From positions 620,001 to 684,000 of the forward strand of contig NZ_CP035926.1 of NCBI RefSeq assembly GCF_004214815.1: a stretch of 64,000 nucleotides of DNA, given 5' to 3'. How positions within the stretch are numbered: the stretch's first letter is position 1; every line of letters begins with the position of its first letter. A program made the translations under genes and the position numbers. Under the pieces are notes generated by a model that was not told the origin of the DNA, made no database searches, and was given only the letters and a program-made list of their open reading frames with translations. Positions 1 to 64,000 of this stretch are shown one piece after another. This stretch comes from Aliarcobacter thereius LMG 24486. GTDB taxonomy: Bacteria; Campylobacterota; Campylobacteria; Campylobacterales; Arcobacteraceae.

Positions 1-286
1 CAAATAAGATATCACTATTTGTTAATTCTACATAAGAGTTAAGAGCAGATTTGATAAATGATACAGGAGATATTCTAGTTGTTTTATCTGATTTAATTAA
101 GAAATTATCATCTTTATCTTTTATTGTAAGTAAAAACTCTTTATCTAAATTTTTTACTGCAACTTTATATTCAGTTTTTCTTGATTCATCTTTAGAAAAA
201 CTTTTTGCAACAAATAAAAACTCATTTTCTCCTTTTTTTGTAGGAGTATTTATTAAAATATTTTTATTGAAAACTATATGGGGCAT
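1..286 (-). CDS. trmB: tRNA (guanine-N7)-methyltransferase, N-terminal part (cut by window edge)
   Basis: Reading leftward from an ATG at 286, an open frame of 95 codons runs off the window, beginning MPHIVFNKNILINTPTKKG. Its stop is not visible. The catalytic SAM-binding domain lies outside the window, so nothing catalytic can be seen; the visible part is the long N-terminal extension that Campylobacterota TrmB proteins carry. The identification rests on this start and on gene order: in C. jejuni, as I recall it, trmB follows a fibronectin type III lipoprotein gene and a pseudouridine synthase gene, exactly as here. The ATG lies one base after the stop of the fibronectin gene, so the two are co-transcribed. 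TrmB would methylate G46 in the variable loop of tRNAs in the cytoplasm. Confidence 0.7.
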   Translation of the reverse strand, partial: MPHIVFNKNILINTPTKKGENEFLFVAKSFSKDESRKTEYKVAVKNLDKEFLLTIKDKDDNFLIKSDKTTRISPVSFIKSALNSYVELTNSDILF

Positions 287-287
287 G

Positions 288-1553
288 TTACTCTGCTATT
301 GGTAAAATTATTTTTGCTTCATTACTTGGTTCAGATACTAAACCAAATTCATCTATTGCTTGAACACTATAATTGTATTCAACACCACTTACAACATCTT
401 TATCTTCAAATCTAAAACCTTTAATACCTTTTATAATTAAAGTATCAGATATAAATATATTTTTCTTCGTTTTTTTAATTATATTATAAGCCTCTGCTCT
501 ATCATCTGCTTCTTTCCAATTTAAAATAGCTTTTTTATCCTGAATTTGTGCAAGAGTTAATACAGGTTTTGCAGGTTCAATTAAAGATTTTCCTCTTACA
601 GAACTTACATCTTCAGTGCTTTCAAGCTTATCTTTATCAACAGATATTATTTTGTAATAAAAAGATTGATTATCTTTTTTTAATTCATCTGTATATTCAA
701 CAATATCAGATTTTACTCTAGCAATTTTACTAAAACCAATTTTCTCATAAGAGCTTCTATAAATATCATAATAAATCACATCTGAAGAGTTACTCGCTTG
801 CCAAGATAGATATATTTTTTTAGGAATATTATCAGAGGCTTTTAAATTAGAAACAGGAAGAGGAAGACTTTTTGTTGTTGCTTCTAAAATCTCACTATGA
901 TTTGAATTAATATTTTCAAAAGTATAAGCTATAACTTTATATTTATAAGTTGTTCCATCTTTTAATCTTGAATCAATAAATTCAGCTGATAGTCTATTTC
1001 TTATTTTTGAGCTAACACTATTCCAATCTTTCGAACTAGGATTAAATCTTTCTACTTCATAATAAGCAACTCTTTTATCTGGATGTGGTTGCCAAATTAA
1101 TTTTACTTGTCTTGGAAGATTTGATATTGCTTGTGCAAATTTTACCTCTTCAAGTCTTGGAAGTGTTTGTACTAAGTATGCTTTTGTTGAAATTGATTCT
1201 TTATTATCTTTTAATTTTAAAGATATTTGATATATGTATTTTGTGTTTGGTTCAAGATTTTTATCTACAAAATGAGATTCAAGTCTATTTTTACCTGAGT
1301 AAATTAGTTTTAATTTAGTCTCATTTTTATCAGCATTTGCTCTATAAAAGTTATAACCTTCAACTCTTGGATCATCAACTCTTTTCCACTCAAATCCAAT
1401 TGAAGTCATAGATGGAATTGAGATAATAGAATCATAATTAACTGTCTGAAAAGTTTTATCTACTTCTGTTTTTTGATTAAATAGTGTACTTGAACAAGAA
1501 CTAAAAAGTAGAATTAAAAGTGTCAATAAGCCTATTTGTATCAATCTTCTCAT
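288..1553 (-). CDS. fibronectin type III domain lipoprotein
   Basis: A 421-residue protein with a lipoprotein signal: MRR, a hydrophobic stretch, then a lipobox FSSC with Cys20 as the lipidation site. The rest reads as about four consecutive fibronectin type III modules (roughly 45-130, 133-230, 233-325 and 330-421), recognisable by repeated patterns such as VKLIWQPHPDKRVAYYEVER, IYLSWQASNSSDVIYYDIYR and AILNWKEADDRAEAYNIIKK. It is predicted to be anchored in the outer or inner membrane facing the periplasm and to bind partners through the beta-sandwich modules; no enzymatic motif is visible. The start lies 53 bases inside the end of the upstream pseudouridine synthase gene. An ATG this far upstream is needed to keep the signal peptide, so the overlap looks real. 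Equivalent to the C. jejuni gene in the trmB cluster; its function is unknown. Confidence 0.85.
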   Translation of the reverse strand: MRRLIQIGLLTLLILLFSSCSSTLFNQKTEVDKTFQTVNYDSIISIPSMTSIGFEWKRVDDPRVEGYNFYRANADKNETKLKLIYSGKNRLESHFVDKNLEPNTKYIYQISLKLKDNKESISTKAYLVQTLPRLEEVKFAQAISNLPRQVKLIWQPHPDKRVAYYEVERFNPSSKDWNSVSSKIRNRLSAEFIDSRLKDGTTYKYKVIAYTFENINSNHSEILEATTKSLPLPVSNLKASDNIPKKIYLSWQASNSSDVIYYDIYRSSYEKIGFSKIARVKSDIVEYTDELKKDNQSFYYKIISVDKDKLESTEDVSSVRGKSLIEPAKPVLTLAQIQDKKAILNWKEADDRAEAYNIIKKTKKNIFISDTLIIKGIKGFRFEDKDVVSGVEYNYSVQAIDEFGLVSEPSNEAKIILPIAE

Positions 1554-2484
1554 CTATTTTCTCCTTGGAAAAATTCTTATTTATAAAATCTTCTAAATCT
1601 TGTGGAATATCTGCTTTAAAACATACTTTTGTTTTTTTTATAGGATGAATGATTTCTAAAAAATATGCATGTAAAAAAAAACGATTTATTTTACTTAAGT
1701 TACCCTTAAATCCATATAAAGAATCTTCAAGAATATGACGGTTAAGTGAGTTTAGATGCACTCTAATTTGGTGTGTTCTTCCTGTAAAAAGTTTGCAAGC
1801 AATAAACTCTAGCTTTTCATCAAAAGAAGTTTCAAGTTTCAAAAAAGATGTTTTTGCATATCTTGCACCATCAATTACAGCCATTTTTAATCTATTATTT
1901 GGATTTCTTCCAATATCTTTTTCTACTGTTAAATTATCTTTTAAAGGCATATCAATAATAGCAATATAGTATCTTCCAACACTTCTTTCTTCAAACTGTT
2001 TTGCTAAATTTTGATGAGCTTCATTTGTTTTTGCAATAGTTAAAATTCCACTTGTTCCTTTATCTAATCTATGCACAATTCCATGTCTTAAATCTCCACT
2101 AATAGTTGAAAGTGATATGTTTTTTAACTTCAACCAATCAACTAAAGTTGGCTCTTTTGTGCTACTTGCTTCATGAACAGTTAAGTTTGCAGGTTTATTT
2201 AAAACTAATATATCTTCATCTTCATATATTATTTTGATATCAAAATCTTTAAAAAATTCAATAATTTGACTATCTTCTTTAAAATTACTTTCAATTTGAG
2301 GTAAAAATACTTCAATATTTTGTAAAGCTTTTAATTTAAATCCATTTTTATTTATAATTTTTCCATCAACTTTTACAAAATCTTTTTTTATAAGTTGTAA
2401 GATTTGATTTCTTGAACTATCTAAACTTTGAGTTAAAAACTTATCTAATCTATCTTCTTTTTCTACAATAAAATTTTTATACAT
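1501..2484 (-). CDS. RluA/RluD-family 23S rRNA pseudouridine synthase
   Basis: A 327-residue enzyme with an N-terminal S4 RNA-binding domain (about 1-65, DRLDKFLTQSLDSSRNQI) followed by a RluA-type catalytic domain. The catalytic aspartate is Asp141 in the motif HRLDKGTSG, and the later TGRTHQIRVHL motif is also present. It isomerises specific uridines in 23S rRNA to pseudouridine. RluD-like specificity (helix 69) is suggested by the S4 domain and length but cannot be settled from sequence alone. The 3' end overlaps the fibronectin gene by 53 bases and is read through into trmB. The gene is divergent from rodA with only 19 bases between the start codons, so the two promoters must overlap each other's coding starts. 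Confidence 0.9.
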   Translation of the reverse strand: MYKNFIVEKEDRLDKFLTQSLDSSRNQILQLIKKDFVKVDGKIINKNGFKLKALQNIEVFLPQIESNFKEDSQIIEFFKDFDIKIIYEDEDILVLNKPANLTVHEASSTKEPTLVDWLKLKNISLSTISGDLRHGIVHRLDKGTSGILTIAKTNEAHQNLAKQFEERSVGRYYIAIIDMPLKDNLTVEKDIGRNPNNRLKMAVIDGARYAKTSFLKLETSFDEKLEFIACKLFTGRTHQIRVHLNSLNRHILEDSLYGFKGNLSKINRFFLHAYFLEIIHPIKKTKVCFKADIPQDLEDFINKNFSKEKIDEKIDTNRLIDTFNSTF

Positions 2485-2503
2485 ATTATGCTACTCTTTC
2501 ACT

Positions 2504-3619
2504 ATGCGACTATTTGATAAAAGAACTATCTCACACTTTGATTCTGTTTCTATAATATTAGTTTTACCACTAATAATACTATCTTATTTCCTAATTGAAG
2601 GAGTAAATGATAGTTTGGCGAATAAACAGTTGTTTTATTATACCGTTTCATTGTTTATATTCTTTTTAGTTTTTATTTTACCAATTAGAAAGAGTTTATT
2701 TATAATTCCTATTTTATATTGGTTAGCTATTATATTACTTATTTTAGTTGAGTTTATTGGGGTTACAAAACTTGGAGCTAGAAGATGGATTAGTATTCCA
2801 TTTACAGATTCAACAATTCAGCCATCAGAGATAATAAAACCAATATATATTTTGATGCTTGGTTATTTGATACAAGATAGACCACCATCAAAAGATGGTT
2901 ATGGATTTAAAGATTTTGCTTATTTTTCTATATTTATTTTAATACCATTTTTTTTAATAGCAATTGAACCTGACTTAGGAACAGCACTTGTTATGCTTTT
3001 AGTTGGTTATGGGATACTTTTTGTTATTGGAGTTAATTGGAAAATATGGCTTGCAATATTTATCTTTGTATTAACTTTTATACCATTTTCATATAGTTAT
3101 ATCTTAAAAGATTATCAAAAAAAGAGAGTTCATGATTTTATTGTTGCTGAAAAACCAAGTTACCACGTTCAGCAAAGTATTATTGCTATTGGTTCAGGAG
3201 GGCTTACAGGAAAAAATAATGATGAAGCAACTCAAACTCAATTAAAATTTCTACCTATTGCTACAAGTGATTTTATCTTTGCTTATTTAGTTGAAAGATT
3301 TGGATTTGTTTGTGGTTTTGGAGTTATTATTATATATGTATTGCTTGTTTTTCATCTGCTTAGTTACAACTTAAGTATAGCTTTTAAAAAAGATTATATA
3401 ACCAAGGTATTTGCCACAGGATTAGCACTATTAATATTTTTTAATATGAGTGTAAATATTTTAATGGTTATTGGTTTTGCACCTGTTGTTGGTATTCCTT
3501 TACCATTTTTTTCTTATGGTGGAAGTTCATTTGTAAATTTTATAGTTACATTTTCTATTTTACAAAACTTAGTTTCATATAGATATAAAGATAGTTATAA
3601 CTATGAAAGAAACTTATAA
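2504..3619 (+). CDS. rodA: rod-shape-determining peptidoglycan polymerase RodA
   Basis: A 371-residue SEDS-family membrane protein with about ten hydrophobic segments. SEDS hallmarks are visible: GARRWI near residue 90, QPSEIIKP after it, EPDLGTALVML around 155, and the C-terminal VGIPLPFFSYGGSS. It is the glycosyltransferase that polymerises lipid II during cell elongation, together with a class B PBP2 that is not encoded here. The ATG at 2504 lies 19 bases from the divergent pseudouridine synthase start. The same rodA/mrdB position next to the synthase is found in C. jejuni. FtsW is the nearest alternative, but the gene order and the lack of division genes favour RodA. Confidence 0.92.
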   Translation: MRLFDKRTISHFDSVSIILVLPLIILSYFLIEGVNDSLANKQLFYYTVSLFIFFLVFILPIRKSLFIIPILYWLAIILLILVEFIGVTKLGARRWISIPFTDSTIQPSEIIKPIYILMLGYLIQDRPPSKDGYGFKDFAYFSIFILIPFFLIAIEPDLGTALVMLLVGYGILFVIGVNWKIWLAIFIFVLTFIPFSYSYILKDYQKKRVHDFIVAEKPSYHVQQSIIAIGSGGLTGKNNDEATQTQLKFLPIATSDFIFAYLVERFGFVCGFGVIIIYVLLVFHLLSYNLSIAFKKDYITKVFATGLALLIFFNMSVNILMVIGFAPVVGIPLPFFSYGGSSFVNFIVTFSILQNLVSYRYKDSYNYERNL

Positions 3620-3621
3620 AT

Positions 3622-4371
3622 TTAGAAAAACCTGTAAAATACTTTAAATCTTAAAATAGTATCTTCTTCTGGTCTTGGATAATCTTTGTAAGCAATTCTT
3701 ATTAACTCTAAAGTATGCTCATCAAAGATTGTATATCCACTTGAAGATATGATTCTAAGATTACTTATATCACCATTTGGATGAAATGTGAATTCAACAA
3801 TATTTATACCAGATAATTTTAATCTAGCAGCTTCAATTGGATATCCTAACCTATTTAAGGCTCTTTGAGTAATTACTTGAAAGTTATTTATATTTTTTTC
3901 TAAATATGCTTTTTGTATTTTTGTAAAGTTATCATACTCTTTTCCGTAAAGTTCTCTTAGCTCGTTAAAGACTTCACTATTTCCAATATTATCTTTTTGA
4001 CTTAAAAACTGTTCTAGAGTTGAAGTTTGTAAATCTGAACTCTCTCCTAATATATTTTTTTGATTCTCTTTTGCTTCTTGTAAATCTTTTTTAAACTCTT
4101 TTTCTTTTTGTTCTTTTGGCTTTGGTTTTATTATAGGTTCTTGTTTCTTATTTTCTTTAGAAGAGGGAATTGTTTCAGTTTTAGAAGATTGTTTATCCTC
4201 TTCAAAACTCTCTTTTTGAGCTAATTTAACAAATTTTATTTCACTTGTTGAATGAGGTTTTTGTTCCTCTTTTCCTTCCTTTTTTTCAAATAACTTTGAA
4301 TAATTTAATATTATAAAAAAAGATAAATGTATTAAAATTGATATTAAAAATGCTATATAAATTCTTTTCAT
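3622..4371 (-). CDS. TonB-like energy transducer protein
   Basis: A 249-residue protein with one N-terminal membrane segment (about residues 5-24), a long Lys/Glu/Pro-rich periplasmic linker (about 30-105), and a C-terminal TonB domain. The domain signature is visible: YPIEAARLKLSGINIVEFTF, then ISSSGYTIFDEHTLELIRIA and a final YPRPEEDTILRFKVFY. TonB proteins couple the inner-membrane proton motive force to outer-membrane receptors. No exbB or exbD lies beside it, so this may be one of several TonB paralogues or a TonB/TolA-like protein with another role. It converges with rodA, the two stops lying two bases apart, and is divergent from the cytochrome b gene. Confidence 0.8.
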   Translation of the reverse strand: MKRIYIAFLISILIHLSFFIILNYSKLFEKKEGKEEQKPHSTSEIKFVKLAQKESFEEDKQSSKTETIPSSKENKKQEPIIKPKPKEQKEKEFKKDLQEAKENQKNILGESSDLQTSTLEQFLSQKDNIGNSEVFNELRELYGKEYDNFTKIQKAYLEKNINNFQVITQRALNRLGYPIEAARLKLSGINIVEFTFHPNGDISNLRIISSSGYTIFDEHTLELIRIAYKDYPRPEEDTILRFKVFYRFF

Positions 4372-4442
4372 AGTGCTGATTATAGTAGAAATATTTAAAA
4401 ATTCTATTTAGATTTATTAAAATTATATTAATATCCTTTTTA

Positions 4443-4448
4443 TATAAT
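4443..4448 (+). promoter_or_regulatory. -10 box for the cytochrome b561 gene
   Basis: A perfect TATAAT lies 27 bases upstream of the TTG start at 4475, with a strong AAAGGAG ribosome-binding site at 4462-4468 between them. As is common in Campylobacterota there is no clear -35, only an AT-rich upstream stretch. Confidence 0.5.
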
Positions 4449-4474
4449 TACAAAAAATAATAAAGGAGTTTATT

Positions 4475-5068
4475 TTGAGTAGTTTTTTGGGTGATAAAAG
4501 TTTAAATTTAAGAGTTTGGCATTGGTTGAGTTCAATTACTATTGTTGGACTTTTATTTACATATATATTTAGGCTCTCTTGGTTTGATAAAAATGATTTA
4601 GCAAATATAATAGTTACAAAACTATCTGATTTTAATATAGTAATTTCAAATGATGATGCAATATCATTAGCAAAATTAATAAGAGCAGATATGTGGCAGT
4701 GGCATTATATATTTGGATTTATATTGGTCTTTTTAATTATATTTAGATTGTTTGCTTTTTTTATTTTAAAGGAAAAGAATCCTATACAAAAAATAAAAAC
4801 AACAAATAATTCACATATAAAATTTGTAAAACTAGCACATGCAATATTTTATGTAGTTACTATTTATGTTTGTATTAGTGGAATTTTAATATTTTTTAGA
4901 GAAGATTTGGGATTAACAAAATCTAGTCTATCTTTAGTTAAAGATTTACATGAGTACTCTTTTTGGTTCTATTTATTTTTTATATTTTCTCATATAATAG
5001 GTGTTGTAAAAGCAGAAAATAGTACAGATAAAGGCTTAATAAGTGAAATGTTTAGTGGAAATAAGTAG
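4475..5068 (+). CDS. cytochrome b561-type membrane protein
   Basis: A 197-residue protein with four predicted membrane helices. Histidines typical of di-haem b-type cytochromes are placed as expected: RVWHWLS in helix 1, WQWHYIFGF in helix 2, KLAHAIFY in helix 3, and LHEYSFWF with FSHIIG in helix 4. It would carry electrons between a quinol or a periplasmic partner and an unknown enzyme. The start is TTG at 4475, chosen because AAAGGAG lies seven bases upstream and no earlier in-frame start fits. The gene is followed 15 bases later by azlC but the two have no obvious functional link. It resembles the CybB/Ni-Fe hydrogenase b-subunit family. Confidence 0.8.
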   Translation: MSSFLGDKSLNLRVWHWLSSITIVGLLFTYIFRLSWFDKNDLANIIVTKLSDFNIVISNDDAISLAKLIRADMWQWHYIFGFILVFLIIFRLFAFFILKEKNPIQKIKTTNNSHIKFVKLAHAIFYVVTIYVCISGILIFFREDLGLTKSSLSLVKDLHEYSFWFYLFFIFSHIIGVVKAENSTDKGLISEMFSGNK

Positions 5069-5083
5069 AGTAAAGAATTTTTT

Positions 5084-5752
5084 TTGAAGTTTATAAATAT
5101 TTTAAAAATCACAACTCCTATTGCTTTAGCATATATTCCACTTGGAATTGCTTTTGGAATATTTGCAGTTTCATATGAAATTCCTTGGTACTTTGCTACT
5201 TTGATGAGCTTAGTTGTATATGCAGGAAGTGCGGAGTTTTTGATTGTTGCTTTTATCATCTCTTTTGCTTCAGTTTTAGAAGTATTTATAGCAATCTTTT
5301 TGGTAAACTTAAGACATTTCTTTTATGGAATATCTATTTTAAATGATTTCAAGAACTTGAAAGGTTTTTCTAAAATATATTCAATATTTGGACTTACAGA
5401 TGAAACTTTTGCTTTATTAAAACTTGTAGATATAGATAAAGAAGAAAAACAAAAAATATATCCAATAATAACAGCCTTAGGGCATTTTTATTGGGTTTTT
5501 GGTGTTTTTTTGGGTTCATATCTTGGACAATTCTTGAAATTTGATTCAAAAGGGCTTAGTTTTATACTTACAGCACTTTTTATTGTTTTATCAATAGAGT
5601 TATACAATAAATTAAAACAAAAAAATATAGTTATAATCTCAATTTTTATTGCTTGTTTTGGACTATTCTTACCAGATAAATATATGCTTGTAATAACACT
5701 TTTTATATCAGCATTTATACTTATAATATATAAAGAGAGAATAAAAATATGA
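5084..5752 (+). CDS. azlC: AzlC-family branched-chain amino acid permease
   Basis: A 222-residue integral membrane protein. The AzlC signature is present near the N-terminus: PLGIAFGIFAVSYEIPWY followed by YAGSAEFLIVAFI, then LVNLRHFFYGIS and FGLTDETFAL. It forms the large subunit of a two-component exporter for branched-chain amino acids or analogues. The TTG start at 5084 has only a weak upstream ribosome-binding site, so translation may be partly coupled to the preceding gene. It overlaps azlD by four bases (ATGA), the usual arrangement for this pair. Confidence 0.88.
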   Translation: MKFINILKITTPIALAYIPLGIAFGIFAVSYEIPWYFATLMSLVVYAGSAEFLIVAFIISFASVLEVFIAIFLVNLRHFFYGISILNDFKNLKGFSKIYSIFGLTDETFALLKLVDIDKEEKQKIYPIITALGHFYWVFGVFLGSYLGQFLKFDSKGLSFILTALFIVLSIELYNKLKQKNIVIISIFIACFGLFLPDKYMLVITLFISAFILIIYKERIKI

Positions 5753-6087
5753 GTTCTTTTGATATAGTAATAATTATTCTCACAGCAAGTTTAGCGACAA
5801 TATTAACTCGTTTTTTACCATTTATTATTTTTAAAAAGAGTAAAAAAACTTCAAAACAGTTTTTGTTATTTGAAAAAGTGATGCCACTTATGATTATGAT
5901 AATTTTGGTTTTTTATACTTTAAAAGATATAAAGTTTATAGAATTCCCTTTTGGGATTGCTGAAATAATAGCTGTTTTACTTACAATTATTCTACATTTA
6001 AAATATAAAAATATATTTCTTAGTATTTTTTTATCAACATTTTTTTATATGATATTAGTGCAGTTTATAGTTCCAAAAATAGTATAG
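5749..6087 (+). CDS. azlD: AzlD-family small branched-chain amino acid export subunit
   Basis: A 112-residue protein with four hydrophobic segments. Its N-terminus contains ATILTRFLPFIIFK, matching the TRFLPF motif of AzlD. It starts inside the azlC stop codon (ATGA), so translation is coupled and a 1:1 complex is likely. As in other bacteria, AzlC plus AzlD act as a secondary exporter that relieves excess branched-chain amino acids; the substrate here is inferred from family membership. Confidence 0.87.
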   Translation: MSSFDIVIIILTASLATILTRFLPFIIFKKSKKTSKQFLLFEKVMPLMIMIILVFYTLKDIKFIEFPFGIAEIIAVLLTIILHLKYKNIFLSIFLSTFFYMILVQFIVPKIV

Positions 6088-6158
6088 AAACTTTAAATAA
6101 CCTTTTGCTTATATAAATTATTGTAAAATAATTACTTATTATAAAAATAGGAAAAGCA

Positions 6159-7442
6159 ATGTTTAAAAAATCTATCAAAGCTTACAGTGAAGCTTGTGAA
6201 GTAATACCTGGTGGAGTTGATTCACCAGTTAGAGCCTTTAAAGGAGTAGGGGGAACACCACCTTTTATAAAAAAAGGAAAAGGTGCTTATTTGTACGATA
6301 TTGATGGAAATAGGTATTTAGACTTTGTTCAAAGTTGGGGACCACTTATTTTTGGACATTGTGATAAAGATATAGAAAAGGCTGTTGTAAAAACTGCAAA
6401 ACTAGGTTTAAGTTTTGGTGCTCCAACAACTCTTGAGACAAAACTAGCACAAGAGATAGTTGAAATGTATGATAATATTGATAAAGTAAGATTTGTAAGT
6501 TCTGGAACTGAAGCAACTATGAGTGCTATTAGATTAGCAAGAGGAGTTACAAATAAAAATGATATTGTAAAATTTGAAGGTTGTTATCACGGTCACTCAG
6601 ACTCTTTACTTGTTCAAGCAGGTTCAGGAATGGCAACTTTTGGAAGCCCAAGTAGTCCAGGAGTTCCAGCTGATTTAACAAAACACACTCTTTTATGTGA
6701 ATATAACAATATAGAACAACTAAAAAAATGCTTTGAAGAAAGTAGTGATATTGCTTGTATAATTATTGAACCAATAGCTGGAAATATGGGATTGGTTCCT
6801 GCAAATGTTGAATTTTTACAAGTTTGTAGAGAACTTTGTAATGAACACGGTGCATTACTAATTTTTGATGAAGTTATGAGTGGATTTAGAGCAAGTTTAA
6901 AAGGTGCAAGTGGTATTTTAGATATTAAAGCAGATATTATTACTTTTGGAAAAGTAATTGGTGCTGGAATGCCTGTTGGTGCATTTGCATCAAGAAATGA
7001 GATTATGAATCAACTATCTCCAGATGGAAAGATTTATCAAGCAGGAACATTAAGTGGAAATCCAGTTGCTATGGCTGCTGGACTTGTAAGTTTAAGAAAA
7101 TTAAAGAAAAATCCAGAAATTTATGATGAATTAAGTAAAAAAACAAAAAGATTGATAAATGGTCTTAAAAAAGTTGCAGACAAAAATGCTATTCCTTTTC
7201 AAATTAATTCAAGAGGAAGTATGCTTGGATTCTTTTTTTGTGAAAAAGAGCCAAAAAACTTTAAAGATGTAGGAAATTGTAATTTTGAAAGATTTGCAAC
7301 ATTTCACAACGAGATGTTAAAAAAAGGTTTCTATTTTGCTTGTAGTCAATATGAAGCTGGATTTATATCTACAAAAATATCAAATAAAATGATTGATGAT
7401 TGCATAAAAGCTGCTGATATTGTTATGAAAAATTTAAAATAA
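6159..7442 (+). CDS. hemL: glutamate-1-semialdehyde 2,1-aminomutase
   Basis: A 427-residue class III aminotransferase that converts glutamate-1-semialdehyde to 5-aminolevulinate in the C5 haem pathway. The PLP lysine lies in [16 protein letters not shown] (around residue 268). The N-terminal [17 protein letters not shown] and the [14 protein letters not shown] motif are diagnostic for HemL rather than ArgD. The ATG at 6159 follows a GGAAAAG ribosome-binding site. It heads a short operon with ppnP (8 bases later), atpZ and a membrane gene. Confidence 0.97.
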
Positions 7443-7450
7443 GGTAAAAA

Positions 7451-7765
7451 ATGGGAAGCTTCAAAAATGTAGAGCTAATAAAAAAAGCGAATATATATTT
7501 TGGTGGAAATGTTACAAGTAGAACTTTTATAGATACAGACGGAAGTAAAAAATCTCTTGGAATTATGATGCTTGGAACTTATACTTTTGGTACAAATGAG
7601 GCTGAAATAATGGAGATAATTAGTGGAGATGTTGAAGTTAAATTAAAAGATTCAAATGAGTGGAAAAGATATACAGATGGTAGCTCTTTTTCTATTCCAG
7701 AGAACTCTAGTTTTGAAATAAAAGTAAAAACAATAAGCGATTATTGTTGTTCTTATATAAAGTAG
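7451..7765 (+). CDS. ppnP: pyrimidine/purine nucleoside phosphorylase
   Basis: A 104-residue single-domain cupin of the DUF1255/PpnP family. Characteristic segments are visible: NVTSRTFIDTDGSKKSLGIM, then MLGTYTFGTNEAEIMEIISG, and WKRYTDGSSFSIPENSSFEI. Family members phosphorolyse a broad range of nucleosides to the base and ribose-1-phosphate in the cytoplasm. The length is normal for the family. It sits 8 bases after hemL and 6 bases before atpZ; I see no metabolic reason for the hemL linkage. Confidence 0.9.
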   Translation: MGSFKNVELIKKANIYFGGNVTSRTFIDTDGSKKSLGIMMLGTYTFGTNEAEIMEIISGDVEVKLKDSNEWKRYTDGSSFSIPENSSFEIKVKTISDYCCSYIK

Positions 7766-7771
7766 GTAAAG

Positions 7772-8092
7772 ATGAGTGAAAATAAAAATGAATTAGAAAA
7801 TAGTAAACCAAAACATAGAGATAAAATACAAGCTTTGGATAGCTTATCTGTTGGAATATCTATGGTTGCTGCTATTGTAATTGGAGTTCTAATTGGACTT
7901 GGACTAAAACATCTTACAGGTCAAACATGGACACTTTTTCTAGGAGTTTTTTGGGGAATTGCAGCAGCTGTTTTAAATGTATATAAAGCATATAAAAGAG
8001 CTCAAAAAGTTTATGAAGGTATGGAAAACGATCCAAGATATTCTCATAGAGCAAAGTATGGTGATAAATCAGTTGATGATGAAGATAAATAG
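7772..8092 (+). CDS. AtpZ/AtpI-family protein
   Basis: A 106-residue protein with a charged N-terminus and two membrane helices (about 25-45 and 50-70). The sequence VAAIVIGVLIGLGLKHLTG followed by LFLGVFWGIAAAVLNVYKAY is typical of AtpZ/AtpI proteins, which assist F1F0 ATP synthase assembly or form a cation channel with it. The ATP synthase genes are not in this window, so the gene is detached from its usual operon. The membrane gene that follows begins inside this gene's end and may be its partner. Confidence 0.75.
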   Translation: MSENKNELENSKPKHRDKIQALDSLSVGISMVAAIVIGVLIGLGLKHLTGQTWTLFLGVFWGIAAAVLNVYKAYKRAQKVYEGMENDPRYSHRAKYGDKSVDDEDK

Positions 8093-8630
8093 GGATATTT
8101 TAAACTTTGCAAAGGTTTTTATTGTTTTAAATCTTTGTCTAAGTTTTTATGCAATTCTTTTTCAAGATACAACTTGGCTTCTAAATCTTCAAGTAGCATT
8201 TTTCTCATCTTTATTTGTAACACTTGCTTCTTTTTTATCTTATAGAAAGAACATTAAAAATAGATTATCAACTTTTGAGAATAAAGAAAAAGAATCGATT
8301 GATACTAGAGATAAAATTGATGAAATAGATGATCCTTTTGACCTTTATAGTGAATATGAAGAAATCCCAGAAAATGAGCTTACAAGTGAAAAAATAAAAG
8401 AGATTATAAATGAAGAGAAGAAAAAAGTAAAACAAAATAGTATTAAAAATACAATCTTTAGTGCAGGTGGATTTGTATCTATATATAGAATTTTTGGATA
8501 TGTTTTTTTAATATTTGGTTTTTTTGCTTTAAATAACAATAATCTATTTATTCCACTTTCATTTATTATAGGACTTGGAATTGTACCTTTAGGTGTTTTA
8601 CTTATAAAACTTTTTCAGAATAAGATTTAA
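8079..8630 (+). CDS. small membrane protein following atpZ
   Basis: A protein of about 183 residues beginning MKINRDILNFAKVF. Two adjacent ATGs at 8076 and 8079 are possible starts; both overlap the atpZ stop by about 15 bases. The frame stays open further left, but only inside the strongly conserved atpZ coding region. There are two hydrophobic segments at the N-terminus, a charged middle (about 60-120, rich in Glu and Lys), and two more helices at the C-terminus. It corresponds in position to a conserved C. jejuni membrane gene beside hemL. No function is recognisable. Confidence 0.7.
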   Translation: MKINRDILNFAKVFIVLNLCLSFYAILFQDTTWLLNLQVAFFSSLFVTLASFLSYRKNIKNRLSTFENKEKESIDTRDKIDEIDDPFDLYSEYEEIPENELTSEKIKEIINEEKKKVKQNSIKNTIFSAGGFVSIYRIFGYVFLIFGFFALNNNNLFIPLSFIIGLGIVPLGVLLIKLFQNKI

Positions 8631-8652
8631 TAAAGCTACAATTTAAATTATT

Positions 8653-10029
8653 TTACTTAAATACTTTTTTATTTGTAGTTTCAACAATTGTATTTGCCAT
8701 ATTTAGTGTTTTTATAGCTACATCATTTGCTTGAGATGAAACTTCTGTATTTGTATTTATTTGTTTTCCTAAAATATCTATTACACTATTTATTTGTAAA
8801 ATATTTAATTGTTGTTCTTCAGAAATAGAAGTAATAGTATTTATTGAATTTATTGTTTTATCAATACTTGTATTTAAAATTTTATATCCTTGAATCATTT
8901 CAGATGATATCAAATTTCCCTCTTTTGTTTTTATATTCGCTTCTTCTATTAGAGATTTTATTTCAACAGCAGCTTGAGTACTTTTGTTTGCAAGGTTTCT
9001 TACTTCTTGAGCAACAATAGCAAATCCTAAACCAGCTTTTCCTGCACTTGCAGCTTCAACTGCTGCATTTAAACTTAGAATATTTGTTTGAAAAGCAATT
9101 TGTTCTATAATATCAACAGAATTATTAATAGCAATTACTTTTTTATTAATCTCTTCCATTGCATTTGTTGTTTTTGTTGCAAAAATTAAACCATCTTTTG
9201 AATGTTTTATTACTAAGTTTGAAAGATTCGACATTTCAGTCGTTTGTTTTGATGTATAATTTACATTCTTTGTTATTTGATTTAAAACATTTGATGCCTC
9301 TTTTAAACTAATTTCTGTTTTTTCTGAAGATGAAATAAGTTTATCAACATTTGATAATAAGATTTTAGATGAATTTTGAAGAGCAAGACCATTTGAACTA
9401 TTTTCTAATAACATTTGATTAATAGCATATCTTAGTTTATTTATAGAATCAACTAAATTCCTAAATTCACCTTCTTTGGGAAAAATACTAATGTCTAATT
9501 TATCTGAATAGTTATAGTTTGTATATTTTTCTAAGATAGAATTGATATTTAAAAAATGTTTTTTTGTTTCAATAATCATGAAGTTTACACTATCTTTGAA
9601 CTCTTCTAAAGAACTATTTGAACATATAGAAGATATTGTTTTTGTATAAATACCATCTTTGATTTGATTCATTACAAATTTTGCTTCATTAATTAAAATC
9701 AATTCTTCCTTCTCTTTTTCTAATATCTCTTTTTCTCTTTGGTATATAATTTCTTTTATTTTAGTATATTCACTTGACATTGAGGTATTAACATCAAAAC
9801 TAACACCTTTATTATCCATATTCTTTAAAAAATCAATTAATTTCTTAGATAATATTTTTCCATTTTTTCTTTCATCTAATTCGTGAATAACTAAAGCAAA
9901 AGTAATAAGAAATTGAATTATTTGAGAAGAGATAGTGTTTGTAAATAAAATAGCATTTAATGGAAGTAAAATTATTCCTAAGTAGTGAATGATAGTCATT
10001 CTAAAATATAATGATTTAAAATTATTCAT
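8653..10029 (-). CDS. methyl-accepting chemotaxis protein without periplasmic sensor domain
   Basis: A 458-residue chemoreceptor. Two closely spaced membrane helices (about 10-30 and 33-50) leave almost no periplasmic loop. A charged coiled-coil and HAMP-like region follows (about 60-230), then the signalling hairpin. Its conserved tip is clear: [20 protein letters not shown] followed by [16 protein letters not shown], the site that contacts CheW and CheA. No C-terminal NWETF-like CheR pentapeptide is present. Without an outside domain it probably senses a cytoplasmic or membrane cue such as energy state. It ends with no clear terminator near the neighbouring gene at 8630. Confidence 0.92.
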
Positions 10030-10140
10030 ATTTTTCCTTTAATAAAAGGGTTATTTTAGTTAAATAGGATAAAAATTATCTTGATTGTAGTCAATAATAT
10101 ATTTTTAATATGAAAAGGAGTAATTGATTTTATGTAGAGA

Positions 10141-12015
10141 TTAACTCTCTACATAGTTTTTAAGGTTTTTACCAACTTTTGGGTGTTTTAATTTTTTAAT
10201 AGCACTTGATTCAATTTGTCTAACTCTCTCTCTTGTAACTGAAAGTTCTTTTCCAATCTCTTCAAGAGTTCTATCACTTGCATCTTCCATAAGACCAAAT
10301 CTCATTCTTATAACTGCTTGTTCTCTCTCATTTAATTGCCCAAGAATTTGATCAATTTGACCTTGTAAATCTTCTTTCATAATATTATCAATAGGCGTTG
10401 GTGCTTTTTCATCTGGTACAAAATCTCCAAATTTACCATCATCATCACTTCCAATAGGAGCCTCTAAAGATACAGGCTCTTTTGTGATTTTGATTACTTG
10501 TTTTACTTTATCAACAGGAAGTCCAACCTCTTTTGAAATCTCTTCAACATCTGGTTCTTTACCATTTTCTTGAATACCTTTTCTAATAATTTTATTAATT
10601 CTATTAATAGTTTCTATCATATGAATTGGAATTCTAATAGTTCTTGCTTGATCTGCAATTGCTCTTGAAATTGCTTGTCTAATCCACCAAGTAGCATAAG
10701 TTGAGAATTTATAACCTTTTTTATACTCAAACTTATCAACAGCTTTCATAAGACCAATATTTCCTTCTTGAATTAAATCCAAGAAAGCCAAACCTCTATT
10801 TGTATATCTTTTTGCAATAGAAACAACCAATCTTAAATTTGATTTTGCCATTCTATCTTTTGAAGTATCTGTTATTCTTTTACCTCTTTTTATCTGTTCA
10901 AGAACTGCTTTTAACTCTTCAGGAGTTAAATCAAAACCATCTTTACTAGCTTCTTCTGTTTGAAAAAGTTTTTTGATTTCCATATATGTAGAAACCATTG
11001 TAGCTTCTGGTACCATTGCAGTAATTTGAGCTTTAGAAAGATTAATAATATTTTCTAAAATCTTTTGGTGGTTTTTTTGTAAGTTTTCATTAAAAAGAGG
11101 TAATTTATATTCTAATCTTTTTAATTCTGTTTCAAAACCATCATCACTTTTTAGAGCTGTTTCCATAGCTCTTACAATTTCTGTAATTAGTTTTGAAGTA
11201 GGTCCAAGGTCAAGTAAAGCCTCTTTAACTTGTTTTTTTCTAAATGCAGTATTTAAATTGAAAGTCATCAGATCAACTTCATCATCAGATTTAGCTGTCT
11301 CTTTTGCTTGAAACTTTAACCACTCTTTTTTCTGTTTTTCTAAATTTTTAAAAGCATCAACAATAGTTTGAGCTCTTTTATCAAGTTTTTTTTGTTTTGT
11401 TCCAGTTGTTTTTTTGTCACTATCCTCAAAATCGTCTGAATATTCATCTTCTTCAGTATCTAAATCTACTTCCTCTTCTTCCTCTTCAGTATCATCATCA
11501 AAATTTTTAAATAGTTCTTTTACTTTTCTTTCTCTATTTACTAAAGGTTCTTTGTACTCTAAAATAAAATCAATAAGATAAGGAACATAACAAATAGCAT
11601 CAAGGATAATATCCTCTCCCATCTCTATTTTCTTAGAGATTTCTACCTCTTCATCTTTTGTTAAAAGAGGAATTTGTCCCATCTCTCTTAAATACATTCT
11701 TACAGGGGAATCAGATCTTGACCACTCTAAAAGTTCCTTATTTTTAAGTAAGTCAAATTCATCATCTTCTGCTTCAATTAGTTTTTCTCTTTGTTCTCTT
11801 CTTTTTTTTGCTTCTTCATCATTTAAATGTTTTGCTTGTTCTTGAGAACTTAAAACTTTTACATTGTAAAGTTGAAGTAGTGCTAAAATTTTTTTAATAG
11901 TTGCAGCATTTGGAGTCTTAGGAAAAATCTTAATTAATTTTTCATAAGTTAAAGTTGAATCTTTATACTCTTTAATCAGTTGCTCAATGGTCTTATTTAT
12001 ATCTTTTACACTCAT
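10141..12015 (-). CDS. rpoD: primary sigma factor sigma-70
   Basis: A 624-residue housekeeping sigma factor. Region 1.2 begins at [20 protein letters not shown]. The non-conserved region has a strongly acidic stretch ([15 protein letters not shown]) near residue 175. Region 2 is visible as [20 protein letters not shown], then [19 protein letters not shown] and [17 protein letters not shown]. Region 4 ends with [20 protein letters not shown]. Its promoter spacer contains a perfect palindrome (12065-12088), described separately. It is divergent from leuD. Confidence 0.98.
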
Positions 12016-12059
12016 TTTATAAAAATCCTTCTTTTATATATTTGCTTAATAAAGAGCGT

Positions 12060-12088
12060 ATTATACCCAAATAGTTTAAGCTTTGGGT
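12060..12088 (-). promoter_or_regulatory. rpoD: rpoD promoter with palindromic candidate operator
   Basis: On the minus strand a perfect TATAAT lies at 12065-12060, 45 bases upstream of the rpoD ATG. Its spacer and -35 region are filled by a perfect inverted repeat, ACCCAAA at 12065-12071 and TTTGGGT at 12082-12088, separated by ten bases. A protein bound there would block RNA polymerase. As RNA the repeat would also form a hairpin, but it lies upstream of the predicted transcription start, so a DNA-binding role is more likely. Confidence 0.5.
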
Positions 12089-12176
12089 TAATTCTATCTA
12101 TTTAAACAAAGTTTTTTGTATCTTTGGCTAAAATCCAAGGCAATAAAATTAGCATTTAATATTTAAGGATGAAATA

Positions 12177-12674
12177 ATGAGTAAAATTACGGGTAAAGTT
12201 TGGAATTTTGGAGCAAACATTGATACAGATGTTATTATTGCTGCAAGATATTTAAATAGTTCAGATCCAGATCACTTAGCAAAATATGTTATGGAAGATG
12301 CAGATCCTGATTTTTCAAAAAAACTAAAAAAAGGTGATATTATTGTAGCTGGTGAAAACTTTGGTTGTGGTTCGAGTAGAGAACATGCTCCAATAGCTTT
12401 AAAAGCTGCTGGAATTGCTGCTGTTGTAGCTCCTTCATTTGCTAGAATTTTTTATAGAAATGCTTTTAATATGGGATTGCCAATTTTTGAACTTCCTGAA
12501 TCTATGGAGATAAAAGAGGGTGAAGAGATAAGTATAGATTTAGATAGTGGTACAATAGTAAATAATAGCACAAAAAAATCATATAAATTTATTGCAATTC
12601 CTCCATTTATGCAAGAGCTAATCGCAAGTGGTGGATTAATTAATTATGCAAAAGAAGAGATGAAGGTAAAATAA
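12177..12674 (+). CDS. leuD: 3-isopropylmalate dehydratase small subunit
   Basis: A 165-residue swivelling-domain subunit of isopropylmalate isomerase in leucine biosynthesis. The family motif [14 protein letters not shown] is at about residues 61-74, with [17 protein letters not shown] near the start. The short length is typical of the archaeal/epsilon type rather than the 200-residue E. coli form. The LeuC partner is not in this window. Its stop overlaps the leuB start by one base (TAATG), so the two are translationally coupled. Confidence 0.95.
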
Positions 12675-13741
12675 TGAAAAACTATAATATTTCAATAATA
12701 AAAGGCGATGGAATAGGTCCAGAAATAATAACAGAGGCTATAAAAGTTCTTGATGCTGTTTCAAAAAGATGTAATTTTACTTTAAATTATAAAGAGTATT
12801 TAATGGGCGGAATAGCTATTGATACAACAGGTGTTCCTCTTCCACAAGATACGATTGATGGTGTTTTGGCTAGTGATGCTTGTCTATTTGGTGCAATTGG
12901 TGGAGAAAAATGGGATAGTTTACCAAGAGAATTAAGACCAGAAACAGGACTTTTGAAATTTAGAGAAGAGATGGGAGTTTTTGCAAACTTAAGACCAGCT
13001 ATTGTTTATGATGAACTTGTAAATGCATCTACTTTAAAACCAGAAGTTATTAAAGGTTGCGACATAATGGTTGTAAGAGAACTTATTGGTGGAATATATT
13101 TTGGAAAGCCTAGAGAAAATGATGGTTTTAAAGCATTTAACACAATGGTTTATACAAAACCTGAAATTGAAAGAATTTCAAAAGTTGCATTTGAATTAGC
13201 TATGAAAAGAGATAAAAGAGTTTGTAGCGTTGATAAAGCAAATGTTTTAGAAGTTTCACAGCTTTGGAGAGATACAGTAAATGAAGTCGCAAAATCTTAT
13301 CCAGAAATTGAAGTTTCTCATATGTATGTAGATAATGCAGCTATGCAACTTGTAAGAAATCCAAAACAGTTTGATGTAATTGTAACTGGAAATATTTTTG
13401 GAGATATTTTATCTGATACAGCTTCTATGGTAGTTGGTTCTATTGGACTTTTACCATCAGCTTCAACAGGAGAAAAAACAGCAATTTATGAACCAATTCA
13501 TGGTTCAGCTCCAGATATTGCAGGACTTGGAATTGCAAATCCAATAGCTACAATTTTAAGTGCAGCAATGATGTTAAAATACACTTTAAATGAAGAAGAA
13601 GCTTCAAATATGATAGAAAAAGCTATAAAAGATGCATTAAAAGATGGTTATAGAACTAAAGATTTAGCTTCATATGATGCTAAAGAAGTTTTAAACTGTA
13701 CAAAAATTGGAGATAAAATAGTAGAATATATAAATAAATAG
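12674..13741 (+). CDS. leuB: 3-isopropylmalate dehydrogenase
   Basis: A 355-residue NAD-dependent beta-decarboxylating dehydrogenase that oxidises 3-isopropylmalate. The N-terminal [19 protein letters not shown] and [20 protein letters not shown] are diagnostic, and the metal and substrate site [11 protein letters not shown] is present, followed by [33 protein letters not shown] near the C-terminus is the cofactor-binding loop. It overlaps leuD by one base and is followed 9 bases later by a DHH-family gene. Confidence 0.97.
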
Positions 13742-13750
13742 GGTTTTAAA

Positions 13751-14680
13751 ATGAGTGAAAAAAAATATAGATTAGTAACACGAAGTGATATGGATGGACT
13801 TGTTTGTGGAACACTTTTAAAGTTTTTAGACATTGTAGATGAAGTTACATTTGTGCATCCAAAAGATATGCAAGATGGACTTATAAAAATAACAGACAAT
13901 GATATAACAACAAATCTTCCATATGTAGAAGGTGTTCATCTAGCTTTTGATCATCATTTTTCTGAAACATTAAGAAATGATAAAAGAGCAAATCATATAA
14001 TTGATGCAGATGCACCAAGTGCAGCACAAGTTGTATATGACTATTACGATGGTGATAATGTTTTTCCTGGATATTTTACAGGATTGATTCAAGGTGCAAA
14101 TAAAGCTGATAGTGCAGATTTTACTTATGATGATATTGTTAATCCAAGAGCATGGGCACTTTTGAGTTTTTTAATGGACAGTAGAACTGGACTTGGAAGA
14201 TTTAAAAATTTTAGAATATCAAACTATGCTTTAATGATGGATTTGATTGATTATTGTGCAAGACATAATATTGATCAAATTTTAGAACTTATTGATGTAA
14301 AAGAGAGAGTTGAAATATACTTTAAGTATGAAAAAGAGTTTAAAGAACAATTAAAAAGATGTGCTAAAGTCTATAAAAATCTTGTAACTATTGATTATAG
14401 GCATGAAGAGATAATCTATCCTGGGAATAGATTTATGATTTATACTCTTTTTCCTGAACAAAATATATCAATACATATATTTTATACAAAAGATAAAGAA
14501 AAAGTAGTTTATAGTACAGGAAAGTCTATTTTAAATAAAACTTCAAAAACAAATATTGGAGAACTTATGCTTAAATATGGTGGAGGAGGGCATGTAAATG
14601 CTGGAGCTTGTCAGATATATAAGGATGATGCAGGAAAAGTTTTAAAAGAGATTATAGAAAAAATCAATAAGGATTCTTAG
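13751..14680 (+). CDS. DHH-family phosphoesterase
   Basis: A 309-residue protein. The N-terminal TRSDMDGLVCGTLLK is the first DHH metal motif, and LAFDHHFSETLR is the DHH motif itself. The C-terminal DHHA1 motif appears as KYGGGGHVNAGACQI. This domain order is shared by NrnA-like oligoribonucleases, cyclic-dinucleotide phosphodiesterases and exopolyphosphatase-related proteins, so the substrate cannot be fixed from sequence. It is co-directional with leuDB but not obviously connected to leucine synthesis. The 3' end is convergent with the HIT gene, only 7 bases apart. Confidence 0.85.
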   Translation: MSEKKYRLVTRSDMDGLVCGTLLKFLDIVDEVTFVHPKDMQDGLIKITDNDITTNLPYVEGVHLAFDHHFSETLRNDKRANHIIDADAPSAAQVVYDYYDGDNVFPGYFTGLIQGANKADSADFTYDDIVNPRAWALLSFLMDSRTGLGRFKNFRISNYALMMDLIDYCARHNIDQILELIDVKERVEIYFKYEKEFKEQLKRCAKVYKNLVTIDYRHEEIIYPGNRFMIYTLFPEQNISIHIFYTKDKEKVVYSTGKSILNKTSKTNIGELMLKYGGGGHVNAGACQIYKDDAGKVLKEIIEKINKDS

Positions 14681-14687
14681 AAAAAGT

Positions 14688-15047
14688 TTATAAACTTTTT
14701 CTAAGCAATTCATAAAACTCTTCAAAAGATGGCAAAGATAATTTAGCCTCTCTTTGTTTAACTCCCCACATTGACTCTGGAAAATAGCTATCTTCTTTAA
14801 ATCTAGCCATTATATGAAAATGAACTTGTGCTACATAGTTACCAAAAGATGCAATATTTATTTTTTCACAATTAAAGTAATTAATCATTAATTTCTCAAT
14901 TATTTCTAATATTTTAAAAATTTCTAATTTTTCTTCAAATGTACAATCTGAGAACTCTTTTACTTCTCTATTTACAAATATTTTAAGCCATGGAACTTCA
15001 CTATTTTCTATTTGAATATTTACTAAACTATTTTTATAGATTTGCAT
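14688..15047 (-). CDS. HIT-family nucleotide-binding protein
   Basis: A 119-residue histidine-triad protein. The triad is QVHFHIMAR at about residues 74-82: the first histidine of the usual H-x-H-x-H is Gln, while the central catalytic His and the third are present. PESMWGVKQREA follows, as in a proteobacterial subgroup that also has Gln in the first position. HIT proteins hydrolyse nucleoside phosphoramidates or dinucleoside polyphosphates; the exact substrate is unknown. It starts at ATG 15047 behind a GGTAAT stretch and is divergent from the ribosomal operon. Confidence 0.8.
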   Translation of the reverse strand: MQIYKNSLVNIQIENSEVPWLKIFVNREVKEFSDCTFEEKLEIFKILEIIEKLMINYFNCEKINIASFGNYVAQVHFHIMARFKEDSYFPESMWGVKQREAKLSLPSFEEFYELLRKSL

Positions 15048-15259
15048 ATTATTACCTTTTATATGTTTTACTGAATCATACCATATTCAACAAGCTTTAA
15101 GTAAAGTTTAAATAAAATGCAATTTCGTTTTTTCAACCATAGAAGAAGTTTTTGTAAAATTGGTTTTAAAAATAGCTATTTTATAGAGAGTTGGAGTTGC
15201 TTTTTGTGGCTTCTCCTGTTGAAAGAATAGAAAAACACAAAATAAGAAGGATAAGACTT

Positions 15260-15373
15260 ATGAAAGTAAGAGCTTCAGTAAAAAAAATGTGTGATAAATG
15301 TAAAGTTATCAAAAGAAGAGGTATCGTAAGAGTGATCTGCGAAAACAAAAAACATAAACAAAGACAAGGATAA
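15260..15373 (+). CDS. rpmJ: 50S ribosomal protein L36
   Basis: A 37-residue protein starting [20 protein letters not shown]. The zinc-binding residues CDKC, a later Cys in VICENKKH and the following His are all present, so this is the zinc-containing form. The frame is open further left to 15191, but that part does not resemble any L36; the ATG at 15260 behind AAGGATAAG is the start. It leads the rpmJ-rpsM-rpsK-rpsD-rpoA-rplQ operon; infA, often just upstream, is not present here. Confidence 0.95.
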
Positions 15374-15378
15374 GACAC

Positions 15379-15747
15379 ATGGCAAGAATCGCGGGTGTTG
15401 ATTTACCAAACAAAAAAAGAATGGAATATGCATTAACTTATATCTTTGGAATAGGTTTACATAATTCAAGACTAATTTTAAATGCTACTGGAATTGATTT
15501 CAATAAAAGAGCGTTTGAACTAACAGAAGATGAAGCTGCTTTAATCAGAAAAGAGATTCAAGAAAACTACCTTGTTGAGGGAGATCTTAGAAAAAAAGTT
15601 GCTATGGATATTAAATCTTTAATGGATTTAGGTTCATACAGAGGATTAAGACATAGAAAAGGTTTACCTTGTAGAGGGCAAAAAACAAAAACAAATGCCA
15701 GAACAAGAAAAGGTAAAAAGAAAACTATTAGTGCGGCAAGCAAGTAA
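15379..15747 (+). CDS. rpsM: 30S ribosomal protein S13
   Basis: A 122-residue protein beginning [20 protein letters not shown], with the conserved [20 protein letters not shown] tail that contacts the P-site tRNA and bridges to the large subunit. It starts 5 bases after rpmJ and is followed 9 bases later by rpsK. Length and order are normal for bacteria. Confidence 0.98.
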
Positions 15748-15756
15748 GGATAGATA

Positions 15757-16149
15757 ATGGCAAAAAGAAAAGTTACTAGAAAAAAAGTTGTAAGAAAAAA
15801 TATTGCTGACGGTATCGTACATATTGCTGCAAGTTTTAACAACACTATGGTTACAGTTACAGATAAAGCAGGAAACGCTATTGCTTGGTCAAGTGCTGGA
15901 AACTTAGGTTTTAAAGGTTCTAAAAAATCAACTCCATTTGCTGCTCAAGCTGCGGTTGAAGATGCTTTAACAAAAGCTATGGAACATGGAATTAAAAATG
16001 TAGGAATCAAAATCCAGGGACCAGGTTCAGGAAGAGATACAGCAGTTAAATCAGTTGGATCAATGAATGGAATCAAAGTTGTTTGGTTTAAAGATGTTAC
16101 ACCATTACCACACAATGGATGTAGACCTCCTAAAAGAAGAAGAGTGTAA
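15757..16149 (+). CDS. rpsK: 30S ribosomal protein S11
   Basis: A 130-residue protein of the small-subunit platform. Conserved segments include [20 protein letters not shown], then [20 protein letters not shown], and the C-terminal [17 protein letters not shown]. It sits between rpsM and rpsD in the alpha operon with 9- and 10-base gaps. Confidence 0.98.
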
Positions 16150-16159
16150 GGAGTAAATA

Positions 16160-16786
16160 ATGGCAAGATATAGAGGACCAGTAGAAAAAATCGAAAGAAG
16201 ACTTGAAGCAGATCTTGGTTTAAAAGGTGAGAGAAGACTTTCAGGTAAAAGTGCTTTAGAAAAAAGACCATTTGCTCCAGGACAACATGGACAAAGAAGA
16301 TCAAAAGTTTCTGAATATGGCTTACAATTAAGAGAAAAACAAAAAGTTAAATATATTTATGGTGTTTCTGAAAGACAATTCTCTAATTACTTCAAAGAAG
16401 CAGTTAGAAGAGAAGGAAATACAGGAGCTGTTCTTATTTCATTAATTGAACAAAGATTAGATAATGTTGTGTATAGAATGGGATTTGCTACTACAAGAGC
16501 ATTTGCTAGACAAATTACAACTCATGGACACGTTTTAGTAGATGGAAAAAAAGTTGATATTCCTTCATACCTAGTAAAACCTGGACAAAAAATTGAGATT
16601 AGAGAAAAAACTAAAAATAATCCACAAGTACAAAGAGCTTTAGAGCTTACAAATCAAACAGGAATGGTTGATTGGGTAAATGTAGATAAAGATAAAGTTT
16701 TTGGAATTTTCACAAGAATACCTGAAAGAGAAGAAGTAGTTATTCCTGTTGAAGAGAGATTAATTATAGAGTTATATTCTAAATAA
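16160..16786 (+). CDS. rpsD: 30S ribosomal protein S4
   Basis: A 208-residue protein that starts assembly of the small subunit by binding 16S rRNA. The N-terminal arm has no zinc-ribbon cysteines, so this is the cysteine-free form, and the S4 RNA-binding domain follows ([20 protein letters not shown]). In many bacteria S4 represses this operon's translation by binding upstream of rpsM; no such structure could be judged here. Confidence 0.98.
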
Positions 16787-16804
16787 AAAATAAAAAGGTA
16801 GCCA

Positions 16805-17803
16805 ATGAAAAAGTTTGCAGAAACTCCGTTTTTACCAACTGAAGTTGAAATTGAGGCTATTAGTGCTAATGAAGCAAAGATTACAGCATATCCATTTGAA
16901 GATGGATTTGCTATAACTTTAGCTCATCCGTTAAGAAGATTACTTTTAAGTTCATCTGTTGGTTATGCACCAATTGCTGTTAAAATTGAGGGTGTTACTC
17001 ATGAGTTTGACTCACTAAGAGGAATGCTTGAAGATGTTGCTATGTTTGTTATAAATCTAAAAAACATTAGATTTAAAATAAATGGTGATAAAAACCAAGT
17101 AGCTGTAGAGTACTCTTTTAATGGTCCTAGAGATATAAAAGGTGAAGATTTAATCAACTCTGAGATTGATGTAGTATCTAATAATGAGCATTTAGCAACT
17201 ATTAATAGTGATTGTAATTTAACTTTTACTGTTATTATTCAAAAAGGTATTGGTTATATGCCATCTGAAGATATTAGAGATATCGTTGGACCAGATTATA
17301 TACCAATTGATGCATTTTTTACACCAGTTAAAAAAGTGGTTTATAATATTGAAAAAATGTTAGTTGAAGACAATCCTAACTATGAAAAAGCAGTATTTAA
17401 TGTAATTACAAATGGACAAATTTCTCCTGTAAATGCATTTAAAGAAGCAGTTAGTGTTATGTACTCACAAATGTCAGTATTTAATAAAGTATTTGATTTA
17501 TCTGAAGTTTCTGTTGCTGATACAAATGAAGATAGTGCAGAAGTTAAAGAGCTAATTGTTAAAATAGAAGATTTAAATCTAAGTGCAAGAAGCTTTAATT
17601 CATTAGATAGATCAGGTCTTAAATACCTAGGTGAGTTAGTTCTTATGAGTGAAGTTGAAGTAAAAAGTATAAAAAATCTTGGTACAAAATCTTATGAAGA
17701 GATTGCTGTTAAGCTTGAATCATTAGGTTATCCAATTGAAAATACACTTCCAGAAAATATTGCATCTTCTTTAAGAAGAAAATTAGAGCAATTAAAAGCA
17801 TAA
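16805..17803 (+). CDS. rpoA: DNA-directed RNA polymerase alpha subunit
   Basis: A 332-residue subunit. The N-terminal assembly domain contains FAITLAHPLRRLLLSSSVGY, and the C-terminal domain (about 250-332) carries NLSARSFNSLDRSGLKYLGE, the helix-hairpin-helix surface that contacts UP elements and activators. It is 18 bases after rpsD and 12 before rplQ, in the standard alpha operon order. Confidence 0.98.
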   Translation: MKKFAETPFLPTEVEIEAISANEAKITAYPFEDGFAITLAHPLRRLLLSSSVGYAPIAVKIEGVTHEFDSLRGMLEDVAMFVINLKNIRFKINGDKNQVAVEYSFNGPRDIKGEDLINSEIDVVSNNEHLATINSDCNLTFTVIIQKGIGYMPSEDIRDIVGPDYIPIDAFFTPVKKVVYNIEKMLVEDNPNYEKAVFNVITNGQISPVNAFKEAVSVMYSQMSVFNKVFDLSEVSVADTNEDSAEVKELIVKIEDLNLSARSFNSLDRSGLKYLGELVLMSEVEVKSIKNLGTKSYEEIAVKLESLGYPIENTLPENIASSLRRKLEQLKA

Positions 17804-17815
17804 TAAAGGTTTAAT

Positions 17816-18166
17816 ATGAGACATAAGCACGGATATAGAAAGTTAAATAGAACTTCTGCTCATAGAAAAGCATTGTTAAAAAATTTAGCAATAGCTATTA
17901 TTGAGAGAGAAAAAATCGAAACAACTGTTCCAAAAGCGAAAGAGTTAAGAAGATATATAGAAAAATTAGTAACATCTGCTAGAAATGCTGATTTAAATAC
18001 TCACAGATTTGTATTTGCTGCACTTCAAAATAAAGAAGCTACTAAAAAACTAATTAACGAAATAGCTCCTAAGTATGAAGGAAGAAATGGTGGATATACA
18101 TCTATCATTAAAACAAGAATTAGAAAAGGTGATGCTACTCCAATGGCATTTATATCTTTTATCTAA
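17816..18166 (+). CDS. rplQ: 50S ribosomal protein L17
   Basis: A 116-residue protein beginning [20 protein letters not shown], with the C-terminal [20 protein letters not shown] typical of L17. It is the last gene of the operon and is followed by an intrinsic terminator at 18180-18204. Confidence 0.98.
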
Positions 18167-18179
18167 AACATAAATTAAT

Positions 18180-18204
18180 AAAAAGAGATTTTCTCTTTTT
18201 ATTT
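18180..18204 (+). terminator. intrinsic terminator of the rplQ operon
   Basis: A perfect 9-base inverted repeat, AAAAAGAGA at 18180 and TCTCTTTTT at 18192, separated by three T residues and followed by a T-rich tail. It sits 13 bases after the rplQ stop. Confidence 0.8.
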
Positions 18205-18257
18205 TCTAAATAAACTACAACAAAAACTACTTTCCCTTTTTTTAAACTTTTTTTTGA

Positions 18258-18263
18258 TATAAT
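18258..18263 (+). promoter_or_regulatory. -10 box for gatA-guaB
   Basis: A perfect TATAAT lies 49 bases before the gatA ATG at 18312, downstream of the rplQ terminator, with a T-rich run just upstream as is usual in Campylobacterota promoters. It likely drives gatA and, by readthrough, guaB. Confidence 0.5.
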
Positions 18264-18311
18264 CAGCCTTTTATAAAAACATATAAATTTATAATAATGG
18301 AGAATAAATAT

Positions 18312-19670
18312 ATGACTCTAGAAGAAGCATTAAAATTAAATAGTGAAGATATCAAAAAGTTTAAAGATAATTTAAAATCAAATATTAAAAATAGTAATAT
18401 TGGTGCATACATAGAGCAATTAGAAAATAAAGATTTAAATGAATCTGGAAATGGTATACCAATAGCAATAAAAAATAATATAAATGTAAAAGATTGGGAA
18501 TTAACATGTTCTAGTAAAATATTAAAGAATTATTTAGCTCCTTTTAATGCAACTGTTATTAAAAAACTTGAAGATGCTGGTTTTAGTCCTTTTGGACTTA
18601 CAAATATGGATGAGTTTGCAATGGGAAGTTCAACTGAATCTTCTGTTCATGGTAAAACTTTAAATCCTCATAATAATAACAAAATACCAGGTGGAAGTAG
18701 TGGAGGAAGTGCTGCTGCTGTTGCTTCAGGATTGGCTATTGCTGCACTTGGAACAGATACAGGTGGAAGTATTAGGCAACCAGCTTCATATTGTGGTGTT
18801 GTTGGAATGAAGCCAACTTATGGAAGAGTAAGTAGGTATGGAATTGCTGCTTATTCATCATCTTTAGACCAATGTGGAGTGATTACACAAAATGTTAAAG
18901 ATGCTGCAATATTATATGATGTTATCTCAGGATATGATCCAAAAGATTCAACAAGTGCAAATATTGATTACTCAAAAATTACACCAAACTTAAATAGTGA
19001 TAAAAAATTTACAATAGCTGTAATTGATAATTATATAGATGAAGCAAGTAATGAAGTAAAAGAAGCTTTTAATAAAACTCTTAAGCTTTTAGAAGAACAA
19101 GGTCATAAAATTATTTATACAAATATGCTTGACTCAGATAAAATAATCTCTACATATTACATAATATCTGCTGCTGAAGCTAGTGCAAACTTAGCTAGAT
19201 TTGATGGAGTTAGATATGGTTTTAGGGCTTCAAGTGAAAACTTAAAAGATATGTATGTAAATTCAAAAACAGAAGGTTTTGGATATGAAGTTAAAAAAAG
19301 AATAATGGTAGGTTCTTTTGTGTTAAGTTCAGGTTATTATGATGCATATTATTTAAAAGCTCAAAAAGTAAGAGCGGTTATAAAAAATGAATATAATAAA
19401 ATTTTTGAAAATGCTGATTTAATATTAAGTCCAGTTGCTCCAACAACAGCTCCTGAATTTAACTCATATAAAAGTGCTTTAGATATGTACTTGGCTGACT
19501 TATATACAATAGGTGTAAATTTAGCAGGGCTTCCTGCAATTAGTATTCCTGTTGCAAAAGATAGCAATAATCTTCCAATAGGATTACAATTAATTGCAAA
19601 TAGTTTTGAAGAACAAACTCTGTTTGATGGTGCTTTATCAATGGAAAAAGCAGTAAAATATATTAAATAA
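18312..19670 (+). CDS. gatA: aspartyl/glutamyl-tRNA amidotransferase subunit A
   Basis: A 452-residue amidase that releases ammonia from glutamine so that GatB can amidate Glu-tRNA(Gln) and Asp-tRNA(Asn). The Ser-cisSer-Lys triad is visible: Lys in [12 protein letters not shown], the Ser residues in [17 protein letters not shown], and [17 protein letters not shown] start it at the ATG at 18312 ([10 protein letters not shown]) because GGAGA lies nine bases upstream and Campylobacter and Helicobacter homologues begin the same way; the frame is open five codons further left. gatB and gatC are elsewhere. guaB follows after 17 bases. Confidence 0.96.
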
Positions 19671-19678
19671 TTGAATAG

Positions 19679-21133
<1,455 letters not shown>

Positions 21134-21159
21134 AAAAAGAGAGTTTAAACTCTCTTTTT
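21134..21159. terminator. bidirectional terminator between guaB and chemoreceptor gene
   Basis: A perfect 26-base palindrome centred on TTTAAA: AAAAAGAGAG at the left and CTCTCTTTTT at the right. Poly-A and poly-T flanks make it work in both directions, for guaB and for the chemoreceptor gene ending at 21180. Confidence 0.85.
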
Positions 21160-21179
21160 AACTATTATAAACAACAATC

Positions 21180-23276
21180 TTAAATTGATTTTTTAGCCTT
21201 TACTTCATTTTTACCAATAAACTCTTTATCATTTGCAGAAATTACAATCATTTTAGCAATTTTATCTGTTGATAATGCTATATCATGAGTTTGAGTTGCT
21301 ATCATAGCATTTTGTTGAGTTTGTCTATCTAGTTCATTTACAGCATCATTTATCTGTTCTATTCCTAAAAGTTGCTCTTTGCTTGACATCTCTATATCTG
21401 AAATAAGAAGTAAAGTTTTATTTATATTATTGTTTAAATCTTTATATCCTTCAATCATATTAGAGGCTATATTTTTACCTTCATTTGTTTTTGATGTTGC
21501 ATTTTCAACTAAGCTTTTAATCTCTCTAGCAGCTTCTGCACTTCTATTTGCAAGATTTCTTACTTCTTGAGCTACAACTGCAAATCCTTTTCCAGCTTCT
21601 CCAGCTGTTGCAGCTTCAACGGCTGCATTTAAACTTAAGATATTTGTTTGAAATGTAATTTGGTCAATAATTGCTATTGCATCATTTATAGTTGTTACTT
21701 GAGAATTTATCTCATCCATAGAACTATTTGTTTGATTTGCAAGTTCTTCTCCATTTTGTGAAGATTTTGTAATATAGTTTGAATATTGTGCCATTTTTGC
21801 GATATTTTCTGTATTGTTTCTAATATTTGAAGTAATCTCTTCAAGAGCTGCTGCTGTTTCTTCTAAAGAGCTTGCAGCTTCATTTGAAGAAATATTTAAT
21901 TTATCAACATTTAGTAAAAGTTCTGTTGAACTTTTTGCTAAATCTAAACCATTTGATCTATTTTCAATAAGCATATCAGTTATAATTTGAGCTAAATGAT
22001 TAATTCCAAGTGCTACTTTTCCATTATCATCATCAATACTTGCTCTAAAATTTAAATTAGCAAATTTATCAAGTAGATTTAAAATCTTATTTATATCTTT
22101 TGCAACATTTTGTTTCATAATTTCTAACATATCATTAAAACTATCTTTTAATTCATTAAGATTTGTATTTGAACTACTTTTTCTTATTTTCTTATCTAAA
22201 TAACCAGATTTAACATCTTCAACAACTTTTTTTACTTCATCAATTAAAATAGAATCTTCAAGTAAGAGTTTTTCTGATTTTTCTATATTTTCATTAATTA
22301 TTTTGCTCATTTGTCCAAATTCATCTTTTGAATAAATATCAATTTTATAAATATTATTACTCTCTTTATTTAAAAATTTGAAAAAAGATATTAATCCTGT
22401 TTGAAATTTAATTAAAGAGTTTGAAATTTGCCTAGAAGTAAAATAGATAATTAAAGAGATAATAAACATTAAGATCGCTACAAATGAAAATATTAAAGTT
22501 TTAAAATATGAGTTTTTTTCTTCTATAATCTTATTTAAATTTATAGTTAATTTTTCATTCATATTTTCTATTTGAATTACAATATCTCTCATTTGAAACT
22601 GTAATCCTTCCTTATGATTTAAACCAAGTTCTATCTCTTTATTTACTAAATGTAAGAAATCATCTCTATATTTCTCTAGACTATTTTTATTTGAAATATT
22701 TTCTATATTTAAAATTAGATTGTTTATAATAGATTTAAAGTTTTCAACATATTTTAAATCTTTTCTTAACATAAAATCTTTTTCTTGCTTTCTTAAATCA
22801 TAAACAGAAGCTAGAAGTTTATAATCATCTGAGTTTTTTGCAAAGTTTTCAACATTATGAACACTTTTTCTAAAGTCACCATATAAACCACTTTGATGAT
22901 CTAAACCAATCTCTTTTTGGTTAAAAGTATAAATATTAAATATTTCTGCATATTTTATTATTAAATCATTGTATTCTTCTAGTTGATTTGTACTAATTTT
23001 ATAATCTTCAAATAGTTTAGCTATCTCTTCTGTATCATAGATAACTCTATTAATTATCTCATTAAAAGAATCAATATATTTTGTATCTAAACGAAGAAAA
23101 AAGTCTTTCTCATTTTTTCTTAAATCCAAAAGTTCAACTAATAGATTTTTATTAAATAGTTCCATTTTGGAAAAATCTTTTAAATTTGAAACAAGAATGT
23201 TTAAAATAATCATAAAACAAACTAAACTGAAAACAACCATACTTAAAACTAAAGTTAATTTAGCTTTTACACTCAT
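21180..23276 (-). CDS. methyl-accepting chemotaxis protein with HBM sensor domain
   Basis: A 698-residue transmembrane receptor. Membrane helices are at about 8-30 and 257-280. Between them lies a helical bimodular (HBM) type sensor, recognised by the repeated signature [20 protein letters not shown] (about 50-70) and [20 protein letters not shown] (about 155-175). A HAMP linker and the signalling hairpin follow, with a standard tip [20 protein letters not shown] and [23 protein letters not shown] receptors known from pseudomonads sense small organic acids; the ligand here is unknown. No CheR-binding pentapeptide is seen at the C-terminus. Confidence 0.92.
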
Positions 23277-23349
23277 TTTTACCCCTATAAATTGACTAAT
23301 CTTTTATAATATTATTATTTGATTACAATTTAATTACAAAATAAGCTTT

Positions 23350-24720
23350 TTAATCTTTTTTTTCGTTTTGATTTAATAAGTAAACTTCAGCTTCAACATC
23401 ATCAAAATCCTCAAATTCAATTTTTGAATCTTTCAAAGTTTTTGTAGTTTTAGCCCCAAGTTTTTTTAGATTTTCTACTCTATTTAAAATATTACCATTT
23501 CCTTCACTTAGTTGTTTTGAAGCAGTTTCATAAGTATTTGAAAGTGTTAATAACTGATTTTTTATTTTATAAAAGTTATCAGAAAAACCTAAGATTTTAT
23601 CATATAGTTTTCCAGCTTCATCAAATAGTTTTGTTGCCATTGTGCTTGATTGCTCACTTTGCCAATAAAGATAAATTGTTCTTAATGATATAGTCAAGGT
23701 TGATGGATTTACTATTGCAATATGTTTTTTTAAAGCATATTCATATAGTGTTGGGTCTTTTTGAACAGCTAAAGAGAAAGCACCTTCAATAGGAATAAAC
23801 ATAAATACATATTGCAAAGTTCCCATTTTATAGTGTGCATAATCTTTTGAATCAAGAGTATCTATATGGTTTTTAAAAGAGTTTACAATATTATTTAAAG
23901 ATATCTCTCTTTGTTCGTTTGTTTCAGCTCTTATATATTCATCATAATCAACTAAAGATACTTTAGAATCAATTATCATAGATCTATTTTGAGGAAGTTT
24001 GATAATAACATCAGGTCTTTTTATTTTTCCTTGTTCATCTTTATAGCTTTCTTGAGTAAAGTAATGAATGTTTTTTAGAAGTCCTGAATACTCTAAAACA
24101 CTCTCTAAAATCATCTCTCCCCAACTTCCTTGAGTCTGTTTTTTACCTTTTAAAGCTTGTGTAAGATTTTGAGCTTCTTTTGATATATTTAATCCAGCCA
24201 ATGAAACAAACTCGATCTCTTTTGAAAGTTCAGCAAATTTTTTTATACTACTTTCTTGATTTTCTTCTACTTTTTTCTTAAAACCTTCAAGATTTTCTTT
24301 AAATGGTTTTAATACATTATCAAGAGTTTTTACAGAATTCTCATCAAATTTCTCTAATCTTTTTTCTAAAGAATTTTGCATTATTTCATTTAGTTTTAGT
24401 TCAAGTTTTTTGCTCTGTTCTTCAAAGTCATCTTTTATAGTTTGTTTGTTTTTTATCTCTAAATCAACATTTGTTTTCAAAGAAGAGTTCTCTATTTTTA
24501 AATCAATATTCTGATTTTCCAATAGTTTGTAAGCTTTTAAAAGTTCATCATTTTTATTTAGAAGATCATCTGTTTTTATTATTTGAAGTTCAAGTTCTCT
24601 ATTTTGAATTTTTGAGCTATTTCTCAAAATAAAAATAAAAAATATTGTTAGAAAGAAAATTAATAAAGTAAAAAATAAAATTGTAGAAATAGGGTTTATT
24701 GAAGATAAAAATTCAATCAT
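23350..24720 (-). CDS. rmuC: DNA recombination protein RmuC
   Basis: A 456-residue protein. It has an N-terminal membrane helix (about 13-33), a long coiled coil (about 35-180), and the RmuC domain, marked by LKGKKQTQGSWGEMILESVL, RPDVIIKLPQNRSMIIDSKV and FMFIPIEGAFSLAVQKDP. RmuC limits DNA inversions and has a PD-(D/E)XK-like core (the VIIKLP..MIIDSKVSL strand pair). Its start overlaps the stop of the upstream Panacea-like gene by four bases (ATGA), and that gene follows a J-domain gene, so all three form one operon. Confidence 0.93.
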   Translation of the reverse strand: MIEFLSSINPISTILFFTLLIFFLTIFFIFILRNSSKIQNRELELQIIKTDDLLNKNDELLKAYKLLENQNIDLKIENSSLKTNVDLEIKNKQTIKDDFEEQSKKLELKLNEIMQNSLEKRLEKFDENSVKTLDNVLKPFKENLEGFKKKVEENQESSIKKFAELSKEIEFVSLAGLNISKEAQNLTQALKGKKQTQGSWGEMILESVLEYSGLLKNIHYFTQESYKDEQGKIKRPDVIIKLPQNRSMIIDSKVSLVDYDEYIRAETNEQREISLNNIVNSFKNHIDTLDSKDYAHYKMGTLQYVFMFIPIEGAFSLAVQKDPTLYEYALKKHIAIVNPSTLTISLRTIYLYWQSEQSSTMATKLFDEAGKLYDKILGFSDNFYKIKNQLLTLSNTYETASKQLSEGNGNILNRVENLKKLGAKTTKTLKDSKIEFEDFDDVEAEVYLLNQNEKKD

Positions 24721-25214
24721 AATACTACTTCATCTTTATCTGTTTTTCTTACTATTTCTAAAGAAAAAGACTCATTTGCAAGATTTCTTACACTTATATC
24801 TTTGTACTCATTTAAAACTTTTGTTATTGTTCTCATTTCACTTTGTGAAAAAAGAGATTCATCAAAATCTTCTTCTAATTTATAAAACAATAACTCTTTA
24901 TAAGACTCTTTTTCTACAATTTCAATATCCAAAAAGTCCATAAGTTCTTGAATGAAAAATATTCTATCATCTTCTTCATCTTCATTAAAAACTTTTTCTT
25001 CTAAAATTATAGAGAATAAATCATCTAAAACAAGAGCTTTTACACCTCTTGGTGTTTTTATAAAAGTTTCATTTATAATCTTTTTTCCACAAAAATCAAT
25101 ATGGTTTTTTTCTATAAAAAATAATAATAATTCTAGTTTCTTATGATTTAAAGATTTTACTTGTTTGTGAATCAAATATAAAATTATATTTGCAAGTTTT
25201 GTAATATTTATCAA
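24717..25214 (-). CDS. Panacea (DUF4065)-like protein
   Basis: A 165-residue protein of unknown function. The N-terminal part, LNHKKLELLLFFIEKNHIDF followed by a KTPRGVKALVLDDLF segment, matches the 'leads to a GPV turn' layout of Panacea domains, and the C-terminal SQSEMRTITKVLNEYKDISV plus NLANESF matches the helical end of that family. Panacea proteins serve as antitoxins or phage- and stress-related adaptors elsewhere, but no toxin partner is visible here. The TTG start at 25214 uses the GGAGAA that overlaps the end of the J-domain gene one base away. It overlaps rmuC by four bases. I infer the family by pattern only. Confidence 0.5.
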   Translation of the reverse strand: MINITKLANIILYLIHKQVKSLNHKKLELLLFFIEKNHIDFCGKKIINETFIKTPRGVKALVLDDLFSIILEEKVFNEDEEDDRIFFIQELMDFLDIEIVEKESYKELLFYKLEEDFDESLFSQSEMRTITKVLNEYKDISVRNLANESFSLEIVRKTDKDEVVL

Positions 25215-25215
25215 A

Positions 25216-25701
25216 TTATTCTCCTATACTTTTCATTAAAATATCTCTAAAATCATTTAGTTTTTTCATTTTCTCTTCATCTCCACCATTTAAATCAGGA
25301 TGATATTTTTTTGCTAACTCTTTATATCTTTTTTTTATATCATCTTTTGAAAATGTATCACTAAATCCAAAAAAATCTTTTGCTTCTTTTAGCTTTGAAT
25401 TATTTGTATAAAAAGAGTTTTGAAAGTTTGAGTTATTGAAACTATTAAAATCATTAAAATTAAAGTTTTGATTGAAACCTTTAAATTCTTTAAATTCAAA
25501 TTCAAAATCTTGATTTTGTGAAAAGTTTTTGAATTGATATTCAAAATTTTTAGCTCTTCTTTTTAGCTCTTTTTTTAAAAAATAACCTGCAATTAATATG
25601 AATAAAACGATTCCACCAATTATCATTAAAAATATTCCAAAATTTGTAAAAATAAGATATAAAATCAAAATAAGTATTGCCAAATTTATAATTTGTCCCA
25701 T
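25216..25701 (-). CDS. membrane-anchored J-domain protein
   Basis: A 161-residue protein. Two overlapping hydrophobic helices occupy about 4-45. A low-complexity Asn/Phe-rich linker (about 60-105) follows, and a C-terminal J domain (about 108-160) has the HPD tripeptide in LAKKYHPDLNGG. It would recruit and stimulate an Hsp70 (DnaK) at the inner membrane. It begins the operon with the Panacea-like gene and rmuC, and its start faces a second J-domain gene (25797) across 95 bases. Confidence 0.8.
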   Translation of the reverse strand: MGQIINLAILILILYLIFTNFGIFLMIIGGIVLFILIAGYFLKKELKRRAKNFEYQFKNFSQNQDFEFEFKEFKGFNQNFNFNDFNSFNNSNFQNSFYTNNSKLKEAKDFFGFSDTFSKDDIKKRYKELAKKYHPDLNGGDEEKMKKLNDFRDILMKSIGE

Positions 25702-25796
25702 AAAATAACCTTTTAAATTTTTAAGTGGTTTGCATTATACAATAAGTTAATTAATCATAAAGTTTTTGTATAATCAAATTTTTTAAGGATTTGATT

Positions 25797-26063
25797 ATGA
25801 ATTATGAAGAGTTTATAGAAGCTGTTGAGCTTTTTGGGATCATCTCAAATATGAGTAAAAAAGATATAAAAAAGAGATATTTGAAACTATCAAAGAAATA
25901 TCATCCAGATATGGAAACAGGTAGTCACGAAAAATTTACAAAACTTAAAGAATCTTATGATATTTTGCAAAATTATATGGAAAATTATAGTTTCTCTTTT
26001 GAAACAAATGAGTTTAAAAAACAATTTCCATCTTTTATGAATTATAAGAATTGGGTTAAATAA
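25797..26063 (+). CDS. small soluble J-domain protein
   Basis: An 88-residue protein that is little more than a J domain: LFGIISNMSKKDIKKRYLKL, then SKKYHPDMETGS with the HPD motif at about residue 40, and a short tail. It has no Gly/Phe region, zinc fingers or membrane segment. The frame is also open to a TTG at 25791, but AAGGAT ends right there, so the ATG at 25797 is the likely start. The close match to the J domain of the divergent gene suggests the pair arose by duplication. Confidence 0.75.
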   Translation: MNYEEFIEAVELFGIISNMSKKDIKKRYLKLSKKYHPDMETGSHEKFTKLKESYDILQNYMENYSFSFETNEFKKQFPSFMNYKNWVK

Positions 26064-26082
26064 TAAGTATAAAGGAAAAAGA

Positions 26083-27162
26083 TTGAGAGTAATAATTATA
26101 GCTTTACTTTTTTCAGTTCTAGTTTTTTCAAATGATAATTTGAGTAAAAAAGAGCTTGAGAAAATGGCTGCAAAAATGGTTGTTTTGGGTTTTTATGGGA
26201 CAAAAATAGATGAAAATTCACAAATATATAAAGATGTAAAAGCAGGGCTTGGTGGAGTTATCCTTTTTGATAAAGATCCAAATGATAAAACAAAAGCAAA
26301 AAATATTGTAAATAAAGAGCAGTTAAAAGAGTTAAACAATAGTTTACAAAATATAAGAACACAAAAACTTTTAATAGGTATTGATCAAGAAGGTGGAGCT
26401 GTACAAAGATTAAATGATAAATATGGTTTTTCTAATACATTAAAAGCAAGTGAAATAGCAAAAAATGGCGAAGAATTTGCAAGAAATAGTTATAAAACAA
26501 TGGCTGATGAGTTAAATTATGTTGGAATAAATTTGAATTTTGCTCCATCTGTTGATTTGGCTATAAATGAAAAAAATAGAGTTATTGTAACAAGAGGAAG
26601 AAGTTTTGGTAAAGATACAAAAGAGGTTATAAAATATTCTTCTATATTTGTAGAAGAGCTAAAAAATAAAGGAATTTCCTCAAGTTTAAAACACTTTCCT
26701 GGTCATGGTTCATCTTTAGCTGATTCTCATCATGGTTTTGTAGATATTACAAAAACTTGGAGTAAGAAAGAACTAGAACCTTATATCTATTTTATAAAAA
26801 ACAATAAGATAGATATTATAATGACAGCTCATGTATTTAATTCAAAATTAGATGAATTTTATCCAGCAACACTTTCATACAATATAAACACAAATCTTTT
26901 AAGAGAAGAGTTGGGATTTAAAGGAGTATTAATTACTGATGATTTACAAATGAGTGCTATAACAAAACACTATACAACAAAAGAAACAGTAATAACTGCA
27001 ATAAATAGTGGAGTAAATCTTCTTCTATTTGCAAATCAATTGGCAAAACCAATAGAACTTCAAGAGATTGTTGATATTGTAGTAAATGCAGTAGAAACAG
27101 GTGATGTCTCACTTCAAAAAATTATAGATTCAAATCAAAAAATCAATAATCTTCTAAAATAA
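26083..27162 (+). CDS. nagZ: glycoside hydrolase family 3 beta-N-acetylhexosaminidase, exported NagZ-like
   Basis: A 359-residue GH3 enzyme. The NagZ signature KHFPGHGSSLADSHHG is present (about 203-220), and the nucleophile Asp is in LITDDLQMSAI. It removes N-acetylglucosamine from muropeptides or similar. Unlike cytoplasmic E. coli NagZ, it begins MRVIIIALLFSVLVFSNDN, a clear signal peptide, so it should work in the periplasm. The start is TTG at 26083 behind AAAGGA at 26071-26076. It follows the small J-domain gene by 19 bases, and a terminator is at 27164-27195. Confidence 0.88.
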   Translation: MRVIIIALLFSVLVFSNDNLSKKELEKMAAKMVVLGFYGTKIDENSQIYKDVKAGLGGVILFDKDPNDKTKAKNIVNKEQLKELNNSLQNIRTQKLLIGIDQEGGAVQRLNDKYGFSNTLKASEIAKNGEEFARNSYKTMADELNYVGINLNFAPSVDLAINEKNRVIVTRGRSFGKDTKEVIKYSSIFVEELKNKGISSSLKHFPGHGSSLADSHHGFVDITKTWSKKELEPYIYFIKNNKIDIIMTAHVFNSKLDEFYPATLSYNINTNLLREELGFKGVLITDDLQMSAITKHYTTKETVITAINSGVNLLLFANQLAKPIELQEIVDIVVNAVETGDVSLQKIIDSNQKINNLLK

Positions 27163-27163
27163 A

Positions 27164-27195
27164 TATCTATCCTAATTTAGGGTAGATAAAAAAAT
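27164..27195 (+). terminator. intrinsic terminator after nagZ
   Basis: An inverted repeat with TATCTATCCTAA (27164-27175) and TTAGGGTAGATA (27177-27188), with one T-G mismatch, immediately after the nagZ stop. A run of A residues follows, so it is weak on the plus strand. Confidence 0.4.
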
Positions 27196-27239
27196 ATAAA
27201 ATTAAACATAATTTAAACTTTCTTTATATATGATTACTT

Positions 27240-27255
27240 GTTCATATGTTCATAT
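27240..27255 (+). promoter_or_regulatory. tandem GTTCATAT repeat, candidate ArsR-family operator
   Basis: Two adjacent copies of GTTCATAT lie just ahead of the ribosome-binding site of the metal-sensing regulator gene. The half-site resembles the TGAAC/TTCA core of many ArsR/SmtB operators, but here it is a direct rather than an inverted repeat. Binding would close the promoter of the regulator-ATPase-CDF operon. Confidence 0.5.
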
Positions 27256-27266
27256 AAGGAGTGCAA

Positions 27267-27611
27267 ATGAAAAAAGAAGAGTGTTGTGACCATACAAACG
27301 AAGTGGAAAGAGTAAAAAAAGATATAGTTTGTGATGAAACTCTTTATGATGTAGCAGAACTTTTCAAAGCTTTTGCAGATACAACAAGAATAAAAATAAT
27401 ATCAGTTTTAAAAGATGATGAACTTTGTGTTGGAGCAATAAGTGAACTTGTAAATGTTAGTCAATCAGCTGTTTCTCATCAGTTAAGAGCTTTAAGAAAT
27501 GCAAAAATAGTAAAAAGTAGAAGAGAAGGAAAACAGATTTATTATTTATTAGATGATGAACATATCAAAAAAATATTTGATATGGGATTAGAACATATTG
27601 TAAAAGGTTGA
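27267..27611 (+). CDS. ArsR/SmtB-family metal-sensing repressor
   Basis: A 114-residue winged-helix regulator starting MKKEECCDHTNEVERVKKDI. The N-terminal Cys pair with an ELCVGAISELVNVSQSAVSH motif matches the CadC/CzrA type, where N-terminal and helix Cys residues bind Cd, Pb or Zn; the recognition helix is SQSAVSHQLRALR. The ATG at 27267 is used because AAGGAG lies at 27257-27262. Its stop is just ahead of the ATPase gene, so the two are co-transcribed. Metal binding would release repression. Confidence 0.85.
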   Translation: MKKEECCDHTNEVERVKKDIVCDETLYDVAELFKAFADTTRIKIISVLKDDELCVGAISELVNVSQSAVSHQLRALRNAKIVKSRREGKQIYYLLDDEHIKKIFDMGLEHIVKG

Positions 27612-27613
27612 AA

Positions 27614-29695
27614 ATGAGAAAGGTAAAGCTAGGAAATCTTGATTGTGCATCTTGTGCAATTAAAATAGAGAAAACATTAGAAAAAATGGAAGAGTTAAAA
27701 GATGTAAAGGTAAACTTTTCAACTTTAACTTTAAGTTTTGAACAAAATACAAAAGATGATATTTTAGATAAAGTAGAACAAGAGATACAAAAAGTAGAAA
27801 AAGATGTTTTTATAGAAAAAGAGAAAAATAAAGTAGAAAAAACATTTTGGCAGAACTTAGATAAAAAAGCTTTATATATAGTACTTATTTCAATTATAAT
27901 GACATTTATTTCATATAATTATATTGAGAATAGAGTTTTACAAATTTTAATTTATTTAAGTGCATATTTACTTGTAGGATGGAGTGTTGTAACAAGTGCT
28001 GTTAGGAATATTTTTAGAGGAAAAGTATTTGATGAAAATTTTTTAATGACAATTGCAACTATTGGAGCATTTGCTTTATCAGATTTTGTAGAAGCGATAT
28101 CAGTTATGATTTTTTATCAAGTAGGAGAGATGTTTCAAGGAGTTGCTGTTAATCGTTCAAGAGATAATATAAACTCATTAATAGATATAAAACCAGAGTT
28201 TGCTTTTGTAAAAGAGGGTGATAAAATAGTAGAAAAATCACCTGAAGATGTAAAAATAGGTGATGAAATATTAGTAAAAGTTGGAGAGAAAGTTCCTGTT
28301 GATGGAGTTTTAATAAGTGATGATTGTTCATTTGATACAAGTGCTATAACAGGGGAATTTAAACCAAGAAATTTAAAAAAAGATACAGAAATTTTAAGTG
28401 GATTTATAAATGTATCAAAAGCTATATATATAAGAGCAAGTTCTGAGTATAAAAACTCAACAATAGCAAAAATAGTTGAACTAATAGAGAATGCAAGTTT
28501 AAAAAAAGCAAATGCAGAAAAATTTATAACAAAATTTGCAACAGTTTATACACCAATTGTTGTTGCACTTGCCATTTTATTAGCTTTTATTCCACCACTT
28601 CTAATAGAAGGAGCATTGTTTTCAGATTGGATTGAAAGAGCTTTAGTTCTTTTAGTTATATCTTGTCCTTGTGCTTTACTTGTGTCTGTTCCTTTATCAT
28701 TTTTTAGTGCAATAGGTGCCGTTTCAAAAAAAGGTGTTTTGGTAAAAGGTGCAAACTATATAGAAAAATTAACAGAAATTGATAGTATAGTATTTGATAA
28801 AACAGGAACTCTTACAAAAGGTGTTTTTGAACTTACAAGAATAAAAGCATTTGATATAAGTGAAGATGAATTATTGAAATATGCAGCACATATTGAGAGT
28901 TTTTCAACTCATCCAATAGCAAAATCAATAGTAAAAGCTTATAAAGGTGAGATAAATCTAAAAAATGTTGAAGAAAATGAAGAGATAAGTGGTTTTGGAA
29001 TTAAAGCTAAAGTTTTAGGAAAAGATATTTTAGTAGGAAATAAAAAACTTTTAAATAAATTTGATGTAGAAATAAAAAATGAGATTAAAGAAGAATCAGG
29101 TTTTGTTTATATTGCAATAGATGGACAGTTTGCTGGATATATTGTAATAAGTGATATTATAAAACCTGAAGCAAAAGATTTTATACAAGAGTTAAAAAAT
29201 CTTAATATAACAAAAACATATATGCTAAGTGGAGATAGAAAAGAAGTTGCACAAAGTGTAGCAAATAGTATTGGAATAGATGAAGTAAGATATGAACTTC
29301 TTCCTCAAGATAAATTAACAATATATAATGAAATAAAGATAAATAGAGCCAAAACAACGGCTTTTGTAGGAGATGGAATAAATGATGCCCCAACTTTGGC
29401 AAATGCTGATATTGGTTTTGCAATGGGTGGAGTTGGGAGTGATTTAGCTATAAGATCGGCTGATATTATAGTTTTAAATGATAATTTAAACTCTATTAGT
29501 GATTCTATAAAAATTGCTAGAAAAACAAAAACAATTTTATATCAAAATATAGTTTTCATTATGGCTATAAAAGTTGGATTCTTATTTTTAGGAGCAGGAG
29601 CAGTTATTGGAATGAAAGAGGCAATTTTTGCTGATGTTGGAGTTGCATTATTAGCAATATTTAACTCAATGAGAATTTTAAAAGATATAAAATAG
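27614..29695 (+). CDS. Zn/Cd/Pb-type P1B ATPase
   Basis: A 693-residue heavy-metal exporter. An N-terminal metal-binding HMA domain has GNLDCASCAIKIEKTLE. The transmembrane metal site is SCPCALLVS, the phosphorylation motif DKTGTLTKG, the actuator DTSAITGEF and the hinge GDGINDAPTLA. The helix-8 segment IFADVGVALLAIFNSMR has the aspartate that marks zinc/cadmium (P1B-2) rather than copper transport. The ATG at 27614 is preferred over TTG at 27608 because AAAAGG is well spaced. It follows the ArsR gene with almost no gap and precedes the CDF gene by 13 bases. Confidence 0.92.
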   Translation: MRKVKLGNLDCASCAIKIEKTLEKMEELKDVKVNFSTLTLSFEQNTKDDILDKVEQEIQKVEKDVFIEKEKNKVEKTFWQNLDKKALYIVLISIIMTFISYNYIENRVLQILIYLSAYLLVGWSVVTSAVRNIFRGKVFDENFLMTIATIGAFALSDFVEAISVMIFYQVGEMFQGVAVNRSRDNINSLIDIKPEFAFVKEGDKIVEKSPEDVKIGDEILVKVGEKVPVDGVLISDDCSFDTSAITGEFKPRNLKKDTEILSGFINVSKAIYIRASSEYKNSTIAKIVELIENASLKKANAEKFITKFATVYTPIVVALAILLAFIPPLLIEGALFSDWIERALVLLVISCPCALLVSVPLSFFSAIGAVSKKGVLVKGANYIEKLTEIDSIVFDKTGTLTKGVFELTRIKAFDISEDELLKYAAHIESFSTHPIAKSIVKAYKGEINLKNVEENEEISGFGIKAKVLGKDILVGNKKLLNKFDVEIKNEIKEESGFVYIAIDGQFAGYIVISDIIKPEAKDFIQELKNLNITKTYMLSGDRKEVAQSVANSIGIDEVRYELLPQDKLTIYNEIKINRAKTTAFVGDGINDAPTLANADIGFAMGGVGSDLAIRSADIIVLNDNLNSISDSIKIARKTKTILYQNIVFIMAIKVGFLFLGAGAVIGMKEAIFADVGVALLAIFNSMRILKDIK

Positions 29696-29708
29696 AAAAA
29701 GGAAATAT

Positions 29709-30599
29709 ATGACACAACAAAGAAAAGCTACTATAATCTCCTCAAGTGTTGCAGGAATTTTAACTTTAATTAAACTAGTAGTTGGAGTTGCAAGTGGTTC
29801 TGTTGCTGTTTTAGCATCAGCTATTGATTCAATATTAGATATGTTTGTATCTATATTTAACTATTTTGCTATATTAAACTCAGAAAAACCAGCTGATAAG
29901 AATTTTAATTATGGAAGAGGAAAAATTGAAGCTTTGGCTTTGGTAATTGAGGGAACAATTATTACAATATCTGGAATATACCTTTTTTATGAAGCAATTA
30001 AAAAAGCAGTTACAGGAGAAACATCACAATATTTAGAAATATCAATATATGTGATGATTGTATCTTTAATTGTTACAATATCTTTGGTTACTTATTTAAA
30101 TTATGTAGCTAAAAAAACAAAATCAATGGTTATTGAAGCAGATGCACTTCATTATAAAACAGATGTTTTAAGTAATATTGCTGTTTTAATATCTTTAATT
30201 TTAGTAAGTGTTACAGAGTATGAGATATTTGATGTTTTAATAGGAGCTGCTATATCTTTTTATATTGTTTATTCAGCGTATGATTTGATAAAAAGAGGAG
30301 TTTTAGTTCTTTTAGATAAATCTTTAGGTGAAGAGTTAGTTTTAAAGATTGAAGATATAATAAAATCATCAAAAAGAGTAAATACTTTTCATTTACTAAA
30401 AACAAGAGAAGCAGCAAATCAAACTTTTGTTGAGGTTCATCTGGTTTTTGATTGTTTAATTACACTTATGGAAGCACATAAAGTAAGTCATTATATTGAA
30501 GATAGAATTAAAGAACTTGATAAAAGTAGAGATTGGATTATAAATATTCATATGGATCCTTATGATGATTTACATATAAATGATAGTGTAGAGAAATAA
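29709..30599 (+). CDS. cation diffusion facilitator family transporter
   Basis: A 296-residue CDF protein with six predicted membrane helices. The helix-2 metal site ASAIDSILDMFVS and the helix-5 site EADALHYKTDVLSN carry the D-x3-D and H-x3-D residues of the Zn/Cd/Fe FieF class. A C-terminal ferredoxin-like cytoplasmic domain follows (about 210-290). It probably exports zinc or a related metal alongside the P-type ATPase. It is the last gene of the metal operon, with an opposing gene ending 12 bases later. Confidence 0.88.
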   Translation: MTQQRKATIISSSVAGILTLIKLVVGVASGSVAVLASAIDSILDMFVSIFNYFAILNSEKPADKNFNYGRGKIEALALVIEGTIITISGIYLFYEAIKKAVTGETSQYLEISIYVMIVSLIVTISLVTYLNYVAKKTKSMVIEADALHYKTDVLSNIAVLISLILVSVTEYEIFDVLIGAAISFYIVYSAYDLIKRGVLVLLDKSLGEELVLKIEDIIKSSKRVNTFHLLKTREAANQTFVEVHLVFDCLITLMEAHKVSHYIEDRIKELDKSRDWIINIHMDPYDDLHINDSVEK

Positions 30600-30611
30600 A
30601 ACCTATAAGTA

Positions 30612-31064
30612 CTATTCCAGAAATTCTCTGAAATAGTGCTTTATAGCTGTTTTTATATCTGTTTGTTTAATTTTTTCTTTTCTTAAACTTTTAATTCGTA
30701 AAATAAAAATATATCTCTCTATTAGGTTTAAATCTTGAATTTTTTGATAAACAGCTAGTACAAACTCACTATTCTCTTTTAACTCTTTTGCAGTTTGTTC
30801 TATATAAATTGTGTGTAGTTTTTCAATCTCATTTACAAAATTTTCCAAACTAAGATTTAAAATAAATAAAATATCATCTTCACTAAATGTACTTTTTATA
30901 GTTTTTGAATATTTTTCTAAAACAATATTTATATCTCTTAATTTTTCATTTGTATCTTCTGGATTTAATAAAAGATTATAAAGATTTGGTTTTGTAGTTT
31001 TCCAGTTATGCAGAGTTGTTCTTGTAACTTCATATTTACTAATAATATCTTTTATCGATGTCAA
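30612..31064 (-). CDS. helix-turn-helix protein of unknown function
   Basis: A 150-residue protein starting at TTG 31064, with AAGG eight bases upstream. The N-terminal part (TSIKDIISKYEVTRTTLHNW) looks like a small helix-turn-helix. The rest is all-helical and charged with no membrane segment. It is not recognised as any named family. It faces the acyltransferase gene across 198 bases, so it could regulate it or be unrelated. Confidence 0.55.
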   Translation of the reverse strand: MTSIKDIISKYEVTRTTLHNWKTTKPNLYNLLLNPEDTNEKLRDINIVLEKYSKTIKSTFSEDDILFILNLSLENFVNEIEKLHTIYIEQTAKELKENSEFVLAVYQKIQDLNLIERYIFILRIKSLRKEKIKQTDIKTAIKHYFREFLE

Positions 31065-31262
31065 ATTATTTGCCTTTTTTCATTTTTTTGAATATTACAA
31101 GTAAAATAATTAGACAAAAATCACATATTTTTATAATTATATCAATCTATTTTATAGGCTATAAGTTTATTTTTACTATAATTCAATCTTTATCAAATAG
31201 TTTGATAATAATAAAATAAATAAATCAAAAATATAAAATATTTTGATATTTTAGGGGAAACA

Positions 31263-32687
31263 TTGTTATTTAACTCATACGAATTTATATTTGCATTTTT
31301 GCCAATAACATTTTTTATATACTTTTATCTAAATAGTAAAAGATTAACAGTTGCATCAAAAGGGTTTTTAGTATTTGCGAGTTTGTTTTTTTACTCTTGG
31401 TGGAATATTGCATATTTACCTTTGATATTAATATCAATGTTGTTTAACTATGTAGTTGGGAATAGTTTAGCAAAAGCTAGTTTTGAGAATAAAAAAGGAT
31501 TAAATAAATCTTTTTCAAAAAAGTCAATTTTAATATTTGGAATAGTTGCAAATTTATCTTTACTTGGATACTTTAAATATGCTGATTTTTTTATTGCTAA
31601 CTTTAACTTAGTAAGCTCTTCAAATGTAAATCTTTTACATCTAGTTTTACCTTTGGCAATAAGTTTTTTTACCTTCCAACAAATAGCTTATTTAGTAGAT
31701 AGTTATAGAGGTGAAACAAAAGAGTATGATTTTTTAAATTATGCTTTGTTTGTTACCTTTTTCCCACAACTTATTGCAGGACCTATCGTTCATCATAAAG
31801 AGATGATGCCTCAGTTTGCTAGTAAATGGAATATGGTAAAGAGGTATAAAAATATAGCTCTTGGTTTGTTTATATTCTCAATAGGTCTATTTAAAAAAGT
31901 AGTTATTGCAGATACATTTGCCGTTTGGGCAACAGCTGGATTTGATACAGCTGACACTTTAAACCTAATAGAAGCATGGGCAACAAGTCTATCTTATACT
32001 TTTCAACTATACTTTGATTTTAGTGGTTATACAGATATGGCAATAGGAATAGCACTATTGTTTAATATAAAACTTCCAATTAACTTTAACTCTCCATATA
32101 AAGCTTTAAATATACAAGATTTTTGGAGAAGATGGCATATAACTCTAAGTAGATTCCTTAGAGATTATGTATATATTCCTCTTGGTGGAAATAAAAAAGG
32201 AAGCTTTAGAACATACTCAAACCTATTAGCAACTTTTGTAATTGGTGGGCTTTGGCATGGAGCTGGATGGACATTTGTATTTTGGGGATTTTTACATGGT
32301 CTTGCTTTGATAATTCATAGAGTTTGGACAAACCTAGGATTTAAAATGAATACAATCTTAGCTTGGTTTATTACTTTTAACTTTGTAAATATAGCATGGA
32401 TATTTTTTAGAGCTAAAGAGTGGGATGATGCTATTAAGGTTTTAAGTGGGATGTTTGGGTTTAATGAGATCATAATAAACAGACCTTTTATAAATGTTTC
32501 TATGAAAGATGAAATATATGCATGGATTTTTGTATCTTTTATTTTAGTTCTATTTTTCAAAAACAGTATGGAAAAAAGAGATAGTTTTAAACCAAACTAT
32601 AAACTGGCTTTTTTAACAGCATTTTGCTTTATTTTTGCAATTTTATCTTTAAATAAAGTATCTGAATTTTTATATTTCAATTTTTAA
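31263..32687 (+). CDS. MBOAT-family O-acyltransferase (AlgI-like)
   Basis: A 474-residue polytopic membrane protein with about 10-12 helices. The MBOAT core is visible: YTFQLYFDFSGYTDMAIGIA, then FWRRWHITLSRFLRDYVYIP, and the catalytic His in FVIGGLWHGAGWTFVFWGFL. It moves acyl (often acetyl) groups across the inner membrane onto a periplasmic polymer or glycan. The start is TTG at 31263 behind AGGGGAA. The gene is followed 9 bases later by an SGNH-like partner, as in AlgI-AlgJ/X and DltB-DltD pairs. The acceptor is unknown. Confidence 0.9.
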   Translation: MLFNSYEFIFAFLPITFFIYFYLNSKRLTVASKGFLVFASLFFYSWWNIAYLPLILISMLFNYVVGNSLAKASFENKKGLNKSFSKKSILIFGIVANLSLLGYFKYADFFIANFNLVSSSNVNLLHLVLPLAISFFTFQQIAYLVDSYRGETKEYDFLNYALFVTFFPQLIAGPIVHHKEMMPQFASKWNMVKRYKNIALGLFIFSIGLFKKVVIADTFAVWATAGFDTADTLNLIEAWATSLSYTFQLYFDFSGYTDMAIGIALLFNIKLPINFNSPYKALNIQDFWRRWHITLSRFLRDYVYIPLGGNKKGSFRTYSNLLATFVIGGLWHGAGWTFVFWGFLHGLALIIHRVWTNLGFKMNTILAWFITFNFVNIAWIFFRAKEWDDAIKVLSGMFGFNEIIINRPFINVSMKDEIYAWIFVSFILVLFFKNSMEKRDSFKPNYKLAFLTAFCFIFAILSLNKVSEFLYFNF

Positions 32688-32696
32688 AGGTGAGTT

Positions 32697-33833
32697 ATGA
32701 GTAGTAAAAAATTTTTAAAAATTGTTTTAGGTTTATCTTTTTTTGTTGCTGTATTAATTGGTGGAGTTAATTATGTTGTTGATCCGTATGGAATTTATAA
32801 AACAAATATATTCCAAAATAAACCTGAGCAAGATAAAAATATAAGATTAGCAAAAGTTGTAAAAGTAGAAGAGTTAAAACCAGTTTCAATATCTTTGGGA
32901 ACTTCAAGAACAGAGTATGGATATGATCCAAATCATGAATATTTTTCTAAACCATCTTATAATCTAGCTGTAAGCGGTGCAAGTTTATATGAAAATAGAT
33001 TATATCTTGAACACGCAATCAAGCAAGGAAATTTAAAAGAAGTTATACTTGTAGCTGATTGGCGAATGTTTAATGACTCAAAAATGAGAAAATTAGATGA
33101 TTTTGAAGACTCTTTTAATATAGAAAATATTTATAAACAGTTATTTAGTGTAGATTTATTTAGAAGTAGTTTTAAAACAATAATAAATCAAAAATCAAAA
33201 AGTTCTTATTTGGAAAATGGTCAAAGAGATTGGTATTTTGATCAAGAAAATATAGATAAAAAAGGTGGACATCTTAAAGTAATGAATAAAGATGAAGAGA
33301 GTTATTATAAAAAAAGTGATTTTAAATACAATTCAAATATTTATCAAGATACAAAAGAATCAAGCTTTGATGATTTTAGAAAAATATTAGAACTTTGCTA
33401 TCAAAATAACATCAAACTAGATATTGTTTTTGGACCTTCACATATTCGACAATGGGAAGCTTTCGATTATTATCAAGATATTGAAACTTGGTATAAGTGG
33501 AAAAAAGATGTAGTTTTATTTGTAGAAAAAATAGCAAAAGAACAACAAAAAACTCCTTATAGGATTATGGATTTTTCAGTTTATCACGAACTTACAGCTG
33601 AAACTGTTCCAACAAATCCAAAAGAAAAAATGAAATATCATTGGGAAGCAAGTCACTATAAAAAAGAACTTGGAGATATTGTTCTTGATAGACTTTTGGA
33701 TATTTCACCATACAAAGATTTTGGAGTAGAATTAAATATTCAAAATATAGATAACCATATACAAAAATTAAGAGATGATAGAGTTAAATTTATAGATACA
33801 GAAGCTTATAGAAAAGAGGTTTTCGAAGAATAG
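32697..33833 (+). CDS. membrane-anchored SGNH-hydrolase-like partner of MBOAT
   Basis: A 378-residue protein with one N-terminal membrane helix (about 6-26) and a periplasmic domain. The block ISLGTSRTEYGYDPNHEYF (about 63-80) has the 'GxSR' serine position typical of AlgX/DltD-like SGNH folds, and AVSGASLYE lies soon after. A C-terminal EASHYKKELGDIVLD holds the expected Asp/Glu-x-x-His region. It is likely the periplasmic acyl acceptor-transferase acting with the MBOAT protein. Homology was judged by pattern; the acceptor is unknown. Confidence 0.65.
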   Translation: MSSKKFLKIVLGLSFFVAVLIGGVNYVVDPYGIYKTNIFQNKPEQDKNIRLAKVVKVEELKPVSISLGTSRTEYGYDPNHEYFSKPSYNLAVSGASLYENRLYLEHAIKQGNLKEVILVADWRMFNDSKMRKLDDFEDSFNIENIYKQLFSVDLFRSSFKTIINQKSKSSYLENGQRDWYFDQENIDKKGGHLKVMNKDEESYYKKSDFKYNSNIYQDTKESSFDDFRKILELCYQNNIKLDIVFGPSHIRQWEAFDYYQDIETWYKWKKDVVLFVEKIAKEQQKTPYRIMDFSVYHELTAETVPTNPKEKMKYHWEASHYKKELGDIVLDRLLDISPYKDFGVELNIQNIDNHIQKLRDDRVKFIDTEAYRKEVFEE

Positions 33834-33846
33834 TTTATAATTCATT

Positions 33847-35496
33847 TCAATTTATCCTTACAAAACTATACCAATTTCTTAAATAAATAGCGTAATGATT
33901 TAAAGATATATTTAAATTATCAAATTTTTCAATCCATTTTTTAGCTAATATTTTATCTTTTTTTATAACTAAAGAAAAGAAAGATATTGAAATTAAAAAA
34001 TGAGCATAATGAGGATTTTTGTAATATTTTTCCAATAAATTATCAGCACTATTTAAATAATTTATAATTTTCTTATTATAATCTGTAAAAATTTGTATAA
34101 TCTTCGTTTGATCATAAAAAGAATATATTTCATCTATTAAATGTATAATTGCATTTATATATTCTGGTTCATTTTCTGCTTTTTCCGATATTTCAATAAT
34201 TTCTTCAATAATGTTTATCATTTCATTAAAATCATTTATCTTAAATGTATGATACAAATTACCATTTTTTACTAAAAGCGCTTTTTTTATACGAACTAAT
34301 TGATTAAGCCAAAATACTTTTTCTGAACATAATGGATATTCTATTTCCATTAATTTGTTTTGAATATTTTCCTCTAAAGATATTTCCCAATCTATGCACC
34401 AAAATAAATAATCTGACCATTTTTTAACATTATGGCAAGTTTCTATTTTTTGTTTAATAACATGATTTAATTCTGTAATTATGTTTAATTTTTCAATTAA
34501 TAAAAACTTATCTTTATTTAATTTAATTTTATCAAATGTAGATATAAAGTGCTTGTCAAAATCTTTATCATCATTACATCTCATCCTTAATTGTGTAATT
34601 TCTAAAACAAGTTTTTCTTCTTCTTTCAAAAGATAAGGGAGTTGTTCATTGGCTATTAAATAGCTTTCTTCTAATAATTTATTGTCATGTATTTGTCTTG
34701 CCAAATGTGTTAGAACATTAGCATACTCTAGTAACTGTTTTGAAGATTTTTTATCTATGAGATTATAATAATCTTCAAGTATTTTTTTTGCTTTTTCTTT
34801 ATTTTTATTTTTTGAATAGCAAATTATTAAATTATGTATAGTTATAGGATAAAAATGAGGTAAAGCTTTTCCTTTTAGTATATTAAAAGCTTTTTCATAA
34901 AATATTTGAGCTTCTTTACTACTTTTATTTTCTAGTTCTTCAAGACTAGCAATATTATTATAAGCTTGTATTTTTAAGTTATCTTTGTTTGAATTTTCAG
35001 TTATAAATATTAATTCATTTTTTGAGTTGATAAAATCATTTTTTATTTCATAATAAAAAGATTTCAATAGTCTATAAAAAATCTCATTTTTAGGATATTT
35101 TATTATTTCTTCTGATAGCTCATCAATATTTTTCAAAAATCTTTTGTAATTTCCAACTCTAAAAAACAATTGAGATTGGTATAATTTTAATTCAACTTTT
35201 TCACTTTCTAGTAAGGTTTCACTTAGTAGTTGATTATATAATATATATTCTTCCTTAAATTTAAATTCTTTATGTAGATTTTGTGCAAATTGTAGTTTCA
35301 ATCCAAATCTTACCCATATTATTGAAAACAATAAACTAGATAAAATCAAAATAATTGAGTAAAAAAAATATTTATTAAAAAAGCCATAAAATGAAAAAAC
35401 TGTCATCGATAATAAAAAGCTTATAAAAAGTGGGAAAAATCTTATGGTAAAAATATAATTTCTTAGATTATATAAATCTTTTAAATCAAATGACAT
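33847..35496 (-). CDS. two-helix membrane protein with helical-repeat domain
   Basis: A 549-residue protein. Two membrane helices (about 18-35 and 40-60) are followed by a long soluble part dominated by helical pairs resembling tetratricopeptide repeats (about 75-330), for example SSKEAQIFYEKAFNILKGKA. No enzymatic motif is visible. The ATG at 35496 follows an AAAGG. It converges with the SGNH-like gene, but there is no evidence for a shared role. Confidence 0.6.
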   Translation of the reverse strand: MSFDLKDLYNLRNYIFTIRFFPLFISFLLSMTVFSFYGFFNKYFFYSIILILSSLLFSIIWVRFGLKLQFAQNLHKEFKFKEEYILYNQLLSETLLESEKVELKLYQSQLFFRVGNYKRFLKNIDELSEEIIKYPKNEIFYRLLKSFYYEIKNDFINSKNELIFITENSNKDNLKIQAYNNIASLEELENKSSKEAQIFYEKAFNILKGKALPHFYPITIHNLIICYSKNKNKEKAKKILEDYYNLIDKKSSKQLLEYANVLTHLARQIHDNKLLEESYLIANEQLPYLLKEEEKLVLEITQLRMRCNDDKDFDKHFISTFDKIKLNKDKFLLIEKLNIITELNHVIKQKIETCHNVKKWSDYLFWCIDWEISLEENIQNKLMEIEYPLCSEKVFWLNQLVRIKKALLVKNGNLYHTFKINDFNEMINIIEEIIEISEKAENEPEYINAIIHLIDEIYSFYDQTKIIQIFTDYNKKIINYLNSADNLLEKYYKNPHYAHFLISISFFSLVIKKDKILAKKWIEKFDNLNISLNHYAIYLRNWYSFVRIN

Positions 35497-35568
35497 TTTA
35501 TTAAACCTTTAATGTTTTAAAATTTAATAGATATTTTATCCAAAATCACTAAAAGTAGCATTTTTAGT

Positions 35569-36074
35569 ATTAAGACTTAAAAGTGGGATATCTCAATGGT
35601 TGATATTTTATAGATTATAACTAAAAGTAAAGATTTTCAAATAGCTAGAAAATATTGGAATAAGTTAAAGCAAAGATTAAAAGAAGAAGGAAATGAAACG
35701 GTGACAAATTGTCACCAGTTGAAAATGAAAGCAAGTGATGGCAAAATGAAACTTACAGATGTTACCAATACAGATCAACTCTTTAGGCTTATTCAATCTA
35801 TTCTATCATTAAAAGCAGAGCCTTTTAAGCTTTGGTTAGCAAAAGTAGCAAAAGAGCGATTAGATGAACAGAACTTATTTTAAATATGTTGGCAGAAGCT
35901 TCAACAAAAGATATAAGTGAAGCTATAAACCCATTAAATTTTGAAGAGAGTAAACTTGTTGCAAAGCAGGGTGGAAATGTTGCAAAAGTTGCAAGAGCTG
36001 AACTTGAAGCAAAAACAGGGAAAAAAGTTGTAACAAATCAAAATGCGAAAAAGTTTATAGAGAATAAACCATAA
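35569..36074 (+). pseudogene. decayed Bro-N (DinD/phage antirepressor-like) gene
   Basis: A broken gene. A first segment in one frame reads KWDISMVDIL, then a TAG stop at 35611-35613, then KSKDFQIARKYWNKLKQRLK and EGNETVTNCHQLKMKASDGK, ending ILSLKAEPFKLWLAKVAKER; this matches the Bro-N core. The frame then shifts, and the C-terminal conserved part appears in another frame from 35868: TELILNMLAEASTKDISEAI and VAKQGGNVAKVARAELE. The middle of the protein is missing at about 35866-35871, so an internal deletion caused the frameshift. Upstream a TAA at 35578 also interrupts the frame. Neither part can make the protein. Confidence 0.85.
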
Positions 36075-36095
36075 AGAGAAATTACTTTCTCTTTA
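36072..36095. terminator. bidirectional terminator at lpdA end
   Basis: A perfect inverted repeat, TAAAGAGAAA (36072-36081) and TTTCTCTTTA (36086-36095), with a TTAC loop. It includes the last bases of lpdA on the minus strand (stop at 36082) and lies at the end of the Bro-N remnant on the plus strand. Confidence 0.7.
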
Positions 36096-37512
36096 CAGCT
36101 TTTGCATTTGGTAAATCTGTTATAGTTCCTTCATAAATCTCAGCAGCCATACCTATTGATTCATGTAAAGTTGGGTGAGCATGAATTGTAAGTGCAATAT
36201 CCTCTGCGTCACAATCCATCTCAAGAGCAAGTGAAATTTCACCCAAAAGCTCTCCAGCATTCTCTCCAACAATTGCTCCACCAATTAATTGGTTTGTATC
36301 TTTATTAAAAATTAGTTTTGTAAGCCCAGTATTTGAAACATCACTTGCTAGTGCTCTTCCACTTGCACTCCAAGGAAATGAGCTAACTTCATAGTTAATA
36401 CCAGCTTTCTTAGCCTCAATTTCAGTCATTCCAGCCCATGCAATTTCTGGGAATGTATAAGCAATAGAAGGTATCTGTTTTGGTTCAAAATATACTTTAT
36501 GACCAGCAATAACTTCAGCAGCTACATGCCCTTCATGTACAGCTTTGTGTGCAAGCATTGGTTGACCAATAATATCTCCAATAGCAAATATATGTGGCAC
36601 TTTTGTTCGAAGCTGAGAATCTACTTTGATTAAGCCTTGTTCATCTACTTCTACATTTGTATTTTCAAGTCCAAGTTTATTTCCATTTGCACTTCTTCCA
36701 AGAGCTACTAAAACTGCATCATATAAGATTCCCTCTTTAGGTGCATTAAGACCAGTAAACTCAACATAAATTCCATCTTGTTTTGGAATAATACTTTGAG
36801 TTTGAGTTTTAGCCATGATATTAAATCTATCTTGATTTGCTTTTGTATAAACTTTTATAATATCAAGATCAGTTCCAGTCATAAGTTGTTCACCTCTAAT
36901 TGCAACATCAACATTGCTTCCTAAAGTTGAGTAAACTGTTCCCATTTCAAGACCAATTATTCCACCACCAAGAATTAAAAGTCTTTTTGGAATTTCTTTT
37001 ACTTCAAGTGCATCAGTTGAATCCCAAATTCTTGGGTCTTCGTGTGGAATAAATGACATTTTCGAACTTTGGCTACCAGCTGCAATAATACAGTAATCAA
37101 AACTTACTTTTGTTTTTTCACCATTACTTAGCTCTACTTCAACACTATTTTCATCTAAGAATTTAGCATAACCTTGAATATGATTTACTTTTCTCATTTT
37201 AGCCATTGCATCTAAACCACCAGTTAGTTTTTTTACAACACCACTTTTATACTCTGCAACTTTTTTTATATCAATTTTTGGCTCTTCATAAAATATTCCA
37301 GCATTTTTTATATGTTTTGCCTCTTCAATAACCTTTGCAACATGAAGTAAAGCTTTAGAAGGAATACAACCTACATTTAAACAAACCCCACCTAAAGTAG
37401 GATATCTTTCAACAATAACTGTATCTAATCCTAAATCAGCACATCTAAAAGCTGCTGAATAACCTCCAGGTCCTGCACCAATAACTAAAACTTGAGTTTT
37501 GATAGTTTCCAT
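36082..37512 (-). CDS. lpdA: dihydrolipoyl dehydrogenase, pyruvate dehydrogenase E3
   Basis: A 476-residue flavoprotein. FAD-binding GAGPGGYSAAFRCADLGLD is near the start, the redox-active disulfide is GGVCLNVGCIPSKALLH (about 41-57), NAD binding is at LGGGIIGLEMGTVYSTLGSN, and the C-terminal catalytic His lies in TIHAHPTLHE. It reoxidises dihydrolipoyl groups of E2 and makes NADH. It is the last of the aceE-aceF-lpdA operon, 9 bases after aceF. Confidence 0.97.
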   Translation of the reverse strand: METIKTQVLVIGAGPGGYSAAFRCADLGLDTVIVERYPTLGGVCLNVGCIPSKALLHVAKVIEEAKHIKNAGIFYEEPKIDIKKVAEYKSGVVKKLTGGLDAMAKMRKVNHIQGYAKFLDENSVEVELSNGEKTKVSFDYCIIAAGSQSSKMSFIPHEDPRIWDSTDALEVKEIPKRLLILGGGIIGLEMGTVYSTLGSNVDVAIRGEQLMTGTDLDIIKVYTKANQDRFNIMAKTQTQSIIPKQDGIYVEFTGLNAPKEGILYDAVLVALGRSANGNKLGLENTNVEVDEQGLIKVDSQLRTKVPHIFAIGDIIGQPMLAHKAVHEGHVAAEVIAGHKVYFEPKQIPSIAYTFPEIAWAGMTEIEAKKAGINYEVSSFPWSASGRALASDVSNTGLTKLIFNKDTNQLIGGAIVGENAGELLGEISLALEMDCDAEDIALTIHAHPTLHESIGMAAEIYEGTITDLPNAKAVKRK

Positions 37513-37521
37513 AAAAACTCC

Positions 37522-39177
37522 TTACAGACTTAACAATCTAATATCGCTTAATAGTTGCGATAAAGTTGTTGTAAATCTAGCACCATCTGCCCCATCTATT
37601 ACTTTGTGGTCATAAGATAAACTAAGAGGTAAAATAAGTTTTGGTTTAAATTCAACTCCATCATATATTGGTTTTATAGATGATTTAGAAACACCTAAAA
37701 TTGCAACTTCTGGAGAGTTTATAATTGGTGTAAAGAATGTTCCACCAATTCCACCAAGGCTTGAAATAGTAAAGCATCCTCCACTCATATCAGCACTCGT
37801 TAATTTTCCATCTCTTGCTTTTTGTGATAGTTGTGCTAACTCAATTGCAATTTGTTTGAAACCTTTTTTATCTACATCTTTAATAACAGGTACTAACAAT
37901 CCATTTGGAGTATCAACTGCAACTCCAATATTAAAATATTGTTTCATAATTAGTTCTTGACCATCAGCACTTAAACTTGAGTTGAATCTTGGATGAATTT
38001 TTAAAGCTTTTTCAACAGCTTTTATAATAAATACAAGAGGAGAAAGTTTGAAATCTTTTGCTATTGCATTTTGTGACTTTCTAAACTCTTCAAGTTCTGT
38101 AATATCAGCTTCATCAAATTGTGTAACATGAGGAGCAGAAAGATAGTTTTTATGTAAAAATGGTCCAGAAACTTTTTGAACTTTACTTAATTCTACTCTT
38201 TCTATTTTTCCAAATATTGAAAAATCAATCTCTTTTGTTTCAGGAAGATTAAATCCAAATCCAACACCTGTTGCACTTGCTGGTTTATTTAGTTGCTCTT
38301 TAACATAAGCTTTTATATCTTCAACTAAAATTCTTCCTTTTTTTGCACTACCTTTTACAAAACCTAAATCAACACCAAACTCTCTTGCAACTTTTCTTAC
38401 ACTTGGACTTGCATAAACTTTAATTGCTTTTTTAGATAGAACTTTGCTCTCTTCTTGATCAATACTTCTTGCTGCAAGTTCTTGTAAAGTTGGAGATGAA
38501 TTCTCTTTTTTACTATTTTTTTCTATACTATTTGAAGAAGTTTGAGGTGCTGGAGTTGGAACTTTATCTTCAATTACAACAGTTTTTATAACTTTTGCAA
38601 TTAAATCTCCACTATTTATTTTTTGACCTTTTTTTACAAATAATTCTATAACTTCTCCACCAAATGGTGCTGGAACATCCATAGAAGCTTTTTCAGTTTC
38701 AAGTGTGATAATACTATAATCTTTTACGATGATATCTCCAACATTAATCATAATATCAATTAAATCAACATCTTTTTCAGCACCTAAATCAGGAACTATT
38801 ACCTCTTCAACAACAGATTTTATACTTTGTTCTTTTACAAATTGTGTAGCAGTTTGAGTTGTAGTTTCAACTTTTTCTTCTTCAATTTGCATAGAAGAAG
38901 TAGTTTCAGTTTTTACAGTTTCTACACTATTTTCTTCTACAACTTCAACTTTTGCAATTAAATCTCCACTATTTACTTTATCTCCAACTTTTACTAATAT
39001 TTCAGTAATTTTACCTTTAAATGGAGTTGGAACATCCATAGATGCTTTTTCTGTTTCTAAAGTAATAAGCCCATCTTCAACTTCAACAATATCTCCAACT
39101 TTAACCATAATATCAATTAAATCAACATCTTTATCAGCACCTAAATCAGGAATAAAAATCTCTTTTATATTTGCCAT
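37522..39177 (-). CDS. aceF: dihydrolipoyl acetyltransferase, pyruvate dehydrogenase E2
   Basis: A 551-residue protein with two lipoyl domains, each with the lipoylation site ETEKASMDVP: residues 4-76 and about 125-197. A peripheral-subunit-binding domain (about 255-290, ASPSVRKVAREFGVDLGFVK) and a catalytic domain (about 325-551) follow. The active site is SYDHKVIDGADGARF. It transfers acetyl groups to CoA in the complex core. Linkers are rich in Thr, Gln and Glu rather than the Ala-Pro of many E2s. It is 10 bases after aceE. Confidence 0.97.
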   Translation of the reverse strand: MANIKEIFIPDLGADKDVDLIDIMVKVGDIVEVEDGLITLETEKASMDVPTPFKGKITEILVKVGDKVNSGDLIAKVEVVEENSVETVKTETTSSMQIEEEKVETTTQTATQFVKEQSIKSVVEEVIVPDLGAEKDVDLIDIMINVGDIIVKDYSIITLETEKASMDVPAPFGGEVIELFVKKGQKINSGDLIAKVIKTVVIEDKVPTPAPQTSSNSIEKNSKKENSSPTLQELAARSIDQEESKVLSKKAIKVYASPSVRKVAREFGVDLGFVKGSAKKGRILVEDIKAYVKEQLNKPASATGVGFGFNLPETKEIDFSIFGKIERVELSKVQKVSGPFLHKNYLSAPHVTQFDEADITELEEFRKSQNAIAKDFKLSPLVFIIKAVEKALKIHPRFNSSLSADGQELIMKQYFNIGVAVDTPNGLLVPVIKDVDKKGFKQIAIELAQLSQKARDGKLTSADMSGGCFTISSLGGIGGTFFTPIINSPEVAILGVSKSSIKPIYDGVEFKPKLILPLSLSYDHKVIDGADGARFTTTLSQLLSDIRLLSL

Positions 39178-39187
39178 TTTCTACTCC

Positions 39188-41860
39188 TTATGAATTTCTT
39201 GGACTAACTCTTGAAGAGTCAATTTCATATTTTTTCATAGCTTCAAGAGCAACTTTTTTATCTAACTTACCTTTTCTAGCAAGTTCTGCAAGAGTTGTAT
39301 AAACAATAAAATTTGTATCAACTTCAAAGAATTTTCTTAAATTAGCTCTGCTATCACTTCTTCCATAACCATCTGTTCCTAAAGCTTTGAAACTTCCTTT
39401 AATATAAGGTCTTAATTGCTCAGAATATGATTTAATATAATCTGTTGCAGAAATTACAACATTCTCCTCATCACTTCCTAAAACTTGATCAACATAAGAA
39501 ATTTCAGGAGCTTTATCTATATTTAATAGATTTTTTCTTTCAATATCTTGTGCTTCTCTTGTTAATTCATTATAAGAAGTAACAGAGTAAATATCAACTT
39601 TTATATCATATTCATTTGATAAAATAAGAGCTGCTTTCATAGCTTCTTGGAATATTGAACCAGAACCCAAAAGCTTAACTTTGAAATCATTTTTTGCTTC
39701 AAAAGTTTTTACTTTGTAAATACCTTTTATAATCCCATCTTCAGAACCTTCAGGCATTGAAGGTTGAGCATAGTTTTCATTTAGTGTTGTAATATAGTAG
39801 AAAATATCTTCTTGATTATCTCCATACATTCTTTGGATTCCATCTTTAACAATTACAGCAACTTCATAACCATAAGTTGGATCATAAGTTATACAATTTG
39901 GAATTGTATTTGCTAAAATATGTGAGTGACCATCTTCGTGTTGTAAACCTTCACCATTTAAAGTAGTTCTTCCAGATGTACCTCCAACTAAGAAACCTCT
40001 TGCTTTTTGATCTCCAGCTGCATAACATAAATCTCCTGTTCTTTGGAAACCAAACATTGAGTAGAAGATGTAAAATGGAATCATAGGAAGATTATTCACT
40101 GAATATGAAGTCGCAGCTGCAATCCATGAACTCATAGCTCCAAGTTCATTTATTCCTTCTTGAATAACTTGACCTTTTATATCTTCTTTATAAAATGCTA
40201 CTTGATCTTTATCTTGAGGAATATATTTTTGACCAGCACTTGAATAAATTCCATACTGTCTAAACATACCTTCCATACCAAAAGTTCTAGCTTCATCAGG
40301 AACTATTGGAACAATATTTTTACCAAGTTCTTTGTCTTTTAATAGAACATTTAAAACTCTTACAAATGCCATAGTTGTAGAAATTTCTCTATCTCCACTT
40401 CCAGCAATGATAGATTCAAAATCATTTAAAGTTGGCATTTTTAGTTTATTTGTAAATTTCTCTAATCTTTGAGGTACAAATCCACCAAGAGCTTCTCTTT
40501 TTGCTTTTAAGTATTTAATTTCAGCAGAATCTTCATCTGGTTTATAATAAGAGTAAGATTCAACTGCTTCATCGCTAATTGGTAAATCAAATCTATCTCT
40601 AAATGCTTTAAGATGATTTACATCTACTTTTTTAACTTGGTGAGCAATATTCATACCTTCAGCAGCACTTCCCATTCCATAACCTTTTACAGTTTTTGCT
40701 AGAATAACTGTTGGTCTTCCTTTTGTCTGTGTTGCTCTTTTAAATGCAGCATAAACTTTAACAGGATCGTGTCCACCTCTATTTAATTTCCAAATATCAT
40801 TGTCACTTAAATTTTCAACAAGTTTTGCAGTTTCAGGGAATTTATTAAAGAAATTCTCTCTTGTATATGCTCCACCTTTTTGTTTAAAGTTTTGATACTC
40901 TCCATCAACTGTTTGTTCCATTAATTCAAGTAATTTACCTGATTTATCTTTTTCAAGTAAAGAGTCCCATAGTCCACCCCAAATTACTTTAATAACTTCC
41001 CAACCAGCTCCTCTAAATCCACCTTCAAGTTCTTGGATTATTTTTCCATTTCCTCTTACTGGACCATCAAGTCTTTGTAGATTACAATTGATTACAAAAA
41101 TAAGATTATCTAAACCTTCTCTTGCAGCCATTCCAATTGCTCCTAAACTTTCAGGTTCATCTGTTTCACCATCTCCCATAAAACAATATACTTTTTGAGC
41201 ACTACAATCTTTTAAACCTCTATTTGTAAGATATTTTAAGAATCTTGCTTGATATATTGCTTGAAGTGGTCCAAGTCCCATTGAAACTGTTGGAAACTGC
41301 CAATATGATGGCATTAGTTTTGGGTGTGGATAAGATGAAAGTCCATCATTAAATGCTTCTTGTCTAAAATTATCCATCTGCTCTTGAGTAAATCTTCCTT
41401 CAAGAAAACTTCTAGCATAAATACCAGGACTTATATGTCCTTGGAAAAATATTAAATCTCCACCATCTTTTTCATTTGGTGCTCTAAAAAAGTGATTAAA
41501 AGCTACATCATAAAGTGTTGCTGATGATTGAAAAGATGCAATATGACCACCAAGTTCAAGTTGTTTATTTGAAGCTCTTTGAACCATTATTTGTGCATTC
41601 CATCTGATAATAGATCTAATTTTTCTCTCCATATCCATATCAGCTGGCATTTTCTCTTCTTCACTTGTAGGAATAGTATTTATATATGCAGTAGTTGCAC
41701 TATAAGGTAGATGTGCACCACTTCTTCTTGATTTATCAATTAGTTTTTCTAGTAAGAAATGAGCTCTCTCAACTCCTTCTTCTTCTATAACTGCTTCTAA
41801 AGCTTCCATCCACTCTTTAGTCTCTAGTGGATTTATATCTTCTAAATTTAACTTAGGCAT
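39188..41860 (-). CDS. aceE: pyruvate dehydrogenase E1 component (homodimeric)
   Basis: An 890-residue E1 of the long, single-chain type found in Gammaproteobacteria rather than the alpha/beta type. Thiamine diphosphate binding is visible as GDGETDEPESLGAIGMAARE and the following NLIFVINCNLQRLDG (about 230-265). SGRTTLNGEGLQHEDGHSH is a recognised E1 motif. It decarboxylates pyruvate and passes the acetyl group to lipoyl groups of AceF. The operon is divergent from the lipoyl transferase gene over 104 bases. Most Helicobacter and Campylobacter species use pyruvate:ferredoxin oxidoreductase instead. Confidence 0.98.
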   Translation of the reverse strand: MPKLNLEDINPLETKEWMEALEAVIEEEGVERAHFLLEKLIDKSRRSGAHLPYSATTAYINTIPTSEEEKMPADMDMERKIRSIIRWNAQIMVQRASNKQLELGGHIASFQSSATLYDVAFNHFFRAPNEKDGGDLIFFQGHISPGIYARSFLEGRFTQEQMDNFRQEAFNDGLSSYPHPKLMPSYWQFPTVSMGLGPLQAIYQARFLKYLTNRGLKDCSAQKVYCFMGDGETDEPESLGAIGMAAREGLDNLIFVINCNLQRLDGPVRGNGKIIQELEGGFRGAGWEVIKVIWGGLWDSLLEKDKSGKLLELMEQTVDGEYQNFKQKGGAYTRENFFNKFPETAKLVENLSDNDIWKLNRGGHDPVKVYAAFKRATQTKGRPTVILAKTVKGYGMGSAAEGMNIAHQVKKVDVNHLKAFRDRFDLPISDEAVESYSYYKPDEDSAEIKYLKAKREALGGFVPQRLEKFTNKLKMPTLNDFESIIAGSGDREISTTMAFVRVLNVLLKDKELGKNIVPIVPDEARTFGMEGMFRQYGIYSSAGQKYIPQDKDQVAFYKEDIKGQVIQEGINELGAMSSWIAAATSYSVNNLPMIPFYIFYSMFGFQRTGDLCYAAGDQKARGFLVGGTSGRTTLNGEGLQHEDGHSHILANTIPNCITYDPTYGYEVAVIVKDGIQRMYGDNQEDIFYYITTLNENYAQPSMPEGSEDGIIKGIYKVKTFEAKNDFKVKLLGSGSIFQEAMKAALILSNEYDIKVDIYSVTSYNELTREAQDIERKNLLNIDKAPEISYVDQVLGSDEENVVISATDYIKSYSEQLRPYIKGSFKALGTDGYGRSDSRANLRKFFEVDTNFIVYTTLAELARKGKLDKKVALEAMKKYEIDSSRVSPRNS

Positions 41861-41926
41861 AAATTTTCCTTTATAAAAGTTTTCTTAATTTTTTAAATTA
41901 ATTTGCAATTTTAATATAAGATGAAT

Positions 41927-41932
41927 TATAAT
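41927..41932 (+). promoter_or_regulatory. -10 box for the lipoyl transferase-lipA operon
   Basis: A perfect TATAAT, 32 bases before the start at 41965, lies inside a small palindrome (GAATTATAATTC, 41923-41934). The palindrome may be accidental given the base composition. Confidence 0.4.
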
Positions 41933-41964
41933 TCGCTTATAACAAATAATTTAGGAAAAATTAG

Positions 41965-42681
41965 ATGAAATTTAAAAATAAATTTAGATTGATTATAACA
42001 CAAAAGCTTAGTTCTATAATTAATTCAAATATAGATAAAACACTATTTAAAAACTTCAAAAAAAATGATTTACCTATTTTGAGGCTTTATTCTTGGGAAG
42101 ATTGTATCACTTTTGGAGCAGGACAAAATTTAGATGATTACAAAAAGTTACAAGATGATTACAATAATAATGTTTCAAAAAGAGTAACGGGTGGTGGTGT
42201 TTTATTTCACGGACACGATATATCTTATACAATTGTAATTGATCCAGAAATGATAAATAACAAAGATGTAAAAGAGACATATTTTTTATTGTGTCAATTT
42301 TTGATTAAATTTTATGAGAATTTAGGGCTTAAAGCAAAGTTTGCAAAAGAGATTAATGAAATAAGTTTAAGTAAAAGCCCATTTTGTCAAGTTGGTTTTG
42401 AAGCATATGATATTATTATTGATGGCAAAAAAATCGGTGGTAATGCACAAAAAAGATCAAAAAATTGTATACTTCAACACGGTTCAATACCATTATTCAA
42501 GAAATCAGATGATGAGATTTTTGGTTCATCATTAGAAGATTTTGGAGTAAAAATTAGTTTTGATATTGCAAAAGATGCTTTACAAAAAGCTTTTCAAGAA
42601 GTTTTTGAAGTAGAATTTATAGAAGATAGTTTAAATAAAGATGAAAAAAATATTTTAGAGAAATTAATTAAGGATGAGTAA
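41965..42681 (+). CDS. octanoyl/lipoate-protein transferase (LipM/LplA family)
   Basis: A 238-residue cofactor transferase. The RVTGGGVLFHGHDISYTI segment is typical, with the conserved lysine in DGKKIGGNAQKR (about 153-164). A cysteine at residue 141 (PFCQVGFEAYDII) aligns with the catalytic cysteine of the Bacillus octanoyltransferase LipM, so this is more likely an octanoyl transferase feeding LipA than a lipoate ligase. It is 3 bases before lipA and divergent from aceE, so it likely supplies the two AceF lipoyl domains. LplA is the alternative. Confidence 0.75.
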   Translation: MKFKNKFRLIITQKLSSIINSNIDKTLFKNFKKNDLPILRLYSWEDCITFGAGQNLDDYKKLQDDYNNNVSKRVTGGGVLFHGHDISYTIVIDPEMINNKDVKETYFLLCQFLIKFYENLGLKAKFAKEINEISLSKSPFCQVGFEAYDIIIDGKKIGGNAQKRSKNCILQHGSIPLFKKSDDEIFGSSLEDFGVKISFDIAKDALQKAFQEVFEVEFIEDSLNKDEKNILEKLIKDE

Positions 42682-42683
42682 AA

Positions 42684-43595
42684 ATGACACAAAAATTTTA
42701 TGATAATAATAAATTAGAGAAAACAAGCGAAGCAAAATTTAAAAAACCTGAATGGCTTAGAAAAAAATTAACTCCACATACTCAAGTTGAGATGGAGAAC
42801 CTACTTAAAGATGTTGGTGGATTACATACTATTTGTCAAGAGGCAAAATGTCCAAATATAAGTGAATGTTTTGCAAATAAAAATGCTACATTTTTAATTT
42901 TGGGAAATATATGTACAAGAAGATGTACATATTGTAATGTTACAACAGGAAAGCCAAATAGTGTTGATGAAAGTGAGATAAAAAAAGTAACTACTTCTGT
43001 TTTAAGTTTAGGACTTAAATTCGTTGTAATCACAAGTCCAGCTAGAGATGACTTAAAAGATGGTGGAGCAGAGCAGTTTTATAAAGTTACAAAAGATATT
43101 ATAGAAAAATCTCCAGATACAAAAGTTGAAATACTTATACCTGATTTTAAAGGAGATGAAACTAGCTTAAAAAGAGTTATAGATTCAGGAGCTACAATTA
43201 TTGGACACAATGTTGAAACAGTTCCAAGCCTTTATAGAATAAGAAGAAATGGTACATATGAAAGAAGTATTGAAGTTTTAAGAAAACTAAAAGAGCTTGG
43301 TGGTGAAAAAATCAAAACAAAAAGTGCTTTAATGGTTGGGCTTGGAGAAACAGAAGAAGAGATGATTCAAGTTTTTAAAGATTTATTAGAAGTTGGCTGT
43401 AAGTTTTTAAGTATAGGTCAATATTTAGCACCTAGTGGAGATTTTGAGAAAGTTATTGAATATGTAAAACCTGAACAGTTTAAAAGATATGAAGATTTGG
43501 CCTATGGTTTAGGATTTGAGTTTGTAAAAGCAAGTCCATATGCTAGAAGTTCTTATATGGCACATCACTATTTAAATATGGCTAGTGCATTATAA
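42684..43595 (+). CDS. lipA: lipoyl synthase
   Basis: A 303-residue radical SAM enzyme that inserts two sulfurs into protein-bound octanoyl groups. Both clusters are intact: the auxiliary [4Fe-4S] motif CQEAKCPNISEC (Cys51, 56, 62) and the radical SAM motif CTRRCTYC (Cys77, 81, 84). The C-terminal SSYMAHHYLN supplies the serine ligand region. It is co-transcribed with the transferase. The auxiliary cluster is consumed in each turnover, so the enzyme depends on the iron-sulfur assembly encoded at the right end of the window. Confidence 0.97.
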   Translation: MTQKFYDNNKLEKTSEAKFKKPEWLRKKLTPHTQVEMENLLKDVGGLHTICQEAKCPNISECFANKNATFLILGNICTRRCTYCNVTTGKPNSVDESEIKKVTTSVLSLGLKFVVITSPARDDLKDGGAEQFYKVTKDIIEKSPDTKVEILIPDFKGDETSLKRVIDSGATIIGHNVETVPSLYRIRRNGTYERSIEVLRKLKELGGEKIKTKSALMVGLGETEEEMIQVFKDLLEVGCKFLSIGQYLAPSGDFEKVIEYVKPEQFKRYEDLAYGLGFEFVKASPYARSSYMAHHYLNMASAL

Positions 43596-43596
43596 A

Positions 43597-43628
43597 AATA
43601 AATAAGAAGCAAAAACTTCTTATTTATT
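43597..43628. terminator. bidirectional terminator between lipA and ycaO
   Basis: A perfect 13-base inverted repeat, AATAAATAAGAAG at 43597 and CTTCTTATTTATT at 43616, with a CAAAAA loop. It runs into the ycaO stop on the minus strand. Confidence 0.8.
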
Positions 43629-45231
43629 ATCTTTTTCCATATTTTTTTTCAAAAAGTTTTAATATATTTTCATACTCATTTGCAAACTCTAAATTAATCA
43701 TTGAAATATCATTTTCAACAATATTAAAAGCTTTAATTACAAGCTCTTTTGTAAAAATATCATTTAAAGCATCTTTATAATCAAGTAAATCTATATCATC
43801 TAATTTTGCTTTTAAAATTTGGATAATAAGAAATGATAAAGGTTTTTTTGAGTGTTCAAGATAAAAGATAGCTTCTTCATACTCTTTTTGTTTTATTAAA
43901 ATATCAGCTTTGAATTCAGCTAAAGAGAAATCATTTTTAAAAATAACTCCTATAAAAGCACCTACATTTACAAAATCATCAAAACCATTTAGTTCTTCAA
44001 GAAGAGTTTCAAAATCATAATTATCTTTGTTTAAAATAAAATCTCTTATTAGTTTTCCTTGATTTTTATTATTATAAATCAAATCTTCAAGTGGATAAAT
44101 CTCTGAAAACTCAGGTACAATCATCTGGCAAGAGTAAAAACCTAAATAATCATACTCTCTTAAATATATTGTCTTTCCTAGATTATCTAAAATAGATTTT
44201 AAAGAATTATATTGTTCCTCACTTTTTAGAAGTTCGAATTTCCAAGGAGTATAAATAAAATCTTTATTTTTGTTTAAAAATTGTATTCCTACTTTTGCAT
44301 TTGAATCTACAAAATGTGATTCTAAATTTGAAGAAGAACTTATCTCTTCCATATCAAAACTAGGTCTTTCAAAACTATTTAGTTCATTTAATTCTCTTCC
44401 TTGAAGAAGTTCAGTTAATGTTCTTTCTATTGAAATTTCTAAAATAGGATGACTTCCAAAAGATAAAAAAAGTGTATTGTTTTTTGGATTTATAAAAGAT
44501 ATTGCAGTTACAGGAAAAATTCCACCCAAACTTGCATCAAAAACTTTTAATTTGAATCCATTTTCCTCTAAAGTTTTAATATCTGAACTAATTTTAGGAA
44601 AACTATTTATAATATCTTTTGGAAATTCTGGAAGAGCAATTCCATCTTTTATAACTTTTAGTTTTACATTTCTTTCAAATATCTCACAAAGTGCTTGAAC
44701 TTTTGCTTCATTTGCACTGTTTCCAGTAGATAAACCGTTACTTGCATATAAATTTGATAGTAAATTTGTAGGAAAATACTCACTTTTATTTGTACTTTGA
44801 TTTATAAATGGTAAAGATATAATTTTGTCAAAGCAGTTTGAATTAAAATCTAAAAAATCCTCTTTTTCTAAATCTTCTAAAGTATAAAATTTTTTAAGTT
44901 CATCACTTAAAAACTCTTCATTTATAGGAAACTCTTTTTGATCAAAAAAGAATTTCCTATTTTCAATATAAAAATCATTAAAATATAAATTTGTTTGAAA
45001 TCTCTCTATAAATTCTCCATAAGCACTAGCTAATGATGAATCAGCACTACTTCCTTTTCCATTTGAAAATATAAAGTTGTTTGCTCCTTCATAACTTAAA
45101 TTTACTGAAAAACTATTTTTAACTGGATTTTTTGGAGAAGATAATTTTATTTTTATATCTAAATTATCTAGTATTTCTCGCATTTTTTTTAATGAAACTT
45201 CTAATGGTGCATCTTTTGATATTAAATTCAT
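43627..45231 (-). CDS. ycaO: YcaO protein, RimO-associated cyclodehydratase-fold factor
   Basis: A 534-residue YcaO-family protein. The segment FSNGKGSSADSSLASAYGEF closely matches the N-terminal ATP-binding block of E. coli YcaO, the protein linked to RimO-dependent methylthiolation of ribosomal protein S12. The family uses ATP to activate amide oxygen. No precursor peptide or docking gene is nearby, which favours the housekeeping YcaO rather than a RiPP enzyme. The ATG at 45231 is chosen because AGAAAGA lies just upstream; the frame extends 14 codons further left without a better site. S12 is not in this window. Confidence 0.75.
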   Translation of the reverse strand: MNLISKDAPLEVSLKKMREILDNLDIKIKLSSPKNPVKNSFSVNLSYEGANNFIFSNGKGSSADSSLASAYGEFIERFQTNLYFNDFYIENRKFFFDQKEFPINEEFLSDELKKFYTLEDLEKEDFLDFNSNCFDKIISLPFINQSTNKSEYFPTNLLSNLYASNGLSTGNSANEAKVQALCEIFERNVKLKVIKDGIALPEFPKDIINSFPKISSDIKTLEENGFKLKVFDASLGGIFPVTAISFINPKNNTLFLSFGSHPILEISIERTLTELLQGRELNELNSFERPSFDMEEISSSSNLESHFVDSNAKVGIQFLNKNKDFIYTPWKFELLKSEEQYNSLKSILDNLGKTIYLREYDYLGFYSCQMIVPEFSEIYPLEDLIYNNKNQGKLIRDFILNKDNYDFETLLEELNGFDDFVNVGAFIGVIFKNDFSLAEFKADILIKQKEYEEAIFYLEHSKKPLSFLIIQILKAKLDDIDLLDYKDALNDIFTKELVIKAFNIVENDISMINLEFANEYENILKLFEKKYGKR

Positions 45232-45300
45232 ATTTATTCTTTCTATTTTTCTAAATTTTTTGAAGTATAGCAAAAAAGTATAGAATTTTTATTTTAGAAT

Positions 45301-45319
45301 TAGCAATTAATGGATTGTT
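45301..45319 (+). promoter_or_regulatory. repeated motif TAGCAATTWWTGGATTGTT, copy 1
   Basis: The sequence TAGCAATTAATGGATTGTT lies upstream of the MOSC gene, nine bases before a TATAAT box at 45328-45333. Two further copies occur on the minus strand before benE (50423-50441) and glyA (54348-54366). It contains an imperfect AGCAAT-N6-ATTGTT inverted repeat. Likely a regulator site covering the -35 region. Confidence 0.6.
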
Positions 45320-45371
45320 TAAAAAAATATAATGACATATACTTTCAAATATTAAATATTTAGGAGCTAAG

Positions 45372-46073
45372 ATGAATACAAAAATATCTACTGTTTTATA
45401 TTTAAAAGTTGGAGATGTAAGTGTTACAAAACTTGAAAACCAAAAAAGGCAAGAGTTGGTTTCTGGTATAAAAAAATATCCAGTTTCAAAATCATATCTT
45501 ACAAAAACAGGTTTTGTAGATGATTTTCAAGCAGATTTAGCACATCACGGAGGAGAAAATAAAGCACTTTTTCTTCTTACAAAACAAACATATGAAAATA
45601 TAAATAAACATTTTAAAGATGCTTTTGATATGACAAATATGGCATATTTTGGAGAGAATCTAATACTTGATAAAGTTTCTGAAAAAGATATTTGTATAGG
45701 AGATATTTTAAAAATAGGTGAAACCAAAGTACAAATAACTCAACCAAGGCAACCCTGTTGGAAACTTAGTGCAAATACACAAAAAAAAGAGATGACAAAT
45801 TTAATTTTCCAAAATGGATATACAGGATTTTATGCAAAAGTTTTAATAGAGGGAAATATTTGTCAAAATGATGATGTGATTTTGGAAAGCAGAGAAAACC
45901 ACAATCTAACAATAGAAAAGTTAAATAAAATTATTGTTGATCCAAAAATTGATTTAAATCTTACAGAAGAAGCAATAAATTGTGAAGATTTAGGATATCA
46001 ATTTAAAAACTCTTTAAAAAAAAGATATGAACTAGGAGATTTGGATAATCAATTTAGCTTTTATCATACATAA
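45372..46073 (+). CDS. YiiM-like MOSC domain protein
   Basis: A 233-residue MOSC-family protein. The core ADLAHHGGENKALFLLTKQT and AYFGENLILDKVSEKDICIG is typical of the YiiM group, and TQPRQPCWKLSA carries the conserved cysteine that binds a molybdenum cofactor-derived ligand. A small helical C-terminal extension (about 185-230) is also typical of YiiM. The reaction is not known; reductive detoxification of N-hydroxylated compounds has been shown for related proteins. It is 11 bases before an argD-like gene. Confidence 0.82.
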   Translation: MNTKISTVLYLKVGDVSVTKLENQKRQELVSGIKKYPVSKSYLTKTGFVDDFQADLAHHGGENKALFLLTKQTYENINKHFKDAFDMTNMAYFGENLILDKVSEKDICIGDILKIGETKVQITQPRQPCWKLSANTQKKEMTNLIFQNGYTGFYAKVLIEGNICQNDDVILESRENHNLTIEKLNKIIVDPKIDLNLTEEAINCEDLGYQFKNSLKKRYELGDLDNQFSFYHT

Positions 46074-46084
46074 AAGGAAAAATT

Positions 46085-47257
46085 ATGAATAAAAACTCTT
46101 ATATATTGCCTTTATATAATAGATTAGAAGTAGGCTTTGTAAAAGGTAAAAAATCAATTTTATATGATGAAAAAGGTAAAAACTATGTAGATTTTGCTTC
46201 AGGAGTTGGTGTAAATAGTTTAGGATATGCAAATAAAAAAGTTGTAAAAACTATAAAAAAACAGGCAAATAAAATTGTACATAGTTCAAATATATATCAA
46301 ATAAAATCTCAAGAAAAATGTGCTAAAAAGATTGTTGAATTAAGCTCTTACGATATGAAATGTTTTTTTTGTAATAGTGGAGCAGAAGCAAATGAGAGTG
46401 CTATAAAACTTGCAAGAAAATATGGAAATATAAAGTTCAAAACTCCTAAATATAAAATTATTACTATAAAAAACTCTTTTCATGGAAGAACAATTGCAAC
46501 ATTAAAAGCAACAGCACAAGAGGACAAACATAAATATTTTGCTCCATATCCTGATGGTTTTGTTTATGCAAATGATATAAATGAAGCTATAAATATGATT
46601 GATGATAGCACAGTAGCTGTAATGTTAGAGCTTATTTTAGGTGAGGGTGGTATTTTAATGCAAGATATACATCAAGTAAAAGAGCTAGAAAAAGTTTTAA
46701 AAGAAAAAAAATTACTTTTGATTATAGATGAAGTTCAAACAGGAGTTTATAGAAGTGGTAACTTTTTACTTTCTCAATATTTTGGAATAAAACCTGATAT
46801 TGTAACTTTAGCAAAAGGTTTAGCAAGTGGTATTCCAATAGGTCTTATGATGACAAGTTTAAAAAATATTTTTACTTTTGGTGACCATGGTTCTACTTTT
46901 GGTGGGAATCATTTATCAACAACAGTTTGCAGTAAAGTTCTTAATATTTTAGAAAAATATTCAAATAGTGGGGAGCTAAATGAAAATATTAAATATTTTA
47001 ATAGTTGTTTACAATATATAATAAACAAATATCCAAATATATTTATAAAAAAGAGTGGTTTTGGTTTTATGCAAGGTTTGGTTTTAAAAGATGAGAATCT
47101 TTTAAATGATATTATAAATCTTGCACTAAAAAATGGTGTTTTAGTTTTAAAATCTGGGAATAATATTATTAGATTTTTACCACCAATTATTATTACTAAA
47201 AGCGAGATAACTGAAGGTTTTCAGAGATTTGAAGATATTCTTTTTGATATTAAATAA
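46085..47257 (+). CDS. argD: class III aminotransferase, acetylornithine aminotransferase-like
   Basis: A 390-residue PLP enzyme. Typical motifs are VDFASGVGVNSLGYANKKV, NSGAEANESAIKLARKYG and the cofactor lysine in LAKGLASGIPIGL. Family resemblance and length fit ArgD (acetylornithine or succinyldiaminopimelate aminotransferase). Specificity cannot be proved from sequence; 4-aminobutyrate aminotransferase is less likely because of its length and the absence of related genes. It follows the MOSC gene by 11 bases. Confidence 0.8.
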   Translation: MNKNSYILPLYNRLEVGFVKGKKSILYDEKGKNYVDFASGVGVNSLGYANKKVVKTIKKQANKIVHSSNIYQIKSQEKCAKKIVELSSYDMKCFFCNSGAEANESAIKLARKYGNIKFKTPKYKIITIKNSFHGRTIATLKATAQEDKHKYFAPYPDGFVYANDINEAINMIDDSTVAVMLELILGEGGILMQDIHQVKELEKVLKEKKLLLIIDEVQTGVYRSGNFLLSQYFGIKPDIVTLAKGLASGIPIGLMMTSLKNIFTFGDHGSTFGGNHLSTTVCSKVLNILEKYSNSGELNENIKYFNSCLQYIINKYPNIFIKKSGFGFMQGLVLKDENLLNDIINLALKNGVLVLKSGNNIIRFLPPIIITKSEITEGFQRFEDILFDIK

Positions 47258-47262
47258 TATAT

Positions 47263-47302
47263 ACTAAGAGAATGATAATATATTTCGTTCTCTTAGTTAT
47301 TT
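47263..47302. terminator. bidirectional hairpin between argD and the MocR gene
   Basis: A perfect 10-base inverted repeat, ACTAAGAGAA at 47263 and TTCTCTTAGT at 47288, with a 15-base loop and T residues following. It overlaps the end of the MocR gene on the minus strand. Confidence 0.55.
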
Positions 47303-48660
47303 TTAGCTTCAATCCAAATTTCACTAAAAGTTTTTATTGCATTTTCTATTTCAAACTCTTCAAATCCACCAAATCCTAAAGCTATTACTTTCTCAAGATT
47401 GAAAAATTCTTTGAAATAAATTTTGACATTTTTTTGTTGAGCAATTTTTTCAAGCTTTTCTAAATTAATATCAATAAGTGGTTTTATCAATAAATTTAAT
47501 CCACTTCCTTCTCTTAAAATTTTTACATCATCACATAAAAATTTTTTTAGAGATTCTTTCATAAGATTATGTTTTTTCCTATTTATATTTCTTATTTTTC
47601 TTAAGTGTCTTTCCCAGTGTCCATCTTTTAAAAAAAGTGTTAAAGTTTTTTGAATATCAATAGAAACTTGTGAAAATATAAAGTCAAATGTTTTTTTATA
47701 AATTTCAAGAAGTTTTGTAGGTAAAACTATATAGGAGATTCTTAAAGCTGGAGATAAAGCCTTTGAAAAAGTTCCAAGATAAATAACATTTCCAAAACTA
47801 TCTAACCCTTGCATCGAAGGAATAGGACGGTTATAGTAACTTAGTTCACTATCGTAGTCATCTTCTAAAATAAAAACATCATTTTCTTTTGCCCAATTTA
47901 AGATTTTTATTCTATTTGAAATCGGTATAGTAACACCAGTTGGAAATTGATGAGATGGAGTTAGATATAAGGCTTTTGAAGATATTCTTTGTAAAAGTGA
48001 TAAATCTAATCCGTTTTGGTTTATTAAAATATCTTCTATTTTAAAGTTTGCCAATTCAAATACTTTTCTTGCTGTTTTATAAGAAGGAGATTCAATAGCA
48101 ATTTTTTCTGTAAATTTTTTTAAAATAGTTGATAAAAGAAATAAACTATCAGTAAATCCACTTGTAAGAATGATTTGTTCAGATTTACAAATAACATTTC
48201 TTGAAGCTAAAAGATATTTAGCTAACTCTTCTCTAAGTTCTACTTCTCCTTGAATATCATGATAAATTCCATAGTTTATATCATTTTTTAAAGCTTTATT
48301 ATAAAGTTTTAACCAAGTTTTTTTAGGAAAAGAGTTTTTATCAAGACTTGCAGGAAAAAAATCTATTTTGTAATTATTGCTTTTTTCTTTATTGAACTTC
48401 TTTTCATTTAAATTTACTTGAAAGTTTTGAATAATATCTTCACAAATAAAATAGCCAATGTTTTTTTTACTTTCTATATAACCTTCTGCATAGAGTTGAT
48501 TATATGCATTTTGTACTGTTGTTTTACTCAAATTATATTCATTTGATAGTTTTCTAATAGAAGGCAGTTTTGCTCCTGCTTGTAATTTACTTTCTATATC
48601 ATTTTTTAATTGTTTATAAAGTTGCATATAAAGAGGTGAATTATTATCAAATTTATACAA
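47293..48660 (-). CDS. MocR/PdxR-family transcription regulator
   Basis: A 455-residue fusion of a GntR-type winged helix (about 1-80, SIRKLSNEYNLSKTTVQNAY) with an aminotransferase-like domain. The domain holds the PLP lysine in YLGTFSKALSPALRISYI. MocR proteins sense PLP and often control vitamin B6 genes. Here the divergent gene encodes a small pyridoxamine-phosphate-oxidase-like flavoprotein, which fits a PdxR-like role. A perfect palindrome (48688-48707) between the two is the likely operator. Confidence 0.9.
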   Translation of the reverse strand: MYKFDNNSPLYMQLYKQLKNDIESKLQAGAKLPSIRKLSNEYNLSKTTVQNAYNQLYAEGYIESKKNIGYFICEDIIQNFQVNLNEKKFNKEKSNNYKIDFFPASLDKNSFPKKTWLKLYNKALKNDINYGIYHDIQGEVELREELAKYLLASRNVICKSEQIILTSGFTDSLFLLSTILKKFTEKIAIESPSYKTARKVFELANFKIEDILINQNGLDLSLLQRISSKALYLTPSHQFPTGVTIPISNRIKILNWAKENDVFILEDDYDSELSYYNRPIPSMQGLDSFGNVIYLGTFSKALSPALRISYIVLPTKLLEIYKKTFDFIFSQVSIDIQKTLTLFLKDGHWERHLRKIRNINRKKHNLMKESLKKFLCDDVKILREGSGLNLLIKPLIDINLEKLEKIAQQKNVKIYFKEFFNLEKVIALGFGGFEEFEIENAIKTFSEIWIEAKNN

Positions 48661-48687
48661 AAGTGTCCTTCTTAGAAAAATAAAAAG

Positions 48688-48707
48688 TGTATCTTTTTAA
48701 AGATACA
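48688..48707. promoter_or_regulatory. palindromic candidate MocR operator
   Basis: TGTATCTTT-TT-AAAGATACA, a perfect inverted repeat of 9-base arms with a two-base spacer. It lies between the divergent MocR and PPOX genes, 27 bases after the MocR start and 44 before the PPOX ATG, and would serve both promoters. Confidence 0.55.
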
Positions 48708-48750
48708 GAATATTGATATTATATGATTGAAATACTTAAAAAGGAAAAAT

Positions 48751-49116
48751 ATGAATAATAAAATAGAATCTATTTTAAATTACGAAGGAGTTTTTAGTAT
48801 TGTAGCAAAAGGTAATGATTTTCCACATATTGTAAATACTTGGAATAGTTTTGTTATTTTTAAAGATAATAATTTATTTGTTCCAGTTGGAGAAATGAAT
48901 AAAATGGAAGAGATATTAGAAAAAGACAATAGAGTAATTGTTGTTATTGGAACAAGAGAACTTATGGGACTTCATGGAATGGGTATGGGTATTAAAATAA
49001 TCGGAAAAGCTATAATATCACAAGATATAAAAGAGAGTGAAATAATAAAAGATAAATATGAGTGGGCAAGAGCAGTTATGAAAATAGAAATTGTGGAAGC
49101 TTATCAAACAACTTAA
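48751..49116 (+). CDS. pyridoxamine 5'-phosphate oxidase-like flavin-binding protein
   Basis: A 121-residue split-barrel protein starting MNNKIESILNYEGVFSIVAK. It is much shorter than PdxH (about 215 residues) and belongs to the small FMN-binding PPOX group of unknown substrate. The frame is open to 48727, but AAAGGAAA ends just before the ATG at 48751. It faces a MocR regulator that typically controls such genes. Confidence 0.75.
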   Translation: MNNKIESILNYEGVFSIVAKGNDFPHIVNTWNSFVIFKDNNLFVPVGEMNKMEEILEKDNRVIVVIGTRELMGLHGMGMGIKIIGKAIISQDIKESEIIKDKYEWARAVMKIEIVEAYQTT

Positions 49117-49126
49117 AAGGATAAAA

Positions 49127-49168
49127 ATGAGAAGAGAAGAGTTTTATAAAAAACCAATAAAACCATAG
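49127..49168 (+). other. 13-codon reading frame, possible leader or gene remnant
   Basis: A short frame coding MRREEFYKKPIKP with AAAAGG six bases upstream. The final codons merge into a hairpin with a terminator-like form (49160-49190). It is either a small peptide or the start of a lost gene, and chance is possible. Confidence 0.3.
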
Positions 49169-49190
49169 AGAGTTTTACTCTTTATGGTTT
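49160..49190. terminator. hairpin between PPOX gene and benE
   Basis: AAACCATAGAGAGT (49160-49173) pairs with ACTCTTTATGGTTT (49177-49190) except for one mismatch; the loop is three T residues. Both sides are A/T-rich, so it can stop transcription in both directions. Confidence 0.7.
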
Positions 49191-49197
49191 ATAAAAA

Positions 49198-50370
49198 TTA
49201 TTTAGCTTTTTTAAGTTTTAGATTTAAAATGAAATAAGCAGTTATTCCAAGAACTAATCCCCAGAAAGCTCCACTAATACCAAATATATTTATATTTGCA
49301 GCAGTTGCTAAAAATGTAATAACAGCTGCTTCTCTAGTATTTTCTTCACTCATAGCGCTTGAAAGACTTCCTGTAATTGTACTTAAAAGAGCAAGACCTG
49401 CTAAAGAGCTAATAAATGTTGCTGGGAAAGCTGCAAATATAGCAGCAAGAGTAACTCCAAAAAGACCAACAATAATATAAAATATACCAGCTGTAACTCC
49501 TGCTATCCATCTTTTAGACGGATCTTCGTGCGCTTCTTTTCCTGTACAAATTGCTGAAGCTATTGAAGATAAGTTAAAAGCATGAGAACCAAAAGGAGCC
49601 ATAATTATAGAACCAACTCCTGTAATTGCTAAAATTGGTTTTGCTTTAGTTTTAAATCCATCATTTTTTAAAATTATTAATCCAGGCATATATTGACCTG
49701 TTAAAGTGATTAAAAATAGTGGTAATGCAACACTTAATGTAGCATTCATTGAAAATGTAGGTTCAGTAAACAATGGATAAGCTAATTTAAATTCAAACCC
49801 AGCAAAATTTACTTGAGATTGTAAAGTTAAAATAATAAATCCAAAAACCAAAACAGAAACAATTGCATATCTTGGAGAAAATCTTTTTGTAAGAAGATAG
49901 ATAATAAATAGAGATATTGCTAAAACAGGAGTAATTGACATATTTAAAAATGCAGCAATACCAAATTGTAATAAAATACCAGCTAATAAACCAGATGCAA
50001 TTCCAGGTGGAATAAGTTTAATTAACTTCTCAAAATATCCTGAAAGTCCTAAAATAACAAATGCCAATGCTGAAATAATATATGCTCCAATTGCTTCAGA
50101 GTATGAAACTGTAACAAGAGCCGTAATTAAAAATGCTGCTGCTGGAGTACTCCAAGCTGTAATAATAGGCTCTTTTGTATACCAACTAAGAAGTATTCCA
50201 GTAATTCCTACACCAATAGAAATTGACCAAACCCAAGAAGCTGTCTGCTCTGGACTAAGTCCAGCCATTTGTGCTGCTTGAAAGATTAAAATAAATGTTC
50301 CACCATAATTAACAATAACTGAAATTAGACCAGCCATTATTGGGGGAACAACTGATGCTTTTTTGCCCAT
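49198..50370 (-). CDS. benE: benzoate/H+ symporter BenE-family transporter
   Basis: A 390-residue membrane protein with about 11-12 hydrophobic helices. The BenE family is recognised by its N-terminal segment SVIVNYGGTFILIFQAAQMA, with AAAFLITALVTVSYSEAIGA and HEDPSKRWIAGVTAGIFYII. In E. coli and Acinetobacter BenE is linked to benzoate uptake; no aromatic catabolism genes are here, so the substrate is uncertain. Its upstream region has a copy of the repeated motif (50423-50441). Confidence 0.85.
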   Translation of the reverse strand: MGKKASVVPPIMAGLISVIVNYGGTFILIFQAAQMAGLSPEQTASWVWSISIGVGITGILLSWYTKEPIITAWSTPAAAFLITALVTVSYSEAIGAYIISALAFVILGLSGYFEKLIKLIPPGIASGLLAGILLQFGIAAFLNMSITPVLAISLFIIYLLTKRFSPRYAIVSVLVFGFIILTLQSQVNFAGFEFKLAYPLFTEPTFSMNATLSVALPLFLITLTGQYMPGLIILKNDGFKTKAKPILAITGVGSIIMAPFGSHAFNLSSIASAICTGKEAHEDPSKRWIAGVTAGIFYIIVGLFGVTLAAIFAAFPATFISSLAGLALLSTITGSLSSAMSEENTREAAVITFLATAANINIFGISGAFWGLVLGITAYFILNLKLKKAK

Positions 50371-50422
50371 TTAAATACTCCTTTTCGAAAATCTTACAAG
50401 TATAATTATTTTAGTAAGAATT

Positions 50423-50441
50423 AACAATCCAAAAATTGCTA
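50423..50441 (-). promoter_or_regulatory. repeated motif, copy 2, upstream of benE
   Basis: On the minus strand this reads TAGCAATTTTTGGATTGTT, identical over 19 bases to the copy in front of glyA, and ends nine bases before a TAAAAT -10-like box (50413-50408). Confidence 0.6.
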
Positions 50442-50578
50442 TTTTTGCTGGAATTATAATCATCTTAATATAAAAATGAAGTAAGCTAACAATAGTTTTT
50501 AGTATAAATATATATTAATTATTAAATTTGTAAAATCATTTATGATAAATTAATCTAAAAAATAGGAATATAATAAAT

Positions 50579-51061
50579 ATGAGAAAAATCAAACTATTTA
50601 CAGATTCAAGTGTAAATCCACAAAAAAAGATAGGATTTGGAGCTTTTTTAGAAGTTTCTGATGAAAATCTAATTTTTGATGTTTTAAGAAAAAATATAAA
50701 AATAAAAAAATTTGAAGATACAAGTTCAACAAAACTTGAATTAGAGACTTTGATTTGGGCTTTAGATGAGATTTCTGTAATAGATGAAAATAGTCAAATA
50801 GAAGTTTATACAGACTGTCAAAATATAATAAGTTTACAAAATAGAAGAGAAAAGTTTGAAATAAATGACTATAAAACTTCAACTGGAAAAACTATAAATA
50901 ATTATGAATTATATAAACTATTTTTTGAAAAAACAGATGAAATAAATATTGAATTTATAAAGGTAAAAGGACATAAAAAAAGTAGTTTAAAAGATGAAAT
51001 TGATAAAGTATTTAATCTTGTAGATAGAGCTTCAAGAAATGCTTTAAGAAAAAATATATGA
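50579..51061 (+). CDS. RNase H-fold protein
   Basis: A 160-residue RNase H-like protein. Catalytic acids are arranged as expected: Asp in LFTDSSVN near the start, Glu in STKLELETLIWAL, Asp in EVYTDCQNI, and an Asp in NLVDRASRNA near the C-terminus. It may remove RNA from RNA-DNA hybrids. It is less similar to E. coli RnhA than to the shorter RNase HI-like proteins, so the actual substrate is uncertain. It stands alone with no obvious operon. Confidence 0.75.
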   Translation: MRKIKLFTDSSVNPQKKIGFGAFLEVSDENLIFDVLRKNIKIKKFEDTSSTKLELETLIWALDEISVIDENSQIEVYTDCQNIISLQNRREKFEINDYKTSTGKTINNYELYKLFFEKTDEINIEFIKVKGHKKSSLKDEIDKVFNLVDRASRNALRKNI

Positions 51062-51169
51062 TTATATTTCAAAAATATTAAAGAATTAAATAGGCATCAG
51101 ATAGATTTGAATAAGCAAAGAAAATATTTGAAATAGAATAAATAGCTAAGTTATAAAAAGGAAAATAAA

Positions 51170-51988
51170 ATGTTTAGAAAAGTATTTGTAAGTTTGGTTT
51201 TATTCATTGGATTTAGTTTTGGAAATACTTTAGAAGATGGCTTTGAAGAATACAAAAATGGTAATTATAAAAAAGCATTTGATATTTGGTATGAGTTAGC
51301 AAATAATGGAGATGCAGGTTCTCAGTATAATATTGCACTTATGTATCAAAAAGGAGAAGTTGTAGTACAAAATTTTGATAAAGCTATTGAATGGTACGAA
51401 AAATCATCTAATCAGAATTTTGTAGCATCTCAATTTAATTTAGGAATTATATATTTAAATAAAAATGATTATAAAAATGCTATAAATTTATTTGAAAAGG
51501 CGTCTAATAATGGAGATATGAATGCACAGTATAATTTAGCTAGTATTTATGAAAATGGAGTTGGTGTAGAAAAAAATCACGAAAAAGCTTTGATATTATT
51601 TGAAAAATCAGCAAATCAGGGACAAATGATGGCTCAGCATTACTTAGGTAGTATGTATAATCAAAAAAGAGATTATGAGAAAGCAGTATATTGGATTGAA
51701 AAATCTGCAAATCAATCTTATGCACCAGCACAATTTGATTTTGGAGTTATGTTTAAAAATGGATTTGGAATATCACAAGATTTTAATAAAGCTATTGAAT
51801 GGTATGAAAAATCTGCAAAACAAGGATTTCCATCTGCTCAAACTAATCTTGGTGTAATGTACTATCATGGATATGGAATTAAGCAAAATTATAAAAAAGC
51901 AAAAGAGTGGTTTAAAAAAGCTTGTGATAGCGGAGATATAGAAGGTGGTTGTAATAATTATAAAATGCTTGATGATGCTGGTTATTGA
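51170..51988 (+). CDS. secreted Sel1-repeat protein
   Basis: A 272-residue protein with a signal peptide (MFRKVFVSLVLFIGFSFGNT) and about six Sel1-like repeats, e.g. DKAIEWYEKSSNQNFVASQF and NKAIEWYEKSAKQGFPSAQT. Sel1 repeats form a helical solenoid for protein binding. A hairpin terminator follows at 52012-52038. Several Campylobacterota have numerous members; a beta-lactamase-like HcpA role is possible but no Cys pattern of Hcp proteins is seen. Confidence 0.82.
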   Translation: MFRKVFVSLVLFIGFSFGNTLEDGFEEYKNGNYKKAFDIWYELANNGDAGSQYNIALMYQKGEVVVQNFDKAIEWYEKSSNQNFVASQFNLGIIYLNKNDYKNAINLFEKASNNGDMNAQYNLASIYENGVGVEKNHEKALILFEKSANQGQMMAQHYLGSMYNQKRDYEKAVYWIEKSANQSYAPAQFDFGVMFKNGFGISQDFNKAIEWYEKSAKQGFPSAQTNLGVMYYHGYGIKQNYKKAKEWFKKACDSGDIEGGCNNYKMLDDAGY

Positions 51989-52011
51989 ATTTTTAGAAAA
52001 TTTTACACAAA

Positions 52012-52038
52012 AAACAACCATTTCCATAATGTTGTTTT
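52012..52038 (+). terminator. hairpin terminator after Sel1 gene
   Basis: AAAACAACCATT and AATGTTGTTTT form a stem with one bulged C and a five-base loop, ending in T residues. It lies 23 bases past the stop. The 193-base stretch from 51989 to 52181 otherwise contains nothing I can support. Confidence 0.6.
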
Positions 52039-52181
52039 GAATATTATAATTTTGAATGACAAACTATCAAAGCGTGATATTCTTGATAAACTATAAGTAA
52101 CTCTTTTTCATCTTTTATCTCTTCTTTTAGATTATTTTCCATAAGTTTCATATAGTTTATTATAAATTGTAAATATTTTAT

Positions 52182-53012
52182 TTATATTAACTTTTTTTTT
52201 GAAGCTTCAAATTCAAGTAAATTTTCTTTTCTCTCAATTCCCCATCTATATCCACTCATTGCACCACTTTTTGCTATTACTCTATGACAAGGGATTAAAT
52301 ATCCAATATGATTTTGACCAATTGCATTTGCAACAGCTCTTACAGCTTTTGGTTTTTCTAAAATATTTGCAATATCACTATAAGTTGCAATCTCTCCATT
52401 TGGAATATTTATTAAAGCTTTCCAAACATTTATTTGAAGATTTGTTCCTTTTACAAAAAGAGGGTATTTTTTATTTTTTATAAAGATATTTTCCAAATAT
52501 TCATTTGCTAGTTTTTCATCAAAAACTAAATTTGCATTTTCCCAAAGTTCATTAAATCTTTGAAAAATATCTTTTTTGTTGTGGTCATAAAAACCTAAAT
52601 AACAAATTCCTTTAGATGTAAAACCAATTAAAGCCTCACCAAAAGGAGTTTTTCCAAATCCATAAGTTATTTGTACATCTTTACCTTTTTCTTTCCACTC
52701 TTTTGGAGTAACACCAATTAGATTTACAAAAAGTTCATGAAGACGGCTAGAGCTAGAAAGTCCAATATCTAAACTACTATCAAGAATAGATTTAGACTCT
52801 TTTATATGTTCTTTTGCATAGTTTAAAGTAACACTATGCAAAAATTGTTGAGGAGTAAGACCTACATACTCTTTAAATACTCTTATAAAATGGTATTTAC
52901 TCATACCTACATTTTTTGCTACTTCATCGACACTTGGATGAGATTTAAAATTCTCATCTATGTATCTTATAGCTTTTTCAATCTGTTTATAAGTAGTATT
53001 TAATGTATCCAT
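52182..53012 (-). CDS. AraC-type regulator fused to methylated-DNA-cysteine methyltransferase
   Basis: A 276-residue protein with an AraC-type HTH (about 12-110) and an MGMT domain (about 115-276). The acceptor cysteine is in IPCHRVIAKSGAMSGYRWG at about residue 242. The N-terminal zinc-binding Ada domain of E. coli Ada is missing. It would repair O6-methylguanine and regulate repair genes by self-methylation. The ATG at 53012 is preferred over the TTG at 53015 because AAAGGAG is well spaced. It is 15 bases after glyA on the same strand. Confidence 0.87.
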   Translation of the reverse strand: MDTLNTTYKQIEKAIRYIDENFKSHPSVDEVAKNVGMSKYHFIRVFKEYVGLTPQQFLHSVTLNYAKEHIKESKSILDSSLDIGLSSSSRLHELFVNLIGVTPKEWKEKGKDVQITYGFGKTPFGEALIGFTSKGICYLGFYDHNKKDIFQRFNELWENANLVFDEKLANEYLENIFIKNKKYPLFVKGTNLQINVWKALINIPNGEIATYSDIANILEKPKAVRAVANAIGQNHIGYLIPCHRVIAKSGAMSGYRWGIERKENLLEFEASKKKLI

Positions 53013-53030
53013 CAATACTCCTTTTCTTTT

Positions 53031-54293
53031 CTAATAAGTTGATTTAGAGTAGATAATGAATTGATTAGCTAGAGATTCAAGTTCTTTACTAATTTTAGCT
53101 TGTAAAGAAGAATCTTCAATATTATCTAAAACATCACAAATTTTATTTGCAATAAACTCAAACTCTTTCTCTTTCATTCCACGAGCAGTTAATGCTGGAC
53201 TACCAATTCTAATACCTGAAGTTACAAATGGGCTTCTTGTTTCTCCTGGAACTGTATTTTTATTTACAGTAATTCCAGCATTACCTAAAGCAGCATCTGC
53301 ATCTTTACCTGAGAAAGGTTTATTTAAAAATGATACTAAAACCAAGTGATTATCTGTTCCATCACTTACTATATCATATCCTCTTTTAATAAGAACATCA
53401 GCTAATACTTTAGCATTTGCTTTTACTTGTTTTGCATAATCTTTCCATTTTGGATCTAAAACTTCTTTAAATGCAACAGCTTTTGCAGCAATTACATGCA
53501 TAAGTGGTCCACCTTGAAGTCCTGGGAATATTGCACTATTTACTTTTTTAGCAATATCTTCATCATTTGTCATAATAACTCCACCTCTTGGTCCTCTTAG
53601 AGTTTTATGAGTTGTTGTTGTTACAACATCAGCATAAGGAAATGGACTCATATGCTCACCTGCTGCAACTAATCCAGCAATATGTGCAATATCAGCAAAT
53701 AAAATAGCACCAACTTTATTTGCTACTTCTTTAAATCTTTTAAAATCAATCTCTCTTGCATAAGCACTTGCTCCACATACAATTATTTTTGGCATAACAG
53801 TTTTTGCAATCTCTTCTAATTTATCATAATTGATTCTTCCATCAAGTTCAACTCCATAATAAAATGCTGAGTAGTTTTGACCAGAAAAACTTGGTTTACT
53901 TCCATGAGTTAAATGCCCACCATGAGATAAATCCATTCCTAAAATTCTATCTCCTGCTTTAAGTAATGCTGCATAAACTGCACCATTTGCTTGAGATCCA
54001 CTATGTGGTTGAACATTTGCAAATTTACAATCAAATATTTTACAAACTCTATCAATAGCTAATTGTTCAACTTTATCAGCTTGTTCACACCCACCATAAT
54101 ATCTTTTATATGGATAACCCTCTGCATATTTGTTTGTAAAAACTGAACCCATTACTTGCATTACTGCTGGACTTGTAAAATTCTCACTTGCTATCATCTC
54201 TAGATGATTCGTCTGTCTTACTAGCTCAGCCTCTACTATATCAAATACCTCTTTATCAGCTATCTCTAAACTATCGCTTGTTATGTACTTCAT
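53031..54293 (-). CDS. glyA: serine hydroxymethyltransferase
   Basis: A 420-residue PLP enzyme converting serine and tetrahydrofolate to glycine and methylene-tetrahydrofolate. The PLP lysine is in [15 protein letters not shown] (about residue 226). [20 protein letters not shown] near the start and [17 protein letters not shown] are typical. It follows the DUF6172 gene by 76 bases, and a copy of the repeated 19-base motif lies just downstream of that gene's stop, so glyA probably has its own promoter. Confidence 0.97.
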
Positions 54294-54347
54294 ATCTTTT
54301 CCTTAAAGTAATTTTATTTTGAAATACTACTAAAAATCAAATAAGAT

Positions 54348-54366
54348 AACAATCCAAAAATTGCTA
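54348..54366 (-). promoter_or_regulatory. repeated motif, copy 3, upstream of glyA
   Basis: On the minus strand TAGCAATTTTTGGATTGTT lies between the DUF6172 gene stop and glyA. It is identical to the copy before benE. A TATTTGAT-like -10 lies nearby, so it may mark an internal glyA promoter. Confidence 0.6.
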
Positions 54367-54369
54367 TAC

Positions 54370-54684
54370 CTAATCTTCTATAATTTCATCATCAATAGAT
54401 TGTTTCTTTTCTTTAAAAATCGCACTTGCAATAATCTCTAAATAAAAACTTGAATAGTTCTCTTTATTTGCAAAATCAACAGATTTTATAATATCTGCAA
54501 AGCTTATCTCAATTGCCTCTTCTATTGATTTTCCAAATTTACAATCAAAAAACCATGTATTAAAGCTTTCAGGTAGTTTTTTACTTTTTTCTCTTTTTAT
54601 ATATTTTCTAATCTCATTTTTTATGCTATCAACTTGTCTATCTCTTGTTTTATTAACTACATCTATTAAAAATTGTTTTTTCAT
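54370..54684 (-). CDS. DUF6172-family protein
   Basis: A 104-residue protein: VDSIKNEIRKYIKREKSKKL followed by FNTWFFDCKFGKSIEEAIEI and NKENYSSFYLEIIASAIF fit a small conserved family (DUF6172) found in Proteobacteria and Campylobacterota. The function is unknown. It lies upstream of glyA, an arrangement I also recall from C. jejuni. Confidence 0.65.
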   Translation of the reverse strand: MKKQFLIDVVNKTRDRQVDSIKNEIRKYIKREKSKKLPESFNTWFFDCKFGKSIEEAIEISFADIIKSVDFANKENYSSFYLEIIASAIFKEKKQSIDDEIIED

Positions 54685-54773
54685 TTTCTGTCCTTTTTTT
54701 TGAAAAATGATTATACCAATATTATAAGATAATTCTGATATAATCTAAGCTATTTTTTAGCTAAAGAGAAAAA

Positions 54774-55910
54774 TTGAAAATTAAAATACCAGAAAATATA
54801 AAACATTTGGATACAAAAGAGATAAAAGAGAATCTTTTTCATTATTCATATGATAATAAGAATTTAAAATCACTAATTAAAAAAGATATTTCAAAAGATG
54901 ATTTGTCTTATATAACAGCTTATAGTAGTTTCAAAGGTGAGATTTATGAAAATATCATTTATGAACTATTATTAAAATATGCACAAAACTGTGAAGATAT
55001 TGAGAGTTTTATTTTAAAAGGACCATATCAAGCAAAAGAGAATGTATATTTAAAAAGTGGACTTTTAATTAGTAAAACTTCACAAATAGTATTTAAATCA
55101 GCATATAAAGATATAAGTGAATTTGATGCAATATTTTTTACAAAAGATAAACTATATTTTGTGGAGATGAGTACATCTAAAAAAACATCAAATTTAAATA
55201 AAAGATTAGCAAAAAAACAAGCTTTATTAAAATTGATTTTCCCATTTTTAGAGATAAATGCTTTAATAGTTCTTACAAAAGGTTCTTCAGGACTTAAAAA
55301 CTTTCCATCTTATGCAACAATTTGGCTAACTGATGATTTGGAAGATGAAGAGTTAATAAACAAGATAATTTTTGCAAAAAAAGTTAAAAATGATTTACAA
55401 ACATTAGAAGTTCCAAATATTAAAAAATTCACTGAAGCTTTCAGAATAAAGTATAAGAAGTTTGCATATTTTCCTACTTTACAATGGATTTTAGAGAGTA
55501 GTAGAAAAAATCCGAAATTTGTTGTAGATTTAAGATTTTTTAGAAATCCTAAAATGGATCTATATTTTGATATTTATACAAAATTATATATTGGATATTT
55601 AAGTAAAGATGATTTTAAAAGGCTTTATAGCGAATTTGATATGGATTTAGTTGATGATAAAGTAATTGTAACTTTAGAAAAAATAAATCAAAATGAGATA
55701 GATATCGTTTATTATGCAAAATTAAAAAATAGAAAACTATTTAGAATAAGATTAGAAGAAATTGTAAGCATAAAAGAGAAAGAACAAGATGGTTTTACAA
55801 ATGCAGAAGTGAGATTTTTTTCAAAAGTTTTTGAAGAGAAACATATTTTAAAGTTTGATGATATAAAGCACATATTAAAACATATATCTATGATTGGATT
55901 TAAAAAATGA
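54774..55910 (+). CDS. nuclease-like protein of unknown function
   Basis: A 378-residue protein starting at TTG 54774. The N-terminal part has GEIYENIIYELLLKYAQ, then SEFDAIFFTKDKLYFVEMST and SKKTSN, a layout like the PD-(D/E)XK fold: an acidic helix, a strand with Asp, then a strand ending in Glu. The usual lysine two residues after Glu is Ser, so the active site would be altered. The C-terminal half shows no known domain. Its stop overlaps the start of the CNNM gene by four bases, so the three genes here form one operon. Confidence 0.6.
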   Translation: MKIKIPENIKHLDTKEIKENLFHYSYDNKNLKSLIKKDISKDDLSYITAYSSFKGEIYENIIYELLLKYAQNCEDIESFILKGPYQAKENVYLKSGLLISKTSQIVFKSAYKDISEFDAIFFTKDKLYFVEMSTSKKTSNLNKRLAKKQALLKLIFPFLEINALIVLTKGSSGLKNFPSYATIWLTDDLEDEELINKIIFAKKVKNDLQTLEVPNIKKFTEAFRIKYKKFAYFPTLQWILESSRKNPKFVVDLRFFRNPKMDLYFDIYTKLYIGYLSKDDFKRLYSEFDMDLVDDKVIVTLEKINQNEIDIVYYAKLKNRKLFRIRLEEIVSIKEKEQDGFTNAEVRFFSKVFEEKHILKFDDIKHILKHISMIGFKK

Positions 55911-56947
55911 CATTACTATTTTTATATCTGTTTTTGGCACTATTTTTTTCTACTCTTTGTTCTATTCTTGAAGCAACTGTTCTTTCATCAACTCCATCAT
56001 ATATAGAAAGTATGGATGAAGATAATTACAGTAAAAAGAGTATAAAGCTTGTAAAAAATATGAAAGATGATATTGATAAATCAATCTCTTCTATTTTGAC
56101 TCTAAATACTTTTGCACATACAATGGGAGCAGCAGGAGTTGGAGCTCAAGCTGCAATTGTATTTGGTGATAAATGGCAAAGTTTGGTTGCATTTATTCTT
56201 ACTTTATTGGTTTTATATATAACTGAGATTTATCCAAAAACATATGCTGCTTTGTATTGGAAAAAGTTTTTAGTTCCAACAGCGTATATAATCTCATTTT
56301 TAATAAAAGTGACATATCCATTTATTTGGTTTGGAACAAAGATTACAAATTATATTAAAAAAGATAAAAAAGATGAAGCTAGTTTTTCAAAAGATGAGAT
56401 AATTGCTTTAGTTAATTTAAGTGAAAAAGAGGGAACTATTCAATCAAAAGAGAGTAGTTTTATTGAAAATTTATTTAAATTAAAAAGTATAAGAACAGAA
56501 GATATAATGACTCCAAGAAGTGTTGTTTTTGCACTATCTACAAAGACAACAGTCAAAGAAGCATTAGAAGATGATAAATTATATATTCATACAAGAATTC
56601 CAGTTTATTGTGAAACGATTGATAATATTGTAGGAATTGTATTTGCACAAACTATTTTAGAACAAAGAATAAAAAAGAATAAGAATAAGAGACTAGAAGA
56701 GATTATGATACCTGTTCATAAAGTTGCAGAAGATACAGAAGTTTCTAGCCTTATTGACTCATTTTTAAGAAAAAAATCACACCTTTTTGTAGTGCAAGAT
56801 AGTTATGGACAAACAAGTGGAATAGTTACTTTAGAAGATACAATTGAAACTTTATTGGGAGTTGAAATAGTAGATGAGAAAGATAAATTTGAAGATATGC
56901 AAGAGTTTGCTAAACAAAAATTAAAATCAGAACATAATGATAATTAG
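55907..56947 (+). CDS. CNNM/hemolysin-related membrane protein with CBS pair
   Basis: A 346-residue protein with a CNNM (DUF21) membrane domain of about four helices (about 1-170) and a CBS pair (about 185-325, EDIMTPRSVVFALSTKTTVK and LEEIMIPVHKVAEDTEV). Such proteins relate to Mg2+ or Co2+ handling. The CorC C-terminal domain seen in longer members is missing. It overlaps both neighbours: by 4 bases upstream and 11 bases downstream. Confidence 0.85.
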   Translation: MTLLFLYLFLALFFSTLCSILEATVLSSTPSYIESMDEDNYSKKSIKLVKNMKDDIDKSISSILTLNTFAHTMGAAGVGAQAAIVFGDKWQSLVAFILTLLVLYITEIYPKTYAALYWKKFLVPTAYIISFLIKVTYPFIWFGTKITNYIKKDKKDEASFSKDEIIALVNLSEKEGTIQSKESSFIENLFKLKSIRTEDIMTPRSVVFALSTKTTVKEALEDDKLYIHTRIPVYCETIDNIVGIVFAQTILEQRIKKNKNKRLEEIMIPVHKVAEDTEVSSLIDSFLRKKSHLFVVQDSYGQTSGIVTLEDTIETLLGVEIVDEKDKFEDMQEFAKQKLKSEHNDN

Positions 56948-57557
56948 ATTAGTAGCTATTATTGTTCTTCTAATATTTTCATATACAGAATCAAAAAAAT
57001 TTATTCAAAAAAAAGCAGTTGAATTAAAAAGAGAAAATATAAGAAAAGAGTTGATTCTAAAAACAGGTGATATTATAGTAAAAAAAGAGGATAACCCTCA
57101 AAGTGAATTCTTAAGTCAAATTGATGAATCAAAATTTAGTGATATTGGAGTAGTTTTAAAAATCGATTCACAATATTATGTTGCAAATTATGATTTAAAA
57201 GAAACTGGTGAATTATTAGAAATAGTAGCTCTAAAAAAATATGTATATTTTGCTACAAATTTATCTGTATATAGATATGAAAAGCAAATTGATGATTCAA
57301 AGCTTTTTACATATTTAGAAGAGATTAAAAATAGCAAGATTAAATATGATTATTTTTGGAATTTAGACAGTAAAGAACTATATAATACAAAATTTATAAA
57401 CTCTATATTTCAAAATCTTTATGATGAAAATTTATATAAATATATATATAACTTTTATGGTTTAAATATAATAAGTATAAAAAGTATTTTAGAAAATGAG
57501 AAATTAAATAAGCAGTTTGAACTAGATTTTACAGATCTTGAAAGATTAATATTTTAG
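56937..57557 (+). CDS. YiiX-like papain-fold protein lacking catalytic residues
   Basis: A 206-residue protein with an N-terminal membrane helix. It follows the permuted papain-like YiiX/DUF830 layout: LKTGDIIVKKEDNPQSEFLS, then FSDIGVVLKIDSQYYVAN, then KYDYFWNLDSKELYNTKFIN. In active members the 'FSH' His and 'YCSEL' Cys are catalytic. Here they are Asp69 and Asn150, so it is likely a pseudoenzyme that binds but does not cut amide bonds. It overlaps the CNNM gene by 11 bases. Confidence 0.65.
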   Translation: MIIRLVAIIVLLIFSYTESKKFIQKKAVELKRENIRKELILKTGDIIVKKEDNPQSEFLSQIDESKFSDIGVVLKIDSQYYVANYDLKETGELLEIVALKKYVYFATNLSVYRYEKQIDDSKLFTYLEEIKNSKIKYDYFWNLDSKELYNTKFINSIFQNLYDENLYKYIYNFYGLNIISIKSILENEKLNKQFELDFTDLERLIF

Positions 57558-57579
57558 AAACTTTAATAGTTTCTAAAAT
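57551..57579. terminator. bidirectional terminator
   Basis: A perfect 12-base inverted repeat, ATTTTAGAAACT at 57551 and AGTTTCTAAAAT at 57568, with a TTAAT loop. It overlaps the YiiX-like gene stop and ends 3 bases before the SufT-like gene on the minus strand. Confidence 0.8.
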
Positions 57580-57581
57580 AA

Positions 57582-57932
57582 TTACCAAGAGATAGCAGCT
57601 CCACTTGCTCCCATAATCTCTTTGGCATCTTCACTCATCATATGAGGTTCCCAAACAGGTTCAAATACTAAATTAACTTTTGTTTCATCAACTTCATCAA
57701 CAGCCATAGATACATATCTAACTTGTTCAAGTAAACTATCAGCAACAGGACAAGCAGGACTTGTAAGAGTCATCTCTATCTCACAAAATAGATAGTTATC
57801 TCTCTCTTCTAGTTCTATACTATAAATTAAACCTAAATTATAGATATCCACAGGTATTTCAGGATCATAAACTTTTTTTATATTCTCTATGATTTTCTCT
57901 TTTATCTCTTCTTTATTAAAAATATTACTCAT
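57582..57932 (-). CDS. MIP18/SufT-like iron-sulfur assembly protein
   Basis: A 116-residue protein of the MIP18 (DUF59) family. VYDPEIPVDIYNLGLIYSIE and TLTSPACPVADSLLEQVR carry the conserved residues, including the Cys in SPACP. It acts in maturation or targeting of iron-sulfur proteins. It is the last gene of the SUF operon, 9 bases after sufE. The name SufT is applied to a related domain fusion; here only the DUF59 part exists. Confidence 0.82.
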   Translation of the reverse strand: MSNIFNKEEIKEKIIENIKKVYDPEIPVDIYNLGLIYSIELEERDNYLFCEIEMTLTSPACPVADSLLEQVRYVSMAVDEVDETKVNLVFEPVWEPHMMSEDAKEIMGASGAAISW

Positions 57933-57941
57933 TTTATTTCC

Positions 57942-58349
57942 TTAACTTTTTAAAGCATACTCTTTTATTTTTTTAATCATTCCAATTACTCCACTTTGTC
58001 TATTTGGAGTAATCACTTCGCTAAGACCTAACTCTTTTACAACATCCATATCAATTTGTTTTAACTCATCTATTGTTGAATTTGAGAAAATACTTAAAAT
58101 AATATATACTAAACCTTTTACAATAATAGCATCACTTGTTCCATAAAAAAACAGTTTATTCTCTTTTTGTTCACAAATTAACCAAACTTGTGAAGTACAA
58201 CCATGAACTAAATTTTCAGGAATTTTATAACTATCTTCAAAATCTGGAAGTTTTTTACCCAAATCAATAATATATTCATATTTTGCTAACTCTTCTTCAA
58301 AAAAATCTAAATCTTCTTTAATATCCTCAATTCTTTGTTTAATACTCAT
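57942..58349 (-). CDS. sufE: SufE sulfur acceptor
   Basis: A 135-residue protein with the catalytic Cys51 in LVHGCTSQVW. SufE accepts persulfide sulfur from SufS and hands it to SufB. It is 4 bases after sufS in the operon, in the expected order. Confidence 0.95.
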   Translation of the reverse strand: MSIKQRIEDIKEDLDFFEEELAKYEYIIDLGKKLPDFEDSYKIPENLVHGCTSQVWLICEQKENKLFFYGTSDAIIVKGLVYIILSIFSNSTIDELKQIDMDVVKELGLSEVITPNRQSGVIGMIKKIKEYALKS

Positions 58350-58353
58350 TATT

Positions 58354-59541
58354 TTAATCCTTTAACATACTTAAAGCTCGTTTTAAAGCTACAATTAATT
58401 TATCAATATCTTCAAAATCATTGTAAAAAGCTAAACTAACTCTAATTGTTCCTTTTATATTTAATTTATTCATTATTGGCATTGCACAATGATGACCAAC
58501 TCTTAGAGCAATTCCCATTTTATCAAGTAAAATAGAGATATCATCATGCATAATTCCTTTGAAGTTAAAACTTCTACTTCCATTACAGTTTTTTATATCA
58601 TTATAAAAAATAATATCAGGAAGTTTTTTTAACTCATCATTTAAATAAATTAAAAGCTCATCTTTTCTTTTTTTAATATTTTCATAAGTAATGTTTTCTA
58701 TATAATTTAAAGACTCTTTAAAAGCTATAACTCCAGCAATATTTTGAGTTCCTGCTTCAAATTTATATGGACTTGATAAAAAGCTTGTACCTTTTTCAAA
58801 ATCAACTGTATGAATAGATGCCCCACCTGTAATATAAGGCTCAACTTCATCAAAGAACTTCTCTTTTATATAAATAGCTCCAACTCCTGTTGGACCAAAA
58901 GTTTTATGTGCAGAAATTGCAAAAAAATCACAATTTATATCTTGAACATCTATTTTGAAACTACTTAAACTTTGAGCTCCATCTATTAAAACTACACTTT
59001 GATATTTGTGAGCCAAAGATACAATTCTTTTAATATCATAAACTACACCAAAAGCATTTGTAACATGAGCAACACTTACAAAAGAGTTTGGATTTTCTTT
59101 TAAAAGTTCTTCAAAATGATTGTAATCAAAGTCTAAATTTGAATCACAATTTACAACTAGAAGACCATTTCCTAAAGTTCTATTTTGCATATGCCAAGGA
59201 ACAATATTTGCATGATGTTCAAGGCTAGAGATTATTACCGTTTTAAATTTTTTTGCAAATGAAGAAGCTATGAAATTTATACTTTGTGTAACACCACTTG
59301 TAAAAATAATCTCCTCTTTTTTATTTGCATTTATAAATTTCTGTAAAACTTCTCTTGTTTTCTCAAATTCTGTTGTAGCAATTGCTGCATCTCCAAATCC
59401 ACTTCTATGAGTATTTGAACAATATTCATTGTAATATTTTAAAGTAGAATCAATTACACTTTTTGGTTTTTGAGTTGTTGCTCCATTATCTAGATAAACT
59501 GTTTTTGACTTACTAAAAAATGGAAAATCTTTTTTATACAT
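58354..59541 (-). CDS. sufS: cysteine desulfurase SufS
   Basis: A 395-residue PLP enzyme. VYLDNGATTQKP near the start, the cofactor lysine in FFAISAHKTFGPTGVGAIYI, and the persulfide-forming Cys in RVGHHCAMPIM identify a group II desulfurase. It removes sulfur from cysteine and gives it to SufE. Its start abuts the sufD stop with no gap. Confidence 0.95.
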   Translation of the reverse strand: MYKKDFPFFSKSKTVYLDNGATTQKPKSVIDSTLKYYNEYCSNTHRSGFGDAAIATTEFEKTREVLQKFINANKKEEIIFTSGVTQSINFIASSFAKKFKTVIISSLEHHANIVPWHMQNRTLGNGLLVVNCDSNLDFDYNHFEELLKENPNSFVSVAHVTNAFGVVYDIKRIVSLAHKYQSVVLIDGAQSLSSFKIDVQDINCDFFAISAHKTFGPTGVGAIYIKEKFFDEVEPYITGGASIHTVDFEKGTSFLSSPYKFEAGTQNIAGVIAFKESLNYIENITYENIKKRKDELLIYLNDELKKLPDIIFYNDIKNCNGSRSFNFKGIMHDDISILLDKMGIALRVGHHCAMPIMNKLNIKGTIRVSLAFYNDFEDIDKLIVALKRALSMLKD

Positions 59542-60582
59542 CTATATAAAACTCTCTTTTTTATAGTTTTCTACAAACTCTTGTAATTTTTCATCTTTTA
59601 AATTATCTTTAATTGAACTTTCAAATGCTTCAAGTAAAATTTTATAAGCTTCATCTTTTTTTATTCCTCTTGATTGAAGATAATATAATTGATCTTTATC
59701 TAAAGTTCCTGTTGTTGTTCCATGACTTGCTTCAAGTTCATCAATGAATATTTCTAAAAATGGTTGAGCAAAAACAACTGCATCATTACTTAATAAAATT
59801 GAGTTACAATTTTGGAAAGCTTTCGAATAAAGTCCTGTTTCTGTAACTATTGATTTGATTTTTACAACAGCTCTTGAATTATCAAGTAAAGAGTTTTTAT
59901 AGTTTATATTACTTCTTGAATTTTCATTATTATGAGTTGTTCTTACAAGAGTTGAAGTGTTTGCTTTATCTCTTAGCTTATTTAAACCATTTAGTTCATA
60001 GTTTACATTTAAAGAATCAATTTTATTTTCAAAACTATTTACAATAAATCCATCACCTAATTCAAAGTTTGAAATTTCTAAATTTGATTTATCATTTTGA
60101 ATAGATTTACAAGCAAAAACTAAAGAGTTTGAGCTTGAAATATCTTGATTTTTTATATATTCCAAAGATGCATTTTTACCAAGTTTTATAACTCTATTTG
60201 CAAAAACTGCTGAATCCTTAGATGAAGAGACAAAAACTTCAATAATAGAGGCTTTTACTCCATCTTTAATCTCTATTAAAAGATTATTTGAGAATAAAGT
60301 CGAATTCTCTTTTAAGCTATTTATTAAAATAATTGGTTCAAGAGTATCTTTTTCTATTTTTAGAATTTTTTGATTTTTATCTAAACTATTTGTAATATAA
60401 AAAAGCTTTGATTCATAATTTTCTTTATCTTCTTGGTTTAAAAAAGAGATATTTGAATCTGTTTTAAAATCTAAAATCTTTTTATCTTTAAAATCAAAAT
60501 CAAATAGATTTGAGAAGTCAATTTTTAAAAACTCTTCCTCTTTCTTATGAGGTAAATTATTGTTTAAATTAATTATCTGCAT
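59542..60582 (-). CDS. sufD: SufD, SUF scaffold complex subunit
   Basis: A 346-residue SufD. The C-terminal LEASHGTTTGTLDKDQLYYL and QSRGIKKDEAYKILLEAFES include the His that ligates the nascent cluster, and the middle is the typical beta-helix. It forms the SufBC2D complex. Its start overlaps the sufC end by 14 bases. Confidence 0.94.
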   Translation of the reverse strand: MQIINLNNNLPHKKEEEFLKIDFSNLFDFDFKDKKILDFKTDSNISFLNQEDKENYESKLFYITNSLDKNQKILKIEKDTLEPIILINSLKENSTLFSNNLLIEIKDGVKASIIEVFVSSSKDSAVFANRVIKLGKNASLEYIKNQDISSSNSLVFACKSIQNDKSNLEISNFELGDGFIVNSFENKIDSLNVNYELNGLNKLRDKANTSTLVRTTHNNENSRSNINYKNSLLDNSRAVVKIKSIVTETGLYSKAFQNCNSILLSNDAVVFAQPFLEIFIDELEASHGTTTGTLDKDQLYYLQSRGIKKDEAYKILLEAFESSIKDNLKDEKLQEFVENYKKESFI

Positions 60583-61327
60583 TGTTTATTCCTAATGCTT
60601 CAAACCCTTTCTCATCAAGTTCTAAAGCTAAGTTATAATCTCCTGTTTTAGCAATCTTTCCATTACTTAAAATATGTACAAAATCAGGTTTTATAAGTTC
60701 TAAAAGTCTATCATAGTGAGTAATCATAAGAATTGATTTTTTCCCATCAAGCATAGAATTTATAACATTTGCAACAATTTTAATTGCATCAACATCAAGA
60801 CCACTATCAATTTCATCAAGCATTATTAAATCAGGATTTAGCATTAAAAGTTGAATTAGTTCATTTCTCTTTTTTTCTCCACCACTAAAACCATCGTTTA
60901 AATCTCTTTGTAAAAGTTTTCTATCAATATCATATTTATTTGTTTCTTCTTTTACAAGTTTTAAAAATTGCATTGCATCAAGCTCTTCTTTACCTTCATA
61001 AGCTCTTTTTGCATTCATAGCAGTTCTTAAAAAATAGCTATTGTTTACTCCAGAAACTTCAACAGGACTTTGAAAACTCATGAAAATTCCCTCATTTGCT
61101 CTATCTGCTGCATCCATTTCTAATAAATCTTTATTTTTAAATGTAATCTTTCCACCATTTACTTCACAGTCATAGTGTGCTGCTAAAGTTTTAACTAAAG
61201 TTGATTTTCCAGCTCCATTCACACCCATTAAAACATGAACTTCACCTGGATTTATCTCTAGGTTTAAACCTTTTAAAATTTCATTATTATTTATACTTAC
61301 TTTTAAATCTTCAATTTTTAATAACAT
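60569..61327 (-). CDS. sufC: SufC ATPase
   Basis: A 252-residue ABC-type ATPase with Walker A GVNGAGKST, the signature FSGGEKKRNELIQLL and Walker B LIMLDEIDSGLD. It powers SufBC2D. A terminator-like hairpin lies between sufB and this gene (61339-61365). Confidence 0.96.
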   Translation of the reverse strand: MLLKIEDLKVSINNNEILKGLNLEINPGEVHVLMGVNGAGKSTLVKTLAAHYDCEVNGGKITFKNKDLLEMDAADRANEGIFMSFQSPVEVSGVNNSYFLRTAMNAKRAYEGKEELDAMQFLKLVKEETNKYDIDRKLLQRDLNDGFSGGEKKRNELIQLLMLNPDLIMLDEIDSGLDVDAIKIVANVINSMLDGKKSILMITHYDRLLELIKPDFVHILSNGKIAKTGDYNLALELDEKGFEALGINNADN

Positions 61328-61338
61328 CTATTATCCTT

Positions 61339-61365
61339 AAAAAATTTTCCATCTTTTGGAAATTT
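61339..61365 (-). promoter_or_regulatory. hairpin in the sufB-sufC gap, possible attenuator
   Basis: In the mRNA sense, AAATTTCCA and TGGAAAATTT form a stem with a five-base loop, followed by a run of six Us and then the AAGGAT ribosome-binding site of sufC. It looks like an intrinsic terminator in front of sufC, so it may lower sufCDSE relative to sufB. A further small hairpin (CACTTTT/AAAAGTG, 61377-61393) lies upstream. Confidence 0.5.
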
Positions 61366-61429
61366 ATATAATATAACACTTTTATAAAAAGTGATAAAAC
61401 TTTATAAAAAGCAATTTATTACTTCTTAT

Positions 61430-62866
61430 TTAACCAACACTTCCTTCTAAAGAGATACTTAACAACTCTTTTGCTTCAGCAGCAAATTCCATTGGTAACT
61501 CTTTTAAAACCTCTTTACAAAAACCATTTACAATCATAGCAATAGCATCTTCTTCATCTATTCCTCTTTGATTAAGATAAAAAAGTTGTTCATCAGAAAT
61601 TTTTGAAGTTGTTGCTTCATGTTCAATATTTGCACTACTATTTCTTATTTCATGATAAGGATAAGTATGTGCTTGGCATTTGTGACCAATCAACAAAGAA
61701 TCACATTCAGATATATTTCTTGCATTATCAGCATTTTTTCCAACTCTTACAAGTCCTCGATAAGCATTTATACCTTTCATAGCAGATATACCTTTTGAGA
61801 TAATTGTAGATTTTGTATTTTTACCTAAATGAATCATTTTTGTACCAGTATCAGCTTGTTGAGCTCTTGAAGTAATAGCAACAGAGTAAAACTCTCCAAC
61901 ACTATTATCTCCTTGTAAAACACATGAAGGATATTTCCAAGTAATACTTGAACCAGTTTCAACTTGTGTCCAAGATACTTTTGAATTATCACCTTTACAT
62001 AAAGCTCTTTTTGTAACAAAGTTAAGTATTCCACCTTTTCCTTCATCATCACCTGGGAACCAGTTTTGAATAGTTGAATATTTTATATGTCCATTTTCAA
62101 GTGCAACTAACTCAACAACTGCTGCGTGAAGTTGTCTATCATCTCTACTAGGAGCAGAACAACCTTCATTATAAGATACATAAGAACCTTCATCACAAAT
62201 GATTAATGTTCTTTCAAACTGACCTGTATTTAAAGCATTTATTCTAAAATAAGTAGAAAGTTCCATTGGACATCTTGTGTTTTTTGGAATATATACAAAA
62301 CTTCCATCTGTAAAAACTGCACTATTTAAAGCAGCAAAATAGTTATCCGTTACAGGAACTACACTTGCTAAATAGGTTTTTACTAAATCAGGGAATCTGT
62401 GAGCAGCTTCACTAATAGAACAAAATATAATTCCTAACTTTTCAAGTTCATCTTGATATGTAGTTTTTATTGAAACTGAATCAAATACTGCATCAACAGC
62501 AACACCTGCAAGCATTTTTTGCTCTTCAAGTGGAATTCCTAATTTTTCATAAGTTTTTAATATCTCTGGATCTACTTCATCCAAAGAACCAAGTGCTTTT
62601 TTTGGTGCTGAATAGTAAGCATAATCTTGATAATCTATTTTTGAATATTTTAAAAATGTCCAATCTGGCTCTTCCATTTTAAGCCATTTTTCATAAGCTT
62701 TTAGTCTAAAATCTAATAAAAATTCTGGTTCTTCTTTTTTTGCACTAATAGCTCTTATTACATCTTCATTTAAACCTTTTTCAAAAGTATCACTTTGAAC
62801 TAATGTTTCAAAGCCTAGTTTGTAATCAGTGTTTATAATGTCATGTATTTGTTGGTTATCACTCAT
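61430..62866 (-). CDS. sufB: SufB, SUF scaffold complex subunit
   Basis: A 478-residue SufB. The motif [20 protein letters not shown] and [20 protein letters not shown] carry the C-terminal cysteine and ligand region; the N-terminal half matches E. coli-type SufB. It receives sulfur from SufE and builds clusters with SufC and SufD. The ATG at 62866 follows GGAGAAG. It is first in the operon; a 102-base gap to sufC contains hairpins. Divergent from nifU. Confidence 0.97.
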
Positions 62867-62894
62867 GACTTCTCCATAAAAAATTTATTTTAAA

Positions 62895-62913
62895 TAGGAC
62901 AAGTTTTATCCTA
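62895..62913. promoter_or_regulatory. 8-3-8 palindrome, site 1 near sufB
   Basis: TAGGACAA-GTT-TTATCCTA with one mismatch between arms. It is 29 bases upstream of the sufB ATG, just ahead of a TAAAAT -10-like box on the minus strand. Confidence 0.6.
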
Positions 62914-63023
62914 ATTGGAATAATATCAAAATAAGTATATAATGTAAAGGCATAAATACTAATAAAGCAAATAAGTATTTGTTAATTCTATAAATAAACA
63001 CCTTTACTATGGCATATTAAAAT

Positions 63024-63042
63024 TAAGATAAATATTATCCTA
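63024..63042. promoter_or_regulatory. 8-3-8 palindrome, site 2 near nifU
   Basis: TAAGATAA-ATA-TTATCCTA with one mismatch, the right arm identical to site 1. It is 51 bases upstream of the nifU ATG. Together the two sites suggest one regulator for both genes. Confidence 0.6.
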
Positions 63043-63093
63043 TTTTAAATAAAATATGGGAATTTTAATAAGTATATAAAAAATGGAAAAATA

Positions 63094-64000
63094 ATGAAAG
63101 AATATTCAAAAAAGATAAATGAAAGAGTAGACAATCCAAAACACTTTGGAGAGATTAGTAAAATTGAAGCAGAAGCTTTGGGTTGTAAATTAGTTGTAGT
63201 TGATTATGAAGGAAATGCTAATGATACTATTAGAGTCTATTTTGCAATAACAAAAGATAGAAATGTTTTTACAGCAAAGTTTAAATCATTTTCAAGTGGA
63301 TTAATAGTTGCTTTAAATGATATGATGATAGAACTTTGTATTGGAAAAAGTATAGAAAAAGTTTCAAGTATGTTTAAAACAGATGTTGAATTCGCATTAA
63401 GAGATGAGCCACAAATTCCAGCATTAAGTATTGAAGAGTTACATAATAGTTTTTTAAATTTTGTAATATTAAAAAAAGTTGCACTAAAATTTGATGAAAG
63501 AAATATGGAAGACTTTGCCGATGATTATATCATTTGTGAATGTGCAAGAGTAAATTTAAAAACAATTAAAGATGCAATAAAAGAGTTTAATCTTAAAACT
63601 ATTGAAGAAATAGGTGAGAAAACAAAAGCAGGAATATTTTGTAAATCATGTAGAAACGAAGGTGGATTGGAAGAAAAAGAGATCTATTTAAGTGATATTT
63701 TAGAACAAACACTAAAAGAATTAGATAACAGTCAAGCTCCTTCTTATATGAATAGCTCTTTTAATGATATGACAAAAGAACAAAAACTTGAACTTATAGA
63801 AGATGTTTTGGATGATGATATAAGACCAATGCTTATTATGGATGGTGGAAATATGGAGATATTAGATTTGGTTGAATCAAAACCACATTATGATCTATAT
63901 ATTAGATATTTAGGAGCATGTAGTGGATGTAGTGCAGGTAGTATGGGAACATTATATGCTATTGAATCAATTCTACAAAATAAAGTAGATGAAAATTTAA
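63094..64000 (+). CDS. nifU: NifU-like iron-sulfur protein with degenerate scaffold domain (cut by window edge)
   Basis: The visible 302 codons form a three-domain NifU. Residues 1-125 match the IscU-like N-terminal scaffold of H. pylori NifU, but the three cluster cysteines are gone: the 'ACGD' region reads NANDT, 'FGCG' reads FSSG (66-69) and the later 'HC' reads HN (117-118). The Bfd-type [2Fe-2S] domain is intact (CECAR at 148-152, CKSC at 183-186), as is the Nfu domain (GACSGC at 274-279). It is divergent from sufB with shared palindromic sites. Likely a cluster carrier rather than a primary scaffold. Confidence 0.9.
   Translation, partial: MKEYSKKINERVDNPKHFGEISKIEAEALGCKLVVVDYEGNANDTIRVYFAITKDRNVFTAKFKSFSSGLIVALNDMMIELCIGKSIEKVSSMFKTDVEFALRDEPQIPALSIEELHNSFLNFVILKKVALKFDERNMEDFADDYIICECARVNLKTIKDAIKEFNLKTIEEIGEKTKAGIFCKSCRNEGGLEEKEIYLSDILEQTLKELDNSQAPSYMNSSFNDMTKEQKLELIEDVLDDDIRPMLIMDGGNMEILDLVESKPHYDLYIRYLGACSGCSAGSMGTLYAIESILQNKVDENL

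Follow-up and report, generated by a model that had tools for sequence, protein, structure and literature searches.

The stretch of Aliarcobacter thereius LMG 24486 DNA that was analyzed (64,000 nucleotides, hereafter the window) contains a suf operon and a divergently oriented nifU gene. The operon, sufB-sufC-sufD-sufS-sufE-sufT, is complete and occupies positions 57582-62866 of the minus strand; nifU is transcribed away from it. Two of its genes, sufB (61430-62866) and sufC (60569-61327), exceed the cut-offs of their families (TIGR01980, 641 bits, and TIGR01978, 338 bits, respectively). The divergent sufD (59542-60582) scores 182 bits with TIGR01981 (cut-off 222) and matches Pfam SUFBD_core, sufS (58354-59541) scores 425 bits with TIGR01979, under the cut-off of 475, and sufE (57942-58349) scores 131 bits with Pfam SufE; the sufT-like gene (57582-57932) encodes a DUF59 protein matching Pfam FeS_assembly_P and TIGR02945 (114 bits, under the cut-off of 143). 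The active-site lysine (SAHKTFG) and cysteine (RVGHHCAMP) of SufS and the HGCTSQVW cysteine of SufE are present. A preliminary description of this DNA had assumed a complete SUF system, which the joint occurrence of sufB, sufC, sufD, sufS and sufE confirmed.

The nifU reading frame starts at 63094 on the plus strand and extends beyond the window (63094-64000 within it); the full gene of 307 codons ends at the window equivalent of position 64017. All three NifU domains are recognized by Pfam: NifU_N (residues 3-137), Fer2_BFD (146-189; 41.8 bits) and NifU/Nfu (235-301; PF01106, 61.4 bits). With TIGR02000, the equivalog model of NifU scaffolds, the copy in the window, from which only the last five residues are missing, scores 95.3 bits, below the cut-off of 273.3.

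NifU and IscU scaffolds need three cysteines and an aspartate to build a cluster. We mapped these sites in an alignment of 13 NifUs lacking the cysteines (Cys-less) and 16 canonical NifUs from the same genus. The IscU-like (U) domain of the window's protein (residues 1-127; 63094-63474) has no scaffold cysteine: canonical C54 (Cys1) is deleted between A42 and N43, C81 (Cys2) corresponds to Ser68 (63295-63297; FGCG to FSSG) and C131 (Cys3) to Asn118 (63445-63447; PPQKMHCS to SIEELHNS). The aspartate beside Cys1 (CGD) is retained as D44 in the triplet A42-N43-D44 (63217-63225). The four cysteines of the Bfd-like [2Fe-2S] domain (C148, C150, C183 and C186; 63535-63651) and the CxxC motif of the Nfu domain (C276 and C279; 63919-63930) are intact. 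The preliminary description had reported the same three losses and the same intact motifs, and its gap and Asn118 were placed correctly, but the Cys2 site is Ser68 and not Ser67. Of the other cysteines in the U domain, C82 is an ancestral non-ligand residue that every canonical NifU of the genus shares, and C31 is peculiar to most Cys-less members (11 of the 13 aligned). The U domain is predicted to retain the IscU fold, as its AlphaFold model best matches ISCU/IscU structures in the PDB (human ISCU 8rmc_D, E 4.6e-8, TM (target) 0.81).

The protein thus lacks two defining features of a scaffold, the three U-domain cysteines and a NifS partner. A further scaffold elsewhere was ruled out, since the genome (one contig, 100% complete) encodes no second NifU_N protein. 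We also found no A-type carrier in this genome, which encodes one small Nfu without any U-type domain. By gene content and sequence, SUF is the only assembly system remaining in this genome. The hybrid NIF/SUF machine proposed in the preliminary description is therefore overstated: the assembly half of NIF is gone and a carrier alone is left.

To place the loss, we surveyed 31 genomes of the genus, 14 of them Cys-less and 16 canonical; in the remaining one (G024), whose suf contig is truncated, we detected neither nifS nor nifU. NifU_N scores were two-peaked (about 146 bits versus about 50-94 bits), and none of the 14 low scorers has any of the three scaffold cysteines, a repetition that rules out chance and sequencing error at these codons. 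In both the SufBCDSE tree and the rpoB tree, the Cys-less species group in a single clade with 100% support; A. cryaerophilus gv. crypticus LMG 9065 is among them. The window's NifU and those of 12 relatives retain D44 together with the Bfd and Nfu ligands.

One member of the clade, G025, is odd. Its NifU (L045, 9345-10304) does not have the one-residue deletion of the clade, carries Tyr, Arg and Val at the Cys1, Cys2 and Cys3 sites, respectively, and shares only about 52% identity with the window's protein; its intergenic region and the trees place the genome with G028, and the gene was perhaps replaced. An AU test strongly rejected a basal position of G025 within the clade, a result on which we do not rely, given the fast search behind the constrained tree and a suspiciously large logL difference. 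Despite G025, several independent losses are unneeded to explain a single fully supported clade, and scaffold loss within Aliarcobacter is one event.

The presence of nifS follows the same division. Searches with the NifS model found nifS in 16 of 16 canonical species (650-660 bits) and in none of the 14 Cys-less ones, where the highest scores, at most 130 bits, belong to SufS-like enzymes or other distant members of class V; in the window's genome SufS alone exceeds 100 bits. Relocation of nifS in this genome was ruled out, the sole other weak match being a SufS-related class V enzyme of 433 aa (L056, 1408-2709; genome position about 1,894,300). This enzyme probably corresponds to H. pylori HP0405, described as 'NifS-like, unknown', and is a possible second sulfur donor. 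Because the loss in Aliarcobacter is one event, the correlation between nifS and the cysteines (14/14 and 16/16) does not amount to 30 independent points.

Gene order shows how nifS was lost. Canonical species have sufB on the minus strand followed by nifS and nifU on the plus strand, and in Cys-less species sufB and nifU are separated by 185-240 bp. In the window this divergent intergenic region, the position of nifS in relatives, spans 62867-63093 and contains two 19-bp inverted repeats, TAGGACAAGTTTTATCCTA on the sufB side (62895-62913) and TAAGATAAATATTATCCTA on the nifU side (63024-63042). Both are copies of the palindrome TARGAY-N7-RTCCTA, of which the rest of the window has one further site, with a mismatch required. 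The palindrome also occurs upstream of sufB and of nifS in relatives, the latter across Arcobacteraceae, and is probably the operator of an Fe-S regulator. In the Cys-less arrangement, nifS has been excised between the putative operator and nifU, which now stands opposite sufB with paired copies of the palindrome. Since the nifU-side copy precedes nifS in relatives, nifU apparently inherited the nifS operator and is probably still co-regulated with suf. The divergent arrangement and the shared putative operator would also fit a U domain that docks specifically to SufBCD or SufS, draws clusters off SUF and plays no part in target recognition; we regard this as very unlikely, given that the small Nfu of the same genome has no such domain.

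SUF was found in both groups of the genus and in the sampled outgroup genera, with the same neighbours, and must have been gained long before the cysteines were lost. The preliminary description had derived the loss of the scaffold from the gain of SUF. A complete SUF system is indeed present, but its gain was not the immediate trigger, as an intact nifS-nifU pair stands beside SUF in the 16 canonical species and in the outgroup genera sampled.

The Cys-less protein is not decaying. Its reading frame is intact in all 14 genomes, and the U domain is under strong purifying selection, with an omega of 0.053 in 13 Cys-less species versus 0.041 in the canonical ones. The Bfd and Nfu domains of the Cys-less clade have ratios of 0.098 and 0.038, respectively; synonymous change is saturated in deep pairs, and close pairs give 0.06-0.16. 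At about 17 U-domain positions of the genus alignment, a residue invariant in canonical NifUs has been replaced by a different one fixed in 13 of 13 Cys-less proteins (for example, Q18 to K7, E52 to N41, S87 to L74, I109 to T96, P126 to I113 and A135 to N122). Clade-wide refixation of this kind looks like a change of function and not like decay. That NifU became dispensable after the loss of nifS and is on its way out, a course suggested by the missing nifS and by the group f8 g31, which has SUF and wholly lacks nifSU, is thus highly improbable, and the view of the preliminary description that simple decay does not explain this protein is upheld.

The residues at the former ligand sites bear on another alternative, namely that the U domain still binds a metal without cysteines, such as ferrous iron or zinc held by D44 together with residue 118 (N, E or D), and serves as an iron donor or as a regulator of SufS-SufE. 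D44 is invariant across 26 aligned NifUs, and the Cys3 site is solely N, E or D in 13 Cys-less species. However, no invariant set of four ligands exists: the Cys2 site varies between S, G and T, G025 has V at the Cys3 site, and the aspartate is not kept in the second Cys-less lineage described below. As the role of a persulfide shuttle is, moreover, already filled by SufE, we consider a metal-binding U domain quite unlikely.

A survey of 397 good genomes of Campylobacterota revealed this second group. In family f4, the NifUs of genera g23 (five genomes) and g50 (two genomes) and of G408, including that of G158, apparently Nitratifractor salsuginis, lack all three cysteines. This loss is independent of that in Aliarcobacter, and only this lineage gives the correlation independent support. 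A nifS-like gene still adjoins nifU in all eight genomes, but each of the encoded proteins has T, A, N, L, R or another replacement at the PLP lysine of SAHKFHGP and nothing intact of the catalytic-cysteine loop GSACASEDLE, whereas both features persist in the canonical relatives within f4. These NifS proteins (L140-L147, from G158, G329, G106, G301, G196, G228, G417 and G408) are predicted pseudo-desulfurases. In g23 they are still selected, with an omega of 0.098, as are the Cys-less U domain (0.103) and the Nfu domain (0.034). SufB was found in seven of the eight genomes, the exception being G408, a MAG of 280 contigs, which has a Cys-less NifU and a degenerate NifS and in which we did not find sufB. 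The event coinciding with cysteine loss is therefore the deletion of NifS in Aliarcobacter or its inactivation in the Nitratifractor lineage, not the gain of SUF.

Several other observations came from the phylum survey. Low NifU_N scorers included single-domain U proteins from f4 and f8 g31 (L119, L123-L127, L113-L122), which were read one by one and set apart; they have NGE or TGE in place of CGD and only two of three scaffold-type cysteines, and represent another variant of the U fold that occurs with SUF. Searches with the NifS model found no active NifS/SufS-type desulfurase in G158 (L152, L157), where a MetY-like enzyme and the dead NifS were the only matches, and nothing in f8 g31; SufBCD is present in both, and their sulfur source is perhaps sulfide. 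The one-contig genome G241 carries nifS and nifU fragments with in-frame stops at 53391-55074 (L129, L139), either pseudogenes or assembly errors, and sufB was not found in it.

Comparison of the two lineages shows which motifs were retained. All 22 Cys-less NifUs have the Nfu CxxC, which is the only motif preserved throughout; G196 and G301 (g50) have lost the Bfd cysteines, and G408 lacks the Bfd domain altogether. The core function retained would accordingly be cluster carriage by the Nfu domain, and electron transfer would be secondary. This pattern bears directly on the possibility that Cys-less NifU is kept mainly for electron transfer, with the Bfd [2Fe-2S] cluster feeding electrons to SufBCD and the other domains acting as its scaffolding. 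The four Bfd cysteines are conserved in 14 of 14 proteins of the Cys-less Aliarcobacter clade, where electron transfer may matter, and the electron donor of SufBCD is stated as unknown (PMC8593673). The losses in the parallel lineage and the higher omega of Bfd than of Nfu in the Cys-less clade nevertheless make such a role unlikely as the main one. Consequently, of the two functions suggested in the preliminary description, cluster carrier and electron transfer, the former is favoured.

We then compared Cys-less NifU with known proteins. It resembles NifU proper (TIGR02000; H. pylori, Campylobacter, Azotobacter) in the U-Bfd-Nfu order, full-length homology, the Bfd and Nfu ligands and the CGD aspartate, and its gene lies in the same locus as those of its canonical relatives; it differs in the absence of Cys1, Cys2, Cys3 and a NifS partner and in the replaced PPQKMHC loop. 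SufU, a zinc sulfurtransferase paralogue of IscU that needs its cysteines and zinc, likewise has the IscU fold and occurs with SUF, but Cys-less NifU has no cysteines at the zinc site and its genome encodes SufE instead. Small Nfu carriers such as H. pylori HP1492 share the Nfu CxxC domain but have neither U nor Bfd. The closest parallel in proposed action is NfuA (TIGR03341; E. coli, Azotobacter), which combines a degenerate, non-ligating carrier-type domain with an active Nfu domain (PMC8593673). Although the degenerate A-type domain of E. coli NfuA does not itself bind a cluster, it is required in vivo and directs the Nfu domain to apo-proteins (PMC8593673). The sequence features expected of such a mode are present in Cys-less NifU, namely a conserved Nfu CxxC and an N-terminal domain without ligand cysteines that is still selected. 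It falls outside the NfuA family, however (TIGR03341, 25.7 bits versus a cut-off of 269): the degenerate domain of NfuA is A-type (IscA-like) and no Bfd is present, whereas the N-terminal domain of Cys-less NifU is IscU-like. No previous description of a Cys-less NifU emerged from our search of the literature outside subscription papers.

Taken together, these data suggest that Cys-less NifU is probably a former scaffold turned Nfu-type Fe-S cluster carrier for SUF, whose retired U domain is kept for docking. On this reading, the ancestor had NIF (nifS-nifU) and SUF side by side, and nifS was deleted next; with the sulfur donor gone, NifU lost its three scaffold cysteines and the PPQKMHC loop. 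Gene content and sequence suggest that clusters are now built on SufBCD. The U domain would keep its fold and be refixed for another task, most likely that of docking to the many existing apo-targets of NifU, to SufBCD, or to both. The Nfu domain would take over the cluster and hand it on to targets, and the Bfd [2Fe-2S] domain, where kept, would help in redox chemistry. Cluster binding, cluster transfer and contact with SufBCD are what we infer for this protein. H. pylori NifU contacts 29 Fe-S proteins in two-hybrid assays (PMC8144621), and so the function of NifU as a delivery hub probably predates the loss of its scaffold role.

Epsilonproteobacteria such as Helicobacter or Campylobacter have been described as having NIF as their only Fe-S system (PMC8144621). 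A group including the emerging pathogen A. cryaerophilus appears to build its clusters by SUF only, keeping a disarmed NifU. Since Cys-less NifUs still clear the Pfam NifU thresholds, they are easily mistaken for scaffolds and would mislead pathway reconstruction. The phylum offers a series from intact NIF with SUF, through a lost NifS with a disarmed NifU and a dead NifS with a disarmed NifU, to no NifSU at all; it allows tests of how one machine for Fe-S clusters is replaced by another and of which part of NifU is essential to cells. More tentatively, such 'post-scaffold' NIF proteins may have arisen repeatedly in Campylobacterota, as SUF takes over, NifS is deleted or becomes non-catalytic and NifU loses its cysteines, the dead NifS-NifU pair or NifU alone then acting as a delivery or targeting module for SUF-built clusters. 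If true, post-scaffold NifS and NifU would represent a new class of Fe-S maturation factors without catalytic activity.
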